A DNA stretch of 64,000 bases from Cognatiluteimonas profundi (GTDB lineage: Bacteria > Pseudomonadota > Gammaproteobacteria > Xanthomonadales > Xanthomonadaceae), in assembly GCF_009792795.1 (NCBI RefSeq), contig NZ_VKHQ01000003.1, forward strand, positions 62,001 through 126,000, in the 5' to 3' direction. The notes under the pieces were generated by a model. The model did not search any database. It was not told the origin of the DNA and was given only the letters and a program-made list of their open reading frames with translations. The translations under genes and the position numbers were made by a program. This document shows positions 1-64,000 of the stretch, piece after piece. Every line of letters begins with the position of its first letter. Within the stretch, counting starts at the first letter, position 1.

Positions 1-2
1 GC

Positions 3-98
3 CAGATCCTGCGCACGCTGGGCGAAGCCGCATTGGCCGAGCACGCCGAGTGGACATTGATGCACCGCGAGCGCCCGCTGGAGCACTCGCGGATCTGA
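3..98 (+). CDS. C-terminal end of an unidentified protein (partial)
   Basis: An open frame runs from the window edge to a TGA at 96-98 and gives 31 residues ending in PLEHSRI. Codons are rich in G/C at the third position, as in real genes here. The stop lies 15 bases from the end of the convergent propeller gene, so the two genes abut tail to tail. Too little of the protein is inside the window to name a family. Confidence 0.55.
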   Translation, partial: QILRTLGEAALAEHAEWTLMHRERPLEHSRI

Positions 99-113
99 CC
101 ATGCCCGTGGATG

Positions 114-3100
114 TCAGGGCGTCTTCGCCGACGACCCCACGACCAGGCTGAGTTCGGGCCGTCCGGCACCGCGCAATTGCGCGTTCATTGCCGCCAGGTC
201 GGTCGACACCAGTGCCTGCCACAGGCCCAGGGTGGCGTCGAGCATCGGCATCAGCTTGTCGTAACCGGTGATCGCGTCCGGCGACGGCGCGCCATCGGCA
301 CCGTCGACGGCATTGCCAAGCTTGCCGAATGCCTGCGCCAGGAAGGCGAACGTCTGCGTGCTCCTGGGTGGCATCGCCCAGGCGTTGTAGGGGTTGACCG
401 CATCGACGTGCCCGTTGCGCTCGACGACTTTTCCATCCAGCGCTGCCAGCGCAGCGTCCAGTTCGCCGGGCGACTTGCGGGCAGCCTTGATCGCCGTATG
501 CAGCTGGGTCGCCTGTGCCTGTGCGGCCGCCAGTCTCACCTGCGCCGCTTCGACCTTGCGTGCGAATGCGAACTGGCGCGTGTAAGTGTCAGCAGGAAGT
601 TTGACGCGCGGGTCGGGCACGACCGTCAGTGGCTGGCGATACGTGTGCCCATCGACGGTCAGTTCGACCGTGTACCGGCCGGGTGGCGCCCATGCGCCCT
701 CGGTGTAGGCGTCGCCAGCGGCAGCGGTCGGCAGCGCCGGATAGCGCAGCGGCCAGATGAACCGATGCAGCCCCGGCGCCGTGGCCAGCACCGACGGCGA
801 CGTGAACCATTCCGGCGCGGTGCCGGCTGTCGCAGCCGCGTACGTCGGCGCTTTGTCGGCACTGGAGTAACCGCGCACGAGCTGTCCCGATGCGTCACGG
901 ATGGCCAGCTGCACCGGCTGTGCCGGCGTGTCGGCGAGCCGGTAGTCGATGCGCGCGCCGAATGGCGGGTTCTGCGCGGTCGGCTCGTCCTTCGGCAGCG
1001 GGGTCCCGGTGAAACCGGCGGGACGCACGCGGATCGCCGTAGACGGTGCGAACAGTCGCGTCGCATCCGGCGACCGCTCCGCAACCATCTGGCGGATCGG
1101 CGACAGGTCATCGAGCACCCAGAACCCGCGGCCATGCGTGGCGATGACCATGTCGTCGCCGTGGATGTCGATGTCGCGCACCGAGGTGCGTGGCAGGTTC
1201 ATCTGCATCGGCTGCCAGTGGTCGCCATCGTCGAAGGACACGTACACGCCCAGTTCGGTGGCCGCGTACAGCAATCCGCGCTGGCCGGGATCCTCGCGCA
1301 CTGCGTTGACGAAGTCGCCGTCGCGGATGCCGCTGACGATCGACGTCCAGCTCCTGCCGCCGTCGCGCGTGCGATAGAGATAGGGCTTGCGATCATCCAG
1401 TCGATGCCGGTCGATGGCGGCGTAGGCGATGTCGGCGTCGAAGTGCGAGGCCTCGATCATGCCGACCTTCGACCAGGCGCCCAGTCCGGCGGGCGTGACG
1501 TCCTGCCAGTGCGCACCTTCGTCCCTGCTGCGCCAGACCAGGCCGTCGTCGGTGCCGGCCCAGAGCAGTTTGGCTGCGAGCGGCGAGGGCGCGATGGCAT
1601 AGACCACGCCGCGCCGTGGCCCGGTGCCGAGGTTGTTGGCGACGGTGGTGTCGTCGAGGTTCGACGGCGTCGCGGGCTGTTCGCGGGTGAGGTCCGGGCT
1701 GATCGGGGTCCAGTGCTCGCCGCCGTCAGCGGTGCGGAAGATCCGCTGGTTGGCGTAATACAGCACCTTCGGATCCACCTTCGAGAACGCCAGCGGCAAC
1801 GTCCACGTGCGTCGGTACAGCGCGTCGGGTTCGGCGAGCGTGGGGTCCACCGAACGCGTCTGCTCGGTGCGCAGGTCGAGCCGGTCGACGCCACCGCCGT
1901 AGACGATGTCCGGGTCCCTGGGGTCCGGCGCGATCATGCCGCTCTCGCCGCCGACGGTGACTTCCTTGAACTGCTCCATGGTGATGCGTTCGTTGCCGGT
2001 GGCCGCGCTGGGCAGCCCGACCGCGCCCGAATCCTGCTGCGCGCCATAGACGCGATACGGAAACCGGTTGTCGGTGCTGACGTGGTACATCTGCGCCGTC
2101 GGCTGGTTGTGCCAGCTGCTCCAGCTTTTGCCGCCGTTCAAGGTGACGATCGCGCCCTGGTCGACGCCGAGGATCTGCCGGTCCGGGTCGGTCGGATCGA
2201 TCCACAGCTCGTGGAAGTCGTCGCCGGTCGCATCGCCCTGGACCGCATTGAAGTGCGCGCCGCCGTCATCGGAGCGCAGCACGATGGTGTTCATGGCATA
2301 CACGCGATCGGCATTCTTCGGATCGACCGCGATGCGGCCGAAGTACCAGCCGCGCTGCCAGATGCGGGCGTCGTCGCTGGTCCTGCGCCAGTGCGCGCCG
2401 GCATCGTCGGATCGGTACAGGCCGCCCGCGTCGCCATCGACGATCGCGTACACGCGCGATGCGTCGCCCGGCGCGACGGCAATGCCGATGCGTCCGGCGT
2501 GATCGGGGAATCCGTTGCCGCGCATCGGCGTCCAGGTGTCGCCGCCATCGCTGGATTTGTAGAGGCCGGAGCCTGGGCCTGTCGCCGGCGGATAGACATT
2601 CCACGGCGTGCGCCTGACCTGCCAGAGCGCCGCGTAGATCACCTGCGGATTGCCCGGCTCGAAGGCCAGGTCGATCGCACCGGTGTCGTCGCCCTTGCCG
2701 AGCACGCGCTGCCAGTGGGCGCCGCCATCGCGCGAGCGGAAGACGCCGCGTTCCGCATTCGGGCCATACGGATGGCCAAGCGCCGCGACGAAGACCGTGT
2801 CCGGATGATTCGGATCGACGATGATCTTGCCGATCTGCTGGCTGTCGCCCAGGCCGGCCTTCACCCAATGCCGGCCCGCATCGCGCGAGCGATAGACCCC
2901 GTCGCCCTGTGCGATGTCCGAGCGCATGTCCGCTTCGCCGGTGCCGACGTACAGCACGTTCGGGTCCGAAGGCGCCACCGCGATCGCGCCGATCGCGCCG
3001 ACCGGCTGCTCGTCGAAGATCGGCTGCCAGCTGCGGCCGGCGTCATGCGTTTCCCACACGCCGCCGTTGACGGCGCCAAAGTAGAAATGACGCGGCTGTC

Positions 3101-3263
3101 CTGGCACGCCGGCGACCGCCAGCACGCGTCCGCCGCGAAACGGCCCCAGCAGGCGCCAATGCAGGTCGCCGAAATCCCGCGTCGCCGCCCACGCACCGCA
3201 GGTGGCGGCGCACAGGCACGTCAGCAGGAGCAGGCGTGCAGGAGTCAAGAAAAGCTGTCGCAT
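114..3263 (-). CDS. secreted VPS10/sortilin-type BNR-repeat beta-propeller protein
   Basis: A 1049-residue exported protein. Residues 1-26 form a classic signal peptide ending GAWA. About eleven Asp-box motifs (S-x-D-x-G-x-x-W, e.g. SRDGGAHW, SSDGGDTW, TADGGEHW, TRDGGRSW) run through the first two thirds, the hallmark of sialidase/sortilin-like propellers. The last third (from about residue 730) resembles the C-terminal part of bacterial WD40/YVTN/BNR 'glycosyl hydrolase' proteins, which are common in Xanthomonadales and Bacteroidota. The molecular substrate of this family is not established. A role in peptide or glycan handling in the periplasm or outside the cell is inference. It is a single-gene unit. 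A 1055-residue open frame lies opposite it and is only an antisense shadow of this GC-rich gene. Confidence 0.85.
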   Translation of the reverse strand: MRQLFLTPARLLLLTCLCAATCGAWAATRDFGDLHWRLLGPFRGGRVLAVAGVPGQPRHFYFGAVNGGVWETHDAGRSWQPIFDEQPVGAIGAIAVAPSDPNVLYVGTGEADMRSDIAQGDGVYRSRDAGRHWVKAGLGDSQQIGKIIVDPNHPDTVFVAALGHPYGPNAERGVFRSRDGGAHWQRVLGKGDDTGAIDLAFEPGNPQVIYAALWQVRRTPWNVYPPATGPGSGLYKSSDGGDTWTPMRGNGFPDHAGRIGIAVAPGDASRVYAIVDGDAGGLYRSDDAGAHWRRTSDDARIWQRGWYFGRIAVDPKNADRVYAMNTIVLRSDDGGAHFNAVQGDATGDDFHELWIDPTDPDRQILGVDQGAIVTLNGGKSWSSWHNQPTAQMYHVSTDNRFPYRVYGAQQDSGAVGLPSAATGNERITMEQFKEVTVGGESGMIAPDPRDPDIVYGGGVDRLDLRTEQTRSVDPTLAEPDALYRRTWTLPLAFSKVDPKVLYYANQRIFRTADGGEHWTPISPDLTREQPATPSNLDDTTVANNLGTGPRRGVVYAIAPSPLAAKLLWAGTDDGLVWRSRDEGAHWQDVTPAGLGAWSKVGMIEASHFDADIAYAAIDRHRLDDRKPYLYRTRDGGRSWTSIVSGIRDGDFVNAVREDPGQRGLLYAATELGVYVSFDDGDHWQPMQMNLPRTSVRDIDIHGDDMVIATHGRGFWVLDDLSPIRQMVAERSPDATRLFAPSTAIRVRPAGFTGTPLPKDEPTAQNPPFGARIDYRLADTPAQPVQLAIRDASGQLVRGYSSADKAPTYAAATAGTAPEWFTSPSVLATAPGLHRFIWPLRYPALPTAAAGDAYTEGAWAPPGRYTVELTVDGHTYRQPLTVVPDPRVKLPADTYTRQFAFARKVEAAQVRLAAAQAQATQLHTAIKAARKSPGELDAALAALDGKVVERNGHVDAVNPYNAWAMPPRSTQTFAFLAQAFGKLGNAVDGADGAPSPDAITGYDKLMPMLDATLGLWQALVSTDLAAMNAQLRGAGRPELSLVVGSSAKTP

Positions 3264-3470
3264 GGGGTTCCCGGATGATGGCGATCGCGAGGCCGAACGA
3301 TAGCAAAGACATGGCGGCCCGACCGGCTTGCGCGTGCGGGTCCCGACTGGAGTCCGTCAGGATGCGACGCGCGTCATGGACGAGGAACACCCGGCTGGTC
3401 CAGTCGGGTCAACTCACCGCGAAGCTTTCATTGCGGGCAAGGCAGTTGGTGTGCGACGTGCAGGCACGGC

Positions 3471-3484
3471 TTGACCGGGGTCAA
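3471..3484 (+). promoter_or_regulatory. FNR/ANR-type box upstream of the 79-residue gene
   Basis: TTGACCGGGGTCAA is a perfect 5-4-5 inverted repeat of the FNR/ANR/DNR class (consensus TTGAT-N4-ATCAA; TTGAC-N4-GTCAA variants are known). Its centre lies about 84 bp before the ATG at 3561. Two other boxes of this class in the window lie at nearly the same distance from their genes, which supports a real operator. Binding itself is inferred. Confidence 0.55.
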
Positions 3485-3560
3485 CGCGATGGCTTCCTGC
3501 GTCGGTCAACCTGCGCGCAGGGATGCGCCGTGGGCGCCGACGACAACGACGAGGGGCACG

Positions 3561-3800
3561 ATGGAATTCCACATCAGGCTGATCGGGCCGGTAGCGGGGC
3601 TTGCGGCAATCGAGGAGGCGATCCAGGCAGCGGATCCATCGGCGCTGGTGGATGTCGACCCTAGCGGCAACACGTTGCGGATCGCGACGTCGATCGATGC
3701 AGTGCAGCTGGTCTCGCTGGTCTGCGGGGCGGGATTGCCGATCACGCCGGATCGGGTCCGGCAGTTGCCGTCGATCTGCTGTGGTGGCTGCAGCGGCTGA
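3561..3800 (+). CDS. small ferredoxin-fold-like protein, 79 residues, likely oxygen-regulated
   Basis: The ATG at 3561 follows GAGGGG with short spacing. The sequence alternates beta-like and helix-like segments (MEFHIRLIGPV, then AIEEAIQAADP, then NTLRIATSID), recalling a small alpha/beta ferredoxin-like fold. No CxxC metal site is present at the usual first loop. The C-terminus is CCGGCSG, a cysteine/glycine cluster that could bind a metal or take part in redox chemistry. A perfect FNR/ANR-like box sits upstream, and the gene converges on the azurin/cytochrome operon that has its own box. Function is unknown; a role in micro-oxic metabolism or metal handling is inference. A longer reading from 3471 would run through the operator and is not preferred. 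Confidence 0.6.
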   Translation: MEFHIRLIGPVAGLAAIEEAIQAADPSALVDVDPSGNTLRIATSIDAVQLVSLVCGAGLPITPDRVRQLPSICCGGCSG

Positions 3801-3806
3801 AAGCGA

Positions 3807-3826
3807 CGGCGCCCCGAAAGGCGCCG
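3807..3826. terminator. weak hairpin between convergent genes
   Basis: CGGCGCC and GGCGCCG pair across a CCGAAA loop between the 79-residue gene and azurin. No T-run follows on either strand, so this may end transcripts only weakly or simply be a chance stem. Confidence 0.3.
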
Positions 3827-3881
3827 CGCGTCATGGCAATGGATCCTGGTCAGCCAATCGATCGTGCGCTCCGCGCAGCGA

Positions 3882-4322
3882 TCATTTCACGATCAGCTGG
3901 TCCGTCATCATCCCCAGGTGGCCCGGGGCGGTGCAGAAGAGCTTGTATGCGCCACCGGCCTTCAACTTGCTGCCCGGGAACGTCGTGCTGGTGCTCTCGC
4001 CGCCACCGATGATCTTGGTCGACGCGATCACGCGCGTGTCGCCCGGCTTGACATAGTTGTTGGCCAGGCCGGCTTTCAAACCGTCCTGCGCAACGGCCTG
4101 GTAGTCAGCCGCCGATGCGATGACCAGGTTGTGTCCCATCGCCTGCGCCGGGAGCTTGCCGGTGTGCGAGAAATTGACGGTGATGGTCTTGCATGTCGAC
4201 GACACGGTGGCGCTGTGCTGGTCGAACCTCATCGCGTCGTTGGACTTGAGGTCGATCGTGCAACTTTCGGCATGGACGAATCCGGATGCCAGGAATACGG
4301 CGAGGAAGAGAAGGGTGCGCAT
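3882..4322 (-). CDS. azu: azurin, periplasmic blue copper protein
   Basis: A 146-residue precursor with a signal peptide (residues 1-18, ending VHA) and a mature azurin beginning ESCTIDLKSNDAMRF. The type 1 copper ligands are recognisable: His64 in MGHNLV, then Cys130, His135 and Met139 in the C-terminal loop FCTAPGHLGMM, with the Cys+5 His and +4 Met spacing of azurins. Azurin is a one-electron carrier in the periplasm. The gene starts 39 bp after the Cyc2-like gene on the same strand, so the two are probably one transcript and could pass electrons to each other. Expression is probably driven by the FNR/ANR-type box upstream of the first gene. Confidence 0.93.
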   Translation of the reverse strand: MRTLLFLAVFLASGFVHAESCTIDLKSNDAMRFDQHSATVSSTCKTITVNFSHTGKLPAQAMGHNLVIASAADYQAVAQDGLKAGLANNYVKPGDTRVIASTKIIGGGESTSTTFPGSKLKAGGAYKLFCTAPGHLGMMTDQLIVK

Positions 4323-4361
4323 GGGAGGAGTCCTGTCGTGGGGGGAAGGGGCGGCGGGCGG

Positions 4362-5750
4362 CTACAGCGCCAGCCAGAGATAGGCGAACAAGGTGTTGTT
4401 GTCGCTTGCATTGCGGCCGGCGCCATCGACGTTGTGCACCGCGCCACTGAAGCGCGTGTAGAACGTGTACTGCAGCCCGATCCGGATGTTGGCCCAAGGC
4501 GCGCCCCAGGAATTGGCCTGGCCCAGTGGGTTCCAGTCAAGCTCCATGGTGCCGCCCTGCGTGTTCGGCGACCGGGTATCGCCGTACAGGATGGTGTCGG
4601 CGCTGCCGTTGTTGGCGAATGCGCCCAGCGTTGCACCCCATGTATTGCGGTACCAGTAGCTGCCATTGATGTTGAGTGCCTGCAACGAGTTGCGCAGGTG
4701 TTCCGCGCCGCCGGCATCGAAGGTCGCGTCCAGGTGCTGGCGCTCGTCGACGTACAGGGCGTTCACGGTGTAGGTGTGCGTGCCATCGCCGAAGTTCTGG
4801 TAGCTGGCGTCCACGCCAAGATCGCGGAAGCGGTCGGACGGGCCTCCAAGCGAAATCACGTTGCCAACGGGATCTTCCCCCGCGAGTTGGCGGCGGGCGT
4901 CGAGCGCGAAGCCACCGACTTCCAGGTTTCCGCCCCAGATATCCCAGGTGCGCGCGATGCGCGCGTAGGGTGCGGTCTTCGACAATCGCCCGTCATAGTC
5001 GGCGTTGACATGCCCGAGGAAGGCCGGTGACAGCGTGCGGAATCCGCCTGCCTCGATGTACCAGCTGCCGTCGATCTGGGTATAGGCACTGGCCCCGATG
5101 ACCTGGCCCCCCAGCCCGCCGAAGAGGATCGGTGCGGCCGGTGCACCAGGCGCCAGATCGGGCGCCATGTACGGGTATTGCCAGGCTGGCGCGGTGTTGA
5201 AGACGTCGCTGAGCGTCGGGTTGTTGCTGACCGTCAGGCCCCAGATGCCGTTGTGGCGGGCGCCGCTGAAGGTGCGCGCGTAGCGGAGCTCGGCGTTGTC
5301 CCAGCCCACGATGCCGCTGGCCTGTTCGTACGTGGCCTGGACGAAGGCGCCCAGGTGGTCACTGAGCCGGCCGGCGAAAAACAGCGACGCCTGCTCCAGC
5401 TCGGTGTTGTCGTTGCGGCTGAAATGCTTTCCGGGTGCTTCGGATTGCGCCTTCTGTGTATGCGTGAACGACTCCACCATCATCGCCGACAAGGGCAGTT
5501 TGGCGTCGTCGCCGACCTTCAGCGTGTATCCGGAGAGCTTGAACTGGCGACCGAATGGCGTCAGTTGCGGCCCGAAACCGCCAACGTGGCATCCGCTGCA
5601 AGGCTGCTGGGTCTGCCTGGCGTAGGAGGGCACCGCCTGCGCAGGCGGTGATTGCAGTGACAGAAACGAAAACAGCAGCAGGGCGACAGCCTGTAATGCA
5701 GTGGCGTGCCCGTTGCGTCCGCCGGCGGCGGTCTTGCGGCTGGTGCTCAT
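4362..5750 (-). CDS. Cyc2-like outer-membrane monoheme cytochrome-porin fusion
   Basis: 462 residues from ATG 5750, which has a strong GGGGGAG ribosome site; a longer reading from 5972 would cross the promoter. The signal peptide ends AQA near residue 39. A single heme site, CSGCH (Cys51, Cys54, His55), is followed by GPQLTPFGRQFKLSGY. The remaining 380 or so residues lack further heme motifs and show alternating aromatic/polar strands ending in LFAYLWLAL, as in an outer-membrane beta-barrel. An N-terminal YARQT-x-CxxCH, a P-x-L-x-x-F/GR-x-FK-x-x-GY stretch and a barrel is the layout of Cyc2, the iron-oxidising cytochrome-porin whose partner in acidophiles is the blue copper protein rusticyanin. 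Here azurin follows directly. Extracellular electron exchange is an inference from this layout; the heme and pairing are seen directly. Confidence 0.75.
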   Translation of the reverse strand: MSTSRKTAAGGRNGHATALQAVALLLFSFLSLQSPPAQAVPSYARQTQQPCSGCHVGGFGPQLTPFGRQFKLSGYTLKVGDDAKLPLSAMMVESFTHTQKAQSEAPGKHFSRNDNTELEQASLFFAGRLSDHLGAFVQATYEQASGIVGWDNAELRYARTFSGARHNGIWGLTVSNNPTLSDVFNTAPAWQYPYMAPDLAPGAPAAPILFGGLGGQVIGASAYTQIDGSWYIEAGGFRTLSPAFLGHVNADYDGRLSKTAPYARIARTWDIWGGNLEVGGFALDARRQLAGEDPVGNVISLGGPSDRFRDLGVDASYQNFGDGTHTYTVNALYVDERQHLDATFDAGGAEHLRNSLQALNINGSYWYRNTWGATLGAFANNGSADTILYGDTRSPNTQGGTMELDWNPLGQANSWGAPWANIRIGLQYTFYTRFSGAVHNVDGAGRNASDNNTLFAYLWLAL

Positions 5751-5822
5751 CGATTCGCTCCCCCGGCCACGCGGGACTGCGTGCCGGCAAGACAACGGTA
5801 GTCCCTTTGTCCGCCCTGCGGT

Positions 5823-5836
5823 TTGATCCGCGTCAA
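5823..5836 (-). promoter_or_regulatory. FNR/ANR-type box for the cytochrome-azurin operon
   Basis: TTGATCCGCGTCAA matches the FNR half-sites TTGAT and ATCAA at 9 of 10 positions. Its centre is about 79 bp from the ATG at 5750. If it sits at the usual -41.5 of an activated promoter, transcription would begin near 5788 with a short leader, and a TACCGT hexamer lies near the expected -10. Confidence 0.6.
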
Positions 5837-5955
5837 TCCTGGCGAGGGTGTCGTGGCCGGCGGCGCGCGGGCGACGCGTTTGTTGATGGACTGGGGCGGC
5901 AGGTGTGCCGGGCTGGGAGCCCATGTCCCCGGATGGCAGTCGGTCAAAGGCCGGC

Positions 5956-5969
5956 TTGATCTGGATCAT
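5956..5969 (+). promoter_or_regulatory. FNR/ANR-type box upstream of the 129-residue gene
   Basis: TTGATCTGGATCAT matches TTGAT-N4-ATCAA at 9 of 10 key positions, with its centre about 75 bp before the ATG at 6038. Together with the box at 5823-5836 it makes a divergent control region of about 290 bp between the cytochrome operon and the 129-residue gene. Confidence 0.5.
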
Positions 5970-6037
5970 CAACGGATGCCCGGCAAGGGGCCAGCATCCG
6001 TCAGCAAGGTCCCTGAAGGGCCAACGACAGGTGCGAC

Positions 6038-6427
6038 ATGCATGTTTCCGTCTACCGTTGCCGCGAGGCCTATCTGCTGGTTCCCACGTGCTTCCTGCCG
6101 TCGATGGAGGCCACTGCCGTGCACGGTCCCGCGCGATACCGCGGAACCATGCGCATCTCCGGAGCCATCGTCGACGCCCTGGTCGCGTCGATGGACGCCA
6201 AGGCCTATGTGACGCTGGCGCTGGATCATCCGATGACGAGGAGTCCGGAATTTCCCTGCGCGCTTGTTGCCGTTGGCAGTGAGTTGGGTGGGATCGAGCG
6301 CCGGCGGTCGGTGAAAGTGCAAGTCCTGGGCCCGTTCGGCCACATGGCCATGCAGGAGCCCAACGAGCGTCGTGGCGGTGATGTCACTGCGGATCGGCGG
6401 GGTCACTTCGCGCATCGATCTGCCTGA
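6038..6427 (+). CDS. hypothetical protein, 129 residues
   Basis: The frame begins MHVSVYRCREAYLLVP and has third-codon-position G/C bias over its first 90 residues, with a plausible alpha/beta pattern (SGAIVDALVASM, AYVTLALDHP). I do not recognise the family. The last 25 residues are rich in Arg and Gly and look less protein-like. Support for a real gene comes mainly from the FNR/ANR-like box 75 bp upstream and from the lack of a better frame on either strand. No strong ribosome site is visible before the ATG. Confidence 0.45.
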   Translation: MHVSVYRCREAYLLVPTCFLPSMEATAVHGPARYRGTMRISGAIVDALVASMDAKAYVTLALDHPMTRSPEFPCALVAVGSELGGIERRRSVKVQVLGPFGHMAMQEPNERRGGDVTADRRGHFAHRSA

Positions 6428-6561
6428 CCGGCTCCTGGGCGCGGTGCCCAGAGGTCTGGCCACGAGCGTGGTTGCGCCGACATTCCTGGCCCTTCACGCG
6501 CCTGCTTGTCGAATGTCGATAATGGCCGCGTCAAACAGTCGCATGGGGAGACTGATTGGAC

Positions 6562-7737
6562 ATGCCAGAGCACCCCGCGCCCGCGGTGTCCGAAGCGGAC
6601 CCGGGGACGGCGACCCGCCGCAAGCCACCAGGTCGTCTTTCCGCGTTTGCGCTGGGGGCCGATCCGCGCAGGCGCATCCGGCTGACGCAATGGTTGATCG
6701 GCACGCTCGCCTACGCCGCCAGTGGCCTGGTGCTCTGGTTCGGCCTGCGACTTGGCTGGATGGATGCCAGTCGCCTGGTTCCCTGGTGCATCTTCCTGGC
6801 CACCGTCCTGGCGGTGATCTATGTCGCGCTGCGCAGCGGCTGGAGCGAGCGCTTCAGCGACCCTGCGCTGACCGTCGAACAACTGATGCTGGGCGTGATC
6901 GGCGTCGAGTGGGGATACCTGATCTGCGGGCCGGTGCGCAGCGTCACCTTGTTCCCGCTCCTGTTGATCTTCACGTTCGCCGCGTTTTCATTGAGCTGGC
7001 GCAAGATCGCGCTGCTGACCGCGCTCACCCTCGCCAGCCTCCTCGGGACGATCATGGTCGGCCATGCGCTGGAGCCGGGCGTCGATACCTGGTCGCTGCG
7101 CGACGCGAACCTGCGGCTGGACCTGATCAATTTCCTGATGATCTCGATCATGTTGCCGGCGCTGTCGTGGCTGGCGGCACGATTGTCATTGCTGCGCATG
7201 CGCCTGCAATCCCAGCGCACCGAGCTGATGCAGGCGCTGGAGCAGGTGCAGCGGCTGGCGACCCATGACGCGCTGACGGGCCTGTGCAACCGGCGCCACA
7301 TGGAGCACCGGCTGGGCGAGGAGCAATCACGGGCGGAGCGACAGGGCACGCCTTTCAGCGTGGCGCTCATCGACCTGGACCATTTCAAGCGGGTCAACGA
7401 CGCCCACGGACACGCCGGCGGCGACCGCGTGCTGCAGGCCTTTGCCATCGTGGCGCAACGCAACGTGCGTGGTTGCGACCTCGTCGCGCGCTGGGGCGGG
7501 GAGGAATTCCTGGTGCTCATGCCCGGCAGCGACGCGCCCCAGGCGCTCGACGCCATGGAGCGGCTGCTGGATCACGTGCGCGGGATGCCGCACGACGCCG
7601 GGGATCCGCCACTGTCGTTTTCAGCCGGCGTCGCCCAATACCGACTGGGCGAGGACACCGCCCAGACGATCCTGCGTGCCGACCAGGGCATGTACGCGGC
7701 CAAGAACGCGGGCCGCGGCCGCGTTCTCGCCGGCTAG
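6562..7737 (+). CDS. membrane-anchored diguanylate cyclase (GGDEF)
   Basis: 391 residues. About six hydrophobic segments span residues 35-205, then a short coiled linker ([18 protein letters not shown]) and a GGDEF domain. The active loop is RWGGEEF (Gly312 to Phe316), and an intact inhibitory site RGCD lies five residues before it, so the enzyme should make c-di-GMP and be product-inhibited. The sensory part is a plain membrane domain of unknown ligand. The start is ambiguous: ATG 6562 is used here, but a TTG two codons earlier at 6556 is better spaced from GGGGAG. The stop overlaps the end of the convergent pseudogene by a few bases. Confidence 0.9.
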
Positions 7738-8112
7738 GCCACCACGTCGTCGATGGCGGGCTCCAGCGTCGGGTAATCGACGTAACCCTTCGCGCCGCCG
7801 CCATACAGTGTCTCGCGTGCGGGCTGGTTGAGCGGAGCGTCGGTTCGCATGCGTTCGACCAGGTCGGGATTGGCGATGACCGGGTGTATCCAGATAGCCC
7901 TGGCCGAGCGGACTGACCTGCGTCGCCTCGCTGATGATGAGTCCGGCACTGGCGCGCTGCCCGTAGTACTCGATGGCCATGGGCGTCGGCACGCGGTCGC
8001 CGACGGCGCGATTGCGCGTGAGCGGCGCCATCACGATGCGGTTGGCCAGCGGGATGGATCCCAGGTGGGTCGGGGTGAACAGTGGGGAAGCTGCGGTTGC
8101 AGTCACGGACAT
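7734..8112 (-). pseudogene. Old Yellow Enzyme (NemA-type ene-reductase) remnant with large internal deletion
   Basis: The first 75 or so residues read as the N-terminus of an OYE flavoprotein ([49 protein letters not shown], ending near GQGYLDTPG). After a frame change, the sequence resumes with the family's very C-terminus ([27 protein letters not shown]). Roughly 250 codons holding most of the FMN-binding barrel are missing. The two pieces meet near 7880-7890 in different frames, so no working enzyme can be made. The end overlaps the stop of the diguanylate cyclase gene. Intact relatives reduce activated alkenes or nitro compounds with NAD(P)H. Confidence 0.85.
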
Positions 8113-8344
8113 GGGATTCCTTGCAGGCGATGAAGGACGCCAGCATCCATTCATGGGTTCGCGGCCGACGATCGCAGCGGCCATGGATGCAACGCTGCGT
8201 TTGATCCACGCAGGCATCACCGGATGCAGTCGACGTGCGGGCGATGCGATTCACGCCGACCATCGGTCCCCAGGCGGCTGCCTTGTGTTCACTCCGGACG
8301 TCTTATCCTGTTACCGGTCAGTGTTCGAACAACGGAGGGACACC

Positions 8345-8611
8345 ATGGCAACCGGTTGGGCAAAAGAAGGCGCCGTGCAGGAGCAGATCGATGCGACCGT
8401 GAAGGACGCCATCGAGCGTGCCCGCAGCCAGCTGCCGCAGGGTCCGGGCCTTGAACGTTGCGAGGAATGCGACGCCGGCATTCCGCAGGCGCGCCGCGAA
8501 GCGGTCCCGGGCGTTCGCCTGTGCATCGCCTGCCAGGAAGCACACGACCAGGAGCAGGGCCATGCCAGCGGCTACAACCGCCGCGGCAGCAAGGACAGCC
8601 AACTGCGCTGA
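8345..8611 (+). CDS. DksA/TraR-family C4 zinc-finger protein (YbiI-like)
   Basis: 88 residues. A short N-terminal helical part (VQEQIDATVKDAIERA) leads into a zinc finger, CEEC then CIAC, separated by the family pattern GIPQARREAVPGVRLC. This matches the short DksA/TraR subgroup (E. coli YbiI type), which lacks the long coiled coil of DksA. Direct action on RNA polymerase is possible but not shown for this subgroup. The ATG has a GGAGGG ribosome site. It is a single gene with its own upstream region of about 230 bp next to the OYE remnant. Confidence 0.85.
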   Translation: MATGWAKEGAVQEQIDATVKDAIERARSQLPQGPGLERCEECDAGIPQARREAVPGVRLCIACQEAHDQEQGHASGYNRRGSKDSQLR

Positions 8612-8620
8612 CGCCGACGA

Positions 8621-9091
8621 TCAATCCGGCGCATGCCCTTGCAGCAGCGCCAGGCGATCGAGGAAAGGCAGCTGGCCATCGAGGATCCTGCGTCGCGCGA
8701 CCGGCAACGAAAACCACTCCACGCGGTCGATCTCCGGAAACGACGCCAGCTGCCCGCTGCGCGGCGGCCATTCCATCCCGAATGGATTGCTGCGCAGCGA
8801 CGTCACGTCGAAGTCGCCTTCCAGCGCGAAGGCTTCCACCTGCTTGCCACCGCGCTGGCGGACAGTCCCAAGGGTTTGAAGGACACCGTCCGGCGCCACG
8901 CCGGTTTCCTCGGCGAACTCCCGTCGCGCGGCGACATCTGCAGCCTCACCGGGTGCGAGTTCGCCCTTGGGAATGGACCACGCGCCATCGTCGCGATGAC
9001 GCCACAACGGCCCGCCAGGGTGGGCAAGCAACACCTGCAATTCGCCATCGCAATGCTTGAACAGCAGGATGCCGGCACTTGGATTGGGCAT
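8621..9091 (-). CDS. Nudix hydrolase
   Basis: 156 residues from ATG 9091, where the family-like N-terminus PSAGILLFKH begins; an upstream reading adds 34 unlikely residues. The Nudix box is complete (GELAPGEAADVAARREFAEETG: the Gly, the first Glu and the REFAEE core). The C-terminal part contains WFSLPVARRRI, typical of YjaD/MutT-like or diadenosine-type hydrolases acting on nucleoside diphosphates linked to another group. The substrate cannot be read from sequence. It ends 9 bp from the convergent DksA-type gene. Confidence 0.88.
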   Translation of the reverse strand: MPNPSAGILLFKHCDGELQVLLAHPGGPLWRHRDDGAWSIPKGELAPGEAADVAARREFAEETGVAPDGVLQTLGTVRQRGGKQVEAFALEGDFDVTSLRSNPFGMEWPPRSGQLASFPEIDRVEWFSLPVARRRILDGQLPFLDRLALLQGHAPD

Positions 9092-9167
9092 GGAGCGGTG
9101 AGCCTGTGGCGGTGGCGCGACAAGTCGCTGCAGCGCGCTGGGGTCGGTGCTAATGGATATCAGCGGA

Positions 9168-9533
9168 TCAGGAGGACGGCCCACGGTCCGCATTCGTCTT
9201 CGGACGCGTTGCGCGCGATGGCGGACGCCGTTGGCGCGGTCGGGCCTGCGGGGCGTGGCGTGCGGGTTCGGTGTTCATCGCCGCCACGTCGGCCAGTTCC
9301 GCGGTCCAGTCTTCGACGAAGCATTGCATCTGGTCGGCAAGCCAACGGCTGTGACGGGCATCGGCGGGCAGGACCGAGGTCGCGCGCTCCGCATCGGCGC
9401 GAACCGCATGCCACGCCTCGAGCAGGGCCATCGGATCGGGCTGCAACCGCAGCATCGCCCGGAGCATCAGATGCTGGACCGCACACTGTGCCTGCAGCAG
9501 TGCCAGTGTTTCTTCGATCTGTTGTCGTTCCAT
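9168..9533 (-). CDS. hypothetical helical protein, 121 residues
   Basis: The start is chosen at the ATG at 9533 (MERQQIEETLALLQAQ). The first 85 residues look like a helical bundle with Leu/Ala heptad patterns and several Trp residues. The last 30 residues are Pro/Arg-rich and probably disordered and basic. No family is recognised. It lies 76 bp upstream of the Nudix gene on the same strand and may share its transcript. Confidence 0.6.
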   Translation of the reverse strand: MERQQIEETLALLQAQCAVQHLMLRAMLRLQPDPMALLEAWHAVRADAERATSVLPADARHSRWLADQMQCFVEDWTAELADVAAMNTEPARHAPQARPRQRRPPSRATRPKTNADRGPSS

Positions 9534-9762
9534 GTCCGCTCCACGACGTCCACGGGCAGCCGCGTGCGCTGCTTGGGAACCGCTGGACGCTGCCCCGCGT
9601 GTGTGGTTGCGGGGCGGGACTTTCAAGGGTCGGCGAGGGAGCCTCTCGTCGACGTGAAGGGAATGTCAGCGCATTGCCGCGGAGCACTGCCGTGTCCGTG
9701 ATGCTGATCCGGCTCGCGCAGGCGGGATCGTCAGCCCGGCTGACGTGCAGCAGGTCGGTGTT

Positions 9763-10473
9763 TCAGAAACGCGCGCCTGCAGGCAGGTGGCGCCACTCGC
9801 CGACGGGCAGTTTGCCCAGCGGAATCCGGCCCACCCGGATCCGGCGCATCCACACCACGCCAAGGCCGACCGCCTCGCACATGTGGCGCAGCTGGCCGGG
9901 CCGCACGTCCTTGATGGCAAACCGCAACCGGACTTCGTTCTGCCAGCTGACCTTGCACGGCGGCAGCGAACGGCCCTGGTACTGGAGGCCATTGCACAGG
10001 CGCGCGATCCCGTACGGCACCGGGTCGCCCGAGATCTCGATGACGAATTCCTGTTCGATCGCGGCGTAGTCCTCGGTGAGCCGTCGCCAGATGCGCCCAT
10101 CCTGCGACAGCACCACCAGTCCGCTGGCGTCGCTGTCGATCGGCATCAGCGCGGTCAGCCCGTGCAGGTGCCGTTGCAGCAGCCGCACGCCGGAATCGTC
10201 GGTTGCGCTGCGGTTGGCCGCGGTGATCGCCCCTGCGGACTGCGTTGCATCGAATCCCGCCGGCTTGTGCCAGACGATCGTCGCCGGCTCGATCGCGTTG
10301 AGCTGCGCGTCCTCGGCGACGGTCACCTGCCCGGAGGTGACGGAAGTACCTGGCTGCTCGCAGACGACGCCATCGATCGACACCCAGCCGCCATCGATGT
10401 ACTGCTGCGCCTGCGCCCGCGAGCAACGCATCAGCTCGGAAACCCGCTTGTCGAGGCGAATCGGGTCGGTCAT
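9763..10473 (-). CDS. RluF/RsuA-family rRNA pseudouridine synthase, divergent
   Basis: 236 residues: an N-terminal S4 RNA-binding domain (IRLDKRVSELMRCSRAQA, about residues 4-55) and a TruA/RsuA-like catalytic domain starting IVWHKPAGFD. The catalytic loop reads MPIDSDASGLVVLS, so the catalytic Asp is kept but the usual RLD before it is PID. The C-terminal part keeps VRPGQLRHMCEAVGLGV and RIRVGRIPLGKLPVGEW. The family converts one uridine in 23S or 16S rRNA to pseudouridine. A more canonical RluF lies at 49289-50002, so this is a second, diverged paralogue. The 230 bp downstream, to 9534, hold nothing recognisable. Confidence 0.85.
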   Translation of the reverse strand: MTDPIRLDKRVSELMRCSRAQAQQYIDGGWVSIDGVVCEQPGTSVTSGQVTVAEDAQLNAIEPATIVWHKPAGFDATQSAGAITAANRSATDDSGVRLLQRHLHGLTALMPIDSDASGLVVLSQDGRIWRRLTEDYAAIEQEFVIEISGDPVPYGIARLCNGLQYQGRSLPPCKVSWQNEVRLRFAIKDVRPGQLRHMCEAVGLGVVWMRRIRVGRIPLGKLPVGEWRHLPAGARF

Positions 10474-10587
10474 GGCCAGTCTTGTGCGGGGTGTTGCAGT
10501 GTAGTGAGCGCGGGCGGTGGTGTCCGCGCGTGACCGCGACGCCGGGCTGCTGGGACCGCCCAGCCATGCGGACCAGGCGGTCATATG

Positions 10588-10614
10588 ACGCTTTCAAGCG
10601 TGACGAGCGTCACA
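10588..10614 (+). promoter_or_regulatory. Clp/CRP-like site with an adjoining inverted repeat
   Basis: CGTGACGAGCGTCACA at 10599-10614 matches the CRP/Clp consensus TGTGA-N6-TCACA at 9 of 10 positions. Directly before it, ACGCTT-TC-AAGCGT (10588-10601) is a second perfect palindrome sharing two or three bases with the first. Both lie in the 274 bp gap between the divergent pseudouridine synthase and hybrid kinase genes, about 140 bp before the kinase start. In Xanthomonadales Clp is a c-di-GMP-responsive activator, which would suit this neighbourhood; the binding protein is inferred. Confidence 0.45.
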
Positions 10615-10747
10615 TGTTGCCCTGGGGGTCCCCGCACCCCGGTGCATGCGCCTTCACGCCCCTCATCGGTACACTCCGCCGGATGCGCCACGGCTTGTTG
10701 GTGGCCTTCCAACCAACGATTGCAACCAGTGCAGTCCCGGAGATTGC

Positions 10748-12352
10748 GTGAGCGGGAGAGACATCAGCTGCGAGCCTGTCGGCAACGCCGCCATGCCGGC
10801 ACAGTCGGGTGAGATCCGGGCCCCGCTTGGCGAGAGCGAGCGCCAGTTCCGGCTGCTCGTGCAGGGTGTCACCGATTACGCCATCTACATGCTGGACGTG
10901 AACGGCAACATCGCCAGTTGGAATGCCGGCGGCGAGCGCATCAAGGGCTATCGCGCCGAGGAAGTCATCGGCCGTCATTTTTCCTGCTTCTACACGACCG
11001 AGGACCGCGATGGCGGTGAGCCCGCCTATGCGCTGGCCACGGCCATCTCGGAGGGGAAGTATGAGAAAGAAGGCTGGCGCGTTCGCAAGGATGGAACGCG
11101 CTTCTGGGCCAGCGTCCTCATCGACCCCGTGTTCGACGACGATGGCACCCTTGTCGGATTCGCCAAGATCACGCGCGATGTGACCCAGCGGCGGCAGCAG
11201 GCCGAGGCGCTGGAAGTCGCCCAGCAGGCGATGTTGCAGGCACACCGGATGGAGGCGATCGGCCAGCTGACGTTTGGCGTGGCCCATGACTTCAACAACC
11301 TGCTGACGGTGATCACCAACAGCCTGGACCTGATCAACGCCGACAGCGGCGATGCGCAGCGCGTCCGTCGACTGGTGGCCGTGGCGCAGCGCGCAGGCGA
11401 GCGCGGCTCGCTGCTGACGCGACAACTGCTCGCGTTCTCGCGCCGGCAGACGCTCAATCCCGAAAGCCGCGACCTCAACGCAGTGCTCTATTCGGCCGAA
11501 TCGGTCCTGCGTCGCGCCGTCGGCGACAACGTGCAGATCGAACTCAGCCTGTCGCGCGCGCTGGGGCTGGTGGACGTGGATGTCGGCGAGTTCGAGGCGG
11601 CGATGCTCAACCTGGTCGTCAACGCGCGCGATGCCATGCCCGATGGCGGGCGCATCCTCGTGCGGACGCGCGAGTACGACGTTGCGCCCGGGGACGCGCT
11701 GGGGCTGGAGGGCGCCGGGAAGCCCGGCAGGTACGTGTGCGTCTCCGTCGAGGACACCGGCGTGGGCATGACGGAGGACGTGCGCGCACGCGCGACGGAA
11801 CCCTTCTTCACGACCAAGGATGTCGGCAAGGGCAGTGGACTGGGATTGAGCCAGGTCTATGGCTTCGCGGTGCAGTCCGGTGGCTACGTGGACATCGACA
11901 GCGCGGTCGGCGGCGGGACGGTCGTTCGTTTCTACCTGCCCGTGCGCGCAGGCGGCTCGCAATCGACGGATGCGGATGGGTGTACGCCCACCAAGATCCT
12001 GCTGGTCGAGGATGATCCGGACGTGCAGCTCGTCACCGTCGAAGCGCTGCGTTACATGGGATACGCGGTGCTGACGGCGGACGAGGGCGCGGCGGGACTC
12101 GAGATCATCCAGCGCGACGACGACATCGACATCCTGCTGACCGACATCGTCATGCCCAAGGGCATGAGCGGCGTCGACCTGCTGCACAAGGCGCGCGCGA
12201 TCCGGCCGGATATCAAGGTCCTGCTGGTGTCGGGGTATGCGCGCGGGCAATTGCCGACCATTCCCGAGGGTTGCGATTTCCTGGCAAAACCCTACCGGGT
12301 CGAGGAGCTCGAGGCGCGCCTGCGCAAGCTATCCCGGGAACTGGCTGCCTGA
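10748..12352 (+). CDS. PAS-domain hybrid sensor histidine kinase
   Basis: 534 residues from GTG 10748, which has GGAG five bases upstream; no ATG gives a better start before the PAS domain. Order: PAS domain (about 30-145, with the usual NGNIASWNAGGERIKGY), HisKA with phospho-accepting His180 in FGVAHDFNNLL, HATPase with NARDAMPDGG, DTGVGM and GKGSGLGLS, then a receiver domain with Asp466 in LLTDIVMP and a conserved Lys in FLAKPYR. There is no membrane segment, so it acts in the cytoplasm. The phosphate probably moves from His180 to Asp466 or to a separate regulator. A possible Clp-type site lies upstream. Confidence 0.92.
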   Translation: MSGRDISCEPVGNAAMPAQSGEIRAPLGESERQFRLLVQGVTDYAIYMLDVNGNIASWNAGGERIKGYRAEEVIGRHFSCFYTTEDRDGGEPAYALATAISEGKYEKEGWRVRKDGTRFWASVLIDPVFDDDGTLVGFAKITRDVTQRRQQAEALEVAQQAMLQAHRMEAIGQLTFGVAHDFNNLLTVITNSLDLINADSGDAQRVRRLVAVAQRAGERGSLLTRQLLAFSRRQTLNPESRDLNAVLYSAESVLRRAVGDNVQIELSLSRALGLVDVDVGEFEAAMLNLVVNARDAMPDGGRILVRTREYDVAPGDALGLEGAGKPGRYVCVSVEDTGVGMTEDVRARATEPFFTTKDVGKGSGLGLSQVYGFAVQSGGYVDIDSAVGGGTVVRFYLPVRAGGSQSTDADGCTPTKILLVEDDPDVQLVTVEALRYMGYAVLTADEGAAGLEIIQRDDDIDILLTDIVMPKGMSGVDLLHKARAIRPDIKVLLVSGYARGQLPTIPEGCDFLAKPYRVEELEARLRKLSRELAA

Positions 12353-12447
12353 GCCAACCGCCGGTGGCGGCCACGTCCTGCAGCGTGCACCGGTGATTTC
12401 GCGCCGGGCGCCCCCATCTCATCGGGAATGCCCGCGCGAGACCGCCG

Positions 12448-13440
12448 ATGATCCCCTTGTCCGTCCTTGATCTTGCCCCCGTCACCGAAGGCAGCGACGT
12501 GCGGGCGACGTTCGCCAATACGCTCGACCTGGCACGCGCCGCCGAACGCCTGGGGTATCGCCGCTACTGGCTCGCCGAGCACCACAACATGCCAGGGATC
12601 GCCAGCGCGGCGACGGCGGTGCTGATCGGACACGTGGCCGGCGGCACCACGCACATCCGGGTCGGGGCGGGCGGGATCATGTTGCCCAACCATGCGCCCC
12701 TGCAGGTGGCCGAGCAGTTCGGCACGCTCGATGCGCTGTATCCCGGCCGCATCGACCTGGGTCTCGGACGCGCGCCGGGCACCGACCAGGCAGCCGCCAC
12801 CGCGCTGCGACGCTATTACGCCAACGCCGATGAATTTCCTGCTGACGTGGTCGAGTTGCTGCGTTATTTCGAGCCAGCGCAACCGGGGCAGGCCGTGCAG
12901 GCGGTGCCGGGCGCGGGCAGCAGCATCGAGGTGTGGATACTGGGCTCCAGCCTGTTTGGCGCGCGCCTGGCCGCGATGCTCGGACTGCCGTACGCGTTCG
13001 CCTCGCACTTCGCACCCGACGCGCTGGAGCAGGCACTGGCGGTGTACCGCGGCGAATTCCGCCCATCCGCGCGCCTGCGGCAACCGCAGGTGATGCTGGC
13101 GCTGAATGTCGTCGCAGCCGACAGCGACGCGGAGGCGGCTCGCCTGTTCACCACCCAGCAACAAAGCTTCATCAACCTGCGGCGCGGGCGTCCGGGCCTG
13201 GTGCCGCCGCCGCTGGCCAGCGCCAGCGATATCGATGCCTTCTGCACGCCACAGGAGAAGGCCGGTGTCGATCGCGCGCTCGGCTGCGCGGTGGTTGGCG
13301 CACCGCAGGCGATCCGCGATGGCGTGGCGCGGTTCATCGCGCAGCACCGCCCCGACGAACTCCTGTTGACCGCCAACATCTTCGATCACGCGGCGCGGGT
13401 GCGCTCATTCGAGCTCGCCATGGGGGCCTGTGCGGCATGA
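12448..13440 (+). CDS. LLM-class flavin-dependent monooxygenase (bacterial luciferase-like)
   Basis: 330 residues with the luciferase-like pattern: [11 protein letters not shown] at the N-terminus, [51 protein letters not shown]. These features define the group often annotated as alkane-type or MsnO8-like LLM oxidoreductases that use FMNH2. The substrate is unknown. The gene stands alone with about 95 bp before it and about 80 bp after. Confidence 0.9.
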
Positions 13441-13523
13441 ATGCCATCCCCTATTGCCGCCCGCCGACGGGTGCCCCGGCCACCCAGTCCGTGTAGGCTG
13501 CGCGCTTTCCCGGAATCCCTCGC

Positions 13524-13862
13524 ATGTCCGATCTGCCCGACTGCCCGCAATGCGGCAGCGACAACACCTACGCCGATGGCGACCGGGCCGTGTGCGCGGT
13601 CTGCGGGCATGAATGGCCGTCGGCACCGCCAGCGGACGTGCAGGGAGCCGCGCCGAGGGACGCCAACGGCACCATCCTGTGCGCAGGCGACGCCGTCATC
13701 GTCATCAAGGACCTCAAGGTGAAGGGCTCATCCATTCCGCTCAAGCAGGGCACGCTGATCCGCAATATCCGCCTGGTCGACGGCGATCCGGAGCACATCG
13801 AGGGACATTCGGACAGGATTCACGGACTGGTGCTGAAGACGTGTTTCCTGAAGAAGGCCTGA
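13524..13862 (+). CDS. yjdM: zinc-ribbon protein of the PhnA/YjdM family
   Basis: 112 residues: an N-terminal zinc ribbon with two CxxC pairs (CPQCG, CAVCG) and a C-terminal small beta domain (GDAVIVIKDLKVKGSS, GTLIRNIRLVDGD, GLVLKTCFLKK), the normal full length of the family. The name 'phosphonoacetate hydrolase/alkylphosphonate uptake' is historical; a role in phosphonate use is not assured. The RIO-type kinase gene follows 46 bp later on the same strand. Confidence 0.9.
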   Translation: MSDLPDCPQCGSDNTYADGDRAVCAVCGHEWPSAPPADVQGAAPRDANGTILCAGDAVIVIKDLKVKGSSIPLKQGTLIRNIRLVDGDPEHIEGHSDRIHGLVLKTCFLKKA

Positions 13863-13908
13863 TGGATCGGATCGCAGCTGAATGCCGCCGCTACCGGAGC
13901 GCTGGCCG

Positions 13909-14766
13909 ATGAAGACGCCCAAGGGCTTGCAGCCGCTGATCGACGACGGCGTGATCGACGAGGTCATGCGTCCGCTCAAGAGCGGCAAGGAAGCCTCGGT
14001 CTATGTCGTGCGGGCAGGCGACGAGGTGCTCTGCGCCAAGGTGTACAAGGACATGGCGCAACGCAGCTTCCAGGCGCGCGTGCAATACCAGGAAGGGCGC
14101 AAGGTCCGCGGCAGCCGCCAGGCGCGCGCGATCGGCAAGGCCAGCAAGTTCGGGCGCCGCGAGCAGGAAACGGCGTGGAAGAACACCGAGGTCGATGCGT
14201 TGTACCAGCTGTCCGAGGCGGGCGTGCGCGTGCCGCAGCCGCACGGTTTCCACCACGGCGTGCTGCTGATGGCGCTGGTCACCGATGCCGATGGTTTCAG
14301 CGCGCCACGATTGGGCGATGTCGAACTCACCCCCGGGCAGGCGCGGGAATTCCATGCGGCGCTCGTGCGCGACGTCGTGCGCATGCTCGCGCTGGGCCTC
14401 ATCCACGGCGACCTGTCCGAATACAACGTGCTGGTCGACGCCCAAGGCCCGGTGATCATCGACCTGCCACAGGTCGTCAGTGCCGCGGGCAACAACGCCG
14501 CCCGCGAGATGCTGCTGCGCGACGTGCACAACCTGCGCGACAGCCTGGGCCGGTTCGCACCCGAACTCAACGCGACGCATTTCGGCGAAGAGATGTGGAA
14601 GCTCTACGAGGCGGGCGAGCTCAAGGCCGATACGCCACTCACCGGCCACTTCGTATTCGACCTGCACAAGGCCGACGTGCATGCGGTCCGGATGTCGATC
14701 GAGGACGCGCGCCAGGAAGCCTTGATCCGGCAGCAGGGACGCGAGGCTGCTGCCGAGGCCGACTGA
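13909..14766 (+). CDS. RIO-type serine/threonine protein kinase
   Basis: 285 residues. RIO features are clear: the ATP-binding stretch SGKEASVYVVRAGDE, the invariant Lys in LCAKVYKD, the catalytic loop LIHGDLSEYNVLV and the metal-binding IIDLPQ (usual form IDFPQ). The start at ATG 13909 follows GGAG; an in-frame ATG nine codons earlier is less likely. Proteobacterial RIO-type kinases of this PA4780-like group are soluble cytoplasmic kinases whose substrates are mostly unknown. Confidence 0.88.
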   Translation: MKTPKGLQPLIDDGVIDEVMRPLKSGKEASVYVVRAGDEVLCAKVYKDMAQRSFQARVQYQEGRKVRGSRQARAIGKASKFGRREQETAWKNTEVDALYQLSEAGVRVPQPHGFHHGVLLMALVTDADGFSAPRLGDVELTPGQAREFHAALVRDVVRMLALGLIHGDLSEYNVLVDAQGPVIIDLPQVVSAAGNNAAREMLLRDVHNLRDSLGRFAPELNATHFGEEMWKLYEAGELKADTPLTGHFVFDLHKADVHAVRMSIEDARQEALIRQQGREAAAEAD

Positions 14767-14805
14767 CCACGCGACGGCCATCCCGCGCCGTCGATTTCAG
14801 TCACT

Positions 14806-14833
14806 AAAAAAAAGCGCCCGCACCAGCGGGCGC
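14806..14833 (-). terminator. rho-independent terminator of the KGG gene
   Basis: GCGCCCGC and GCGGGCGC pair around an ACCA loop (14814-14833). On the minus strand eight T residues follow (14813-14806). It lies 24 bp after the KGG stop and may also act weakly on the convergent RIO kinase transcript. Confidence 0.85.
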
Positions 14834-14856
14834 CATGCTTGCCGGTCGGGATCGCG

Positions 14857-15123
14857 TCAGGAATTGCGACCGCCCTGGCTGCCACCGCGGCTGCTGCTGC
14901 CGCCCTGTTTCCCGTCTTGACTGCCACCCTGGCTCCCGCCGCCATGCGAGGCTTCACCGCCCTTGCGGCCGATCTCGGACATGTGCTCGCGATCCTGGCT
15001 GACAGCCTCGCCGCCTTTCTGGGCGATCTTGCGCTGCTTGTCGTCGTCCATGCCCGCAAACCCACGATTGCTGCTATCGCCGCCGCGGGTGTTGTCGTTG
15101 CTCGACTGGTTCTGGTTCGCCAT
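14857..15123 (-). CDS. KGG-motif general stress protein
   Basis: 88 residues from ATG 15123, with a GGAGAAAAAAAG ribosome site. Very hydrophilic, with stress-induced KGG repeats: NRGFAGMDDDKQRKIAQKGGEA and MSEIGRKGGEA, followed by a Gly/Ser/Gln-rich tail. The family includes Bacillus GsiB and enterobacterial YciG and is linked to dehydration, acid and general stress. The region before the start is relatively AT-rich and probably holds the promoter, unless the extended exonuclease gene reads through it. Confidence 0.9.
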   Translation of the reverse strand: MANQNQSSNDNTRGGDSSNRGFAGMDDDKQRKIAQKGGEAVSQDREHMSEIGRKGGEASHGGGSQGGSQDGKQGGSSSRGGSQGGRNS

Positions 15124-15166
15124 CTTTTTTTCTCCTCTGCGATCAACAGTGCAGGCTTGCACCATC

Positions 15167-16195
15167 TCAGTCCAGGTGCGTACCTGTTCTGATGGGAGAA
15201 AATTTAAACGTTCGTGCGTTAGTCGAGCGGCCATGAGTCGTTAAGCAAGGATCATCTGCTTGAATGCTCCAGCGAAAATGCTTTCGCTGTGCAGGAATAT
15301 TTTTCGGCGCGGCAACGCGCGATGTCTTCCGCATCGTTGCTGTCGGCTTCGATTGCCTGCTTGCATTGCCGGTGATTTTACTTTCTGACTGCGTGGCGCG
15401 TGCTTTCTTCGCCGGGTTCAGCGTGATCCATGTCGGAGCGTGATCGCTTGCACCGGGAAGCCCACGCACCCACCGATCAACGCCGGCGTCGCGCAGTCGC
15501 GGCGCAAGCTCTGCATTGAGCAGCAGGTGGTCGATGCGCAAGCCCGAGTCATGTTCCCAGTGCTGCCGGAAATAATCCCAGAAGGTGAAGATCTTTTCGT
15601 CCGGATGCAGGACGCGCAGCGCATCGGTCCAGCCCTGTGCCAGCAGGCGCGCGTAGCAGTCGCGGCTCTCCGGCTGCAGCAACGCATCCTTGCGCCACGA
15701 GCGCGGGTTGTAGATGTCGAGTTCGTCGGTCGGCACCACGTTGTAATCTCCACACAGCACCACGGGGTGGCCGTTGTCGACCAGCGTCGCCGCGTGCCGG
15801 ATCAGCCGATCGAACCATTCCAGCTTGTAGTCGAACTTCGGACCTGGTTGCGGATTGCCGTTCGGCAGGTACAGGCAGCCGACGATGACGCCATGTGCCG
15901 CGGCCTCGATGTAGCGGCTGTGGGAGTCGTCGGGGTCGCCCGGCAGGCCGCGTCGGCTTTCGACGGGGTCGGCGCCCCTGGCGAGGATCGCCACGCCATT
16001 CCACGAGCGCTGCCCGTGCCAGATGGCGCCGTATCCGGCGGCACGGATGGCGTCGATCGGGAATGCATCGTCCGGTGCCTTGAGCTCCTGCAGGCAGGCA
16101 ACGTCTGGCTTCTCCTTGTCCAGCCACTGCAGCAGCGGCGCGAGGCGCGAGCGGATTCCGTTGACGTTGAAGGTGGCGATCTTGATCGTTGGCAT
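15167..16195 (-). CDS. xthA: exodeoxyribonuclease III with unusual C-terminal extension
   Basis: 342 residues from ATG 16195. The first 265 or so are a standard ExoIII/AP endonuclease: KIATFNVNGIRSRL, LQELKAPDD, the Tyr/Asn/Asp centre in LCGDYNVVPT, DSGLRIDHLL and the closing GASDHAPTW. The enzyme cuts abasic sites and digests 3' ends in base excision repair. The family normally stops soon after TWITLNP. Here the frame runs on about 75 basic residues into AT-richer DNA that also forms the upstream region of the KGG gene. The usual stop was probably lost, but a true tail cannot be excluded. Confidence 0.9.
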   Translation of the reverse strand: MPTIKIATFNVNGIRSRLAPLLQWLDKEKPDVACLQELKAPDDAFPIDAIRAAGYGAIWHGQRSWNGVAILARGADPVESRRGLPGDPDDSHSRYIEAAAHGVIVGCLYLPNGNPQPGPKFDYKLEWFDRLIRHAATLVDNGHPVVLCGDYNVVPTDELDIYNPRSWRKDALLQPESRDCYARLLAQGWTDALRVLHPDEKIFTFWDYFRQHWEHDSGLRIDHLLLNAELAPRLRDAGVDRWVRGLPGASDHAPTWITLNPAKKARATQSESKITGNASRQSKPTATMRKTSRVAAPKNIPAQRKHFRWSIQADDPCLTTHGRSTNARTFKFSPIRTGTHLD

Positions 16196-16280
16196 GGCTC
16201 GAATCCTGTTCAGCGCGGCGTGCATGGCAGGTGAGACGCGCTGATGCCCAGTGCGCATGATCGTCCGTAAGCTTGCCACC

Positions 16281-16502
16281 ATGGCGCGACGCATCGACCC
16301 ACGCGAACCAGGCAACCGCGGGCCCAGTCGCGGGCGCTGCTATCTGTATGTGCTCCCGTGCGCCTACGAGGACCTCCTCAAGCTCGGTTTCTCGCGCGAC
16401 CCGCTCGATCGCATGCAGGCATTGCATCCGCGCTGGTTCGAATTCTTCGACCTCGATCGCCGTCGCACGTGTCGCATTGCTCACGTACGCTTGGCGTCGT
16501 GA
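16281..16502 (+). pseudogene. truncated GIY-YIG nuclease-family protein
   Basis: 73 residues from ATG 16281 (another ATG at 16257 is possible). CYLYVLPCAYEDLLKLGFSR matches the GIY and YIG strands plus the conserved Arg of small GIY-YIG proteins, followed by PLDRMQALHPRWFEFFDLD. The rest of the domain, with its catalytic Glu and Asn, is missing. The frame ends in 15 unrelated residues and a TGA that overlaps the GTG of the next gene (GTGA). It looks like a gene cut off at its 3' half; a short functional form is less likely. Confidence 0.5.
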
Positions 16503-18199
16503 CATGGTTTTCACGCCATCGCTTGTCGGCCGATGCCCGGCCCCTGACCAGGGGGCCATGCCGGGCACTGGCGTGGCTGCTGGTGCTGGCAACCTGCCTG
16601 CCGTGGATGGTCGCCTCGGCATCGGCCCTCGGCCTGGAAGGCGGCTGGCGCCCGGCGACGCCCCAGGCCGGTGGAGAGGATGCCCCGCTGCGCCACTTCG
16701 ATCCCGCGCGGTTGCAGGTGTTTCCTCCGAATGAAGGCGGAGCGCTGATCGAGTTGCGGCCCGCCAACGGCGCCTGGCCACCGGGCGACTGGGTGTTGCA
16801 GGCGCGATCGCCCGGCCTGCAGGTCCTGACGTTCTTTCCCCCCGGCGCATCCGCAGGCCAGCGTGCGCAGTTCGGCAGCGTCGAAGTCGACGCATGGCCC
16901 GCGCACGACCGGCTGGTATTTCCCCTCCACGAGATGCCAGCGGGCGCCGAGCCATTGCGCCTGCAGGTCGAAGCCGACGGGGTGATCGCGGCGCCCATGA
17001 CCTTTGCCGTATTGCCCGTTGCCGAGTACCTGCACGCCGATGCGCGCTGGCTGGCATTTGCCAGCGCCTGCCTCGCGGTGATGGCGGCCATGGCGCTGAT
17101 GGCCCTGTTCTTCGCGGTCGAGCTGCGCGACGTCACCTTCGCCTGGTACGCGGTGTTCGTCATCGCCTACGCGCTGATCCTGTCCATCCAGTCCGGGTAT
17201 GTGTACGACCCGCTGGCCTGGCAGTGGGTGGCCGAGGCGCCGCGGTTGTGGGGTCGCATCGCGACGACGGTATCGGTGGTGGCGGCGATCCTCTTCCTGG
17301 ATCGCTTTGCCGACGTTGGCCGCCATGCGCCGGGTGGCCGCCGGCTGCTGCTGGGGTTCGCCGGGCTGACGACGCTGCTGTCGCTGCTGGGGCTGGCGCC
17401 AGCGCTCGCGCCGCTGGCCCGCGTACTGATCAATCCGCTGCTGATCCTCGGCGGCCCGCTCATCGTGGTGGTGGCGGCACTGGTTGCCTGGCGCGGCTCG
17501 CGTTACGCGATCTTCTATCTCGTAGGCTGGGTTCCCTTGCTGGCGGTGACGGTGCTGGGCAGCCTGCAGCTCTACGGACTGCTCGCCGACTGGACGTGGA
17601 GCGGGGATGCGGCGTTGGCGGCAGGGGCATTCGACGCACTGGTGCTGTCGCTGGGCCTGGCCGATCGCAGCCTCGCGTTGCGTCGCGACCGCGACCGCGC
17701 CCGGCGCCTGGCCGACGTCGATCCCCTGACCGGCCTGTGGAATCGCCGCGCCTGGAGCGAGCGGCTGGCCGTGCTGGAGGAGGCGGCCCGCCGCACCCGC
17801 CGGCCGCTGTCCCTGCTGTTCATGGACCTGGATCATTTCAAGGATCTCAACGACCTGCATGGCCACGAGGCCGGTGACACCGCGCTGCGCCTCGTCGCCG
17901 ACCTCATGCGGCGCGTGCTGCGCAACCACGAGCAGATCGGCCGCTATGGCGGCGAGGAATTCGTCGTCTCGCTGCCGGGCGCCGACGCGGCACAGGCCAT
18001 GCAGGTGGCCGAGCGCATCCGCGAGCAACTGCAGGACCTGTCGACATCGACCTCGCAGCGCGTGCCGACCGTCAGCGTCGGCGTGGCCACGTTGCGCCCC
18101 GGCGAAGACACGCGCGCGCTGATCCAGCGCGCCGATGCGGCGATGTACGCGGCGAAGGCGGCCGGTCGCAACCGGGTGGTGCAGGCGGAGGAGGGCTGA
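16499..18199 (+). CDS. 7TMR-DISM-type membrane diguanylate cyclase (GGDEF)
   Basis: 566 residues from GTG 16499; no ATG precedes the signal peptide (ALAWLLVLATCLPWMVASASA). A periplasmic beta-rich domain (about 45-180, with GGALIELRPANG and WPAHDRLVFPL) is followed by seven hydrophobic segments (about 180-390), the 7TMR-DISM plan, and then a GGDEF domain with RYGGEEF. The inhibitory site reads RNHE instead of RxxD, so feedback control may be weakened. It probably makes c-di-GMP in response to an envelope or carbohydrate cue. The start overlaps the preceding truncated gene's stop. Confidence 0.9.
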   Translation: MTWFSRHRLSADARPLTRGPCRALAWLLVLATCLPWMVASASALGLEGGWRPATPQAGGEDAPLRHFDPARLQVFPPNEGGALIELRPANGAWPPGDWVLQARSPGLQVLTFFPPGASAGQRAQFGSVEVDAWPAHDRLVFPLHEMPAGAEPLRLQVEADGVIAAPMTFAVLPVAEYLHADARWLAFASACLAVMAAMALMALFFAVELRDVTFAWYAVFVIAYALILSIQSGYVYDPLAWQWVAEAPRLWGRIATTVSVVAAILFLDRFADVGRHAPGGRRLLLGFAGLTTLLSLLGLAPALAPLARVLINPLLILGGPLIVVVAALVAWRGSRYAIFYLVGWVPLLAVTVLGSLQLYGLLADWTWSGDAALAAGAFDALVLSLGLADRSLALRRDRDRARRLADVDPLTGLWNRRAWSERLAVLEEAARRTRRPLSLLFMDLDHFKDLNDLHGHEAGDTALRLVADLMRRVLRNHEQIGRYGGEEFVVSLPGADAAQAMQVAERIREQLQDLSTSTSQRVPTVSVGVATLRPGEDTRALIQRADAAMYAAKAAGRNRVVQAEEG

Positions 18200-18207
18200 C
18201 ACAGCAG

Positions 18208-18795
18208 ATGGACGATCACATCGGCACAACCGTCGTTCCACGCGCGAACGACGCCTTGTTGGATGGCTTCGACACGCCACGCCTGCACCTGCGTCCGATC
18301 GGCGAGGGCGATGAAGTCCTGTATTGCCGGCTCTACACCGATCCGGGATTGATGCGGCATATCGCCGAGCCGATGACGATGGAGGCGGCGAAGCGGAGTT
18401 TCCAGGCAGCCCTCAAGCAACAGTCGCCGACCCGGCAACGCTGGATCGTCTGCGGGCAAGGCCAGGCGGAGGGGGTGGGCCTGGTGGGCTTGTTCGTCGA
18501 CAAGCTCGAGCCGGACGTTGCCGAGATCGGCGTGATGCTGCTGTCGGCCGGGCAGGGCAAGGGCTATGGCACGGAATCGATGGCGGGTGTCGTCGACAGG
18601 GCATTCACTATGATGCCGCTGCGCCTGCTATGGATTAGGCAAAACGCCACGAACATCGCTGTCGACGGGATGATGACCAAGCTCCGGTTTGAGCGCGGTG
18701 ACTCCGCCCGCATCGGCAGCCATGAGCGTTATTGGGAATTGATCCGCGAGCGCTGGCATCCCAAGCCATTGGAGGCCGCCGGGCAAACCGGATAA
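18208..18795 (+). CDS. GNAT-family N-acetyltransferase (RimJ/RimL-like)
   Basis: 195 residues with the RimJ/RimL layout: TPRLHLRPIGEGDE near the start, GLVGLFVDK, EIGVMLLSAGQGKGYGTES (the acetyl-CoA-binding loop) and a C-terminal YWELIRERW. It transfers an acetyl group to an unknown amine. It starts 8 bp after the diguanylate cyclase and ends 26 bp before the borosin-type methyltransferase, all on the same strand. It may be a tailoring enzyme of the peptide cluster or an unrelated housekeeping gene; the sequence does not decide. Confidence 0.85.
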   Translation: MDDHIGTTVVPRANDALLDGFDTPRLHLRPIGEGDEVLYCRLYTDPGLMRHIAEPMTMEAAKRSFQAALKQQSPTRQRWIVCGQGQAEGVGLVGLFVDKLEPDVAEIGVMLLSAGQGKGYGTESMAGVVDRAFTMMPLRLLWIRQNATNIAVDGMMTKLRFERGDSARIGSHERYWELIRERWHPKPLEAAGQTG

Positions 18796-18821
18796 ATTAG
18801 GGGTTTCCACGGGGGTTAGCC

Positions 18822-19634
18822 ATGACACCACAAGGCACACTGGCCTGCGTCGGCCTGGGCATGATGCTCGGCGCCCATGTCAGCCCGCGTTCGCGAAGCC
18901 ACATCGAACAGGCCGACGTGGTCTTCGCCCTGGTCTCCGATCCGCTGGTGGAGCTGTGGGTGCAGGACATGCGCGCGGACACCCGCAGCCTGCAGCCCTA
19001 CTACTGCGAAGGCCAGTCGCGGCTGACGTCCTACAAGCAGATGGTCGAGGCGATGCTGGTCGAGGTCCGCGCGGGGCGCCGGGTCTGCGGCGTGTTCTAC
19101 GGCCATCCCGGCGTCTTCGCCCTGGTCCCGCACAAGGCGATCGCCGGCGCCCGGGCCGAAGGCTTCGAGGCGCACATGGAGCCGGGCATCTCGGCCGAGG
19201 ACTGCCTGTACGCCGACCTGGGCATCGACCCGGGGACCTTCGGCTGCCAGCATTACGAGGCCAGCCAGCTCATGTTCTACAAGCGCCGGATCGACCCATC
19301 GGCCTATCTGATCCTCTGGCAGGTCGGCATGGCCGGCGACCGGTCGCTGGCGCGCTTCTCGACCGGCCCCGCCTACCGGCGCCTGCTGGTCGAGCTGCTG
19401 GCCAAGGACTACCCGGCCGACCATCCCGTGATCGCCTATGAAGCTGCTACCCTCCCGATCACGGCGCCCCGCATGGAGACGTTGCGCCTGTCGGACCTGG
19501 TGGAAGCGGACCTGCGCCTACAGACGACGCTGGTCTTTCCCCCGGCCCGGCCAATGGAGCGGAACCAGGCGATGCTCGACCGGGTCGCGGAACTAGATCG
19601 TCAGGCCGCCGCACAACCTGCTATCAACGCGTAA
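18822..19634 (+). CDS. split-borosin-type peptide backbone alpha-N-methyltransferase
   Basis: 270 residues, a tetrapyrrole-methylase-fold enzyme without any fused peptide. The SAM-binding GxG is at VGLG. The set of residues known to shape borosin active sites is in place: Tyr60-Tyr61, Arg67 in GQSRLTSY, Tyr71 and Tyr93 in GVFYGHPGVF. EPGISAEDCLYADLGIDPG and the ILWQVG strand also match the fungal OphMA and bacterial SonM group rather than the cobalamin or siroheme methylases. These enzymes use SAM to methylate backbone amide nitrogens of a precursor peptide. Three small paralogous genes follow immediately (32 bp gap), as in bacterial split borosin clusters with separate substrates. Confidence 0.85.
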   Translation: MTPQGTLACVGLGMMLGAHVSPRSRSHIEQADVVFALVSDPLVELWVQDMRADTRSLQPYYCEGQSRLTSYKQMVEAMLVEVRAGRRVCGVFYGHPGVFALVPHKAIAGARAEGFEAHMEPGISAEDCLYADLGIDPGTFGCQHYEASQLMFYKRRIDPSAYLILWQVGMAGDRSLARFSTGPAYRRLLVELLAKDYPADHPVIAYEAATLPITAPRMETLRLSDLVEADLRLQTTLVFPPARPMERNQAMLDRVAELDRQAAAQPAINA

Positions 19635-19666
19635 CACCCACAGAAGTTCAAAAACAAAGGACAAAC

Positions 19667-19897
19667 ATGTCGAACGTCATCCGTTTTCCTGAATCCATGG
19701 GCACCCGGCAGCTGTCGGCAGCTGAGTATGCGGCAAGCGTTGCGGCGCTTGATGTGGACAATCTCCACAAGCAGGCGTTGTTGATCCATGATCAGTCAGC
19801 CCTCAGCGATCTGCTGGGCGGGCGTTCTAATGTGTTCTTTGGTGTCTTTGCGGCAGAGGAAGAAGACGAGGAGCAGCCGCAGGTTCTGGCGGCATGA
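19667..19897 (+). CDS. putative borosin precursor peptide 1 (76 residues)
   Basis: Leader: NVIRFPESMG, LSAAEYAASVAAL, then a long helix to SALSDLLGGR (residue 53). This pattern resembles the small helical borosin-binding domain of SonA-type precursors. After GGR comes a hydrophobic patch NVFFGVFA (residues 55-62), then an acidic run and PQVLAA. By analogy with known borosins the hydrophobic patch is the likely core for backbone N-methylation. RBS AAAGGAC. It is followed by a terminator-like hairpin, so this precursor may be the most expressed of the three. Confidence 0.75.
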   Translation: MSNVIRFPESMGTRQLSAAEYAASVAALDVDNLHKQALLIHDQSALSDLLGGRSNVFFGVFAAEEEDEEQPQVLAA

Positions 19898-19902
19898 AAT
19901 AC

Positions 19903-19930
19903 ATGGCGGCCTCTCGGGGGCCGCCATTTT
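19903..19930 (+). terminator. intra-operon terminator/attenuator after precursor 1
   Basis: ATGGCGGCC and GGCCGCCAT form a perfect nine-base stem with loop TCTCGGG, followed directly by TTT and G. It lies 6 bp after the first precursor stop. It could set the ratio of precursor 1 to the downstream genes or protect the upstream message. An AT-rich palindrome (CTAAATTATTTAG, near 19935-19947) follows and might belong to a second promoter. Confidence 0.65.
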
Positions 19931-19970
19931 GTAACTAAATTATTTAGAACAACTGCAGGAGAGGACAAAC

Positions 19971-20177
19971 ATGTCAACCGTTATCCGCTTTCTTGAAGCC
20001 GTGGGCAGCAGGCCGTCGTTGTCGGCGGCTGAATACGCTGCAAGCGTTGCCAGTATCAGTGCTTGCGCTGACGAACGGCAGGCGTTGGCGCGTCGAGATC
20101 ACTTCGCATTGAATGAGCTTCTTGGCGGCAGGAAGCAGGTGATGTTCGCGGTATTGGCCGAGGACGACGAGATCTGA
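19971..20177 (+). CDS. putative borosin precursor peptide 2 (68 residues)
   Basis: A paralogue of the first precursor: TVIRFLEAVGS, LSAAEYAASVA, then FALNELLGGR (to residue 54), then the hydrophobic patch QVMFAVLA (56-63) and a short acidic end EDDEI. It has the shortest tail of the three. A good ribosome site (CAGGAGAGGAC) precedes ATG 19971. The leader is strongly conserved with its neighbours, while the predicted core differs at several positions, as expected for one enzyme acting on several peptides. Confidence 0.75.
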   Translation: MSTVIRFLEAVGSRPSLSAAEYAASVASISACADERQALARRDHFALNELLGGRKQVMFAVLAEDDEI

Positions 20178-20245
20178 AGGGCGCCTGTCGCAAGTTCGAA
20201 AACCGGACGCAAGTCGTTCGGCCATTTCTGTAGGGGGATAAGACC

Positions 20246-20506
20246 ATGTCAGCTGCAATCCGGTTTCTTGAAACAGTGGGCAGCAATGCCTTGAGTGCTG
20301 CCAACTACGAAGGCGCTGTTGCTGGCCTGGAAGTGGACGAACTGCATCGAAAGGCGTTGCTGCAGAGAAATCCCGCTGCCCTCAACGATATTCTGGGGGG
20401 TCGGCCGACGATGTTCTTCGGGGTGCTGGCGCCGGAGGAGCAGCCGTTGGAAGATGAGCCGTTCGAGGATATTCCCGACGAGCTCCCGGACGAATCCGCG
20501 AATTAA
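20246..20506 (+). CDS. putative borosin precursor peptide 3 (86 residues)
   Basis: The third paralogue: AAIRFLETVGS, LSAANYEGAVAGL, DELHRKALLQ, AALNDILGGR (to residue 53), then the patch TMFFGVLA (55-62). Unlike the others it ends with a 24-residue acidic, proline-containing tail (PEEQPLEDEP, DELPDESAN). The tail could be a follower region removed after modification. The ribosome site is AGGGGGATAAG. The stop lies 20 bp before the TPR-GGDEF gene, suggesting one transcript. Confidence 0.75.
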   Translation: MSAAIRFLETVGSNALSAANYEGAVAGLEVDELHRKALLQRNPAALNDILGGRPTMFFGVLAPEEQPLEDEPFEDIPDELPDESAN

Positions 20507-20526
20507 GGTTTCCCAGGCACTGCACG

Positions 20527-22356
<1,830 letters not shown>

Positions 22357-22448
22357 CCGGACATCTGCGCAGCGCTGCCTGTTACGCGGACAAGGGCTAT
22401 CCTCGCGACAAGCGCTCCAGGCATGGGAATTTGTGGTTGCCGATGACG

Positions 22449-22466
22449 CGGGCCCCGAAGGGCCCG
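22449..22466. terminator. short hairpin between convergent genes
   Basis: CGGGCCC and GGGCCCG pair across a CGAA loop in the 144 bp between the TPR-GGDEF gene and the glycine-zipper gene. There is no clear T-run; a weak bidirectional terminator is possible. Nothing else is recognised in this gap. Confidence 0.35.
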
Positions 22467-22500
22467 TCTCGAATCGCTCCGTAATCAATGCCTGTCGGGA

Positions 22501-23274
22501 TCAGAGCCCGTCGCGATCGGTATCGCCGGGCATTGCCCGTTCCAACCCATGCCACGCGTCCTTGATCGACGCCTTGGCATCTTCCCAGCTCATGCGTGAG
22601 CTTCCCCTGGCCTTGTCCCAGCCGCTGGCAAGTTCGGATTCCAGGCTGTTGTCCCACGCCCGGCCGGGATACGCACTGCGTGCGTGGGTCCCATAGCGAT
22701 AGGCCGGGCGATAGTCGGTTTCGTAGTCGTAGCGCGGATCGCGTTTCGTCGCGGCAAAGCGCTCCGCGTAATAGCGATCGGTGGCTTCATAGGTGCGATA
22801 GGTGCGGTCGTCGCGCTCCCATGCATCGCGAACGGCGCCCTTGGCCTCTGGCCAGGTCAGGCGTGACTTCGTCTTGACCTTGTCCCAGCCCCTGGCGAGG
22901 TCGTTCTCGAGGCTGTCATCCCACTGGCGACCGACGTAATGCGTACGGGCATCGCTGCCGTAGGCGAACGCGGGCGCGTAGTCGGTATCGAAGTCGTAGT
23001 TCGACTTGTAATACGGACGCGCCTTGTATTCGGTGCGCCAGTATTCCGACTCGCCCGTCGGATCGACGCGCTCGGCGACGGCGTGGCCCGCGGCGCCTCC
23101 ACCGATGGTTCCGATGGCACCACCGATCAGGGTTCCGATGGGTCCGAACAGCGAGCCGATGGCGGCGCCCGCGAGCGCGCCACCGGTTGCGCCCACGCCG
23201 GTGCCCAGCGGATGCGAACCCGGAGTGCCGGTGATGGGATCTCGATTCATGTCCCTGCTTTCATTGGCGCTCAT
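22501..23274 (-). CDS. glycine-zipper protein with two tandem Tyr/Asp-rich repeats
   Basis: 257 residues from ATG 23274 (GGAGAGTTGCA ribosome site). Residues 24-65 form a glycine zipper (GVGATGGALAGAAIGSLFG, GTLIGGAIGTIGGG) that could insert in or span a membrane. Then come two repeats of about 61 residues (92-152 and 181-241), each carrying YDxxTDYxPAxxYG, DxSLExxLAxGWDK and a Trp/Ala-rich helix ending AW. The second unit is joined by RYYAERFAATKRD. Similar proteins occur as stress or envelope proteins in Xanthomonadales, but I know no function. It lies downstream of the convergent TPR-GGDEF gene. Confidence 0.75.
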   Translation of the reverse strand: MSANESRDMNRDPITGTPGSHPLGTGVGATGGALAGAAIGSLFGPIGTLIGGAIGTIGGGAAGHAVAERVDPTGESEYWRTEYKARPYYKSNYDFDTDYAPAFAYGSDARTHYVGRQWDDSLENDLARGWDKVKTKSRLTWPEAKGAVRDAWERDDRTYRTYEATDRYYAERFAATKRDPRYDYETDYRPAYRYGTHARSAYPGRAWDNSLESELASGWDKARGSSRMSWEDAKASIKDAWHGLERAMPGDTDRDGL

Positions 23275-23379
23275 TGCAACTCTCCTTGGAAAACAGACCA
23301 CTGCTGCGATGCATGCTGCAGGGTTGCGTGTCGAACGAGTGTGTTTTTGCGCGGGTCATCGTTGCCGTCGAGCCATGGT

Positions 23380-24135
23380 TCATTTGCCATGCAGTTGGCT
23401 TAATGCGAGTTCCGCCACAAGCCCGGCGTGATCCGAGAGATGCGACCACGGTCGGGACGACAGGATTTCGGCTGAACGCACGGTGGCGTTCCGGAAGTAG
23501 ATGCGATCCAGTGGCAGTAGCGGACGCCGTGCGGGAAACGTCCGCGCAAGCCGTCCGGTGTGCACGTGGAACGCTTCATCCAGCCCGCACTGCTGCAACA
23601 ACTTGTGTCCGTGGCCGCGCCAGTCGTTGAAATCGCCCGCGACGACAAGTGGCGCATCGTCGGGAATCTCTTCCCGCATGATCGTGCGCAGCAATGACAG
23701 CTGGTGCCTCCGGTGGCGTTCCAGCAGCCCGAGGTGTGTGCAGATCACGTGCAGGTCGGCGCCGGGAAGACGCAGTTGTGCGTGCAGCAGTCCTCGCGAC
23801 TCGTGGCCCGCGATCGATACGTCGCGGTTGCGCACGGTGGTGATTGCAAACCTGGAGAGCAGTGCATTGCCCTGTTCGCCTTCGTCGAAGACGGCGTTGC
23901 GCCCGTACGCGTGGTGCGGCCACAAGGCATGCGCCAGGTATTCATGTTGCGCCTCGTCGGGCCACTGCTGGTGGCGGCGCGCATGGCCCGAATGGCGGCC
24001 CAGCACCTCCTGCAGCAGCACGACGTCGGCGTCGACGCCGCGGACCGCATCGCGCAGGGCCGGCAGCACGAAGCGCCGGCGCGCAATGTCGAATCCGGCA
24101 TTCACGTTCAAGGTCAGGATGCGGATCGGGGCCAT
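23380..24135 (-). CDS. endonuclease/exonuclease/phosphatase-family protein
   Basis: 251 residues of the DNase I-like fold: IRILTLNVNAGFD at the start, VVLLQEVLG (metal-binding Glu), LHVICTHLGLLERHR, VVAGDFNDWRG and a terminal SDHAGLVAEL with the catalytic Asp-His pair. No signal peptide is obvious. Members include nucleases and phosphodiesterases acting on DNA, RNA or lipids; the substrate is unknown. Confidence 0.88.
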   Translation of the reverse strand: MAPIRILTLNVNAGFDIARRRFVLPALRDAVRGVDADVVLLQEVLGRHSGHARRHQQWPDEAQHEYLAHALWPHHAYGRNAVFDEGEQGNALLSRFAITTVRNRDVSIAGHESRGLLHAQLRLPGADLHVICTHLGLLERHRRHQLSLLRTIMREEIPDDAPLVVAGDFNDWRGHGHKLLQQCGLDEAFHVHTGRLARTFPARRPLLPLDRIYFRNATVRSAEILSSRPWSHLSDHAGLVAELALSQLHGK

Positions 24136-24215
24136 GGAGACCAGCGGCAGCGAGGATCGGGATCCAATATGGACCGCGGCGTGTGAGCGGGCGGCAGCGG
24201 CCTTACACTCCCGCC

Positions 24216-24584
24216 ATGTCCAGACTCCTGCTCAACCTGCGCATGGTGCTGCCCGACGAGGCAGACGACGTGCGCGCGATGCTCGATGCAAACGGCATCG
24301 AGTTCTACGAGACCCGACCCAGTCGCTGGGGGATTTCCCATGGTGGCATCTGGATCACCAGCGAAGCCGACGTCGCACGGGCGAAGACCTTGATGGCGGC
24401 GTACCAGCTCGAGCGGCGCGCCCGGGTACGCGCCGAACACGAGGCAGCGGTACGTGACGGCAGCGCCGAGACGTTCGCCAGCGTGCTGAAGCACGAGCCG
24501 GCGCGCGTCATCTTCACCGTGTTGGCGATCATTGCCCTGCTGGGCCTGGTCGCGCTGGTACCGCTGTTGCTGGCGAACCACTGA
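24216..24584 (+). CDS. DUF6164-type small membrane protein
   Basis: 122 residues. The N-terminal 70 form a small alpha/beta domain (LLLNLRMVLPDEADDVRAML, IEFYETRPSRWGISHGGIWI, DVARAKTLMAAYQLERR) like the DUF2007/DUF6164 signal-transducing group. A single membrane segment closes the protein (VIFTVLAIIALLGLVALVPLLL). The start is ATG 24216. Divergent from the EEP nuclease gene, with an 80 bp gap. Function unknown. Confidence 0.85.
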   Translation: MSRLLLNLRMVLPDEADDVRAMLDANGIEFYETRPSRWGISHGGIWITSEADVARAKTLMAAYQLERRARVRAEHEAAVRDGSAETFASVLKHEPARVIFTVLAIIALLGLVALVPLLLANH

Positions 24585-24633
24585 CACCAGGCATATCCGG
24601 CAGGGCGCGCATCGCGTCGCCACGGCAACGCGG

Positions 24634-25023
24634 TCAGCGATCGTGGATGACGGTCAGCGGGATGCCGCGCGCCACCTGGTCCCGATAGGTTTCACGTTCG
24701 TCGCGGCAGTAGGCGCTGCCCATGGCGAACTTGCGGCAGATGCCCGGGCGTTGCTCGTAGATGCTGCAACGCATGTGCCGATGGTCGATCGCCACGCACC
24801 AGCCTTCCTCGTCGCGCGCCATCACGTCCAGCCCCTGCGCGGTGCGCTCGACCAGGTGCCTTGGCACGATGTCCTCGGGCATGACGACGACGGTGAGACG
24901 GCAGCACACCGCATCGCAGGACGAGCAGGACACGGTCGGGTCGACGCGCATGTCGTCATCCTCCTGCTCAGGCACGCCCGCATACAGCGGCAATGGCGGC
25001 TCCGTGGAGGGATCGAGCGGCAT
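24634..25023 (-). CDS. YkgJ-family cysteine-cluster protein
   Basis: 129 residues from ATG 25023 with a GGGAG site. Cysteines are arranged as in the YkgJ (Fe/Zn-binding) family: CSSCDAVCC, CVAIDHRHMRCSIYEQRPGICRKF and YCRDE. Metal binding is likely; its role is not known. It ends near the DUF6164-type gene on the other strand. Confidence 0.85.
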   Translation of the reverse strand: MPLDPSTEPPLPLYAGVPEQEDDDMRVDPTVSCSSCDAVCCRLTVVVMPEDIVPRHLVERTAQGLDVMARDEEGWCVAIDHRHMRCSIYEQRPGICRKFAMGSAYCRDERETYRDQVARGIPLTVIHDR

Positions 25024-25166
25024 GTGGGGACTCCCGGGAATGCGTGGCACCGGCGACGCGCCGGAGCGGAGGATGGGAGGCGTGCGGACCGATGGTCAGC
25101 GAGGCAGGAAGGACGACTGCCTCGCCCATCTTACGTGGGTTGTGCCCGTGCACCGTCATGACAAGG

Positions 25167-25194
25167 AACAACGCCCGGCGAACCGGGCGTTGTT
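25167..25194. terminator. strong stem between convergent-side genes
   Basis: AACAACGCCCGG and CCGGGCGTTGTT form a perfect 12-base stem with a CGAA tetraloop, 22 bp after the stop of the Gln/Arg-rich gene. The minus-strand side continues with CCTTGTC, a weak T-rich tail. Confidence 0.65.
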
Positions 25195-25215
25195 GGGGTT
25201 GCCGCCTGGAGCCTG

Positions 25216-26466
25216 TCAGCCGCCCAGCGGCTGCAGGTTCAGGATCAGGCCCAGGACCGTCTGCAACAGCACGCCCGAGTCATTGCCGGAGTCGTATCGG
25301 CCGTACTGGTAGTTCTGGTCGTACCCGTCCGAATAGCCGCGGCGGAAGCCCTGGCGGAAGTAGTAGTTGTAGTCCTCCTGCCTCACGTAATAGCCGTTGT
25401 AGCCGTAGTTCGCATCCTGGTAGGCGAAGGAATTGCGGTAATCCGCACGCCAGCCGTCCTGTCGATCGGCACGACCCGCGCGGATGCCCTCCGCGTAACC
25501 CTCGTTGGCGGCCTGGCGCAGGATCTGCGCCCCGTACTGGTTGGTCTGGTACGCATTGCCGCCGTAGGAGTACCGGTAGGTGTCAGGCGTATAGAAATAC
25601 GGGTCGCTCGCGTAGTCGAATCGCCGTGCGGCCAACTGCTCCCGCTGGCGGCGCAGGCGCTCGTAGTACTGCTGCTGGTAGCGGTACTGCGCCATCCGGT
25701 TGGCCCGTTGCAGCTGGTACGCCCGCTGTTGCGCCGCCGACTGGCGCGCGGCCAGGTAGCGCTGGTAGTTGATCGCCTGCTGCCGCTGCTGTGCGATCAG
25801 GTGCTCCTGCTGCTCGTGCGATCGGCGCAACTGGCGGTCGCGCTGCATCGCCTCGCGCTGGTCCTGGTCGCGGCGGCGCCAATCGCGCTGCTCGATTGCA
25901 CGCTGCTCGACCACGCGATTCCGGCCGTCCATCTGCCGATCACGCTGCTCGGCAACCCGACGTTGATTGGCCAGTCGCGCATTGGCGTCTTCACGTCGAC
26001 CCTGGTCCTGGCGGGCCTGCTGCAACGTCCGCTGGCGCGCGGCCTGCTCCTGCAGCTGCTGGGCGCGCTGGGCGTCCTGCCTGGCGCGAACCTGGTCCAG
26101 GTGACGCGCCTGTTCCTCGTGGCGATCCTGCAAGTGCGCCTGGACCTGGCGGCGCTGTGCCGCCTGTTGTTCGGTGACGCGACGCTGGGTTTCCTCACGC
26201 TGCTGCGCACCGCGCTCGGTGTTGGCCTGGTTGCGAGCCGAAGCGGCGCGCGTGGCGTCCTGCTTGCGGGCCTGCGCGTCTGCCTGGGCGGCGCGCGCAC
26301 GCTGGGCCGCTGCCCGCTGTTGCGGAGTCAGCGCCTGTTCGTGGCGATCGGTCCTGTCCTGCTCGCGGACGTGTTGCTGGGCGCTGGCCTGCGTTGCGAA
26401 ACCCAGCGCCAGGAGGCTGCTGACCGTGGCGGCCAGAATGTTGCGACGGGCGGTGTACACGTTCAT
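25216..26466 (-). CDS. secreted Gln/Arg-rich coiled-coil protein
   Basis: 416 residues from ATG 26466 (GAGGATAGCC upstream). A signal peptide ending ASA near residue 30 leads to a very Gln/Arg/Ala-rich helical region (about 35-270) that should form a long, highly charged coiled coil. The last 130 residues are rich in Tyr, Asn, Gly and Arg (YNYYFRQGFRRGYSDGYDQ) and may be an aggregation-prone or glycan-binding surface domain. It is likely periplasmic or surface-located. No defined family is recognised. The long open frame on the other strand reflects the repetitive codons only. Confidence 0.75.
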   Translation of the reverse strand: MNVYTARRNILAATVSSLLALGFATQASAQQHVREQDRTDRHEQALTPQQRAAAQRARAAQADAQARKQDATRAASARNQANTERGAQQREETQRRVTEQQAAQRRQVQAHLQDRHEEQARHLDQVRARQDAQRAQQLQEQAARQRTLQQARQDQGRREDANARLANQRRVAEQRDRQMDGRNRVVEQRAIEQRDWRRRDQDQREAMQRDRQLRRSHEQQEHLIAQQRQQAINYQRYLAARQSAAQQRAYQLQRANRMAQYRYQQQYYERLRRQREQLAARRFDYASDPYFYTPDTYRYSYGGNAYQTNQYGAQILRQAANEGYAEGIRAGRADRQDGWRADYRNSFAYQDANYGYNGYYVRQEDYNYYFRQGFRRGYSDGYDQNYQYGRYDSGNDSGVLLQTVLGLILNLQPLGG

Positions 26467-26665
26467 GGCTATCCTCATGGGTCACGAGCAGGCCATTCCT
26501 GCCTTGTGGTGCACTACGCGGCCGGGCCACTTAACATCATCTGAGCGAGGCAGACCCATTCAGCCGGCAGTGGGCGAGGCCGCGACGAAGCCGCCGGATC
26601 CAGCCTGATGAGCGGGAAGTGCGTGTTGGCAGGCATTCATTGGCATAACCAAGAGAGAAACCCTG

Positions 26666-27172
26666 ATGATCTCGATGTATTCCGCGTCGGTACCGGTCTT
26701 CCTGCAGATGCTCGGCAGCCTGGACGCCCTGTTGGTCAAGGCGCAGTCGCATGCGCAGGAGAAGGGCATCGAGCCCGACGCCCTGCTGCAGGCGCGCCTG
26801 TCGCCGGACATGTTTCCGCTCGCGCGCCAGGTGCAGGTCGCCTGCGACTTCGCGCGTTCGGTGCCGGCGCGCCTGGTCGGCGTGGAGGTGCCGGCGTACG
26901 AGGACAACGAACAGACCTTCGTCCAGTTGCGTGCACGCATCGCCCGCACGCTGGCCTTCATCGAGGGCCTTGAGCCATCGCAGTTCATCGGCAGCGAAGA
27001 GCGCGAAATCGTGCTGCGCCCCGGCACGCCCAAGGCGAGGACGATTTCAGGCGAGGCCTACCTGCTCGCCTACGGCCTGCCGCAGTTCTTCTTCCACGTC
27101 ACCACGGCGTATGCGTTGCTGCGCCACAACGGCGTGCACATCGGCAAGAAGGATTACATGGGGATCTATTGA
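26666..27172 (+). CDS. DUF1993 family protein
   Basis: 168 residues with the DUF1993 pattern: MYSASVPVFLQMLGSLDALL, LSPDMFPLARQVQVACDFAR, SEEREIVL and the C-terminal LPQFFFHVTTAYALLRHNGVHIGKKDYMG. The family has a DinB-like four-helix fold; the His residues may bind metal. Function unknown. It lies 35 bp before the transporter gene on the same strand. Confidence 0.9.
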   Translation: MISMYSASVPVFLQMLGSLDALLVKAQSHAQEKGIEPDALLQARLSPDMFPLARQVQVACDFARSVPARLVGVEVPAYEDNEQTFVQLRARIARTLAFIEGLEPSQFIGSEEREIVLRPGTPKARTISGEAYLLAYGLPQFFFHVTTAYALLRHNGVHIGKKDYMGIY

Positions 27173-27207
27173 CCGGCACGCCGGCCCACCGTCATGAAGG
27201 GGAACGG

Positions 27208-28488
27208 ATGAGCAGCATCGCGATGGCGGGGACCAACGCCAATTCCACCAGCCGGGTGCTGTTCGCGAGCCTGGTGGGGACAACGATCGAGTTTTTCGAC
27301 TTCTACATCTATGCAACCGCCGCGGTGCTGGTGTTCCCGCGACTGTTCTTCCCCGGCAGCGATCCGACGCTGGGAATCCTGCAGTCGCTGGCAACCTTCG
27401 CGCTGGCGTTTTTCGCAAGGCCGGTCGGGTCGGCATTGTTCGGCCACTTCGGCGATCGCATCGGACGCAAGGCGACGCTCGTTGCCGCGCTGATGACGAT
27501 GGGCATCTCGACGGTCGCGATCGGCTTGTTGCCGACCTACGGCAGCATCGGTGTCGCGGCGCCGGTGTTGCTCGCCTTGTGCCGACTGGGGCAGGGCCTC
27601 GGCCTGGGCGGCGAGTGGGGCGGGGCTGTCCTGCTGGCGACCGAGCATGCTCCGCCGGGCAAGCGCGCATGGTTCGGCATGTTTCCGCAACTCGGCGCGC
27701 CGCTGGGATTCTTCCTGGCGACCGCGACCTTCCTACTCCTCACGGCGACGATCGATGACGCATCGTTCTTCGCATGGGGCTGGCGCCTGCCGTTCATCGG
27801 CAGCGCGGTGCTGGTCGCCACCGGTTTGTGGATCCGCCTGTCGATCAGTGAAACCCCGGCTTTCCGCGATGTACTGCTGAAGCAGCAGCGCGTGCGATTG
27901 CCGATGGGCGAAGTCATCGCGCGCCATCCACGCGCATTGCTGGCCGGCACCATCGCGTCGATCGCGACCTTCCTCGTGTTCTACCTGATGTCGGTGTTCG
28001 CGCTGAGCTGGGGAACCACGCACCTGGGTTATTCGCGCGAGCAGTTCCTGTGGCTGGAAATGGCCGCGGTGCTCTGCTTCGCGGCAACGATCCCGTTGTC
28101 GGCCCACATCGGTGGGCGCTTCGGCAGCCGCAACGCGATGGTGCTGGCGACGATCGCCATCATCGTGTTCGGCATCGCCTTCAAGAGCCTGTTCATCGGC
28201 GGAAGCCTTGTCGGCACGTTCGTGTTCCTCGCCGTGGGCATGTCGTTGACGGGCCTGACCTACGGCCCCATCGGCACGCTATTGGCGGGGATGTTTCCCA
28301 CCGCCGTGCGCTACACCGGTGCGTCGCTGTGCTTCAACCTGTCCGGCATCCTGGGCGCCTCGCTTGCGCCCTATGTCGCCACCTGGCTGGCCACCCGTTT
28401 CGGGCTGGAGTCCGTCGGCTATTACCTGTCGGCCGCCGGCGTGCTGACGCTGCTTGCCTTGCTGACGGTGCGTAGCGACCATGCCTGA
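27208..28488 (+). CDS. MFS transporter, metabolite:H+ symporter (MHS) type
   Basis: 426 residues with about 12 membrane segments. It starts at ATG 27208 after GAAGGGGAACGG. MHS marks are SLVGTTIEFFDFYIYATAA in segment 1, GHFGDRIGRKATL in the first loop and LGLGGEWGGAVLLATEHAP in segment 4. The family imports small organic acids (shikimate, alpha-ketoglutarate, proline/betaine) with protons; the substrate here cannot be named. Confidence 0.9.
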   Translation: MSSIAMAGTNANSTSRVLFASLVGTTIEFFDFYIYATAAVLVFPRLFFPGSDPTLGILQSLATFALAFFARPVGSALFGHFGDRIGRKATLVAALMTMGISTVAIGLLPTYGSIGVAAPVLLALCRLGQGLGLGGEWGGAVLLATEHAPPGKRAWFGMFPQLGAPLGFFLATATFLLLTATIDDASFFAWGWRLPFIGSAVLVATGLWIRLSISETPAFRDVLLKQQRVRLPMGEVIARHPRALLAGTIASIATFLVFYLMSVFALSWGTTHLGYSREQFLWLEMAAVLCFAATIPLSAHIGGRFGSRNAMVLATIAIIVFGIAFKSLFIGGSLVGTFVFLAVGMSLTGLTYGPIGTLLAGMFPTAVRYTGASLCFNLSGILGASLAPYVATWLATRFGLESVGYYLSAAGVLTLLALLTVRSDHA

Positions 28489-28524
28489 GGATCGGGCATC
28501 GGCAATACCAGGGAGAGTCGAGGC

Positions 28525-29352
28525 GTGACGAGCAACCGCAATCCGCAAGCCGAGCAGATGGGCGACGAATCGATGGTGCGCAACCTGTCGCACCAGGCCG
28601 AGGCGATCTGGCCGCAGGAAGAACGACTGTTCGATCGCTACGCATTGTCCGGGCCGCTGCACATCCTGGACCTGGGCTGCGGCACTGGCGAGATCACGCG
28701 CCGGCTGGCGCGCCGCTATCCGCAGGCGCAGGTCACCGGCGTCGACATCCTGGAGGGCAACCTCGCGCTGGCCGAGCGCGTCAGCGCCGACCTGGCCGAC
28801 CGGATCCATTACCAGCAGGGCGATGCCTTTGACCTGTCGTTCGACGCCGACACTTTCGACCTCGTCGTGTGTCGGCACATGTCGCAGGCGGTTCCTGATT
28901 TCCCGCAGGTGCTGGCGGAAATCACCCGCGTGCTGCGCCCGGGCGGCTGGCTGCACCTGCTGTCCGAGGACTACGGCATGCTGCATTTCCCGGCAACGGA
29001 ATCGTTCGATCCGGACGTGTTCTGGAACCGCAATGCCATCGCCTTCCTGGCGAGCATCGGCTGCGACGGGCGCGTCGGCAGGCATTCACCGACGCTGCTG
29101 CAGGCGGCCGGCTACGACGATGTCGCCATGGACTACGTGATCGTCGATACCCTGCGCGTGCCGCGCGACATCTTCGCCAACATCATCGCCGCCTGGCGCG
29201 ACGGTTACTCCGCGTCGCTGGCCAACGTCACCGGGCGCACGCCGCAGGCCGCCGCCGCCGACTTCGACCGCATGATGCAGGCCATCCGGACGTCCCCGCA
29301 GTACGCCGTCTGGCACGTTCCGGTGGTGTCCGGACGCAAGCCCGCGCACTGA
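28525..29352 (+). CDS. class I SAM-dependent methyltransferase
   Basis: 275 residues from GTG 28525 with GGGAGAG upstream. Motif I is ILDLGCGTGEITRRLA, with acidic motif II at VTGVDILEGN and a motif IV-like DTFDLVVCRHM. The layout matches UbiE/Methyltransf_11-25-type small-molecule methyltransferases. Acceptor unknown. The gene lies between an MHS transporter and AlkB with no obvious link. Confidence 0.88.
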   Translation: MTSNRNPQAEQMGDESMVRNLSHQAEAIWPQEERLFDRYALSGPLHILDLGCGTGEITRRLARRYPQAQVTGVDILEGNLALAERVSADLADRIHYQQGDAFDLSFDADTFDLVVCRHMSQAVPDFPQVLAEITRVLRPGGWLHLLSEDYGMLHFPATESFDPDVFWNRNAIAFLASIGCDGRVGRHSPTLLQAAGYDDVAMDYVIVDTLRVPRDIFANIIAAWRDGYSASLANVTGRTPQAAAADFDRMMQAIRTSPQYAVWHVPVVSGRKPAH

Positions 29353-29420
29353 TCGCGGCTGGCTGAAGGCGACGCTGGTTTTTCGCATCGCCTGCGACGC
29401 GCGCCGGCCACACTCGTCGC

Positions 29421-30029
29421 ATGTCGCAGGCTGGACTGTTCGCCGCCGAACCACGCGTGCTCGCCGAGGATGGCGAGGGCGGGATCCGCTATTGGCCGCG
29501 TTTCGTCGACCTGATGCTCGCCACGCGGTGGTTCGACAGCCTGCGCGCCGAAGTCGACTGGCACGGCGGCAGCCGGCCGATGTACGACCGCGTCGTCGAT
29601 ATCCCGCGGCTGACCGCAGGCTTTCCACTCGATGGCAGCAAGCCGCTGCCAATGGCACTGGATGACGCCGCACGCGCGGTGGGGGAGGGCCTCGGCGTGG
29701 CGTTCACCCATGTCGGCATGAACCACTATCGCGACGGGCGCGACAGCGTCGCCCCGCACAACGACAAGTTGGACAGCCTCGTGCCCGGTCATCCGATCGC
29801 CCTGCTGTCGTTGGGCGCGACCCGGCGCATGGACATCCGCGAAAAGCAGCCATCGGGAATGCCGCCACGGCGCCGCGGCTGGCGGCTGGAGCTGGACGCG
29901 GGAAGCCTGCTGGTGATGAGCCATGCCTCGCAGACGCGGTACGACCACGGCATCCCCAAGACGACGGCGGCGGTCGGCCCGCGCATCAGCCTGGCATTTC
30001 GCGTGAGGCCACAAGGCGGCCGTTGGTAA
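29421..30029 (+). CDS. alkB: AlkB-family 2-oxoglutarate/Fe(II) dioxygenase
   Basis: 202 residues, with the Fe(II) ligands His113 and Asp115 in APHNDKLD and His176 in RYDHGIPK, and the 2-oxoglutarate-binding Arg188 and Arg194 in PRISLAFR. YWPRFVD and MNHYRDGRDSV are family-typical. It repairs methylated bases such as 1-methyladenine or 3-methylcytosine by oxidative demethylation. It resembles the short AlkB/ALKBH2-3-like bacterial group. Confidence 0.9.
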   Translation: MSQAGLFAAEPRVLAEDGEGGIRYWPRFVDLMLATRWFDSLRAEVDWHGGSRPMYDRVVDIPRLTAGFPLDGSKPLPMALDDAARAVGEGLGVAFTHVGMNHYRDGRDSVAPHNDKLDSLVPGHPIALLSLGATRRMDIREKQPSGMPPRRRGWRLELDAGSLLVMSHASQTRYDHGIPKTTAAVGPRISLAFRVRPQGGRW

Positions 30030-30078
30030 CCAGGCATGCGGTTTGTCGCGGTCCCGTCGCCTCGGCTACGCTGCGCGG

Positions 30079-30870
30079 ATGATCGCCATCACCCGTGACG
30101 TCAGTCCAAGCCTGGCCCGCTGCGAATTGTCCTTCGTGCAGCGCAGCGCCATCGACATCGAGCGCGCCGTCGCGCAGCACACCCATTATTGCCGGACGTT
30201 GCGCATGCTCGGTTGCGACGTCATCGCGCTGCCTGCGCTGGAGGACATGCCCGATGCGGTGTTCGTCGAGGACGTCGCCGTGGTGCTGGACGAAGTCGCC
30301 GTCATGACCCATCCGGGCGCCGTATCGCGTCGCCAGGAAGGTGAATCGGTTGCCGCCGCGCTGCGGGCGTTCCGGACGTTCCGGACGGTCCGGACGATCG
30401 ACGGCGACGCCACCATCGATGGGGGCGACGTGCTGCGGGTCGATCGCACGCTGTTCGTGGGGCAGGGCGCGCGCACCAATGCCGCCGGCATCGCGCGCCT
30501 GCGGGAGATCGCGGAGCCGCTGGGTTATCGCGTCCAGGGCGTTCCGACGCACGGCTGCCTGCACCTGAAATCCGCGGCGACATTGGTCGCCGACGGCACG
30601 CTGCTGGTCCAGCCGGCGTGGGTCGACGTTGCCGTCTTCGGTGGGTTGCGACAGGTCATTGTCGATCCGGAAGAGGAGCACGCAGCGAATGCACTGCGAG
30701 TTGGCGCCGGCGTGGTGCATCCGGCGTGCTTTCCCCGCACGCGCCAGCGGCTGCAGGATGCCGGCATCGACGTGGTCGCGGTCGACCTGTCGGAGCTGCA
30801 GAAGGCCGAGGGCGCGACCACGTGCTGCAGCATCGTCTTCGCGCGCGACGCTTCGGGAAGCGTGCAGTGA
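30079..30870 (+). CDS. dimethylarginine dimethylaminohydrolase-like amidinotransferase-fold enzyme
   Basis: 263 residues from ATG 30079. Family marks are AVFVEDVAVVLDE, IDGGDVLRVDRTLFVG, a catalytic His in GCLHLKSAATLV and the catalytic Cys near the end in GATTCCSIVF. The family hydrolyses N-omega-methylarginines to citrulline and methylamine; some members act on arginine or related guanidines. A triple 9-bp repeat lies inside (see 30370-30396). The stop overlaps the GTG of the next small gene (GTGA), so the two are coupled. Confidence 0.87.
   Translation: MIAITRDVSPSLARCELSFVQRSAIDIERAVAQHTHYCRTLRMLGCDVIALPALEDMPDAVFVEDVAVVLDEVAVMTHPGAVSRRQEGESVAAALRAFRTFRTVRTIDGDATIDGGDVLRVDRTLFVGQGARTNAAGIARLREIAEPLGYRVQGVPTHGCLHLKSAATLVADGTLLVQPAWVDVAVFGGLRQVIVDPEEEHAANALRVGAGVVHPACFPRTRQRLQDAGIDVVAVDLSELQKAEGATTCCSIVFARDASGSVQ
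30370..30396 (+). repeat. three 9-bp in-frame repeats (FRT-FRT-VRT)
   Basis: TTCCGGACG, TTCCGGACG and GTCCGGACG in tandem encode Phe-Arg-Thr twice and Val-Arg-Thr. Copy changes keep the reading frame, so length variation would be silent for frame. Confidence 0.8.
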
Positions 30871-31019
30871 GCTGGCTCGGGATCGTCGTGGTCCTCGTCG
30901 CGCTGTACCTGGCGATCAAGGTCGCCGGCGCGGTGCTGAAACTGGTGATGTGGGCGCTTGTCCTGCTGGGACTGTACTGGTTCCTGGCGCCGTACATGGG
31001 CCTGCCGCCGCTGTTCTGA
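30867..31019 (+). CDS. small membrane protein, 50 residues
   Basis: It begins with a GTG overlapping the previous stop (GTGA). The 50 residues are mostly hydrophobic (WLGIVVVLVALYLAIKVAGA, LKLVMWALVLLGLYWFLAP), forming one or two membrane segments. Similar tiny proteins are common in Xanthomonadales. Translational coupling ties its production to the upstream hydrolase. Function unknown. Confidence 0.75.
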   Translation: MSWLGIVVVLVALYLAIKVAGAVLKLVMWALVLLGLYWFLAPYMGLPPLF

Positions 31020-31044
31020 ACGCCGTCGCGCCGTAAAATAGGGG

Positions 31045-31800
31045 ATGATCCTCAACATCGCCGCCTATCGTTTCGTCGCGATCGACGACCCGCACGCATT
31101 GGCCGAACGCGCGTGCGCGTGGGCGCTGGCCGACGACCTGCGCGGCACCGTGCTGCTCGCCGCCGAAGGCATCAACCTGTTCCTTGCAGGCAGCGAAGCC
31201 GGCGTCCAGCGTTTCCTCGGCGAGCTGTGCACCGACCCACGCATGGTCGGGCTGCCGGTGAAATACAGCTGGAGCCAGGCGCAGCCGTTCGCGCGACTGA
31301 AGGTCAAGGTCAAGCGCGAGATCATCGCCTTCCGTCGCGACGACGCATCGCCGCTGTCCGGTCGCGCACCCACGGTGGATGCGCCCACGCTTGCGCGCTG
31401 GATCGCCAGCGGCGTCGATGATTCCGGTCGCCGGCTGGTGCTGCTCGACACCCGCAACCGCGAGGAAGTCGCGTTCGGCACGTTCGCCGGTGCCGTCGCA
31501 TTGCCGATCGACAACTTCACCGACCTTCCGCATGCGATCGAGCCGCATCGCGCCGACTGGAAGGACGCCACCGTCGTCAGCTTCTGTACCGGCGGCATCC
31601 GTTGCGAGAAAGCCGCGCTGTGGATGCGCGGCACCGGCATGGACAATGTCGCGCAACTCGACGGCGGCATCCTGGGATATTTCGAGAATGCCGGCGGGGT
31701 CGGCTTTGAGGGCCGCTGCTTCGTATTCGATGCGCGCGTGGCGGTTGATCCGCAGCTCAAGCCGTTGGTGGATGGTCCGCAGCCGCAGCCCGCGACCTGA
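31045..31800 (+). CDS. trhO: tRNA uridine(34) hydroxylase-type rhodanese (TrhO-like)
   Basis: 251 residues: an N-terminal acylphosphatase-like part (LRGTVLLAAEGINLFLAGS, the family's signature) and a rhodanese domain with catalytic Cys181 in FCTGGIRCEKAA. The TrhO family hydroxylates U34 of certain tRNAs to 5-hydroxyuridine. It is 26 bp after the 50-residue gene. Its last 44 bases overlap the convergent flavoprotein gene. Confidence 0.9.
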   Translation: MILNIAAYRFVAIDDPHALAERACAWALADDLRGTVLLAAEGINLFLAGSEAGVQRFLGELCTDPRMVGLPVKYSWSQAQPFARLKVKVKREIIAFRRDDASPLSGRAPTVDAPTLARWIASGVDDSGRRLVLLDTRNREEVAFGTFAGAVALPIDNFTDLPHAIEPHRADWKDATVVSFCTGGIRCEKAALWMRGTGMDNVAQLDGGILGYFENAGGVGFEGRCFVFDARVAVDPQLKPLVDGPQPQPAT

Positions 31801-33040
31801 GCCAATCCACGGCGCCGCGCCCCGCGCGGCGTCCGCTGGCGAAGCACGCACTCAGCAGATAACCACCGGTCGGCGCTTCCCAGTCCAGCATTTCGCCCGC
31901 ACAGAACACGCCTTCGGGCAGCTGGCCGGAGGTCGGCTGCAGCATCAGTGCGGCGTCCATGGCTTCCAGGCGTACGCCGCCGGCGGTGCTGATCGCCTCG
32001 GCCAGCGGACGCGGGCGCTTGAGCGTCAGCGGCAGTCGCTTGATGGCATCGGCCAGTGCCGACATGTCCTCGCCGCAGGCCTTGCCAAGGACCTCGTACA
32101 ACAGTCCGGCCTTGACGCCCTCGATGCCCGCCTGCCGACGCAGGTGCTCGGACAACGACCGTCCAGCGCGCGGCTGCGCAAGGTCCGCCCGCAGGCGTTC
32201 CAGCGTGCGCCCCGGCGCGAGGTCCAGCTGCAGGGTCGCACTGCCCGACGTTGCGATCGTGTCGCGCAGCATCGCCGACAGCGCATACACCAGGCTGCCT
32301 TCCACTCCGGTGGCGGTGACCACGCATTCGCCCTGCAGGGCATGCTCGCCTTCGGCATCGGTCCAGTACGCGACGACCGGCTTGAGCGGAGCGCCGGCGT
32401 GGCGACCGGCGAAGTGCGCGCTCCATTCGATATCGAACCCGCAATTCGCCGGTTGCAGCTCGGCAACGTCGACGCCGCGCGCGCGCAGGATCGCTTCCCA
32501 CGCGCCGTCGGATCCCAGCTGCGGCCAGCTGCCGCCGCCCAGCGCGAGGATTACGGCATCGGCGGCGATGGCGAGGGCACCGTCGGGTGTGTCGAATCGC
32601 AAGAGCCCATCATCGTCCCAGCCGATCCAGCGGTGATGCACGTGGAACTGCACGCCGGATTCGCGCAAACGCCGGACCCATCCGCGCAGCAGTGGCGCCG
32701 CCTTGCGATCCAGCGGGAACACGCGGCCGGAACTCCCCACGTAGGTGTCGACGCCCAGTGCGCGCGCCCAATCGCGCAATGCCCGTGGATCGAACGCATC
32801 CAGCCATGCCGAAACCGCATCGCGACGCTTGCCATAGCGTGCGTCGAACGCGTCGCGCCCATCGGAGTGGGTGAGGTTGAGTCCGCCCTTGCCGGCGATC
32901 AGGAACTTGCGTCCGACCGAGCCCTTCGCCTCGAACACATCGACATGCGCACCGGCGGCGCGCGCGGTTTCCGCCGCCATCAGCCCAGCCGGACCGCCTC
33001 CGATGACGGCCACGCGTGACTGGCGCGGTTGCTCGGGCAT
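31757..33040 (-). CDS. TIGR03862-type NAD(P)/FAD-dependent oxidoreductase
   Basis: 427 residues from ATG 33040. FAD-binding starts at VAVIGGGPAGLMAAETARAAGA with GKGGLNLTHSD, the HI0933-like second signature. VILALGGGSWPQLGSDG and GGVRLEAMDAALM follow. This is the longer TIGR03862 branch of the HI0933/BaiN family; the substrate is unknown. A second, shorter HI0933-family member is at 36352-37530. Confidence 0.88.
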   Translation of the reverse strand: MPEQPRQSRVAVIGGGPAGLMAAETARAAGAHVDVFEAKGSVGRKFLIAGKGGLNLTHSDGRDAFDARYGKRRDAVSAWLDAFDPRALRDWARALGVDTYVGSSGRVFPLDRKAAPLLRGWVRRLRESGVQFHVHHRWIGWDDDGLLRFDTPDGALAIAADAVILALGGGSWPQLGSDGAWEAILRARGVDVAELQPANCGFDIEWSAHFAGRHAGAPLKPVVAYWTDAEGEHALQGECVVTATGVEGSLVYALSAMLRDTIATSGSATLQLDLAPGRTLERLRADLAQPRAGRSLSEHLRRQAGIEGVKAGLLYEVLGKACGEDMSALADAIKRLPLTLKRPRPLAEAISTAGGVRLEAMDAALMLQPTSGQLPEGVFCAGEMLDWEAPTGGYLLSACFASGRRAGRGAVDWLRSRAAAADHPPTA

Positions 33041-33107
33041 GACGGCAGGCTGCAGCGAGGGGTGCCCATCATAACGAGGCAACCGTTGCATGCCGCCCTG
33101 GTATCAC

Positions 33108-34721
33108 TCAGTGCGCCGCTGTGGCAGCTTTGGGTCGCTCGCGATCGGCGGTGGATGCGACCTTGGCCAGCAACTCCTGCAGGCCGTCGAGGTCCACCGG
33201 CTTGCTCAGGTGGTGGTCGAAACCCGCCGCCCACGATTTCTGGCGATCCTCGACCTGGCTCCAACCCGTGACCGCAACCAGCAGGACGTCGTCGTGGCCG
33301 TCGAGGCGGATCTGCCGGGCGACTTCGTAACCGTCCATGCCCGGCATGCCGATGTCCAGCAGGACGGCACTGGGCGCGTATGCGTCCATCAACGCGATCG
33401 CATCCTTGCCGCAGTAGCTGATGCGGTTGTCGATCCGCAGCATGTCCAGGACCATGCCCAGCGAGTTGGCGGCGTCCTGGTTGTCATCGACGATGAGGAT
33501 GCGCACGTTGGGGTCGGACCCTGTCGTGGTGCTGTCGCGGCGACGGGGTACGGCAGTGATCGCGTCGCCCTTGACCGCGAGCGGGAGTCGCACGACGAAC
33601 TCGGCGCCGCGACCGCGTCCGTTGCTGCTGGCATCCACGCGACCGCCGTGCATCTCCACCAGCGTGCGCACCAGCGTCAGCCCGATGCCAAGCCCGTCCT
33701 GCGCACGATGCTGTGAGCGGCGTTCCTGGGTGAACAATTCGAAGACGTGCGGCAGCATCGCCGGTTCGATGCCGATGCCGTCATCGACGACGCTGACCAC
33801 GGCATCATCCTGCTCGCGCACGGCCCTGAGGTGGATGTTGCCGCCCGGGTCGCCGTACTTCGCCGCGTTGTTGAGCAGGTTGCCGAACACCTGCGCGATC
33901 CGCACGGGGTCCGCATCGACGACAAGCTGGTCGTCGACATCCAGGGTGAGCGTATGCCTGCCGGCCTCGACCAGCGGTGCACTCGCGTCCACGGCGTTGC
34001 GGATCACCGCCGCCAACGGCGTGGGTGCGCGTCGCAGTTCGATGGTGCCGCGCGAGATCCGCGACATGTCCACCAGGTCGTCGACCAGTCGCACCATGTG
34101 GTTGACCTGCCGCTCCATCATCGCGCGGACATTCGCACGCGCCGCCGCATCCAGGTCCTGGTCCGCTCCCAGCAGGTGCAGGGCGTTGCGGATGGGCGCC
34201 AGCGGATTGCGCAGTTCATGCGCGAGCATCGCGAGGAATTCGTCCTTGCGCCGGGCGACCTCGGCCAATTCGGCGCGGGCGAGTTCCTGCTCGATCAACT
34301 GGTCGCGGATCTGGTACTGGCGCTGCCGCGCACGCAGGTTGGTGCGCACCGTGCTGATCAGGGTGGCAAGGCGCAGCGGACGCTCCAGCAGGGTGACGTT
34401 GCCGAGTTGTTCGAGCGCATCGCCGACGTCGGGCGAATCCGCTCCGCGCCGCGTCAGCACCATCACCGGCAGGTCCGACCACTGCGGCTGGTTGTCGACC
34501 AGGCGGGCGAGGGTCGCATGCGCGCCAGCCACCAGGGCTTCCTCGCAGACCAGGACCGCGCCCGCGCCCATCGCCAGGTCGTGGGCAAGCTGTTGGGCTC
34601 CCGCGCACGCCTCGGCGTCGATGCCGGCCTGGGCGAGGACGTCGCGCGTCATAGTGGCGTCGCGTCCGGTTGCCAACAGCATCAACAGGCGCTGGTCGGG
34701 ATCGCGCGGGCCCTGGCTCAT
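33108..34721 (-). CDS. hybrid histidine kinase paired with a KaiC-like protein
   Basis: 537 residues. An N-terminal receiver-like domain (about 10-125) appears to lack the phosphate-accepting Asp (CEEALVAGAHA at that position) and has degenerate loops. It is followed by HisKA with His168 in LAMLAHELRNPLAP, HATPase (NNAAKYGDPGG, DDGIGIEP, GLGIGLTLV) and a C-terminal receiver with Asp456 in LLDIGMPGMDG. It lacks membrane segments. Its ATG overlaps the TGA of the KaiC-like gene (ATGA), so the two are translated together; in such pairs the kinase probably reads or transmits the state of the KaiC-like ATPase. Confidence 0.9.
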   Translation of the reverse strand: MSQGPRDPDQRLLMLLATGRDATMTRDVLAQAGIDAEACAGAQQLAHDLAMGAGAVLVCEEALVAGAHATLARLVDNQPQWSDLPVMVLTRRGADSPDVGDALEQLGNVTLLERPLRLATLISTVRTNLRARQRQYQIRDQLIEQELARAELAEVARRKDEFLAMLAHELRNPLAPIRNALHLLGADQDLDAAARANVRAMMERQVNHMVRLVDDLVDMSRISRGTIELRRAPTPLAAVIRNAVDASAPLVEAGRHTLTLDVDDQLVVDADPVRIAQVFGNLLNNAAKYGDPGGNIHLRAVREQDDAVVSVVDDGIGIEPAMLPHVFELFTQERRSQHRAQDGLGIGLTLVRTLVEMHGGRVDASSNGRGRGAEFVVRLPLAVKGDAITAVPRRRDSTTTGSDPNVRILIVDDNQDAANSLGMVLDMLRIDNRISYCGKDAIALMDAYAPSAVLLDIGMPGMDGYEVARQIRLDGHDDVLLVAVTGWSQVEDRQKSWAAGFDHHLSKPVDLDGLQELLAKVASTADRERPKAATAAH

Positions 34722-36232
34722 CACGCGACCGCATCCTCGCTCTTCGCGACCGCATTGTTCCCGGCGACCTGTCGCTCCTGCGGAACGCCGGTGAGGATTC
34801 CCTGGAATTCGCGCAGTGGTTCGCCGATCGAGATGCCCCTGGCGCCCACCCGCATCTCGCGGATGGAGCGCTCATGCAGGCCGGTGCGTTTTTTCAGGAC
34901 CGAAATCGCCTGGCGGACCTCGCCATGCGCCTCGAAATACCGCAGCAGGATGACGCCGTCGGCGATGTAGCTGACATCCACGCCCTGCGCCATGGGACCG
35001 ATGAGTCCGGGCTGCGTGCTGACGAGCAAGGTCACTACGCCCAGCTGGCCAAGGTAGGTCAGCAGCTCGTGCAGCTGCACGATCATGAAGCGTTCCTCGG
35101 GCATCGCATTGAGGTAGCCGTTGAGGCTGTCGATGGCGACGAAACGCACGCCATCGTTTTCGACGGCATGGCGAATGGCCTGCGCGAACTCGCCCGGCAG
35201 CATCTCCGCCGGATCCACCGCCTGCAGCTGCACCATCCCGGATTCGACGTGGTCCTGCAGGTTGAAGCCGATGCCCTGGGAGCGCGTCATCAGCGAATGG
35301 ATGCTTTCGTCGAAGGCGAACAGCACCGACTTCTCGCCACGGTTGGCCGCTTCCATCATGAAGTGCGTGACCAGCGACGACTTCCCGGTGCCCGCAGCGC
35401 CAACGACCAGCGTGCTGGTGCCGCGATCCAGGCCGCCGCCCAGCAGCGAATCCAGCGCCGGCAGGCCGCTGCTGACTGTCTCGTGCTCGCTGTCGCGCCG
35501 GTACTCGGCGGCGACCAGGCGCGGGAACACCTGCAGTCCGCCGGTCAGGATGTGGTAGTCGTGGTAGCCGCCGCGAAAGCGCCGGCCGCGGTATTTGCTC
35601 ACGCGCAGCCGGCGACGGTCGCCGCCGTATTCGGGATTGAGCTGGTCCAGCGAAACCACGCCGTGGACGATGGTGTGGACGTGCAATCCGTATTCGCTGA
35701 TCGCGCTGTCGTCGAGCAGCAGCACCGTGCAGCCGCGGCCGGTGAAGTATTGCTTGAGTGCCAGCACCTGGCGCCGGTAGCGCAGCGGCGATCCCGCCAG
35801 CAGGCGCAATTCGGCGAGGGAGTCGAAGACCAGGCGGGTGGGTCGCTGCCGGTCGACTTCCTCCAGGATCGCCTGGATGGTTTCGCTCAGTTCCACCTCG
35901 GAAGGGTGGAACATCGTGTACTGCTCGTCCGGGTTGAGGTTTTCGTCCGACGTCGAGAATTCGTGGATGCCGACGCCGTCCAGGGCCCAGCCGTGCGAGT
36001 CGGCCACCTCCTGCAGTTCCGATCGCGTTTCGGACAGGCTGACGTACAGGACCCGTTCGCCGCGCGCCGCGCCATCGAGCAGGAACTGGATGGCCAGGGT
36101 GGTCTTGCCCGCCCCGGGGACGCCTTCGATCAGGTAGAGGCGGTCTGGAGTAAATCCCCCGCCCAGTACCGCATCAAGCCCCGGAATGCCCGTGCTGATG
36201 GGCGCGCGTCGCGCGAATGGAAGATTGGACAT
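34721..36232 (-). CDS. kaiC: KaiC-like double-domain RecA-fold ATPase
   Basis: 503 residues in two RecA-like halves. CI has STGIPGLDAVLGGGF and Walker A GVPGAGKTT with the Walker B region LVFDSLAELR. CII has SSGLPALDSLLGGGLD and Walker A GAAGTGKSS, then VAIDSLNGYL. These match KaiC, the ATPase/autokinase of the cyanobacterial clock. No kaiA or kaiB is present, which is usual for KaiC relatives outside cyanobacteria, where the role is usually stress adaptation or signal output and not a true clock. Co-transcribed with the hybrid kinase by an ATGA overlap. Confidence 0.92.
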   Translation of the reverse strand: MSNLPFARRAPISTGIPGLDAVLGGGFTPDRLYLIEGVPGAGKTTLAIQFLLDGAARGERVLYVSLSETRSELQEVADSHGWALDGVGIHEFSTSDENLNPDEQYTMFHPSEVELSETIQAILEEVDRQRPTRLVFDSLAELRLLAGSPLRYRRQVLALKQYFTGRGCTVLLLDDSAISEYGLHVHTIVHGVVSLDQLNPEYGGDRRRLRVSKYRGRRFRGGYHDYHILTGGLQVFPRLVAAEYRRDSEHETVSSGLPALDSLLGGGLDRGTSTLVVGAAGTGKSSLVTHFMMEAANRGEKSVLFAFDESIHSLMTRSQGIGFNLQDHVESGMVQLQAVDPAEMLPGEFAQAIRHAVENDGVRFVAIDSLNGYLNAMPEERFMIVQLHELLTYLGQLGVVTLLVSTQPGLIGPMAQGVDVSYIADGVILLRYFEAHGEVRQAISVLKKRTGLHERSIREMRVGARGISIGEPLREFQGILTGVPQERQVAGNNAVAKSEDAVA

Positions 36233-36351
36233 GCGGCTCCCGAGAGTTCAGTGGGCGAACCTGGTCTCCTACGTCCCGGAACGCGGTGCAGATGGAAGCA
36301 CACGCCAATGTCAACGCCCCGTGCATATCGCTTCTATTGCGGGCTATTTGT

Positions 36352-37530
36352 TCATGCGGCGGATCCCGCCGCGTGGCCCGACGCCCACGCCCACTGGAAG
36401 TTGTATCCGCCCAGCCACCCGGTGACGTCGACCACCTCGCCGATGAAATAAAGCCCCGCGACGCGCCGGGACTCCATCGTGGTCGACGACAGTTCGCGCG
36501 TGTCGACGCCGCCCAGGGTGACTTCCGCCGTGCGGTAGCCCTCGGTGCCGCTGGCGACCAGTGGCCAGGCGGACAGCTGTCGCGCCATCGCGCGCAACTG
36601 CGGCGCGTCGAATTGCTTCATCGGCCTGCTGGGAAACCACACGTCGCACAGGCGCTGCGCGAATCGCCTGGGCAGCACGTCGGCGAGCATGGTCCGCAGC
36701 TCGGCATCGGGTCGTTCCGCGCGCCATCGATGCAACAAGTCGTCGGCAACCGAGCCTGGCAGCAGGTCGAGTTCCAGCACGTCGCCCGGCTGCCAGTAGG
36801 ACGAGATCTGCAGGATTGCCGGGCCGCTCACGCCGCGATGGGTGATCAGCATCGCGTTGCGGAAAACGGCGCCATTGCAGCGGGCTTCCACGTCGACGGA
36901 CACGCCGCTGAGGTCGGCCAGTCGCTCCTGGTGCGTGCCACTGAGCGTCAGCGGCACCAGTCCGGCGCGCAGTGGCAATACCGCATGCCCGAACTGGCGC
37001 GCGATGCCGTGCCCGAATCCGCTGGCACCCATGCTGGGGATCGACAGGCCGCCGGTCGCGACCACCAGCGCCGGCGCAGCGATGGTTCCGCTGCTGGTCT
37101 CCAGCTGGAATCCATCGTCACCGTGGCGCACGCCATCGATCGTGCAACTGGTCCGGATGCACACGTTCGCCGCGCTGCATTCGTCCAGCAGCATCGCGAC
37201 GATCTGTTTGGACGAGACGTCGCAGAACAGCTGGCCGAGTTCCTTCTCGTGGAAGCCAATGCGGTGTTGGCGGACCATGTCCACGAAGTCGGCCGGCGTG
37301 TAGCGAGCCAGCGCGGACTTGCAGAAGTGCGGGTTGGCCGACAGGAAATTCTCCGGCGACGTCCCGGTGTTGGTGAAGTTGCAGCGGCCGCCGCCCGACA
37401 TGAGGATCTTCTTGCCGACCCGGTTCGCATGTTCGATGACGAGCACGCGCTTGCCGCGTCGCCCGGCGGTCAGTGCGCACATCAGCCCCGCGGCGCCGCC
37501 ACCGGCGACCAGGACGTCGAACGTCTCCAC
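36352..37530 (-). CDS. HI0933/BaiN-family NAD(P)/FAD-dependent oxidoreductase
   Basis: 392 residues: DVLVAGGGAAGLMCALTAGRRG for FAD, SGGGRCNFTNTGTSP (the strict family signature), VATGGLSIPSMGASGFG and a C-terminal GLYFIGEVVDVTGWLGGYNFQWAWASG. Bacterial members are annotated as aminoacetone oxidase or BaiN-like flavoproteins; real substrates are mostly unknown. It lies 7 bp after yaeQ on the same strand and probably belongs to the deaD-yaeQ transcript. The 119 bp between its end and kaiC hold nothing evident. Confidence 0.9.
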   Translation of the reverse strand: METFDVLVAGGGAAGLMCALTAGRRGKRVLVIEHANRVGKKILMSGGGRCNFTNTGTSPENFLSANPHFCKSALARYTPADFVDMVRQHRIGFHEKELGQLFCDVSSKQIVAMLLDECSAANVCIRTSCTIDGVRHGDDGFQLETSSGTIAAPALVVATGGLSIPSMGASGFGHGIARQFGHAVLPLRAGLVPLTLSGTHQERLADLSGVSVDVEARCNGAVFRNAMLITHRGVSGPAILQISSYWQPGDVLELDLLPGSVADDLLHRWRAERPDAELRTMLADVLPRRFAQRLCDVWFPSRPMKQFDAPQLRAMARQLSAWPLVASGTEGYRTAEVTLGGVDTRELSSTTMESRRVAGLYFIGEVVDVTGWLGGYNFQWAWASGHAAGSAA

Positions 37531-37537
37531 GCCAGGC

Positions 37538-38095
37538 TCAGGAGACGCGTTCGGACGGCGCCATGCGCACGGTCTGCTCCACGGTCACGCTGCTGCCTTC
37601 GCCGTAGAGCTCGACGTTGCCATCCTGGATCATGCATTGCAGGCGCATGCCGCGATCGGCCAGCGCGGCCAGTTCGGCGACTGTCGTCGCGGCGATGTCC
37701 AGCACCGTGAGGTTGCCGCAGCGCGACAGCGACGGCGCGATCTTGTCCCACCAGATATCGGCGGCGCGGCCGCCGTAGTTGATGACGACGACCTGTTCGG
37801 CGCGCCCGCAGGCCTTGCGGATGCGCGAATCGTCCGGCTGGCCCAGGTCGATCCACAGTTCGATCTCGCCACTGCGCGATTTGCGCCAGAGGTCGGGCTC
37901 GTCGTCGCTGCTCAGCCCGCGGCCGAATTCCAGCCGATCGTCCGCATACAGCGCGAACGCCAGCAGGCGCACCATCAGCCGCTCGTCGGTCTCGGATGGA
38001 TGGCGCGCGAGCGTCAGTGCATGCGTCGCGTAGTAATGCCGGTCCATGTCGCTGACCTGCAATTCGGCGCGGAAGACGGTGGCCTTGACTGCCAT
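37538..38095 (-). CDS. yaeQ: YaeQ family protein
   Basis: 185 residues, full length for YaeQ: FRAELQVSDMDRHYYA, LTLARHPSETDERLMVRLLAFALYA, DDEPDLWRKSRSGEIELWIDLGQPD and VINYG. YaeQ has a PD-(D/E)xK nuclease-like fold (Asp, Glu and surrounding residues are kept), but its activity is not established. It starts 2 bp after the DeaD stop. Confidence 0.93.
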   Translation of the reverse strand: MAVKATVFRAELQVSDMDRHYYATHALTLARHPSETDERLMVRLLAFALYADDRLEFGRGLSSDDEPDLWRKSRSGEIELWIDLGQPDDSRIRKACGRAEQVVVINYGGRAADIWWDKIAPSLSRCGNLTVLDIAATTVAELAALADRGMRLQCMIQDGNVELYGEGSSVTVEQTVRMAPSERVS

Positions 38096-38097
38096 CG

Positions 38098-40038
38098 TCA
38101 GCTACGCGGAGGCCGGGGTTTGCCCGCCTTCTTGAAATCCGGCTTGCGCGGACCGGCATTGGGCTTGCCGCCTGGCTGCCGTGGCCCGTGAGCCACGTGC
38201 GGACGCTGGCCACGAGCAGGACCGCCTTCGGTGTCGGCCACTTCGGCACGCTGGATGCGCAGAGCCTGTCCGGCGACGCGGACTTTCTTCAGGTACTCCA
38301 TCAATTCGCGCGGCATGCCTTCGGGCAGGTCGACCAGGCTGTACTCGTCGCGGATATCGATGCGGCCGATGTACTTGCTCTCCAGGTCGGCCTCGTTGGC
38401 GATGGCGCCGACGATGTTTCCCGGTTGCACGCCATGCACATGGCCAACCTCGATGCGGAAGGTCTCCATTCCGACTTCCGGCGCTTCGCGCGCGGGACGC
38501 GGTGCTGGCGCGGTGTCGCCGAACAGCGCTTCGCCCGCGTTGCCCGGCGCCGGCCGCGGGTGCGTGGCTGGCGGGGTGAACTGGCGCTCGGCATGTCGCG
38601 GCGCACGCGGCTCGAATGGCGGACGCTCGCCGCGGGCGGGGCGCTCGCGTGGCGCGCGGTCGTCGCGCTCGAAGCGCGGACGTTCCGGCGGCGGTGCCTG
38701 CAACAGCAGCGGCGTCTTGCCCTGCACCAGCTTGGCCAGTGCGGCGGCGATGTCGACAGCCGGGACGTCGTGCTCGCGTTCGTAACGCTCGACCAGTTCG
38801 CGGAACAGCGACAGGTCGTCGCTTTCCAACGCGGCGCCGATCTTGCCGAGGAACTTGCCGACGCGCTGCTCGTTGACGGCATCGACGCTGGGCAACTGCA
38901 TCGGCTCGATCTTCTGCCGTGTTGCGCGCTCGATCGCGCCGAGCATGCCGCGTTCGCGCGGCGCCACGAACAGGATCGCCTCGCCGCTGCGCCCCGCGCG
39001 ACCGGTACGGCCGATGCGATGCACGTAACTTTCGGTGTCGTAGGGGATGTCGTAGTTCAGCACGTGGCTGATGCGGTCGACATCCAGTCCACGCGCGGCG
39101 ACATCGGTGGCGACCAGGATGTCGATGCGTCCGTCCTTGAGGGACTGGATCATCTTCTCGCGCTGCTTCTGCTCGACATCGCCATGGATCGCGGCGGCCG
39201 ACAGGCCTCGGGCGGCCAGCTTCTCGGCGAGTTCCTGGGTACCGAGCTTGGTGCGCGCGAAGACGAGCATGCCGTCGAACGGTTCGGCCTCGAGGATGCG
39301 GGTCAGTGCGTCGAGCTTGTTGACGCCGCTGACCATCCAGTAACGCTGGCGGATGTTGGCGGCGGTGGCGGTCGTCGACTTGATCGCGATCTCGACCGGA
39401 TCCTTCAGGTAGGTCTGCGCGATGCGCTTGATCTGCGAGGGCATCGTCGCCGAGAACAGCGCGACCTGTCGTGTCGCCGGAACTTTCTTCAGCACCGTTT
39501 CGACATCGTCGATGAAGCCCATCCGCAACATCTCGTCGGCTTCGTCGAGCACCAGGCAGCGCAGGCCCGACAGGTCCAGCGATCCGCGTTCCAGGTGGTC
39601 GATCACCCGGCCCGGGGTGCCGACCACGACCTGCACGCCGCGCTTGAGCGCGCTCAGTTGCGGGCCGTAGCTCTGTCCGCCGTAGATCGGCAGCACGTGG
39701 AAGCCGGGCAGGTGGGTGGCGTATTTCTGGAAGGCCTCGGCGACCTGGATGGCGAGTTCACGGGTCGGCGCCAGCACCAGCGCCTGCGGCTTGGTCAGCG
39801 ACGCATCGAGGCGGGCGAGCACCGGAAGCGCGAAGGCGGCGGTCTTGCCGGTACCGGTCTGCGCTTGGCCGAGGACGTCGCGCCCCTGCAGCAGTGGCGG
39901 GATGGTCGCGGCCTGGATGGGCGAGGGCGACTCGTAGCCGACGTCCGCCAGCACGCGCAGCAGCGGCTCAGGCAGGCCGAGATCGGTAAATCGCGGGAGG
40001 ATGGGGTCGGTCGGGGAAACGGCGGGGTCGGCGCTCAT
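38098..40038 (-). CDS. deaD: DEAD-box RNA helicase DeaD/CsdA
   Basis: 646 residues. The helicase core carries AQTGTGKTAAFALP (Walker A), VLDEADEML (DEAD), SATMPSQ, the motif V stretch ATDVAARGLDVDRI and HRIGRTGRAG. After the core come an acidic/basic linker and the DbpA-type RNA-binding domain (about 555-620, FRIEVGHVHGVQPGNIVGAI), then a Lys/Arg/Gly-rich tail (GPRKPDFKKAGKPRPP). Works in ribosome assembly and cold-stress RNA unwinding. First gene of deaD-yaeQ-oxidoreductase. Confidence 0.93.
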   Translation of the reverse strand: MSADPAVSPTDPILPRFTDLGLPEPLLRVLADVGYESPSPIQAATIPPLLQGRDVLGQAQTGTGKTAAFALPVLARLDASLTKPQALVLAPTRELAIQVAEAFQKYATHLPGFHVLPIYGGQSYGPQLSALKRGVQVVVGTPGRVIDHLERGSLDLSGLRCLVLDEADEMLRMGFIDDVETVLKKVPATRQVALFSATMPSQIKRIAQTYLKDPVEIAIKSTTATAANIRQRYWMVSGVNKLDALTRILEAEPFDGMLVFARTKLGTQELAEKLAARGLSAAAIHGDVEQKQREKMIQSLKDGRIDILVATDVAARGLDVDRISHVLNYDIPYDTESYVHRIGRTGRAGRSGEAILFVAPRERGMLGAIERATRQKIEPMQLPSVDAVNEQRVGKFLGKIGAALESDDLSLFRELVERYEREHDVPAVDIAAALAKLVQGKTPLLLQAPPPERPRFERDDRAPRERPARGERPPFEPRAPRHAERQFTPPATHPRPAPGNAGEALFGDTAPAPRPAREAPEVGMETFRIEVGHVHGVQPGNIVGAIANEADLESKYIGRIDIRDEYSLVDLPEGMPRELMEYLKKVRVAGQALRIQRAEVADTEGGPARGQRPHVAHGPRQPGGKPNAGPRKPDFKKAGKPRPPRS

Positions 40039-40149
40039 GGCACTCTCATCGGGGCCGGTGAGGCCGGACAGAAGCCGACTAGTTTACGCGCGACGGGGTC
40101 AGCCACCGTCGCAGGCGCCAGCAGGTGCCGGCGCGTCGCCGCGGGCGGT

Positions 40150-40305
40150 TCAGCTGCTGCGCGGCGGTGTTTCGTCCGGCGCGGGGGTGCCCGGCGGGTT
40201 GCCGACATCCTTCGATGCCTGCTTTTTGGCCAGCTTTTCGTCCTGCTTCTTCTTTTTCGCGATCTCGCGTTGGCGCTTTTCGAATGAATAATTGGGCTTC
40301 GCCAT
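40150..40305 (-). CDS. small lysine-rich protein between two helicases
   Basis: 51 residues from ATG 40305, with GGAG seven bases upstream. It reads MAKPNYSFEKRQREIAKKKKQ, then EKLAKKQASKD, then a Pro-rich end. The N-terminal 30 residues should form one very basic helix, fit for RNA or ribosome binding. It is flanked by dbpA upstream (about 100 bp) and deaD downstream (about 110 bp), all on the same strand. The same MAKPNYxFxKRxxE start recurs in small proteins of other proteobacteria, to my recollection; no function is known. Confidence 0.75.
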   Translation of the reverse strand: MAKPNYSFEKRQREIAKKKKQDEKLAKKQASKDVGNPPGTPAPDETPPRSS

Positions 40306-40408
40306 GCGGCAGTCTCCGTGTGGAAGGCTCCTAGTCTAGGGCAAGGGGCCGGACGGAGGCGTCGCGATCGCCACTCGCCTGGTGGCTCCGACCGCGAATG
40401 GCGCTGGC

Positions 40409-41806
<1,398 letters not shown>

Positions 41807-41897
41807 CCGCCCATGATCGCAGCTTGAACGCGACGGCGCCCCTTACCGGCAAGCGTGCCGGTGTTTGCTAAGGTCGATGGCCGACATCCGGTCCGAC

Positions 41898-43481
41898 ATG
41901 AACGCCGATCTGCCCGCCCTGCGATTCGACAACAGATTCCTGCGCGAACTGCCCGGCGACCCTGATTCCGGCCCCGGCATCCGCCAGGTGCATGGGGCGT
42001 TGTGGTCGCGCGTCGAGCCCACTGCCGTTGCCGCGCCGCAACTGGTCGCCTGGTCCGGGGACATGGCGCAGCGCCTGGGATTCAGCGAGAGCGACGTGCT
42101 GTCGCCATGGTTTGCCGAGGTGTTCGCGGGCAACGCGGCGTGGGCAGGCATGGAACCCTTCGCCGCCAATTATGGCGGCCACCAGTTCGGACATTGGGCC
42201 GGGCAACTCGGCGACGGACGCGCGATTTCGCTGGGCGAAGTCGTCAACGCCGCTGGTGAGCGCTGGGAACTGCAGCTCAAGGGTGCGGGGCCGACGCCGT
42301 ATTCGCGCAGCGCCGATGGGCGCGCGGTGTTGCGGTCGTCGGTGCGCGAGTTCCTGTGCAGCGAAGCGATGCACCACCTCGGCATTCCCACGACGCGCGC
42401 GCTGAGCCTGGTCATGACCGGCGAGCAGGTGGTGCGGGACATGTTCTACGACGGGCATCCGCGTGCGGAGCCGGGGGCGATCGTGTGTCGCGTCGCGCCG
42501 TCGTTCATCCGCTTCGGAAATTTCGAACTGCCATCGTCACGTGGCGACGTCGCCTTGTTGCGCCAGCTGGCGGACTTCTGCATCGCGCGCGATTTTCCGC
42601 ATCTGCAGGCATCCGCCGCGGGCGGACAGCCGTATGCGGAATGGTTCGGCGAGGTCTGCGAACGCACCGCGCGCATGGTGGCGGGATGGATGCGCGTGGG
42701 CTTCGTGCACGGCGTCATGAACACCGACAACATGTCGATCCTGGGATTGACGATCGACTACGGCCCCTACGGCTGGATCGACAACTTCGACCTCGACTGG
42801 ACGCCGAACACGACCGATGCGCACGGACGGCGCTACCGTTTCGGCTGGCAGCCGAAGATCGCCTACTGGAACCTCACCCGGCTCGCCCAGGCCCTGTCGC
42901 CGTTGTTCGACGATGCCGCACCGCTGCACGCCGGACTGCAGCGTTATACCGATGCCTACGCGGCGGCCGATCGGGACAGCATCGCGCGCAAGCTGGGATT
43001 GCAGGATTGCCGTGATGCGGACGTCGCACTGATGGACGATCTGCACGCGCTGCTGCAGTCGTCCGAAGCCGACATGACGATCTTCTTCCGCGCGCTGTCC
43101 GATATCGACCTGCACGCGCCGTCCATGGCTCCGCTGGTCGGCGCCTTCTATGACGACGGGCAACGAGCCGCGGCCGAGCCCGCGTTCATCGACTGGCTCG
43201 GGCGATACGCAGCCCGCAGCCTGCAAGACCCACGTGGTGCGAGTCCTCGGGACCGTGTCGAGCGGATGCGGCTGGCCAATCCGCGCTACGTGCTGCGCAA
43301 CTACCTGGCCCAGCAAGCCATCGATCGCGCGGAAGCAGGCGATTTCGCCGGCATCACGGAATTGCTTGACCTGCTGCGCAGACCCTACGACGACCAGCCC
43401 GGCTGCGAGGCGTTTGCCGGCAAGCGGCCGGACTGGGCCCGCAACCGCGCCGGCTGCTCGATGCTGTCCTGCAGTTCCTGA
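41898..43481 (+). CDS. selO: protein adenylyltransferase SelO (YdiU)
   Basis: 527 residues. The start at ATG 41898 puts the family N-terminus [15 protein letters not shown] near residue 10; ATGs at 41865 and 41877 are also possible. Pseudokinase features include [34 protein letters not shown] and [21 protein letters not shown]. It ends in GCSMLSCSS, the conserved C-terminal Cys pair linked to redox control. SelO transfers AMP to Ser/Thr/Tyr of target proteins, and in E. coli helps control oxidative-stress proteins. Confidence 0.93.
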
Positions 43482-43500
43482 GCCCGGGCCGCCGGCAGCG

Positions 43501-43534
43501 TCAAAAAGGAAATCCGGCTTATTTGCCGGATTTC
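43501..43534 (-). terminator. terminator overlapping the end of the lysine-rich mini-gene
   Basis: GAAATCCGGC and GCCGGATTTC form a perfect ten-base stem (43509-43534). On the minus strand it is followed by CCTTTTTGA. The TAA of the small gene (43521-43519) lies in the loop, so the last codons are part of the stem. Confidence 0.85.
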
Positions 43535-43620
43535 TTGTCCTTCTTTGCCGCCCGTTTTTCCTTCAGCGACTTCTCGGGCTTCTTTTTCTCGGTTTTCTTC
43601 TGGTCCATGCCCTTGCTCAT
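43519..43620 (-). CDS. 33-residue lysine-rich protein
   Basis: ATG 43620 begins MSKGMDQKKTEKKKPEKS, continuing LKEKRAAKKDKKSGK: 14 Lys in 33 residues, one extended basic helix. The stop codon is in the loop of a strong terminator, which argues for a real, compact transcription unit. It lies divergent from the ABC-F gene and convergent with selO. A ribosome/RNA-binding role is guessed from charge only. It is similar in style to the 51-residue protein at 40150. Confidence 0.6.
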   Translation of the reverse strand: MSKGMDQKKTEKKKPEKSLKEKRAAKKDKKSGK

Positions 43621-43710
43621 GTCGCGCTCCGCGTTGGTTATTGCCGGGAAAGGAAGCGAAAGCGTACACCGCGACGGCGCCGGCTGGAATGGGGCGGCTA
43701 GACTACGCAC

Positions 43711-45597
<1,887 letters not shown>

Positions 45598-45627
45598 TCG
45601 ATCCGTTGCCGGCATGGTGGAGTCGCA

Positions 45628-46200
45628 ATGAGCCATCCAGCGGACGCACGGGAACCAGGAAATCTCGCGATTGCTGCGCCACATCGTCTGTTCTTCGCGC
45701 TCTGGCCAGACGATGCCGTCCGCTCCTCGATCGCGCAGGCCGCGTCGCTGCTTGACGACGCGACCGGTGGCCGGGTCACCGCGCCGGAGAGTTACCACCT
45801 GACGGTGTTGTTCCTTGGCGACTTCCGCCCGCTGCCGCAGTCGGTACTGTCGACGGCCATGGTGGCCGGCGCATCGATGCGCGTGGAGCCCTTCGAATTG
45901 TCGCTCGATCGGGTCGGCGCCTTTCCCGGAAACCACGTGCTGTGGCTGGGTCCGGGCGTGGTGCCCGCCGGCCTGCTGGCACTGCATGAGCGGCTGATGC
46001 AGGCGCTGGCGCCGAAATTGTCGATGCAGAGGGAAGCGGGATTCGTCCCGCACGTGACGGTCCGGCGCAAGGCGCGTGCAGCAGTGCCGCCGCTCACGCC
46101 GCCTGTCGTGCGATGGCCGGTGCGCGACTTCGTACTGGTCGACAGTCGGCCGGGAATGCCTTACCGCATCCTCGCGCGATGGCCGCTGCTCACGCGTTGA
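45628..46200 (+). CDS. thpR: RNA 2',3'-cyclic phosphodiesterase (2H family)
   Basis: 190 residues with the two HxT motifs of 2H phosphoesterases: SYHLTVLFLGDF and FVPHVTVRRKA. HRLFFALWPD at the start is also typical of ThpR/LigT. The family opens 2',3'-cyclic phosphates on RNA; in vitro ThpR can also ligate tRNA halves. Its ATG follows uup by 30 bp, likely co-transcribed. Confidence 0.92.
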   Translation: MSHPADAREPGNLAIAAPHRLFFALWPDDAVRSSIAQAASLLDDATGGRVTAPESYHLTVLFLGDFRPLPQSVLSTAMVAGASMRVEPFELSLDRVGAFPGNHVLWLGPGVVPAGLLALHERLMQALAPKLSMQREAGFVPHVTVRRKARAAVPPLTPPVVRWPVRDFVLVDSRPGMPYRILARWPLLTR

Positions 46201-46230
46201 ATCGGCCTCGCGCGTGCAAGGCGTCGGCGA

Positions 46231-46485
46231 TCAGGTTTCGCGGATGTCGAAACCGGGATTTTCATTCAGCGTGCCGTCGAGCTCCAGCACGGCGTAGGTC
46301 CTGCGGTCGCCGTCGACGATGACGGGGATCGAGGGCTGGAACATCGGGCGACGGACGAATTTCAGCTCCCAGCCAAATCGTTCCAGTTCCGACAGGGTCT
46401 GCCGCTGCTCGTCATTGAGCAGGCCGCGCAGGCGCGACTTGATTTCCTCGTCCGAAAGACGCCGCTCGATCGTGTTTGCCGTCAT
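46231..46485 (-). CDS. conserved hypothetical protein, 84 residues
   Basis: Starts at ATG 46485 with ERRLSDEEIKSRLRGLLND. It has an N-terminal helical part and a beta-rich end (GWELKFVRRPMFQPSIPVIV, RTYAVLELDGTL, ENPGFDIRE). Similar small proteins appear in many gammaproteobacteria without a known role. It converges on thpR. The 197 bp between it and the DUF72 gene show no evident gene or strong promoter. Confidence 0.8.
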   Translation of the reverse strand: MTANTIERRLSDEEIKSRLRGLLNDEQRQTLSELERFGWELKFVRRPMFQPSIPVIVDGDRRTYAVLELDGTLNENPGFDIRET

Positions 46486-46682
46486 GGATGTACTGAACTC
46501 GTCCCTGAGCTTGCTGAGCTGATGAGGGCGTCAGGATAGGCGGCGATCCGATGGCCGTCCAGACGCGATCGCGTTGGCGCGGGCGTCGGCGTCGCGTTCA
46601 CTTCACTTGTGAGACTGCTGGACCACCGGCCGACGACATGCGTGGGCTGGCACTCCCGCCGTGGTGCAGCGCGATCGTCCCT

Positions 46683-47504
46683 ATGCACGAATCAACAGGC
46701 GAATACACACCAGCCAACGTCAGGATCGGCTGCGCGGGGTGGTCGATCCTGTCGCGCCATGGCGCGCATTTCGATGCCGGGGAGAGCCATCTCGCCCGTT
46801 ACGCCACGCGATTCGACATGGTGGAGATCAATTCGTCGTTCTACAGGCCCCACGCGTTCGCGACCTACGCGCGTTGGGCGGCGGCCGTCCCGCCGGGATT
46901 CCGCTTCTCGGTCAAGTTGCCCAAATCCATCACCCATGAAGCCCGGCTGCATGCGGTGGGTGGATTGCTGTCGGGATTCGCGGAGTCGATCGCCGGGCTG
47001 GGCAATCGCCTGGGCGGCGTCCTGGTGCAACTGCCGCCAAGCCTGGCTTTCGACGCACGCACCGCCGACACGTTCTTCGCGATGTTGCGTCGACGGATAT
47101 CGGTACCGGTCGCTTGCGAGCCGCGCCATGCCAGCTGGTTCGAGCCACGCGTCGATGCGACCTGGCAGCGCCATGACGTCAGCCGGGTCGCCGCCGATCC
47201 CGCGATCCTGCCCCAGGCCGCACTCCCCGGCGGCAAGGGCGGATGGAGCTACTGGCGCTGGCATGGATCGCCGCGCATGTATTACGACGCGTATGGCCCG
47301 GGACGCCTGGCTGACCTGGCGTCTGGCTTGATCGGGATCGCATCGCCCCGGCGACCAGCGTGGTGCATTTTCGACAACACGGCCGGCGGCCATGCGATCG
47401 CCGATGCGGTGCAGCTGCAGCAGCTGGTGGGCAGTCGATCGGCCGCGCGCGCAAAAGCCAAGCCTCGCGCCGCGGGCGATTTCGTTTCCAAGTCCAGTCC
47501 CTGA
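46683..47504 (+). CDS. DUF72 domain protein
   Basis: 273 residues from ATG 46683: VRIGCAGWSI at the start, RFDMVEINSSFYRPH, FRFSVKLPKSITHE, LVQLPPSLAFD, ACEPRHASWF and WCIFDNTAGGHA at the end. This is the DUF72 (YecE-like) TIM-barrel family with unknown activity. The usual family pattern is complete. The GST gene follows after 66 bp. Confidence 0.92.
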   Translation: MHESTGEYTPANVRIGCAGWSILSRHGAHFDAGESHLARYATRFDMVEINSSFYRPHAFATYARWAAAVPPGFRFSVKLPKSITHEARLHAVGGLLSGFAESIAGLGNRLGGVLVQLPPSLAFDARTADTFFAMLRRRISVPVACEPRHASWFEPRVDATWQRHDVSRVAADPAILPQAALPGGKGGWSYWRWHGSPRMYYDAYGPGRLADLASGLIGIASPRRPAWCIFDNTAGGHAIADAVQLQQLVGSRSAARAKAKPRAAGDFVSKSSP

Positions 47505-47570
47505 CCACGGCACTCGGGTCCGCAGCACCCATCGCTTAGACTTCGTCAAGGCGAACCGGGGAAACTGTCG

Positions 47571-48200
47571 ATGGATCAGTTGTACTACGCGCCAGGCGCG
47601 GCAAGCATGCTCGTGCACTGGCTGTTGCTGGAGCTCGATGTCCCGCACACGCTGCAGCTGGTCGATACGGCGACCGGAGCGCAGAAAGCGCCCGAATACC
47701 TGGCCATCAATCCCAACGGGGTCGTGCCGACGTTCGTGCACCAGGGAAAGCCGATGTTCGAGGCGGCCGCGATCGCGGTATTCCTGGCCGATCGCCACCC
47801 GGAATCGGGCCTGGCGCCGGCGTTCGACAGTCCATCCCGGGCGGAATACACCCAATGGATGTTCCACCTGGCCAATGCGGTGCAGCCGTTGTTCCGGCTG
47901 TGGTGGTACGCGGATGAACCAGCGGGCCCGGAGCACGCCGAGCTGGTGCGCACGCGGGTGGCGCCCCGCATCGAGGAGGCCTGGGCGCGGATCGATTCGC
48001 ATCTTGCCGGACGCGATTACCTGCTCGGCGACCGGCCCTGCGCGGCGGACTTCTACCTGACGATGCTGATGCGGTGGTCGCGTGCGATGCCGAAGCCGGC
48101 GACCGGATGGCCGCGACTGGCTGCCCTGGCGCACGCCATGTGCGCACGGCCATCCTTCAGGCAGCTCTGCGCAACCGAAGCCCTCGGTGAGTGGCCATGA
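47571..48200 (+). CDS. glutathione S-transferase family protein
   Basis: 209 residues: thioredoxin-like N-terminal domain (YYAPGAASMLVHWLLLELDV, VVPTFVHQGKPMFEAAAIAVFLADRHPE) with the cis-Pro and Glu-Ala that hold glutathione, and a helical C-terminal domain (LLGDRPCAADFYLTML). A beta-class-like bacterial GST. The stop overlaps the start of the rhomboid gene by ATGA. Confidence 0.88.
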   Translation: MDQLYYAPGAASMLVHWLLLELDVPHTLQLVDTATGAQKAPEYLAINPNGVVPTFVHQGKPMFEAAAIAVFLADRHPESGLAPAFDSPSRAEYTQWMFHLANAVQPLFRLWWYADEPAGPEHAELVRTRVAPRIEEAWARIDSHLAGRDYLLGDRPCAADFYLTMLMRWSRAMPKPATGWPRLAALAHAMCARPSFRQLCATEALGEWP

Positions 48201-48805
48201 GCGTGACGGTGCTGCTGATCGTCATCACCTGCGTCGTCTCCTGGCTGGCGATGCGTGACGCGCGCCTGATGGACCGGCTGATCCTGTGGCCGCCACCGAT
48301 CCAGCGACAGCACCAGTACGACCGCCTGGTCACGCACGGCTTCATCCATGCGGACCTGCAGCACCTGCTGTTCAACATGATCACGCTGTATTTCTTCGGG
48401 CGCCTGATCGAGCAGTTCTTCGCGCAGTACATCGGGCGCACCGGGTTCCTGCTGTTCTACCTGTCGGCGCTGCTCGTCGCCATCCTGCCGACGTACCTGC
48501 GCCATCGCACCGATGCGCGCTATCGCAGCCTCGGGGCGTCGGGCGCGGTGTCCGCCGTGCTGTTCGCCTTCATCCTGCTGAAGCCGTGGTCGCTGATCTT
48601 CGTGTTCTTCCTCCCGGTGCCGGCGATCGTCTACGGCGTCGTCTACGTCGGTTATTCGTTGTGGATGGATCGGCAGGGAAACGACAACGTCAACCACAGC
48701 GCGCACCTGTGGGGTGCGGCATACGGCGTGCTGTTCACGCTGCTGCTCGAGCCGCGCGTCGGCGCCGTTTTCCTGCAGCAGTTGCTGCATCCAACGCTGG
48801 GCTGA
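48197..48805 (+). CDS. rhomboid family intramembrane serine protease
   Basis: 202 residues, six hydrophobic segments. Catalytic Ser115 is in GASGAVSA and the partner His is His170 in NHSAHLWGAAYG. HADLQHLLFNMITLYFFG is the conserved L1-helix 2 region. It cleaves unknown membrane proteins in their transmembrane parts. Its ATG overlaps the GST stop. Confidence 0.9.
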   Translation: MSVTVLLIVITCVVSWLAMRDARLMDRLILWPPPIQRQHQYDRLVTHGFIHADLQHLLFNMITLYFFGRLIEQFFAQYIGRTGFLLFYLSALLVAILPTYLRHRTDARYRSLGASGAVSAVLFAFILLKPWSLIFVFFLPVPAIVYGVVYVGYSLWMDRQGNDNVNHSAHLWGAAYGVLFTLLLEPRVGAVFLQQLLHPTLG

Positions 48806-48883
48806 CGCACTCACCCGACCTGCATGCTGCAGGTGTTATCGAGGGGCAGGGCAAGCGGACACGAACCACAACCAGGAGCGCAC

Positions 48884-49180
48884 ATGACAAGCGACACAGC
48901 CGCGATCGACGTCCGCCACGAGCCGGAGCGCAACCGCTTCGCAGCCACCGTCGATGGTGTCGAGGCCGTGCTCGATTACCGGCGCCACGGCGATGTCATC
49001 AGCCTCTTCCATACCGGCGTGCCGGAGCAGATCGGCGGGCGCGGCGTGGCTGCGGCACTGGTCCGCACGGCCCTGGATCACGCCCGCGCGGAGGGTTTGA
49101 AGGTCGACCCGGCCTGCAGCTACGTCGCCGCCTATTTCCGCAAGCACCCGCAGGACGCGGATCTGCTGGCGACCACCTGA
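48884..49180 (+). CDS. YjdJ-type small GNAT acetyltransferase
   Basis: 98 residues from ATG 48884 (CCAGGAGCGC upstream). The compact GNAT fold reads RFAATVDGVEAVLDYR, FHTGVPEQIGGRGVAAALVRTAL with the acetyl-CoA loop GGRGVA, and SYVAAYFRKHPQ. This is the half-size GNAT family (E. coli YjdJ, human NATD1). Substrate not known. Confidence 0.9.
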   Translation: MTSDTAAIDVRHEPERNRFAATVDGVEAVLDYRRHGDVISLFHTGVPEQIGGRGVAAALVRTALDHARAEGLKVDPACSYVAAYFRKHPQDADLLATT

Positions 49181-49190
49181 CGTTCCGGGG

Positions 49191-49224
49191 CCACCCCGCG
49201 CCCGCCGTCCTGCGACCGGGGTGG
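49191..49224 (+). terminator. hairpin after the small GNAT gene
   Basis: CCACCCCG and CGGGGTGG pair across an 18-base loop 11 bp after the stop. No T-run is present, so function as a terminator is uncertain. Confidence 0.35.
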
Positions 49225-49288
49225 TGGGGTTCCTGCCGCCGGGTCCGGGCCTGCGTAAGATGCGCACCTCCTACCCGCCGGCCTTGGC

Positions 49289-50002
49289 ATGCGCCTCAAC
49301 AAGCACATCAGCGACACCGGCTTCTGTTCGCGGCGGGAAGCCGACCGCCTGATCGCCGAGGGACGGGTCACCGTCAACGGCCTGCGCGCGCGGGTCGGGG
49401 CGGAGGTGGGCGAGGGCGACCAGGTCCAGATCGACGGCCAGGCGGTCAAGGTCCGCACGGCCGCCAAGGGCCAGCGCAAGCATGTCTACATCGTGCTCAA
49501 CAAACCCGTGGGCGTCACCTCCACGACCGACCCGGCCGAGAAGGACAACATCGTCGACTTCGTCGGCCACCAGCATCGGATATTCCCGATCGGACGGCTG
49601 GACAAGGATTCCGAAGGCCTGATCCTGCTGACCAGCAATGGCGACATCGTCAACGCCATCCTTCGGGCCGAAAACAAGCTGGAGAAGGAGTACCTGGTGG
49701 CGGTCAACCACCAGGTCACCGATGTCTTCCTGCGGGGGATGGCCCGCGGCGTCCCCGTCCATGGCGAGGTGACGCTGCCCTGCAAGGTCGGCAAGCTCGG
49801 GCCGTTCGGCTTCCGGATCGTCCTGGTGCAGGGCCTCAATCGCCAGATCCGGCTGATGGCGGCCCATTTCAAATACCGGGTCAAGCAGCTGGTCCGGGTC
49901 CGGATCGGCAACGTCAAGCTGGGCCATCTCAAGCCCGGCCAATGGCGGAACCTGACCGATGCCGAGCTGCGGGGCCTGCTCCCCCGGCAGGAGGATTGGT
50001 AG
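49289..50002 (+). CDS. rluF: 23S rRNA pseudouridine synthase RluF
   Basis: 237 residues: an S4 domain (MRLNKHISDTGFCSRREADRL) and an RsuA-type catalytic domain with canonical GRLDKDSEGLILLTSNG (catalytic Asp in RLD), VYIVLNKPVGVTST and GLNRQIRLMAAHF. This is the RluF branch (E. coli U2604 of 23S rRNA). A diverged paralogue with PID at the same place is at 9763-10473. Confidence 0.92.
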   Translation: MRLNKHISDTGFCSRREADRLIAEGRVTVNGLRARVGAEVGEGDQVQIDGQAVKVRTAAKGQRKHVYIVLNKPVGVTSTTDPAEKDNIVDFVGHQHRIFPIGRLDKDSEGLILLTSNGDIVNAILRAENKLEKEYLVAVNHQVTDVFLRGMARGVPVHGEVTLPCKVGKLGPFGFRIVLVQGLNRQIRLMAAHFKYRVKQLVRVRIGNVKLGHLKPGQWRNLTDAELRGLLPRQEDW

Positions 50003-50025
50003 GCCCGGGAGGGTCGTTTGGGCGT

Positions 50026-50221
50026 GTTCACACTTGTGACCCGAAGTAGGGTATGGTGCGCGCACTGTTCAAAGCCGGGATCACGGTACATCGTGGCTCC
50101 GATGCGGTAGATCCAACGATCCGCTACATCGCTCTCGTGTTACCCCTTGCTCGACAGTCCGGTACGCACCGTGTGGATGCGACCGTGTACACCAAAACCT
50201 CGTTTCAAGGAGTAACAAATC
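50026..50221 (+). promoter_or_regulatory. leader/promoter region of the cold-shock gene
   Basis: The 190 or so bases before the cold-shock ATG contain no gene. They begin with a near-perfect inverted repeat, GTTCACACTTGTGAC (50026-50040), which may be an operator. The rest probably forms the long 5' leader typical of cold-shock mRNAs, with TTTCAAGGAGTAACAAATC as the ribosome site just before the start. The transcription start cannot be placed exactly. Confidence 0.4.
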
Positions 50222-50431
50222 ATGTCGGATCGTCAGACTGGAACCGTCAAGTGGTTCAACGATGCCAAGGGCTTCGGCTTCATCACCCCTGAGAGCGGCG
50301 CGGACCTGTTCGTGCATTTCCGTTCGATCCAGGGCAGCGGCTTCAAGTCGCTGCAGGAAGGCCAGAAGGTCTCGTTCAAGGTCGTGCAGGGCCAGAAGGG
50401 CCTGCAGGCGGACGAAGTCCAGGCCATGTAA
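50222..50431 (+). CDS. cold-shock domain protein (CspA family)
   Basis: 69 residues. RNP1 and RNP2 are KGFGFITP and DLFVHF, framed by GTVKWFNDA and [19 protein letters not shown]. The protein binds single-stranded RNA/DNA and melts mRNA structure. It has a strong AAGGAG ribosome site and a strong terminator, fitting a highly expressed single-gene unit. Confidence 0.95.
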
Positions 50432-50466
50432 TTGAGCCGGCCTCCGGGCCAGGCTTCGCAAAACGG

Positions 50467-50492
50467 AAAACCCGGCTTCGGCCGGGTTTTTC
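50467..50492 (+). terminator. rho-independent terminator of the cold-shock gene
   Basis: AAAACCCGGC and GCCGGGTTTT with a TTCG tetraloop, then TTCTTT. It lies 35 bp after the stop; a textbook strong terminator. Confidence 0.93.
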
Positions 50493-50575
50493 TTTGGTTG
50501 GGACCGCCTGCGTGTAGGCAGGCATCACGCTGCGTTCTCTACCCTGACTGGGGTCCGCGGGACAGGAGTTTGAAC

Positions 50576-51409
50576 GTGTTGCAGGCGTTTCGTCAGACAG
50601 GATGGCTGGCAGGTTTTTCGATGGTATTCCTGCTTGTGTCGTGCAATCGCGATCGCGAGCCGACGCCGGCGGCGGCGCCAACTCCCGCCCCGGCGGCTTC
50701 GGCCGTGGTTGCCAGTCAACCTGCCGGATTGCAGGACGTGATCGAACGCGACCCGCGATACATGATCGGCATCAGCTACCCGCCGATCGCCAGCCGCTAT
50801 CCGGGGCTTGCGGCCGAACTGGAACGCTATGCCGATGGTGCGCGCGCCGACCTGATGCGGGCGGTCGCGGCGCTGGGTCAAGCCAGGCCCGCGGCACCTT
50901 ACGATCTCTCGCTCAGCTTCACCGAGGTCGTCGCGACGCCGCAGGTCGTGGCCATCGCGGCGGACGGCAGCAGCTATACCGGTGGGGCGCATGGCGCGCC
51001 GCTGGTTGCGCGCTTCGTCTGGCTGCCCGGCGAGAACCGGCGCCTCACCGCACAGGACCTGGTGCCCGATCCCGCCGCGTGGCGTGACATTTCCGATCAC
51101 GTGCGCGAGCAGTTGCAGGCCGCACTGTCCCAGCGGGTGGATGCCGATGCGCTGGCTCCAGCCGATCGCGCACAGGTGGTGAAGGATGCCGGCCGCATGA
51201 TCGACGAGGGCACGGGCCCGGACGTGGACAACTTCTCCCAGTTCGAGCCGGTGCTTGCCCCCGATGGCCGCATCGCCGCGTTGCGCTTCGTGTTTCCGCC
51301 GTATCAGGTCGGCCCCTACGCCGACGGGACGCAGACGGTCGATGTTCCCGCCGACGTCCTGCTACCCAGGATCGCGCCGGCATACCGGCATCTGTTCGTC
51401 GGCGGCTGA
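50576..51409 (+). CDS. DUF3298-type lipoprotein
   Basis: 277 residues from GTG 50576 with AGGAG upstream. A lipoprotein signal ends at LLVSC (Cys23), followed by a Pro/Ala linker. The folded part resembles the DUF3298/RsiV C-terminal domain: YDLSLSFTEVVATPQVVAI, GSSYTGGAHGA, LTAQDLVPD and LRFVFPPYQVGPYADG. It is likely anchored in the outer membrane or the periplasmic face. Role unknown. The cfa gene follows 21 bp later. Confidence 0.85.
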   Translation: MLQAFRQTGWLAGFSMVFLLVSCNRDREPTPAAAPTPAPAASAVVASQPAGLQDVIERDPRYMIGISYPPIASRYPGLAAELERYADGARADLMRAVAALGQARPAAPYDLSLSFTEVVATPQVVAIAADGSSYTGGAHGAPLVARFVWLPGENRRLTAQDLVPDPAAWRDISDHVREQLQAALSQRVDADALAPADRAQVVKDAGRMIDEGTGPDVDNFSQFEPVLAPDGRIAALRFVFPPYQVGPYADGTQTVDVPADVLLPRIAPAYRHLFVGG

Positions 51410-51430
51410 CAAGCGGAGCAAGGGAGTCCA

Positions 51431-52561
51431 ATGCCCTCGATCATCCGGCAACGCGTCCTGGACCTGCTCGAAACGGCAGGCGTCCACCCTGGCGGTGCGT
51501 CGACGACCGATCCCGTCATCCGCGACGAGCGATTCTACGCACGCGTCATTGCGCAGGGATCCCTCGGCCTGGGCGAGTCCTACATGGACGGCTGGTGGGA
51601 TGTCGCGTCGCTCGACGGCCTGATCGTTCGCCTGCTGCGCGCACGACTCGACCAGCGCGTCCCGGGCATCGTCTCGCGATTGCACGGTGCGCGCGCCTGG
51701 CTGCTGAACCTGCAGACCGCACGCCGGGCCGCGGTGGTCGGCGAGCGCCACTACGACCTGGGCAACGACTTGTTCCAGGCCATGCTGGGCAAGCGCATGG
51801 TGTACAGCTGTGGCTACTGGCGGGATGCCGCGGACCTGGATTCCGCGCAGGCGGCCAAGCTCGACCTGGTGTGCCGCAAGCTCGACCTGCGTCCCGGGAT
51901 GCGCGTGCTCGACATCGGTTGCGGCTGGGGCGAGGCGCTGAAGTTCGCAGCGCAGCGCTATGGCGTGAGCGGCGTTGGCGTCACCATTTCCCAGGAGCAG
52001 GCGGAGCATGCGCGGCGGCTGTGCGACGGATTGCCCATCGAGATCCGACTGCAGGATTACCGCGAGCTCGACGAGCCATTCGATCGCATCTTCTCGATCG
52101 GCATGTTCGAGCACGTCGGGGTGCGCAACTACCGGGATTATTTTGAAATCGCGCGACGCTGCCTGGTCGACGATCCCGCGACCGGCGGCGGGCTGTTCCT
52201 CCTGCACAGCATCGGCAGCAACGAATCCGTCCGCCACACCGATCCGTGGATCGAGCGATACATCTTTCCCAATTCGATGCTGCCGTCGCCGGTGCAGATC
52301 GCGCAGTCGCTGGAAGGTGTGTTCGTGGTGGAGGACTGGCACGGTTTCGGGCACGACTACGACCGCACCTTGCAGGCCTGGCGCGACAACATCGAATCGA
52401 CATGGGACACGCTCCCGGCCCGTTATGACGCCCGTTTCCGCCGCATGTGGCGTTTCTACCTGGCATCGTCCATGGCGAACTTCAGGACCCGCCGCGCGCA
52501 GTTGTGGCAACTGGTGCTGTCGCCACGCGGCGTGCCCGGCGGTTACGTGGCGCCGCGCTAG
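51431..52561 (+). CDS. cfa: cyclopropane-fatty-acyl-phospholipid synthase
   Basis: 376 residues: the N-terminal Cfa part (LGLGESYMDGWWD), HYDLGNDLFQAMLGKRMVYS, the SAM loop RVLDIGCGWGEALKFAA, ISIGMFEHVG-like text (FSIGMFEHVGVRNY) and the C-terminal WRFYLASSMANFRTRRAQLWQ. It adds a methylene to unsaturated membrane lipids, usually on entry to stationary phase or under acid stress. Confidence 0.93.
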   Translation: MPSIIRQRVLDLLETAGVHPGGASTTDPVIRDERFYARVIAQGSLGLGESYMDGWWDVASLDGLIVRLLRARLDQRVPGIVSRLHGARAWLLNLQTARRAAVVGERHYDLGNDLFQAMLGKRMVYSCGYWRDAADLDSAQAAKLDLVCRKLDLRPGMRVLDIGCGWGEALKFAAQRYGVSGVGVTISQEQAEHARRLCDGLPIEIRLQDYRELDEPFDRIFSIGMFEHVGVRNYRDYFEIARRCLVDDPATGGGLFLLHSIGSNESVRHTDPWIERYIFPNSMLPSPVQIAQSLEGVFVVEDWHGFGHDYDRTLQAWRDNIESTWDTLPARYDARFRRMWRFYLASSMANFRTRRAQLWQLVLSPRGVPGGYVAPR

Positions 52562-52664
52562 CGACTGCCATCGCCCGCGGAAAGCCCGCACCTGCATTCA
52601 GCCGGATTTCACGATGGCGAAACGCATCGGTTGAACTAATGGCGCCCTGCAAACGGAGCCTGCC

Positions 52665-52940
52665 ATGCCGATCCATCTCATTCGCCCCACCCATGTCGAT
52701 CGTTGCGATGAAGGCTGGACGCGCGCGCGCATCCTCGGCGAAGTAGCGACCGACATGTATCCCGGCGCGCCATGGCAGGCCGTGGAAACCCACGTCGCCA
52801 ACGACTGGCAGGCCGTTCGCGGCAGTTCGCCACTGACCTGGGCGGACGTCCGTCGCGAGGCGCACGCCGCGTGGCAGGTTGCCAAGCTGGAGCATGAAGG
52901 CCACCTGCAGGACGACGCGCCGGTCTTCAAGGCCGCCTGA
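52665..52940 (+). CDS. hypothetical protein, 91 residues
   Basis: Starts MPIHLIRPTHVDRCDEGWTRAR; a mixed alpha/beta small protein with several Trp (APWQAVE, NDWQAVRG, LTWADVRREAHAAWQVAK). The ATG has GGAG nearby and codon bias is normal. No family is recognised; the second half recalls the short Trp-rich helices of small stress proteins in this lineage. Confidence 0.7.
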   Translation: MPIHLIRPTHVDRCDEGWTRARILGEVATDMYPGAPWQAVETHVANDWQAVRGSSPLTWADVRREAHAAWQVAKLEHEGHLQDDAPVFKAA

Positions 52941-52975
52941 CCCCGCGCCGCGCCACGCGGCCGGTCGATCTCCCG

Positions 52976-52997
52976 GACGCCGCCGCAAGGCGGCGTC
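52976..52997 (+). terminator. perfect hairpin after the 91-residue gene
   Basis: GACGCCGCC and GGCGGCGTC form a nine-base stem with a GCAA tetraloop, 36 bp after the stop and before ku. No T-run, so it is a possible rather than certain terminator. Confidence 0.45.
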
Positions 52998-53114
52998 TGC
53001 ACGCCTGCAGCCGAAACTTCCACGGCCACATCACGCGGGGTCGCGATACTCCGGGCAAGGCCCGCCGCTGCCATCGCAGCGGTCACAGGTTTCGTCGCTT
53101 CATTGGAGAGTGCC

Positions 53115-54044
53115 ATGGCACGTCCCGTCTGGTCCGGCACCCTGTCGTTCGGGTTGCTCAACATCCCGGTGTCGCTGATGTCCGGCGAACGTCGCACCGA
53201 TATCTCCTTCCGCATGCTCGACGCGCGCAACAATGCCCCGATCAAGTACGAGCGCGTCAATGCCGAAACCGGCGAGGAAGTGCCGTGGAAGGAGATCGTC
53301 AAGGCGTTCGAGTACGACAAGGGCAGTTATGTCGTGCTCGAGCCCGAGGACATCAAGTCAGCGGCGCCCGAAAGCCACGACGCGGTCGAAGTGGAAGGCT
53401 TCGTCGACGCCAATTCGATCGGTCCGCAATACTTCGAGAAACCCTACGTGCTGGTGCCGGCGAAGAAGGCGGAGAAAGGCTATGTGCTGCTGAGGGAAGC
53501 CCTGGCGCAGACGGGCAAGATCGGCATCGCGCGCGTGGTGATCCGCACGCGCGAGAGCCTGTGCGCGGTGATGCCGCAGGGCAACGCATTGCTGCTGCTG
53601 ATGATGCGCTACCCGCAGGAGTTGGTGGACATCAGCGAATACAACATCCCGGAAGGCGCCAGGGGCGATTACCGGATCAGTGCGAAGGAGCTGGAATTCT
53701 CCGAGCAGTTGATCGAAACCATGTCGACGCAGTGGAAGCCGGATGACTACCAGGACGAGTTCCGCGAACGCCTGCAGAAAGTGATCAAGGAACGCATGAA
53801 GGCGCACGGCGTCGTCAAGCGCGAGGAAGAGGAGCACGAAGCCGCCGAAGGCACGACGACCAACGTGGTCGACTTCATGTCCTTGCTGCAGCAGAGCATC
53901 GATCGCAACAAGCGAACTCCGGCGAAGAAAAACGTCGCCGCGCCACCGGCCAAGGCGCCGGCGAAGAAGACGACAGCACGCAAGGCGACCAAGGCCGCCC
54001 CCAAGAAGGCGCCTGCCAAGGCGTCGCGACGCAAGTCCGCATGA
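53115..54044 (+). CDS. ku: DNA end-binding protein Ku
   Basis: 309 residues from ATG 53115 (GGAGAGTGCC before). It starts ARPVWSGTLSFGLLNIPVSL and has PEDIKSAAPESHDAVEVEGF, GYVLLREALAQTGKIGIAR and ELEFSEQLIETMSTQWKPDDY: a full bacterial Ku core (to about 245). The last 60 residues are an extended Lys/Ala-rich tail (KKTTARKATKAAPKKAPAK) that helps DNA binding. Ku binds broken ends and recruits LigD. ATGA overlap with the next gene. Confidence 0.93.
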   Translation: MARPVWSGTLSFGLLNIPVSLMSGERRTDISFRMLDARNNAPIKYERVNAETGEEVPWKEIVKAFEYDKGSYVVLEPEDIKSAAPESHDAVEVEGFVDANSIGPQYFEKPYVLVPAKKAEKGYVLLREALAQTGKIGIARVVIRTRESLCAVMPQGNALLLLMMRYPQELVDISEYNIPEGARGDYRISAKELEFSEQLIETMSTQWKPDDYQDEFRERLQKVIKERMKAHGVVKREEEEHEAAEGTTTNVVDFMSLLQQSIDRNKRTPAKKNVAAPPAKAPAKKTTARKATKAAPKKAPAKASRRKSA

Positions 54045-54976
54045 GGCAGGCCAGCGCCGGGGCATCGGGACGAGTGGCCAAGGCAACGCAACCGGGTCGG
54101 ACCGATTCGCCCGCGCGCGAGCTGAGCAGTCCGGGCAAGATCCTGTATCCCGCAACGGGCTTCACCAAGCAGCAGGTTGCCGACTATTACCGCGCCGTTG
54201 CGCCGCTGCTGTTGCCGGAGCTGGTGCGCAGGCCACTGACGCTGGTCCGCTGTCCGGAGGGCGTCGAGTCGCAATGCTTTTTCCAGAAGCACCACGCCGA
54301 TTCCCTTGGTCCAAACGTGCACGCCATTCCGATCATCGAGAAGGATGGTGGCAGCGAGGACTACCTGTACGTCGATGACATTGCCGGCGTGCTCGACCTG
54401 GTCCAGATGAATGTCCTGGAGTTGCACCTGTGGGGGTCGCGCATCGAGGACCTCGAACACCCCGATCGTCTCGTGTTCGACCTCGATCCCGGCCCCGGCG
54501 TCGAGTGGACGCACCTGGTCGCGGCCGCGCGCGATGTGCGCGCGCGATTGCAGGCGATGGGTGTCGACAGCTTTGCGCGCCTGTCTGGCGGTAAGGGCTT
54601 GCATGTCGTGTTGCCGATTCGCCCCGGGCCAACCTGGGACGAGTCCAAGGATTTCTGCGAGCGGGTCGCCGATGCGATGGCCGGGCAATCTCCGGAGCGT
54701 TACGTCGCAACGGCCAGCAAGGCCAGGCGCAATGGCGTGATCTTCATCGACTGGCTGCGCAACAGTCGCGGCGCCACCAGCATCGCGAGCTGGTCGTTGC
54801 GCGCGCGCAAGGAAGCGGGCGTCGCGGTGCCGGTGGGCTGGAGTGAACTGGGGCGCCTGCGTTCGGGCGCCGATTACCCGCTGGATCGTGCGTTGCGGCG
54901 TGCGACGCGTGCGCGGCGCGATGTGTGGCCCGGATGGGCCGCGGCGACCCGGCAGAAGCTGCCGGTCCTCCAATAA
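54041..54976 (+). CDS. ligD: stand-alone LigD-type polymerase/primase domain
   Basis: 311 residues of the LigD polymerase (AEP primase) domain: KILYPATGFTKQQVADYYRAV at the start, the catalytic Asp pair in VFDLDPGPGVEW, SGGKGLHVVLPI and FIDWLRNSRGATSIASWSLRAR. It lacks the ligase and 3'-phosphoesterase domains that many LigD proteins carry, and no ligD ligase is in the window. It overlaps ku by ATGA, so the two are a dedicated pair for double-strand-break end joining. It fills gaps and adds nucleotides (often ribonucleotides) at ends. Confidence 0.9.
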   Translation: MRQASAGASGRVAKATQPGRTDSPARELSSPGKILYPATGFTKQQVADYYRAVAPLLLPELVRRPLTLVRCPEGVESQCFFQKHHADSLGPNVHAIPIIEKDGGSEDYLYVDDIAGVLDLVQMNVLELHLWGSRIEDLEHPDRLVFDLDPGPGVEWTHLVAAARDVRARLQAMGVDSFARLSGGKGLHVVLPIRPGPTWDESKDFCERVADAMAGQSPERYVATASKARRNGVIFIDWLRNSRGATSIASWSLRARKEAGVAVPVGWSELGRLRSGADYPLDRALRRATRARRDVWPGWAAATRQKLPVLQ

Positions 54977-55004
54977 AAAACCGCCGGGATGCGATCCCGG
55001 CGGT
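54974..55004 (-). terminator. terminator of the M3 peptidase gene
   Basis: ACCGCCGGGAT and ATCCCGGCGGT form an 11-base stem with a GCG loop, flanked on the left by AAAAAA (54974-54980), so on the minus strand a T-run follows. It lies 28 bp after the peptidase stop and may also act on the Ku/LigD transcript. Confidence 0.88.
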
Positions 55005-55032
55005 CCTGTTCCAGCTCACTCCAGTCGCGGCG

Positions 55033-57249
55033 TCACTTCTTGACGGGCGGCGTCTCGTTCGGCACGGCATCGGGCTTGGCCGAGTCGTCCACCGTCGTCG
55101 TCAGCCCGCGACGCACCAGCAGCGGCTCGATGTAAGGCTCGCGGCCCGTGTAGTCCTTGAAGATCTTCATGGCATCCTGGCTGCCGCCCTGCGACAGCAG
55201 CGTGTCGCGGAAATGCTGTCCGTTCTTGCGCGTCAGCCCGCCGTTCTGCTTGAACCACTCGACGCTGTCGGCGTCCAGCACTTCCGACCAGATGTAGGCG
55301 TAGTAGCCGGCCGCGTAGCCGCCCATGATGTGGCTGAAGTACGGCGTGCGGTAACGCGGCGGAACCGCCTGGAAGTCGACACCATCCTTTTTCAGCGCTG
55401 CGGCTTCGAACGGCATGACGCCGGCGGCGTCCGGGACCTGGTCGGGAGCGAGCTGGTGCCAGTTCTGGTCCAGCATCGCGGCGCCCAGGTATTCGGTGGT
55501 CGTGAAACCCTGGTTGAACTTGGAGCTGGCCAGCACCTTGTCCAGCAGTTCCTTCGGCATCGGCGCGCCCGTCTGGTAATGCTTGGCGTAGTTGGCCAGG
55601 ACCTGCGGCCAGTCGGCCCACATTTCATTGACCTGCGACGGATACTCGACGAAATCGCGCGGGACGTTGGTGCCGCTGAAGTACGGATACTTCACGTTCG
55701 AGAACATGCCATGCAGCGCATGCCCGAACTCATGGAACATCGTGGTCGTCTCATCCCATGTCAGCAGGGTCGGCTGCCCCGCCGGCGGCTTGGTGATGTT
55801 GAGGTGGTTGGCGACCACCGGCAGGAAGCCCGTGAGCCCGGACTGGTCGACGTAGGAATTCATCCATGCGCCGCCCTGCTTGGACGGACGCGCGTACATG
55901 TCGGAAATGAAGATCGCCAGCTGCTTGCCATCCTTGTCGAACACGTCGAACACGCGGACGTCCGGCTCGTACACCGGCAGGTCCTTGCGCTCCTTGAAGG
56001 TCAGGCCGTACAGCTGGTTGGCGGCATAGAAGACGCCGTTCTGCTGCACGTTGTTCAACTCGAGGTAGGGCTTGAGCTGCGATTCGTCGAAGTTGTAGCG
56101 CGCCTGGCGCACCTTCTCCGCGTAATACGCCCAGTCCCACGGCTCCAGCTTGAAGGTCGGCTGGCCCTTGGCGGCCTGTTCCTTGTCGATGAGCGCCTGC
56201 ATGTCGGCCGCTTCCTTCTTCGCGTTGGCGACTGCCGGCGGCGCGAGCTTGCCGAGCATGTCGTTGACGGCTTCCGGCGTCTTCGCCGTCTGGTCCTCGA
56301 GGCTGTACGCGGCATAGGTCGGATAGCCGAGCAGCCTGGCCTTTTCGGCGCGCAGTCTGGCGACCTTGGCGACGATGCCGGTATTGTCGAACTTGTTGCC
56401 GCGGCTGCCGCGCGCGATCGATGCGCGATAGAGCTTCTCGCGCAGGCCGCGGTTCTGCAGGAACGTTTCCGGCGGCTGGCCGGTGGTGTTCTGCAGGGTG
56501 ATGACATATTTGCCGTCGAGCTTGCGCGACTTCGCGGCTTCGGCGGCGGCGGCGATCTGCTCGTCGGTCAGGCCGGCAAGTTGGTCCTTGCTGTCCACGA
56601 CGACCGCTGAATCATTCACTTCGGCCAGGACGTTCTGGCTGAATTTCGTCCCCAGGTCCGCCATCTCGGCATTCATCGCCTTGAGCTTGACCTTGTCGGC
56701 TTCGGACAACTTGGCGCCGGCGCGCACGAAGTCCTGGTGGTACTTCTCGACCAGTCGCGTGCTTTCGGCGTCGAGGCCGAGCGTCGCGCGGTTGTCGTAC
56801 AGCGACTGGATGCGTGCGAACAGCTTCGGGTTGAGGGCGATGGCGTCGCGATGGGCGGCGAACTTGGCTGAGTAGGCGGCGTCGATCTTGTCACGCGTGT
56901 CGTTGGTGTCCGCGCCGACGAGGTTGCCGAACACGGTCGTCGCACGGCTCAGCGTCCGGCCCGATTTCTCCAGCGGCACGATGGTGTTGTCGAAGGTGGG
57001 CTTGGCCGGATCATTGGCGATCGCCTCGACTTCCTTCAGCTGCTCGGCCATGCCGCGGTCGAATGCCGGTGCGAAGTCGCTGTCCTTGATCTTGTCGAAC
57101 TGCGGGTAGTGCAGCGGCAGCGGGCTGTCGGCGAAGAAGGGATTGGATGCGTTGGTGGAATGGCTCACGGCGTGGCTGTGCGTCTGTGCGGAGAGAGGGG
57201 CGGCGGCGGTCAGCGCGATGGCGAGCGCCAAGGCAAGCGGGTGCTTCAT
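55033..57249 (-). CDS. secreted M3-family zinc peptidase (oligopeptidase/Dcp-like)
   Basis: 738 residues with a signal peptide (MKHPLALALAIALTAAAPLSA). The zinc site is MFHEFGHALHG, with the third ligand Glu in the region NEMWADWP. Length and the SPLPLHYPQFDKIKDSDFAPAF start match the M3A peptidyl-dipeptidase Dcp / oligopeptidase A group. It cleaves short peptides, probably in the periplasm. Confidence 0.92.
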   Translation of the reverse strand: MKHPLALALAIALTAAAPLSAQTHSHAVSHSTNASNPFFADSPLPLHYPQFDKIKDSDFAPAFDRGMAEQLKEVEAIANDPAKPTFDNTIVPLEKSGRTLSRATTVFGNLVGADTNDTRDKIDAAYSAKFAAHRDAIALNPKLFARIQSLYDNRATLGLDAESTRLVEKYHQDFVRAGAKLSEADKVKLKAMNAEMADLGTKFSQNVLAEVNDSAVVVDSKDQLAGLTDEQIAAAAEAAKSRKLDGKYVITLQNTTGQPPETFLQNRGLREKLYRASIARGSRGNKFDNTGIVAKVARLRAEKARLLGYPTYAAYSLEDQTAKTPEAVNDMLGKLAPPAVANAKKEAADMQALIDKEQAAKGQPTFKLEPWDWAYYAEKVRQARYNFDESQLKPYLELNNVQQNGVFYAANQLYGLTFKERKDLPVYEPDVRVFDVFDKDGKQLAIFISDMYARPSKQGGAWMNSYVDQSGLTGFLPVVANHLNITKPPAGQPTLLTWDETTTMFHEFGHALHGMFSNVKYPYFSGTNVPRDFVEYPSQVNEMWADWPQVLANYAKHYQTGAPMPKELLDKVLASSKFNQGFTTTEYLGAAMLDQNWHQLAPDQVPDAAGVMPFEAAALKKDGVDFQAVPPRYRTPYFSHIMGGYAAGYYAYIWSEVLDADSVEWFKQNGGLTRKNGQHFRDTLLSQGGSQDAMKIFKDYTGREPYIEPLLVRRGLTTTVDDSAKPDAVPNETPPVKK

Positions 57250-57417
57250 CGGGTCGATCCTTTGCAGGTGGGCGTTGGCAGTTGGACAGGAAGCCTAGCG
57301 CATGGGCCGAGGCCGGGCGAATGACGAAAGGCATGGAGGCGGCCGTGGTTCACCTTGTCGCAACCCCCGCTGCGGCAGGGTGGGCGTTCGACCCATCCCA
57401 ACGATCCAGGAGCGCCA

Positions 57418-57840
57418 ATGGATATCCAATCGGTCATGACAGCGAACCCGACCTGCTGCACCCCCCAGACGACCCTGCGGGAAGTGGCGCAGCTGATGCG
57501 GGACAAGGACTGTGGCGAAATCCCCGTCGTCGATGCGCAACGCCGTCCGCTGGGCGTGATCACCGATCGCGACATCGCCATTCGCGCTGTTGCACAAGGG
57601 ATCGACACGACCGCTACCGTCAGCGATTACATGACCTCGCCCGCGACGACCGTGTCCGAGGACAGCAGCCTGGCCCAGGTCGTCGATGTGATGGAGGACC
57701 AGCAGATCCGGCGCGTGCTGGTCGTCGATGCCCGCGGAGTGGTCGCTGGCATCGTCGCGCAGGCCGATATCGCCCGTGCGGGTGGCGACAGCCGCACCGC
57801 CGAGGTGGTGAAGCAGGTCTCGCAACCGGGTTCGCACTGA
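57418..57840 (+). CDS. tandem CBS-domain protein
   Basis: 140 residues from ATG 57418 (CCAGGAGCGCC). Two CBS motifs are visible: CTPQTTLREVAQLMRD with EIPVVDAQRRPLGVITDRDIAIRA, and VSEDSSLAQVVDVMED with RRVLVVDARGVVAGIVAQADIA. CBS pairs usually bind adenosine nucleotides or SAM. A stand-alone small regulator whose partner is unknown. Confidence 0.92.
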   Translation: MDIQSVMTANPTCCTPQTTLREVAQLMRDKDCGEIPVVDAQRRPLGVITDRDIAIRAVAQGIDTTATVSDYMTSPATTVSEDSSLAQVVDVMEDQQIRRVLVVDARGVVAGIVAQADIARAGGDSRTAEVVKQVSQPGSH

Positions 57841-57937
57841 CTGACCAGCGGCTGGACCGGTCCTGGTCCAGCCAGGCGTGCTCCCGCTCCGGGGGCCGGG
57901 ATCGGGTTTAGACTCGGCCCTCCTATCGGGGGGCTTC

Positions 57938-59968
57938 ATGAACCATCTTCTTGGATGTTGCCTGGGCCTGCTGTTCGCCGGCCCGGCGCTTGCCGCGCAA
58001 ACGCTTACCTACGAGGCCCTGGTCGATGGCGGCAAGAACGCCGGCCACGCCATCGTCGAGCAGGGCGACGACGGCATCACGCACGTCGAATTCATCTTCA
58101 AGGACAACGGGCGCGGTCCCGAGACCAGGGAAACCTATTCGCTGGCCCCCGACGGCACCTTCAGCCACTACGAGCTGCAGGGCACGTCGACATTCGGTGC
58201 GCCGGTCGCGGAGACATTCACCCGCAGCGGCGACCAGGCGACCTGGCAATCGAAGTCCGACAAGGGCAGCCAGACCGTGCAGGGCACCGGCATGTACACG
58301 CCGCTCTCCGGCTCACCGGCGGCGTGGTCGGTGGCGATCACCGCGCTGGCGCGACGCCCTGACGGGAAGCTGCCGCTGATCCCCAGTGGCACGTTGACGA
58401 TGCGCAAGGTCGCTGATGCCGAAGTTGGACGCGGCGCGGACAAGCGCGTCGTGCAGTTGCTGGCGCTGACCGGGATCGGGTTCACGCCGACCTTCGTCTG
58501 GGCGACGACCGATGCCAATCCACGCCTGTTCGCCTTCATCGCGCCGGGCTTCCTGCAGCTGATCGAGAAGGGCTGGGAATCGGACGGCAACGCGCTGGAG
58601 GCCCGGCAGAAGCAGGCCGAGGCCAAGGCGCTGGTCGACCTCCAGCAACGCCTCGTGCACCCATTGCCGGGCACGACGCTGATCCGCAACGTGCGCGTGT
58701 TCGACAGCGAACACGCCACCGTCGGTGCGCCTTCCGATGTGCTCCTCAAGGACGGTCGCATCGCGGCGATCACCGTCGCTGGCGCCGCACCGGCCAGTGC
58801 GGACCATGTGGTCGACGGGGGCAATCGCCTGCTGCTGCCCGGGCTGTTCGACATGCATGCCCACTTCAGCGCCTGGGATGGCGGCCTGCACATGGCGGCC
58901 GGGATCACCAGCATCCGCGACATGGGCAACGACAATGCCACCCTGCAGCAGCTGATCGCCGACGGCAATGAAGGCCGGCTGCTGTCGCCGCACATCGTGC
59001 CCGCCGGCTTCATCGAAGGCGAAAGCCCGATGTCGGCGCGCAATGGATTCGTGATCAAGGACCTGGCGGAAGCCAAGCATGCCGTGGACTGGTACCACGC
59101 CCATGGCTATCCGCAGATCAAGATCTACAACTCGTTCCCCAGGGACCTGGTGCGGCCGGTTGCGGCCTATGCGCACAGCAAGGGCATGCGCGTCAGCGGC
59201 CATGTGCCGGCCTTCATGCGGGCGCAGGACGTCGTCGAGCAGGGCTACGACGAAATCCAGCACATCAACCAGCTGATGCTGAATTTCTTCGTCGACGACA
59301 AGACCGACACGCGCACATTGGCGCGCTTCTACCTGCCGGCGGAAAAGACCGCGGGGCTCGACCTGGACGGCAAGCAGGTGCAGGATTTCATCGCATTGCT
59401 GGTGTCGCACAAGACCGTGATCGATCCCACGTTGGCGACATTCGAATTCCTGCACCAGCGCGACGGCGAGATGTCGCCGATCGTGGCCGACATCGCCGAC
59501 CACCTGCCGCCGGACGTGCAACGCGGCCGCCGCGCCGCCGAAATGAAGATCCCCGACGATGCCACGGCCGCGCGTTACACGCAGTCGTTCGACAAGATGG
59601 TCGAGTTCGTCGGGCGTGCGTACAAGGCCGGCGTGCCGATCGAGGCGGGTACCGATGAACTGCCGGGCTTCACCCTCCAGCACGAACTCGAACTCTACGT
59701 GCGCGCCGGGCTGACGCCGGCACAGGTGCTGCAGATTGCGACCTGGAGCGGCGCGAAATACGCGCGCGTCCTCGACGATCGCGGCTCGATCGCGGTCGGC
59801 AAGCGCGCCGACCTGATCCTTGTCGACGGCGACCCGACCGTCAACATGTCCGACATCCGCAAGGTCGCGCTGGTGCTCAAGGACGGCAACGCCTTTTATC
59901 CCGACGACATCGACATGGCGCTGGGCATCAAGCCGTTCACGCCGTCGCTTCACGTCCCGGTGGAATGA
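57938..59968 (+). CDS. secreted amidohydrolase-family protein
   Basis: 676 residues from ATG 57938, with a signal peptide ending ALAA. Residues 20-220 form an all-beta domain. The amidohydrolase part starts RNVRVFDSEHATVG and holds metal ligands in LPGLFDMHAHFSAWD, VSGHVPAFM, IQHINQLMLN and EAGTDELPG, and ends with YARVLDDRGSIAVGKRADLILVDGD. This is the imidazolonepropionase/prolidase-like secreted group (Xaa-Pro or peptide-type substrates are frequent, here not proven). It is followed 6 bp later by the Gpx gene, so the two are probably one transcript. Confidence 0.88.
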   Translation: MNHLLGCCLGLLFAGPALAAQTLTYEALVDGGKNAGHAIVEQGDDGITHVEFIFKDNGRGPETRETYSLAPDGTFSHYELQGTSTFGAPVAETFTRSGDQATWQSKSDKGSQTVQGTGMYTPLSGSPAAWSVAITALARRPDGKLPLIPSGTLTMRKVADAEVGRGADKRVVQLLALTGIGFTPTFVWATTDANPRLFAFIAPGFLQLIEKGWESDGNALEARQKQAEAKALVDLQQRLVHPLPGTTLIRNVRVFDSEHATVGAPSDVLLKDGRIAAITVAGAAPASADHVVDGGNRLLLPGLFDMHAHFSAWDGGLHMAAGITSIRDMGNDNATLQQLIADGNEGRLLSPHIVPAGFIEGESPMSARNGFVIKDLAEAKHAVDWYHAHGYPQIKIYNSFPRDLVRPVAAYAHSKGMRVSGHVPAFMRAQDVVEQGYDEIQHINQLMLNFFVDDKTDTRTLARFYLPAEKTAGLDLDGKQVQDFIALLVSHKTVIDPTLATFEFLHQRDGEMSPIVADIADHLPPDVQRGRRAAEMKIPDDATAARYTQSFDKMVEFVGRAYKAGVPIEAGTDELPGFTLQHELELYVRAGLTPAQVLQIATWSGAKYARVLDDRGSIAVGKRADLILVDGDPTVNMSDIRKVALVLKDGNAFYPDDIDMALGIKPFTPSLHVPVE

Positions 59969-59974
59969 TCGCCC

Positions 59975-60457
59975 ATGACCACGGCCTTCGACTTCAGCGC
60001 GACGGATATCGACGGCCGCCCCCAGGCACTGGCGCGATACGCCGGCAAGGTGCTGCTGGTCGTCAATGTCGCCTCGCGTTGCGGGTTCACGCCGCAGTAC
60101 GCGGGCCTGCAGCAGTTGTGGCGCGAGTACCGCGATCGCGGACTCGTCGTCATGGGCTTTCCCTGCGACCAGTTCGGGCACCAGGAGCCGGGTGACGAGG
60201 CCGCGATCCGCGACTTCTGTTCGCTCAACTTCGATGTCGATTTCCCGATGTTCGGCAAGATCGACGTCAACGGTGCCGACGCCCATCCCTTGTGGACGTG
60301 GCTGAAGTCGGAAAAGGGCGGCATCCTGGGCATCGACGCGATCAAGTGGAACTTCACCAAGTTCCTCGTCGGGCGCGATGGCCAGGTGCTCGGCCGTTAT
60401 GCCCCTACCGAGACACCACAGTCGCTGAAGGCGGACATCGAGACCGCCCTGGGATGA
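59975..60457 (+). CDS. glutathione peroxidase family protein
   Basis: 160 residues. The peroxidatic Cys lies in NVASRCGFTPQYAGLQ, with the catalytic Gln/Trp/Asn partners in GFPCDQFGHQEPG and IKWNFTKFLV. It keeps the second Cys (FPCDQF), as in thioredoxin-dependent bacterial Gpx (BtuE type), so it probably uses thioredoxin or glutathione to reduce peroxides. Six bases after the amidohydrolase stop. Confidence 0.93.
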   Translation: MTTAFDFSATDIDGRPQALARYAGKVLLVVNVASRCGFTPQYAGLQQLWREYRDRGLVVMGFPCDQFGHQEPGDEAAIRDFCSLNFDVDFPMFGKIDVNGADAHPLWTWLKSEKGGILGIDAIKWNFTKFLVGRDGQVLGRYAPTETPQSLKADIETALG

Positions 60458-60524
60458 CCAGTACCCGGGTTCAACCGGATGTCAGCGGGAAAACCGTGCG
60501 CTCTGGCGCGGAATCGTGGCTGCG

Positions 60525-61283
60525 TCACGGCGCCAGTTGAGTGTGTCGCGCCTTGATGGCCGCGAGTATTTCGACCGAGGCCGGCGTCCACACCGTCCAG
60601 CTGTGGCTTCCGGGACGGACGAGCACCTGCGCTGCGGGCAGCAATGGCGTCAACGCCGGCATCGTGTCGCGCAGATAGTCGCGGTCGCCATATGCCAGCC
60701 ACACATTGCGTGATCGCGACGGATCGCGTGACCAGGTTTTCAGGCCGCGCCACAGTTCATGCTGGAAGTTGTTCCCGTCCACGCGTGCCGGTACCGGACC
60801 CGGATCCCAGCGCGCGATGCCGCCTTCCCGCGCGATCTGTCGCAGGAGCGGTTTTTCGCCCAGGTAAGGTGCCATCAGCACCATGCCGTCGATGGTTCCG
60901 GGCCACTGGTTGTCGTACATCAATGCGCCCAGGCCACCCAGCGATGCGCCCAGCAGCCACACCTCGCGATAGCGGCTGCGGGCGGGCGCAATGATCTCGT
61001 TGTGCAGGCGCGAGATGGCGCGTCCCTGCAGGTAATAGCCGATTGCCAGTCCGCTGAGCATCACGTCGGCATCGGGCCACTGCGATTGGATGGCCTGGGC
61101 GATGCCGGCACGCTGCAGGCCCGCCAGGTCGTCGCCGCGTCCGGGCAGCACGACCACGAGCCGTTGCGCCGGTCCCGGCGCGGGGACGAGCACCGTGGGG
61201 ATTGGCCTGGACGGGTCGCCCTTGGGATAGCACCCGGCCAGCATGCCGAGCATGAGCAGCAGGCCGGACCAGGAAACGCGCAT
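60525..61283 (-). CDS. alpha/beta hydrolase-fold lipoprotein
   Basis: 252 residues from ATG 61283 (AAGGA upstream). A lipoprotein signal ends LGMLAGC (Cys20 or so). The hydrolase part has QRLVVVLPGRGDDL, the nucleophile elbow GASLGGLGAL, WLAYGDRDYL with the acidic residue and GSHSWTVW with the His. Probably an envelope esterase or carboxylesterase; substrate unknown. A longer start at 61301 is possible. Confidence 0.85.
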   Translation of the reverse strand: MRVSWSGLLLMLGMLAGCYPKGDPSRPIPTVLVPAPGPAQRLVVVLPGRGDDLAGLQRAGIAQAIQSQWPDADVMLSGLAIGYYLQGRAISRLHNEIIAPARSRYREVWLLGASLGGLGALMYDNQWPGTIDGMVLMAPYLGEKPLLRQIAREGGIARWDPGPVPARVDGNNFQHELWRGLKTWSRDPSRSRNVWLAYGDRDYLRDTMPALTPLLPAAQVLVRPGSHSWTVWTPASVEILAAIKARHTQLAP

Positions 61284-61345
61284 CGGGACATCCTTGTTCA
61301 TGTTGCTGGCCCAGGCATCATCGCCGTTCCGGCGGCGATGTGATG

Positions 61346-61507
61346 TCAACGGAAGTCGCGCGAATGGGTCGCCACGCCCGACAGCAGCGGCGACAGGTCG
61401 TCCAGTCGGGTCGCGATCAGGTGCTGGCTGCCCTCGGCCGATTCCATCCGGCCTTCGACCGCCAGCAACCGCGATTCGACGCGAACAGCGGCAATTGTTT
61501 TTCGGTT
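61346..61507 (-). pseudogene. dnaE2: C-terminal remnant of error-prone DNA polymerase DnaE2
   Basis: The last 53 residues of an open frame read LLAVEGRMESAEGSQHLIA, then TRLDDLSPLLSGVATHSRDFR and a TGA. This is the C-terminal end of DnaE2 (OB-like end with HLIAxRLxDLxxLL and the closing SRDF-R/H). No upstream part of the 1000-residue polymerase is present. The preceding residues (about 61508 onward) are unrelated in style. It fills most of the 303 bp gap between the lipoprotein and pgl genes. An imuA-imuB-dnaE2 cassette has probably been lost, leaving this end. Confidence 0.75.
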
Positions 61508-61586
61508 CCTGCACTTTGCCAGCGCGCGCGATGGCGATGGCCGGCCGGGCCGCGCAATCAGTGCGCCGCCGATGCGCTGAGTCGGC

Positions 61587-62324
61587 TCAGGGACACCAGT
61601 ACACGTGCAGGACCGCGCCCGGCGTGGTGAAGGCGATGCGCACCGGATAGACGTGCGGATCGGTGCCTTCGACAATCCGTTCGAGCAGCGCGCGCTTGCC
61701 GTCGCCACGCAGCAACAGCAATCGGGTCGCTGCCGGTGCCAGCCCGGCGGGCGTCAGGCTGATGCGCCGAGCCCATTGTCCCGCCCCTGGACAGCCGCCA
61801 GCGTCGACGGCGACATACGCCTCTGCCGATTCCAGCGCGTCATCGAGCCCGCGCATGCCGGGAAACAGCGACGCGGTATGGCCGTCATCGCCCATGCCGA
61901 GCAGGATGACATCAGCCGGACTGCGTGCCTGCAGGTTTGCCTGCGCGACGGCTGCATCGATGCTGCATCCGGGCGGCGCCAGCAGGTCGAAATGCGCGTC
62001 CTGCGCATGGTCCAGCAACAGGTTTTCCCGGACCAGGCGCGCGTTGCTGCCAGGATCCGTGGGCGGAAGCCAGCGGTCATCGACCAGGCCGATGTCGACG
62101 CCGCTCCAGTCCAGTGTGGCGCTCGCCAGCTTGCGGAAGATGGGCGCGGGCGTGCCGCCACCCGACACCAGCAATCGCGGACGCAGGCCTTGCTGCAATC
62201 TTCCGCGCAGTGCCGACGTCACTGCCTCGGCGGTTGCCGTCGCCCATTGCTCCTCGCCCGCACACGCATGGAAGGTCAATGCGGGCAGCCATTGTTCGGT
62301 GCTGCACGGCGTGCTGTCGTTCAT
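61587..62324 (-). CDS. pgl: 6-phosphogluconolactonase
   Basis: 245 residues: LLVSGGGTPAPIFRKLAS (phosphate loop), VDIGLVDDRWLPPTDPGSNARLV, VILLGMGDDGHTASLFPG and RISLTPAGLAPA, the DevB-type Pgl set. It hydrolyses 6-phosphogluconolactone to 6-phosphogluconate. It overlaps glk by ATGA, coupling the steps of glucose entry. Confidence 0.93.
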   Translation of the reverse strand: MNDSTPCSTEQWLPALTFHACAGEEQWATATAEAVTSALRGRLQQGLRPRLLVSGGGTPAPIFRKLASATLDWSGVDIGLVDDRWLPPTDPGSNARLVRENLLLDHAQDAHFDLLAPPGCSIDAAVAQANLQARSPADVILLGMGDDGHTASLFPGMRGLDDALESAEAYVAVDAGGCPGAGQWARRISLTPAGLAPAATRLLLLRGDGKRALLERIVEGTDPHVYPVRIAFTTPGAVLHVYWCP

Positions 62325-63322
62325 GCATTCGCCTCCAGTGACGCGCGGTCACCCGCGAGCGCTGCCGCTCCCAGCAATCCGGGTTGTGGATGCACGACGG
62401 CCAGGGTGGGAACCTTGGCCATCGCCGGTGCGTAGCGACCCTTGCCCTCGAAGCGGGGGCGGAATCCGGAATGCTGCAGCTCGGCGAGCATGCGCGGCAC
62501 CATTCCGCCACTGAGGAAGACGCCGTCCCAGGCGCCAAGCGTCAGCACCAGGTCGCCCGCGATGGCGCCGAACACCGAGCAGAAGATGTCGACCGCGCGC
62601 ATGCAGCGACGGTCGCCCCTGGCGGCGAGTGCGGTGATGTCAGCGGGTTGCATGGGACCGGGATCCAGGCCCGCGATTTCGCTCAGTGCGCGATGCAGGT
62701 TCACCAGGCCACCCCCACTGACGATGCGCTCGTCGGACACGCGCCCGTAATACGCGGACAGGCGCTGCAGGATTTCGATTTCCTCGGGCGTGCCGGGGGC
62801 GAAGCTGGCATGTCCGCCTTCGGTCGCGAGCGGGAAAAAGCGCCCGCCACGCTTGATCAGTCCGCCCATCCCGAGGCCAGTGCCAGGTCCGAGGATCGCG
62901 TAGGTGCGGGAGCCGGTCTGCGTGGCCGGATGCCAGAGCGGCGCACCCAGGGCGACGATGTCGGACGCCTGGAGCAGGCGGATCGATGCGGCCTGGGCGA
63001 CGAAATCGTTGACCAGGTAGACGGCGTCCAGGCCCAGCGTATCGCGCACGCGGCTGGCGGAGATCACCCACGCATGGTTGGTCATCCGCGCTTCGTCGCC
63101 CTCCACGCGGCCGGCGACGGCAAGCACGCCGAAGGTGGCGCTCACCGACATCTCGTCCATGTAATGGCGCGCGGCCGCCGATAGCGATGGGAAGGCGGCA
63201 ACGTCGTAGCTGCGGATGCTGTCCGGCAGCAGTCCCGATTCCGCCGCGACATGCGCCAGCGCGAATCGTGCATTGGTGCCACCGATATCGCCCAGCAAGG
63301 CATGCTCGGGGGAGATGCTCAC
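62321..63322 (-). CDS. glk: glucokinase
   Basis: 333 residues: LLGDIGGTNARFALAHVA (phosphate-1), VYLVNDFVAQAASIRLL (Asn-Asp of the active site), GPGTGLGMGGLIKRGGRFFPLATEGGHASF and GDLVLTLGAWDGVFLSGGMVPRML. The ATP-dependent kinase makes glucose-6-phosphate. With pgl directly after it, and a GH1 beta-glucosidase remnant just upstream, this was once a small sugar-use operon. Confidence 0.93.
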   Translation of the reverse strand: MSISPEHALLGDIGGTNARFALAHVAAESGLLPDSIRSYDVAAFPSLSAAARHYMDEMSVSATFGVLAVAGRVEGDEARMTNHAWVISASRVRDTLGLDAVYLVNDFVAQAASIRLLQASDIVALGAPLWHPATQTGSRTYAILGPGTGLGMGGLIKRGGRFFPLATEGGHASFAPGTPEEIEILQRLSAYYGRVSDERIVSGGGLVNLHRALSEIAGLDPGPMQPADITALAARGDRRCMRAVDIFCSVFGAIAGDLVLTLGAWDGVFLSGGMVPRMLAELQHSGFRPRFEGKGRYAPAMAKVPTLAVVHPQPGLLGAAALAGDRASLEANA

Positions 63323-63385
63323 CGCGGCGACTTCAGTGTCGGAAGAGGAACGGCGAACCTGTGTGGCATGGAATCTCCGAATGGG

Positions 63386-63622
63386 TCAGCCGGGCAGGGG
63401 ATCCGACAGCGCGCCACCGTGCGAAGCGATGACGCTCGAATACCAGCGCGCGCTGTCCTTGGGCGTGCGTTGCTGCGTGGCGTAATTGACGTGGACGATA
63501 CCAAACCGCTTGGAATACCCCAGCGACCACTCCAGGTTGTCGAGCAGCGACCACACCATGTAGCCGCGGATGTCGCAGCCGGCCTGGATCGCCGCATGGA
63601 TGGCGCACAGGTGCATGAGCAG
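63386..63622 (-). pseudogene. C-terminal remnant of a GH1 beta-glucosidase
   Basis: 76 or so residues read [45 protein letters not shown], the end of a family 1 glycoside hydrolase (the typical GYxxWSLLDNxEWxxGYxxRFGxxxV). A TAA lies in frame just upstream of it, and the first 370 or so residues, including both catalytic Glu residues, are gone. The end lies 63 bp before glk on the same strand. This is a truncated gene; a short protein could be translated from ATG 63616 but could not be a glycosidase. Confidence 0.85.
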
Positions 63623-63728
63623 TTAACCCATCCAGGTGCAATTGCCTGGCTTCATCCGCTGCCGAAACGGGCCTTCGGCGGGTCACTCCAAGCTGAAACC
63701 GTCCGACGACGCCACGCCGCAAGGCCGC

Positions 63729-63734
63729 TATACT
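63729..63734 (+). promoter_or_regulatory. possible -10 of smc
   Basis: TATACT lies about 130 bp before the SMC start and is a good sigma-70 -10. No convincing -35 is seen 17 bp upstream, so this is tentative. The rest of the 240 bp gap up to 63864 shows no gene. Confidence 0.35.
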
Positions 63735-63863
63735 CGCTCGGTGCTCGCAGAGAGCTCGGTCGCGCAATTCCTTGGCTATCAAAGGTTTGCAGTTACTACT
63801 GGACCCATATTCTCATACCGCGCCGGCTTCGCCCGCGCCCCTGCCGGAACCTGACACCGCCGC

Positions 63864-64000
63864 ATGCGCCTGTCCACGATCAAGCTCTCCGGTTTCAAAT
63901 CCTTCGTCGATCCGACCACGCTCCACCTGCCGACCAACATGACCGGCGTGGTCGGGCCGAACGGTTGCGGCAAGTCCAACATCATCGATGCCATCCGCTG
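63864..64000 (+). CDS. smc: chromosome segregation protein SMC (N-terminal fragment)
   Basis: It begins [20 protein letters not shown] and reaches the Walker A loop [18 protein letters not shown] at the window edge, exactly the start of SMC, the ATPase of the condensin-like SMC-ScpAB complex. The rest of the gene (about 1170 residues) continues beyond the window. Confidence 0.95.

Follow-up and report, generated by a model that had tools for sequence, protein, structure and literature searches.

What Cyc2 homologues do in bacteria that are not known to oxidise iron is left open in the parts of PMC8406198 and PMC5566968 available to us, and the locus described here poses that question anew. 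Within the window, by which we mean the whole 64,000-nucleotide stretch of Cognatiluteimonas profundi DNA that was analysed, a Cyc2-like cytochrome-porin gene is followed by a gene for azurin. A preliminary description, made from the sequence alone, had proposed that the two form an extracellular electron-transfer module, and both genes lie where it placed them, on the minus strand:

4362-5750, minus strand: Cyc2-like outer-membrane monohaem cytochrome-porin, precursor of 462 aa, assigned from the open reading frame (ORF), the structural model and homologues
5634-5750, minus strand: signal peptide of 39 aa, ending in AQA before VPSYARQT, assigned by inspection
5586-5600, minus strand: haem c attachment site CSGCH, the sole CXXCH of the protein, read from the sequence
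3882-4322, minus strand: azurin, precursor of 146 aa, assigned by model TIGR02695 (167.2 bits)

The azurin gene lies 39 bp downstream of the cytochrome-porin gene and is codirectional with it. Its product scores well above the cut-off of 105.1 bits for the NCBIfam azurin equivalog and shows the pattern of His, Cys, His and Met ligands typical of azurins. The neighbouring ORFs included neither cox nor rusticyanin genes, and a search with the rusticyanin model gave 0 matches in the window's genome. Because full-length homologues at 50-70% identity occur in several families and the pair is kept in two relatives from the window's own family, the arrangement is more than chance.

Counted from the end of the 39-residue signal peptide (placed by inspection), the mature cytochrome-porin begins VPSYARQTQQPCSGCHVGGFGPQLTPFGRQFKLSGYTL and carries CSGCH about 12 residues in, which bears out the claim of a single haem site near the mature N-terminus. 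Its structure was predicted from the mature protein aligned with 75 homologues (alignment A3, 76 rows). L121, L122, L123 and L164, in which our script did not recognise the motif, were dropped from this alignment and from the 80 named loci introduced below, and L160, for which a second copy had been picked, was dropped from the alignment. The predicted structure (mean pLDDT 93.0, pTM 0.90) contains 16 strands, each 9 to 17 residues long, and short helices that surround the haem motif. Foldseek returned 243 chains at E ≤ 0.001 for this model; among the best 50 of the 243, 47 bear titles of outer-membrane barrel proteins and the other three those of artificial zinc proteins. A second structural aligner matched OmpC, OprB, OmpF and similar porins with Z of 20.8 to 21.9 and rmsd of 3.1 to 4.5; OprO and OprP, which are relatives of Cyc2 according to the accessible part of PMC8406198, were absent among the 50 matches listed. 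The model (pLDDT 93) and the porin alignments together support the proposed fusion of a cytochrome to a 16-strand barrel, and they exclude the case, named in the preliminary description as grounds for abandoning its proposal, that the best homologues are soluble cytochromes lacking a barrel.

Across the 76 alignment rows, C13, C16 and H17 of the mature protein are invariant, as is K33, and M52 is present in 99%. M52 lies at the start of strand 1 and is a candidate distal haem ligand. Searches of Pfam and NCBIfam at E 1 gave no family for the cytochrome-porin, and neither did a sequence search of the PDB. A 36-row profile run against the PDB produced one weak hit, to a multihaem cytochrome (E 0.061 over 36 residues), which we do not regard as meaningful.

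To place the protein relative to Cyc2, we used the strict screen set out in the part of PMC8406198 available to us: at least 365 aa, a CXXCH, AXPXFAR[Q/K][T/Y] before it and PXL four residues after it. With 462 aa, CSGCH and a predicted 16-strand porin fused to the cytochrome, the window protein has the size and architecture of Cyc2; its first motif reads AVPSYARQT, one residue off (F to Y), and its PQL lies six residues after CXXCH, not four. The close neighbour L096 reads AVPAFARQT, which matches the strict motif. Because one residue of the motif deviates and PXL is two residues out of place, we name the protein Cyc2-like and do not claim strict membership for it. It shares with the Cyc2 of iron oxidisers (PMC7029218 and the accessible part of PMC8406198) a signal peptide, a single N-terminal CXXCH, a length of more than 365 aa, a 16-strand barrel and a downstream PXL, but differs in AVPSYARQT, in a PXL at six, in having no cox genes seen alongside and in an FNR-type promoter. 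The rus operon (Cyc2, Cyc1, cox and rusticyanin) likewise combines an outer-membrane cytochrome-porin and a blue copper protein in one operon, whereas the copper protein of the window is azurin rather than rusticyanin and its operon, judged from the neighbouring ORFs, lacks both rusticyanin and oxidase genes.

A connection to such clusters is found in genome G583, where a rusticyanin-like gene (137.2 bits, under its cut-off of 146.7) and a cytochrome-porin homologue are about 7 kb apart, with a cox subunit I gene (434.7 bits, below the curated cut-off) and a gene for a CtaA-like protein, weakly matching heme A synthase, between them. The window protein aligns end to end with this homologue (29% identity, E 8e-62), an alignment that, given the genes around the homologue, argues that the protein is Cyc2-like. 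We anchored our tree on the rus/cox-cluster homologues of the f162 genomes, the nearest substitute for verified Cyc2. A class-wide search for rusticyanin led only to these genomes, which we take to be possibly Acidihalobacter-like, and the rusticyanin model found nothing over its cut-off in the genus of G342. In the 135-row tree, the window and the G583 homologue share a 122-row branch (support 72) that contains 0 of 10 long-branched rows with other motifs, and a wider branch of 125 rows (support 99) excludes most of the long-branched outgroup rows. The strict screen also asks for a place in one of three clusters that hold a verified iron oxidase (PMC8406198, accessible part); on this tree, the window protein groups with rus/cox-cluster homologues. 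The first tree was built without L123, L193, L202, L203, L205, L210 and L219, and L216 was left out for its length. Short profile matches confined to the haem region probably represent other Cyc2 clusters, judged from their motifs.

A homologue of the cytochrome-porin is encoded in 62 of the 299 genomes of the order. In 21 of those 62, the window's genome included and one a broken copy, it belongs to a close subtype (at least 52% identity over the matched part); in the window's genus the gene is present in two of nine genomes, in one of them at a contig edge. A scan of species genomes yielded 80 named loci from Lysobacter, Dyella, Rhodanobacter, Frateuria, Oleiagrimonas and Thiomonas, with less close homologues from Zoogloea, Derxia, Caulobacteraceae and relatives of Sphingomonas; the subtype loci and the named loci overlap in part (L017 and L096, for example, are the same contig). 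In Rudaea cellulosilytica (L070, L123), the homologue is split over two ORFs, the larger of which has no CXXCH, and is probably a broken gene; L070, having no CXXCH, was dropped from the box count of subtypes given below. On the first tree, the window groups with Lysobacter sp. Bin1.18 (L096) and Lysobacter lacus (L098) (support 96), and this group nests among rows from Dyella and Frateuria (support 95 for six rows and 99 for 23). This one quick tree suggests that a Lysobacteraceae lineage may have received the gene from Rhodanobacteraceae. Rhodanobacter and Thiomonas, for which Cyc2-like genes have been described in iron-oxidising settings (PMC5566968, in the part we could access), also contribute sequences to the window's clade; these adjoin no azurin. 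Subtype C cytochrome-porins of other Xanthomonadales, located in ccm neighbourhoods (for example L020 and L021), have the same architecture and 29-32% identity to the window protein; unlike it, they adjoin a cytochrome c and have no FNR-type box.

Is azurin, then, the dedicated partner of this protein? Outside the window's clade, outgroup excluded, the next gene downstream in 46 of 71 tree rows encodes, as counted by pattern, a small cytochrome c with one or two haems, an azurin or some other cupredoxin, and this context supports the electron-transfer module that had been proposed. Within the clade, a downstream carrier is present in two of 44 rows, the window and L096, and is azurin in both. 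The partial locus L019, at a contig edge in the window's genus, has azurin too, and a codirectional gene for an Fnr-like regulator lies about 0.8 kb past it; L138, whose sequence ends 126 bases after the matched stretch, falls outside this readout. The pair-linked azurins of the window's family are 60% identical to that of the window; for the other azurin in the window's genome, the figure is 46%. In a separate, divergent clade that has no boxes (L154, L162, L163, L166 and L172), azurin again lies immediately downstream; two of these azurins were checked and reach 166 and 158 bits. Pairing with azurin is genuine yet uncommon, and it arose a second time in that separate clade.

At the level of whole genomes, a general association with azurin was rejected, as azurin occurs in 9 of 21 subtype genomes and in 95 of 278 others (p 0.48). 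With this lack of enrichment, and with only the window and L096 among 44 clade rows (plus L019) having the pair, azurin is not supported as a fixed partner; it is a local and repeated partner, not a general one. The adjacent cytochromes c, azurins and other cupredoxins, together with the repeated azurin pairing, point to the copper protein being one of several interchangeable carriers. The second azurin gene of the genome (L090, contig 17, about 8200-10202) has a dihaem peroxidase gene as its neighbour, and an exact FNR-type box is close to them. In L173, a metagenome-assembled genome titled as if from a manganese sample, an ORF resembling an FTR1-type iron permease and then a cupredoxin-like ORF follow the cytochrome-porin, both recognised by eye.

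A further regularity of the window's clade lies upstream of the gene. The consensus of FNR-type regulators is TTGAYNNNNRTCAA, and the following elements were located around the pair:

5823-5836: exact FNR-type box, TTGACGCGGATCAA on the minus strand, with 72 bases between it and the cytochrome-porin start codon
5795-5800, minus strand: -10-like hexamer TACCGT, about 22-23 bases after the box, a spacing common to homologues
5956-5969: weaker FNR-type box with one mismatch, from the pattern scan
3471-3484: FNR-type box, an exact palindrome, 76 bases before the plus-strand ORF at 3561-3800
3561-3800, plus strand: ORF of 79 aa behind the 3471 box, from the ORF list; it may not be a gene

The boxes at 5823-5836 and 3471-3484, which the preliminary description lacked, are the only two exact matches to TTGAYNNNNRTCAA in the 64-kb window; allowing up to one mismatch, there are five sites against 2.64 expected. 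The whole genome has 28 exact sites, two of them in the window, compared with three for the reversed pattern, and boxes elsewhere in it lie near hemN, ccoN, the copper nitrite reductase gene nirK and the dihaem peroxidase gene. Two Fnr-like proteins are encoded, one scoring 223.5 bits, just below the subfamily cut-off of 228, and the other judged by its cysteines only. The 79-aa ORF ends in CCGGCSG, converges on the azurin gene and has no relative among the loci compared. On contig 1 of this genome, five exact FNR-type sites fall within 4.6 kb (41790-46379).

Upstream of the haem codon, 17 of 22 close homologues, three of five subtype B and none of nine subtype C sequences have an exact box, and so do 39 of 76 named loci. 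Between 450 and 90 bases before the haem codon, the tree set has an exact box in 37 of 44 rows of the window's clade versus 11 of 82 outside it, and the reversed pattern in 0 of 126; upstream sequence is short in L119, L140 and L213. At offsets 22, 23 and 24 downstream of the box, TANNNT is present in 14, 18 and 8% of the 49 sites (about 20 of 49), against at most 2% (at most one of 49) at each of the other 36 offsets. A spacing of 22-24 is that expected of a promoter activated from -41.5. A scan of the promoter region for the sigma-70 consensus gave no site. The state of the box changes 15 times on the tree, so the box has been lost or gained often, and simple (Fisher) association tests, which ignore relatedness, overstate the number of independent cases. 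Two relatives tell against the reading of the pair given below: L096, which has the pair, retains a two-mismatch remnant at the same place and no intact box, and its close relative L098 has two boxes and no adjoining azurin.

Judged by these motifs, the promoter of the clade looks built for switch-on at low oxygen. This FNR-type promoter is the new point of our analysis; in our searches of the open-licence literature, we came across neither FNR control of a cytochrome-porin nor a cyc2-azurin pair. A conserved low-oxygen promoter indicates the conditions under which expression is to be expected, which turns the question of what the genes do into a simple test. In two Rhodanobacter loci (L055, L057), the boxed gene is flanked by ORFs that resemble, by eye, phosphoketolase and acetate kinase, an arrangement reminiscent of a low-oxygen gene island.

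Of the 21 genomes that carry the close subtype, 15 have a copper nitrite reductase scoring over its cut-off, compared with 58 of the other 278 in the order, and among family f12 genomes with any cytochrome-porin the corresponding counts are 14 of 19 and 5 of 27; relatedness is ignored in both comparisons. The remaining 6 of the 21 have no nitrite reductase over the cut-off, which counts against the reading that follows. The window's genome encodes copper nitrite reductase, cbb3 oxidase and dihaem peroxidase, as well as NnrS and a COX1-family protein that we read as a nitric oxide reductase.

Computation gave the fold, one haem site and the gene order, a conserved box accompanied by a -10-like hexamer, these enzymes in the genome and a link between the subtype and nitrite reductase. 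From this we infer, with a probability of about 0.5, that the pair is a low-oxygen-induced outer-membrane electron conduit that leads from an outside donor, probably Fe(II), through the haem to periplasmic azurin. An FNR-type regulator would bind the box at 5823-5836 and switch on cytochrome-porin and azurin as one unit when oxygen is scarce. The porin would admit a small reductant, most likely dissolved Fe(II), to the single haem of the N-terminal segment, the haem would hand the electron to azurin, and azurin may in turn feed the low-oxygen respiratory enzymes of the genome, namely copper nitrite reductase, cbb3 oxidase and dihaem peroxidase. At neutral pH, Fe(II) persists only where oxygen is low. 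This persistence, together with the activity of verified Cyc2 proteins, which act on Fe(II) according to the part of PMC8406198 available to us, makes Fe(II) the likeliest donor. Thiomonas strains able to oxidise Fe(II) at pH 5.5 carry Cyc2-like genes, as do the Rhodanobacter of culture KS and many bacteria not known for iron oxidation (PMC5566968, accessible part); against Fe(II) as the donor, a Rhodanobacter isolate from culture KS was reportedly unable to oxidise Fe(II) alone (cited in PMC11366258, as far as its accessible text goes). If the electrons do come from Fe(II), ordinary denitrifiers would be tied to iron cycling and to the debate over what Rhodanobacter does in nitrate-dependent iron oxidation.

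We extend this proposal to the whole clade only tentatively. Its Rhodanobacteraceae, Lysobacteraceae and Thiomonas-type denitrifying heterotrophs might all use FNR-controlled electron uptake at low oxygen, drawing on dissolved Fe(II) as an additional donor in nitrite or micro-oxic respiration and swapping freely between cytochrome c and azurin as the periplasmic partner. Silence of the system in aerobic or organic-rich tests would then explain why many carriers of the gene are not known as iron oxidisers.

The same setting would also suit a protective role, in which oxidation of Fe(II) at the surface during anoxia keeps Fe(II)/NO chemistry out of the periplasm and azurin is an electron sink only. 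FNR-type control and the co-occurrence with nitrite reductase fit conditions where Fe(II) meets nitrite, and the pair has no cox or rusticyanin genes among the ORFs beside it; however, carriers next to 46 of 71 homologues suggest that the electrons are used, and we consider protection without energy gain unlikely. Low-oxygen control fits an electron outlet as well as an inlet, with azurin or another carrier reducing the haem and the haem an outside acceptor (quinone, humic or ferric chelate) when oxygen is absent. The potential of azurin is high, which favours azurin as the recipient of electrons. Verified relatives moreover act inward (PMC8406198, accessible part), and we rate an outlet as somewhat less probable again.

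Two further readings give the haem no part in electron transfer. NirK, the presumed nitric oxide reductase of the COX1 family and NnrS, along with FNR-type control, would be the natural company of a porin whose haem binds NO or nitrite as a gate, a sensor or a means of handling nitric oxide; the recurrent neighbours of the homologues, though, are electron carriers, which makes this reading improbable. The porin fold, and the lack of an adjoining azurin in most clade members, would suit an ordinary small-solute porin with the haem as a structural relic and the azurin neighbour as a coincidence. We hold this to be the least probable explanation, given that CXXCH and K33 are invariant and M52 is retained in 99% of 76 rows, and that azurin pairing is found in a second clade too. 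Elsewhere in the window, two small tandem ORFs of similar sequence (19667-19897 and 20246-20506) lie upstream of an ORF of 609 aa.
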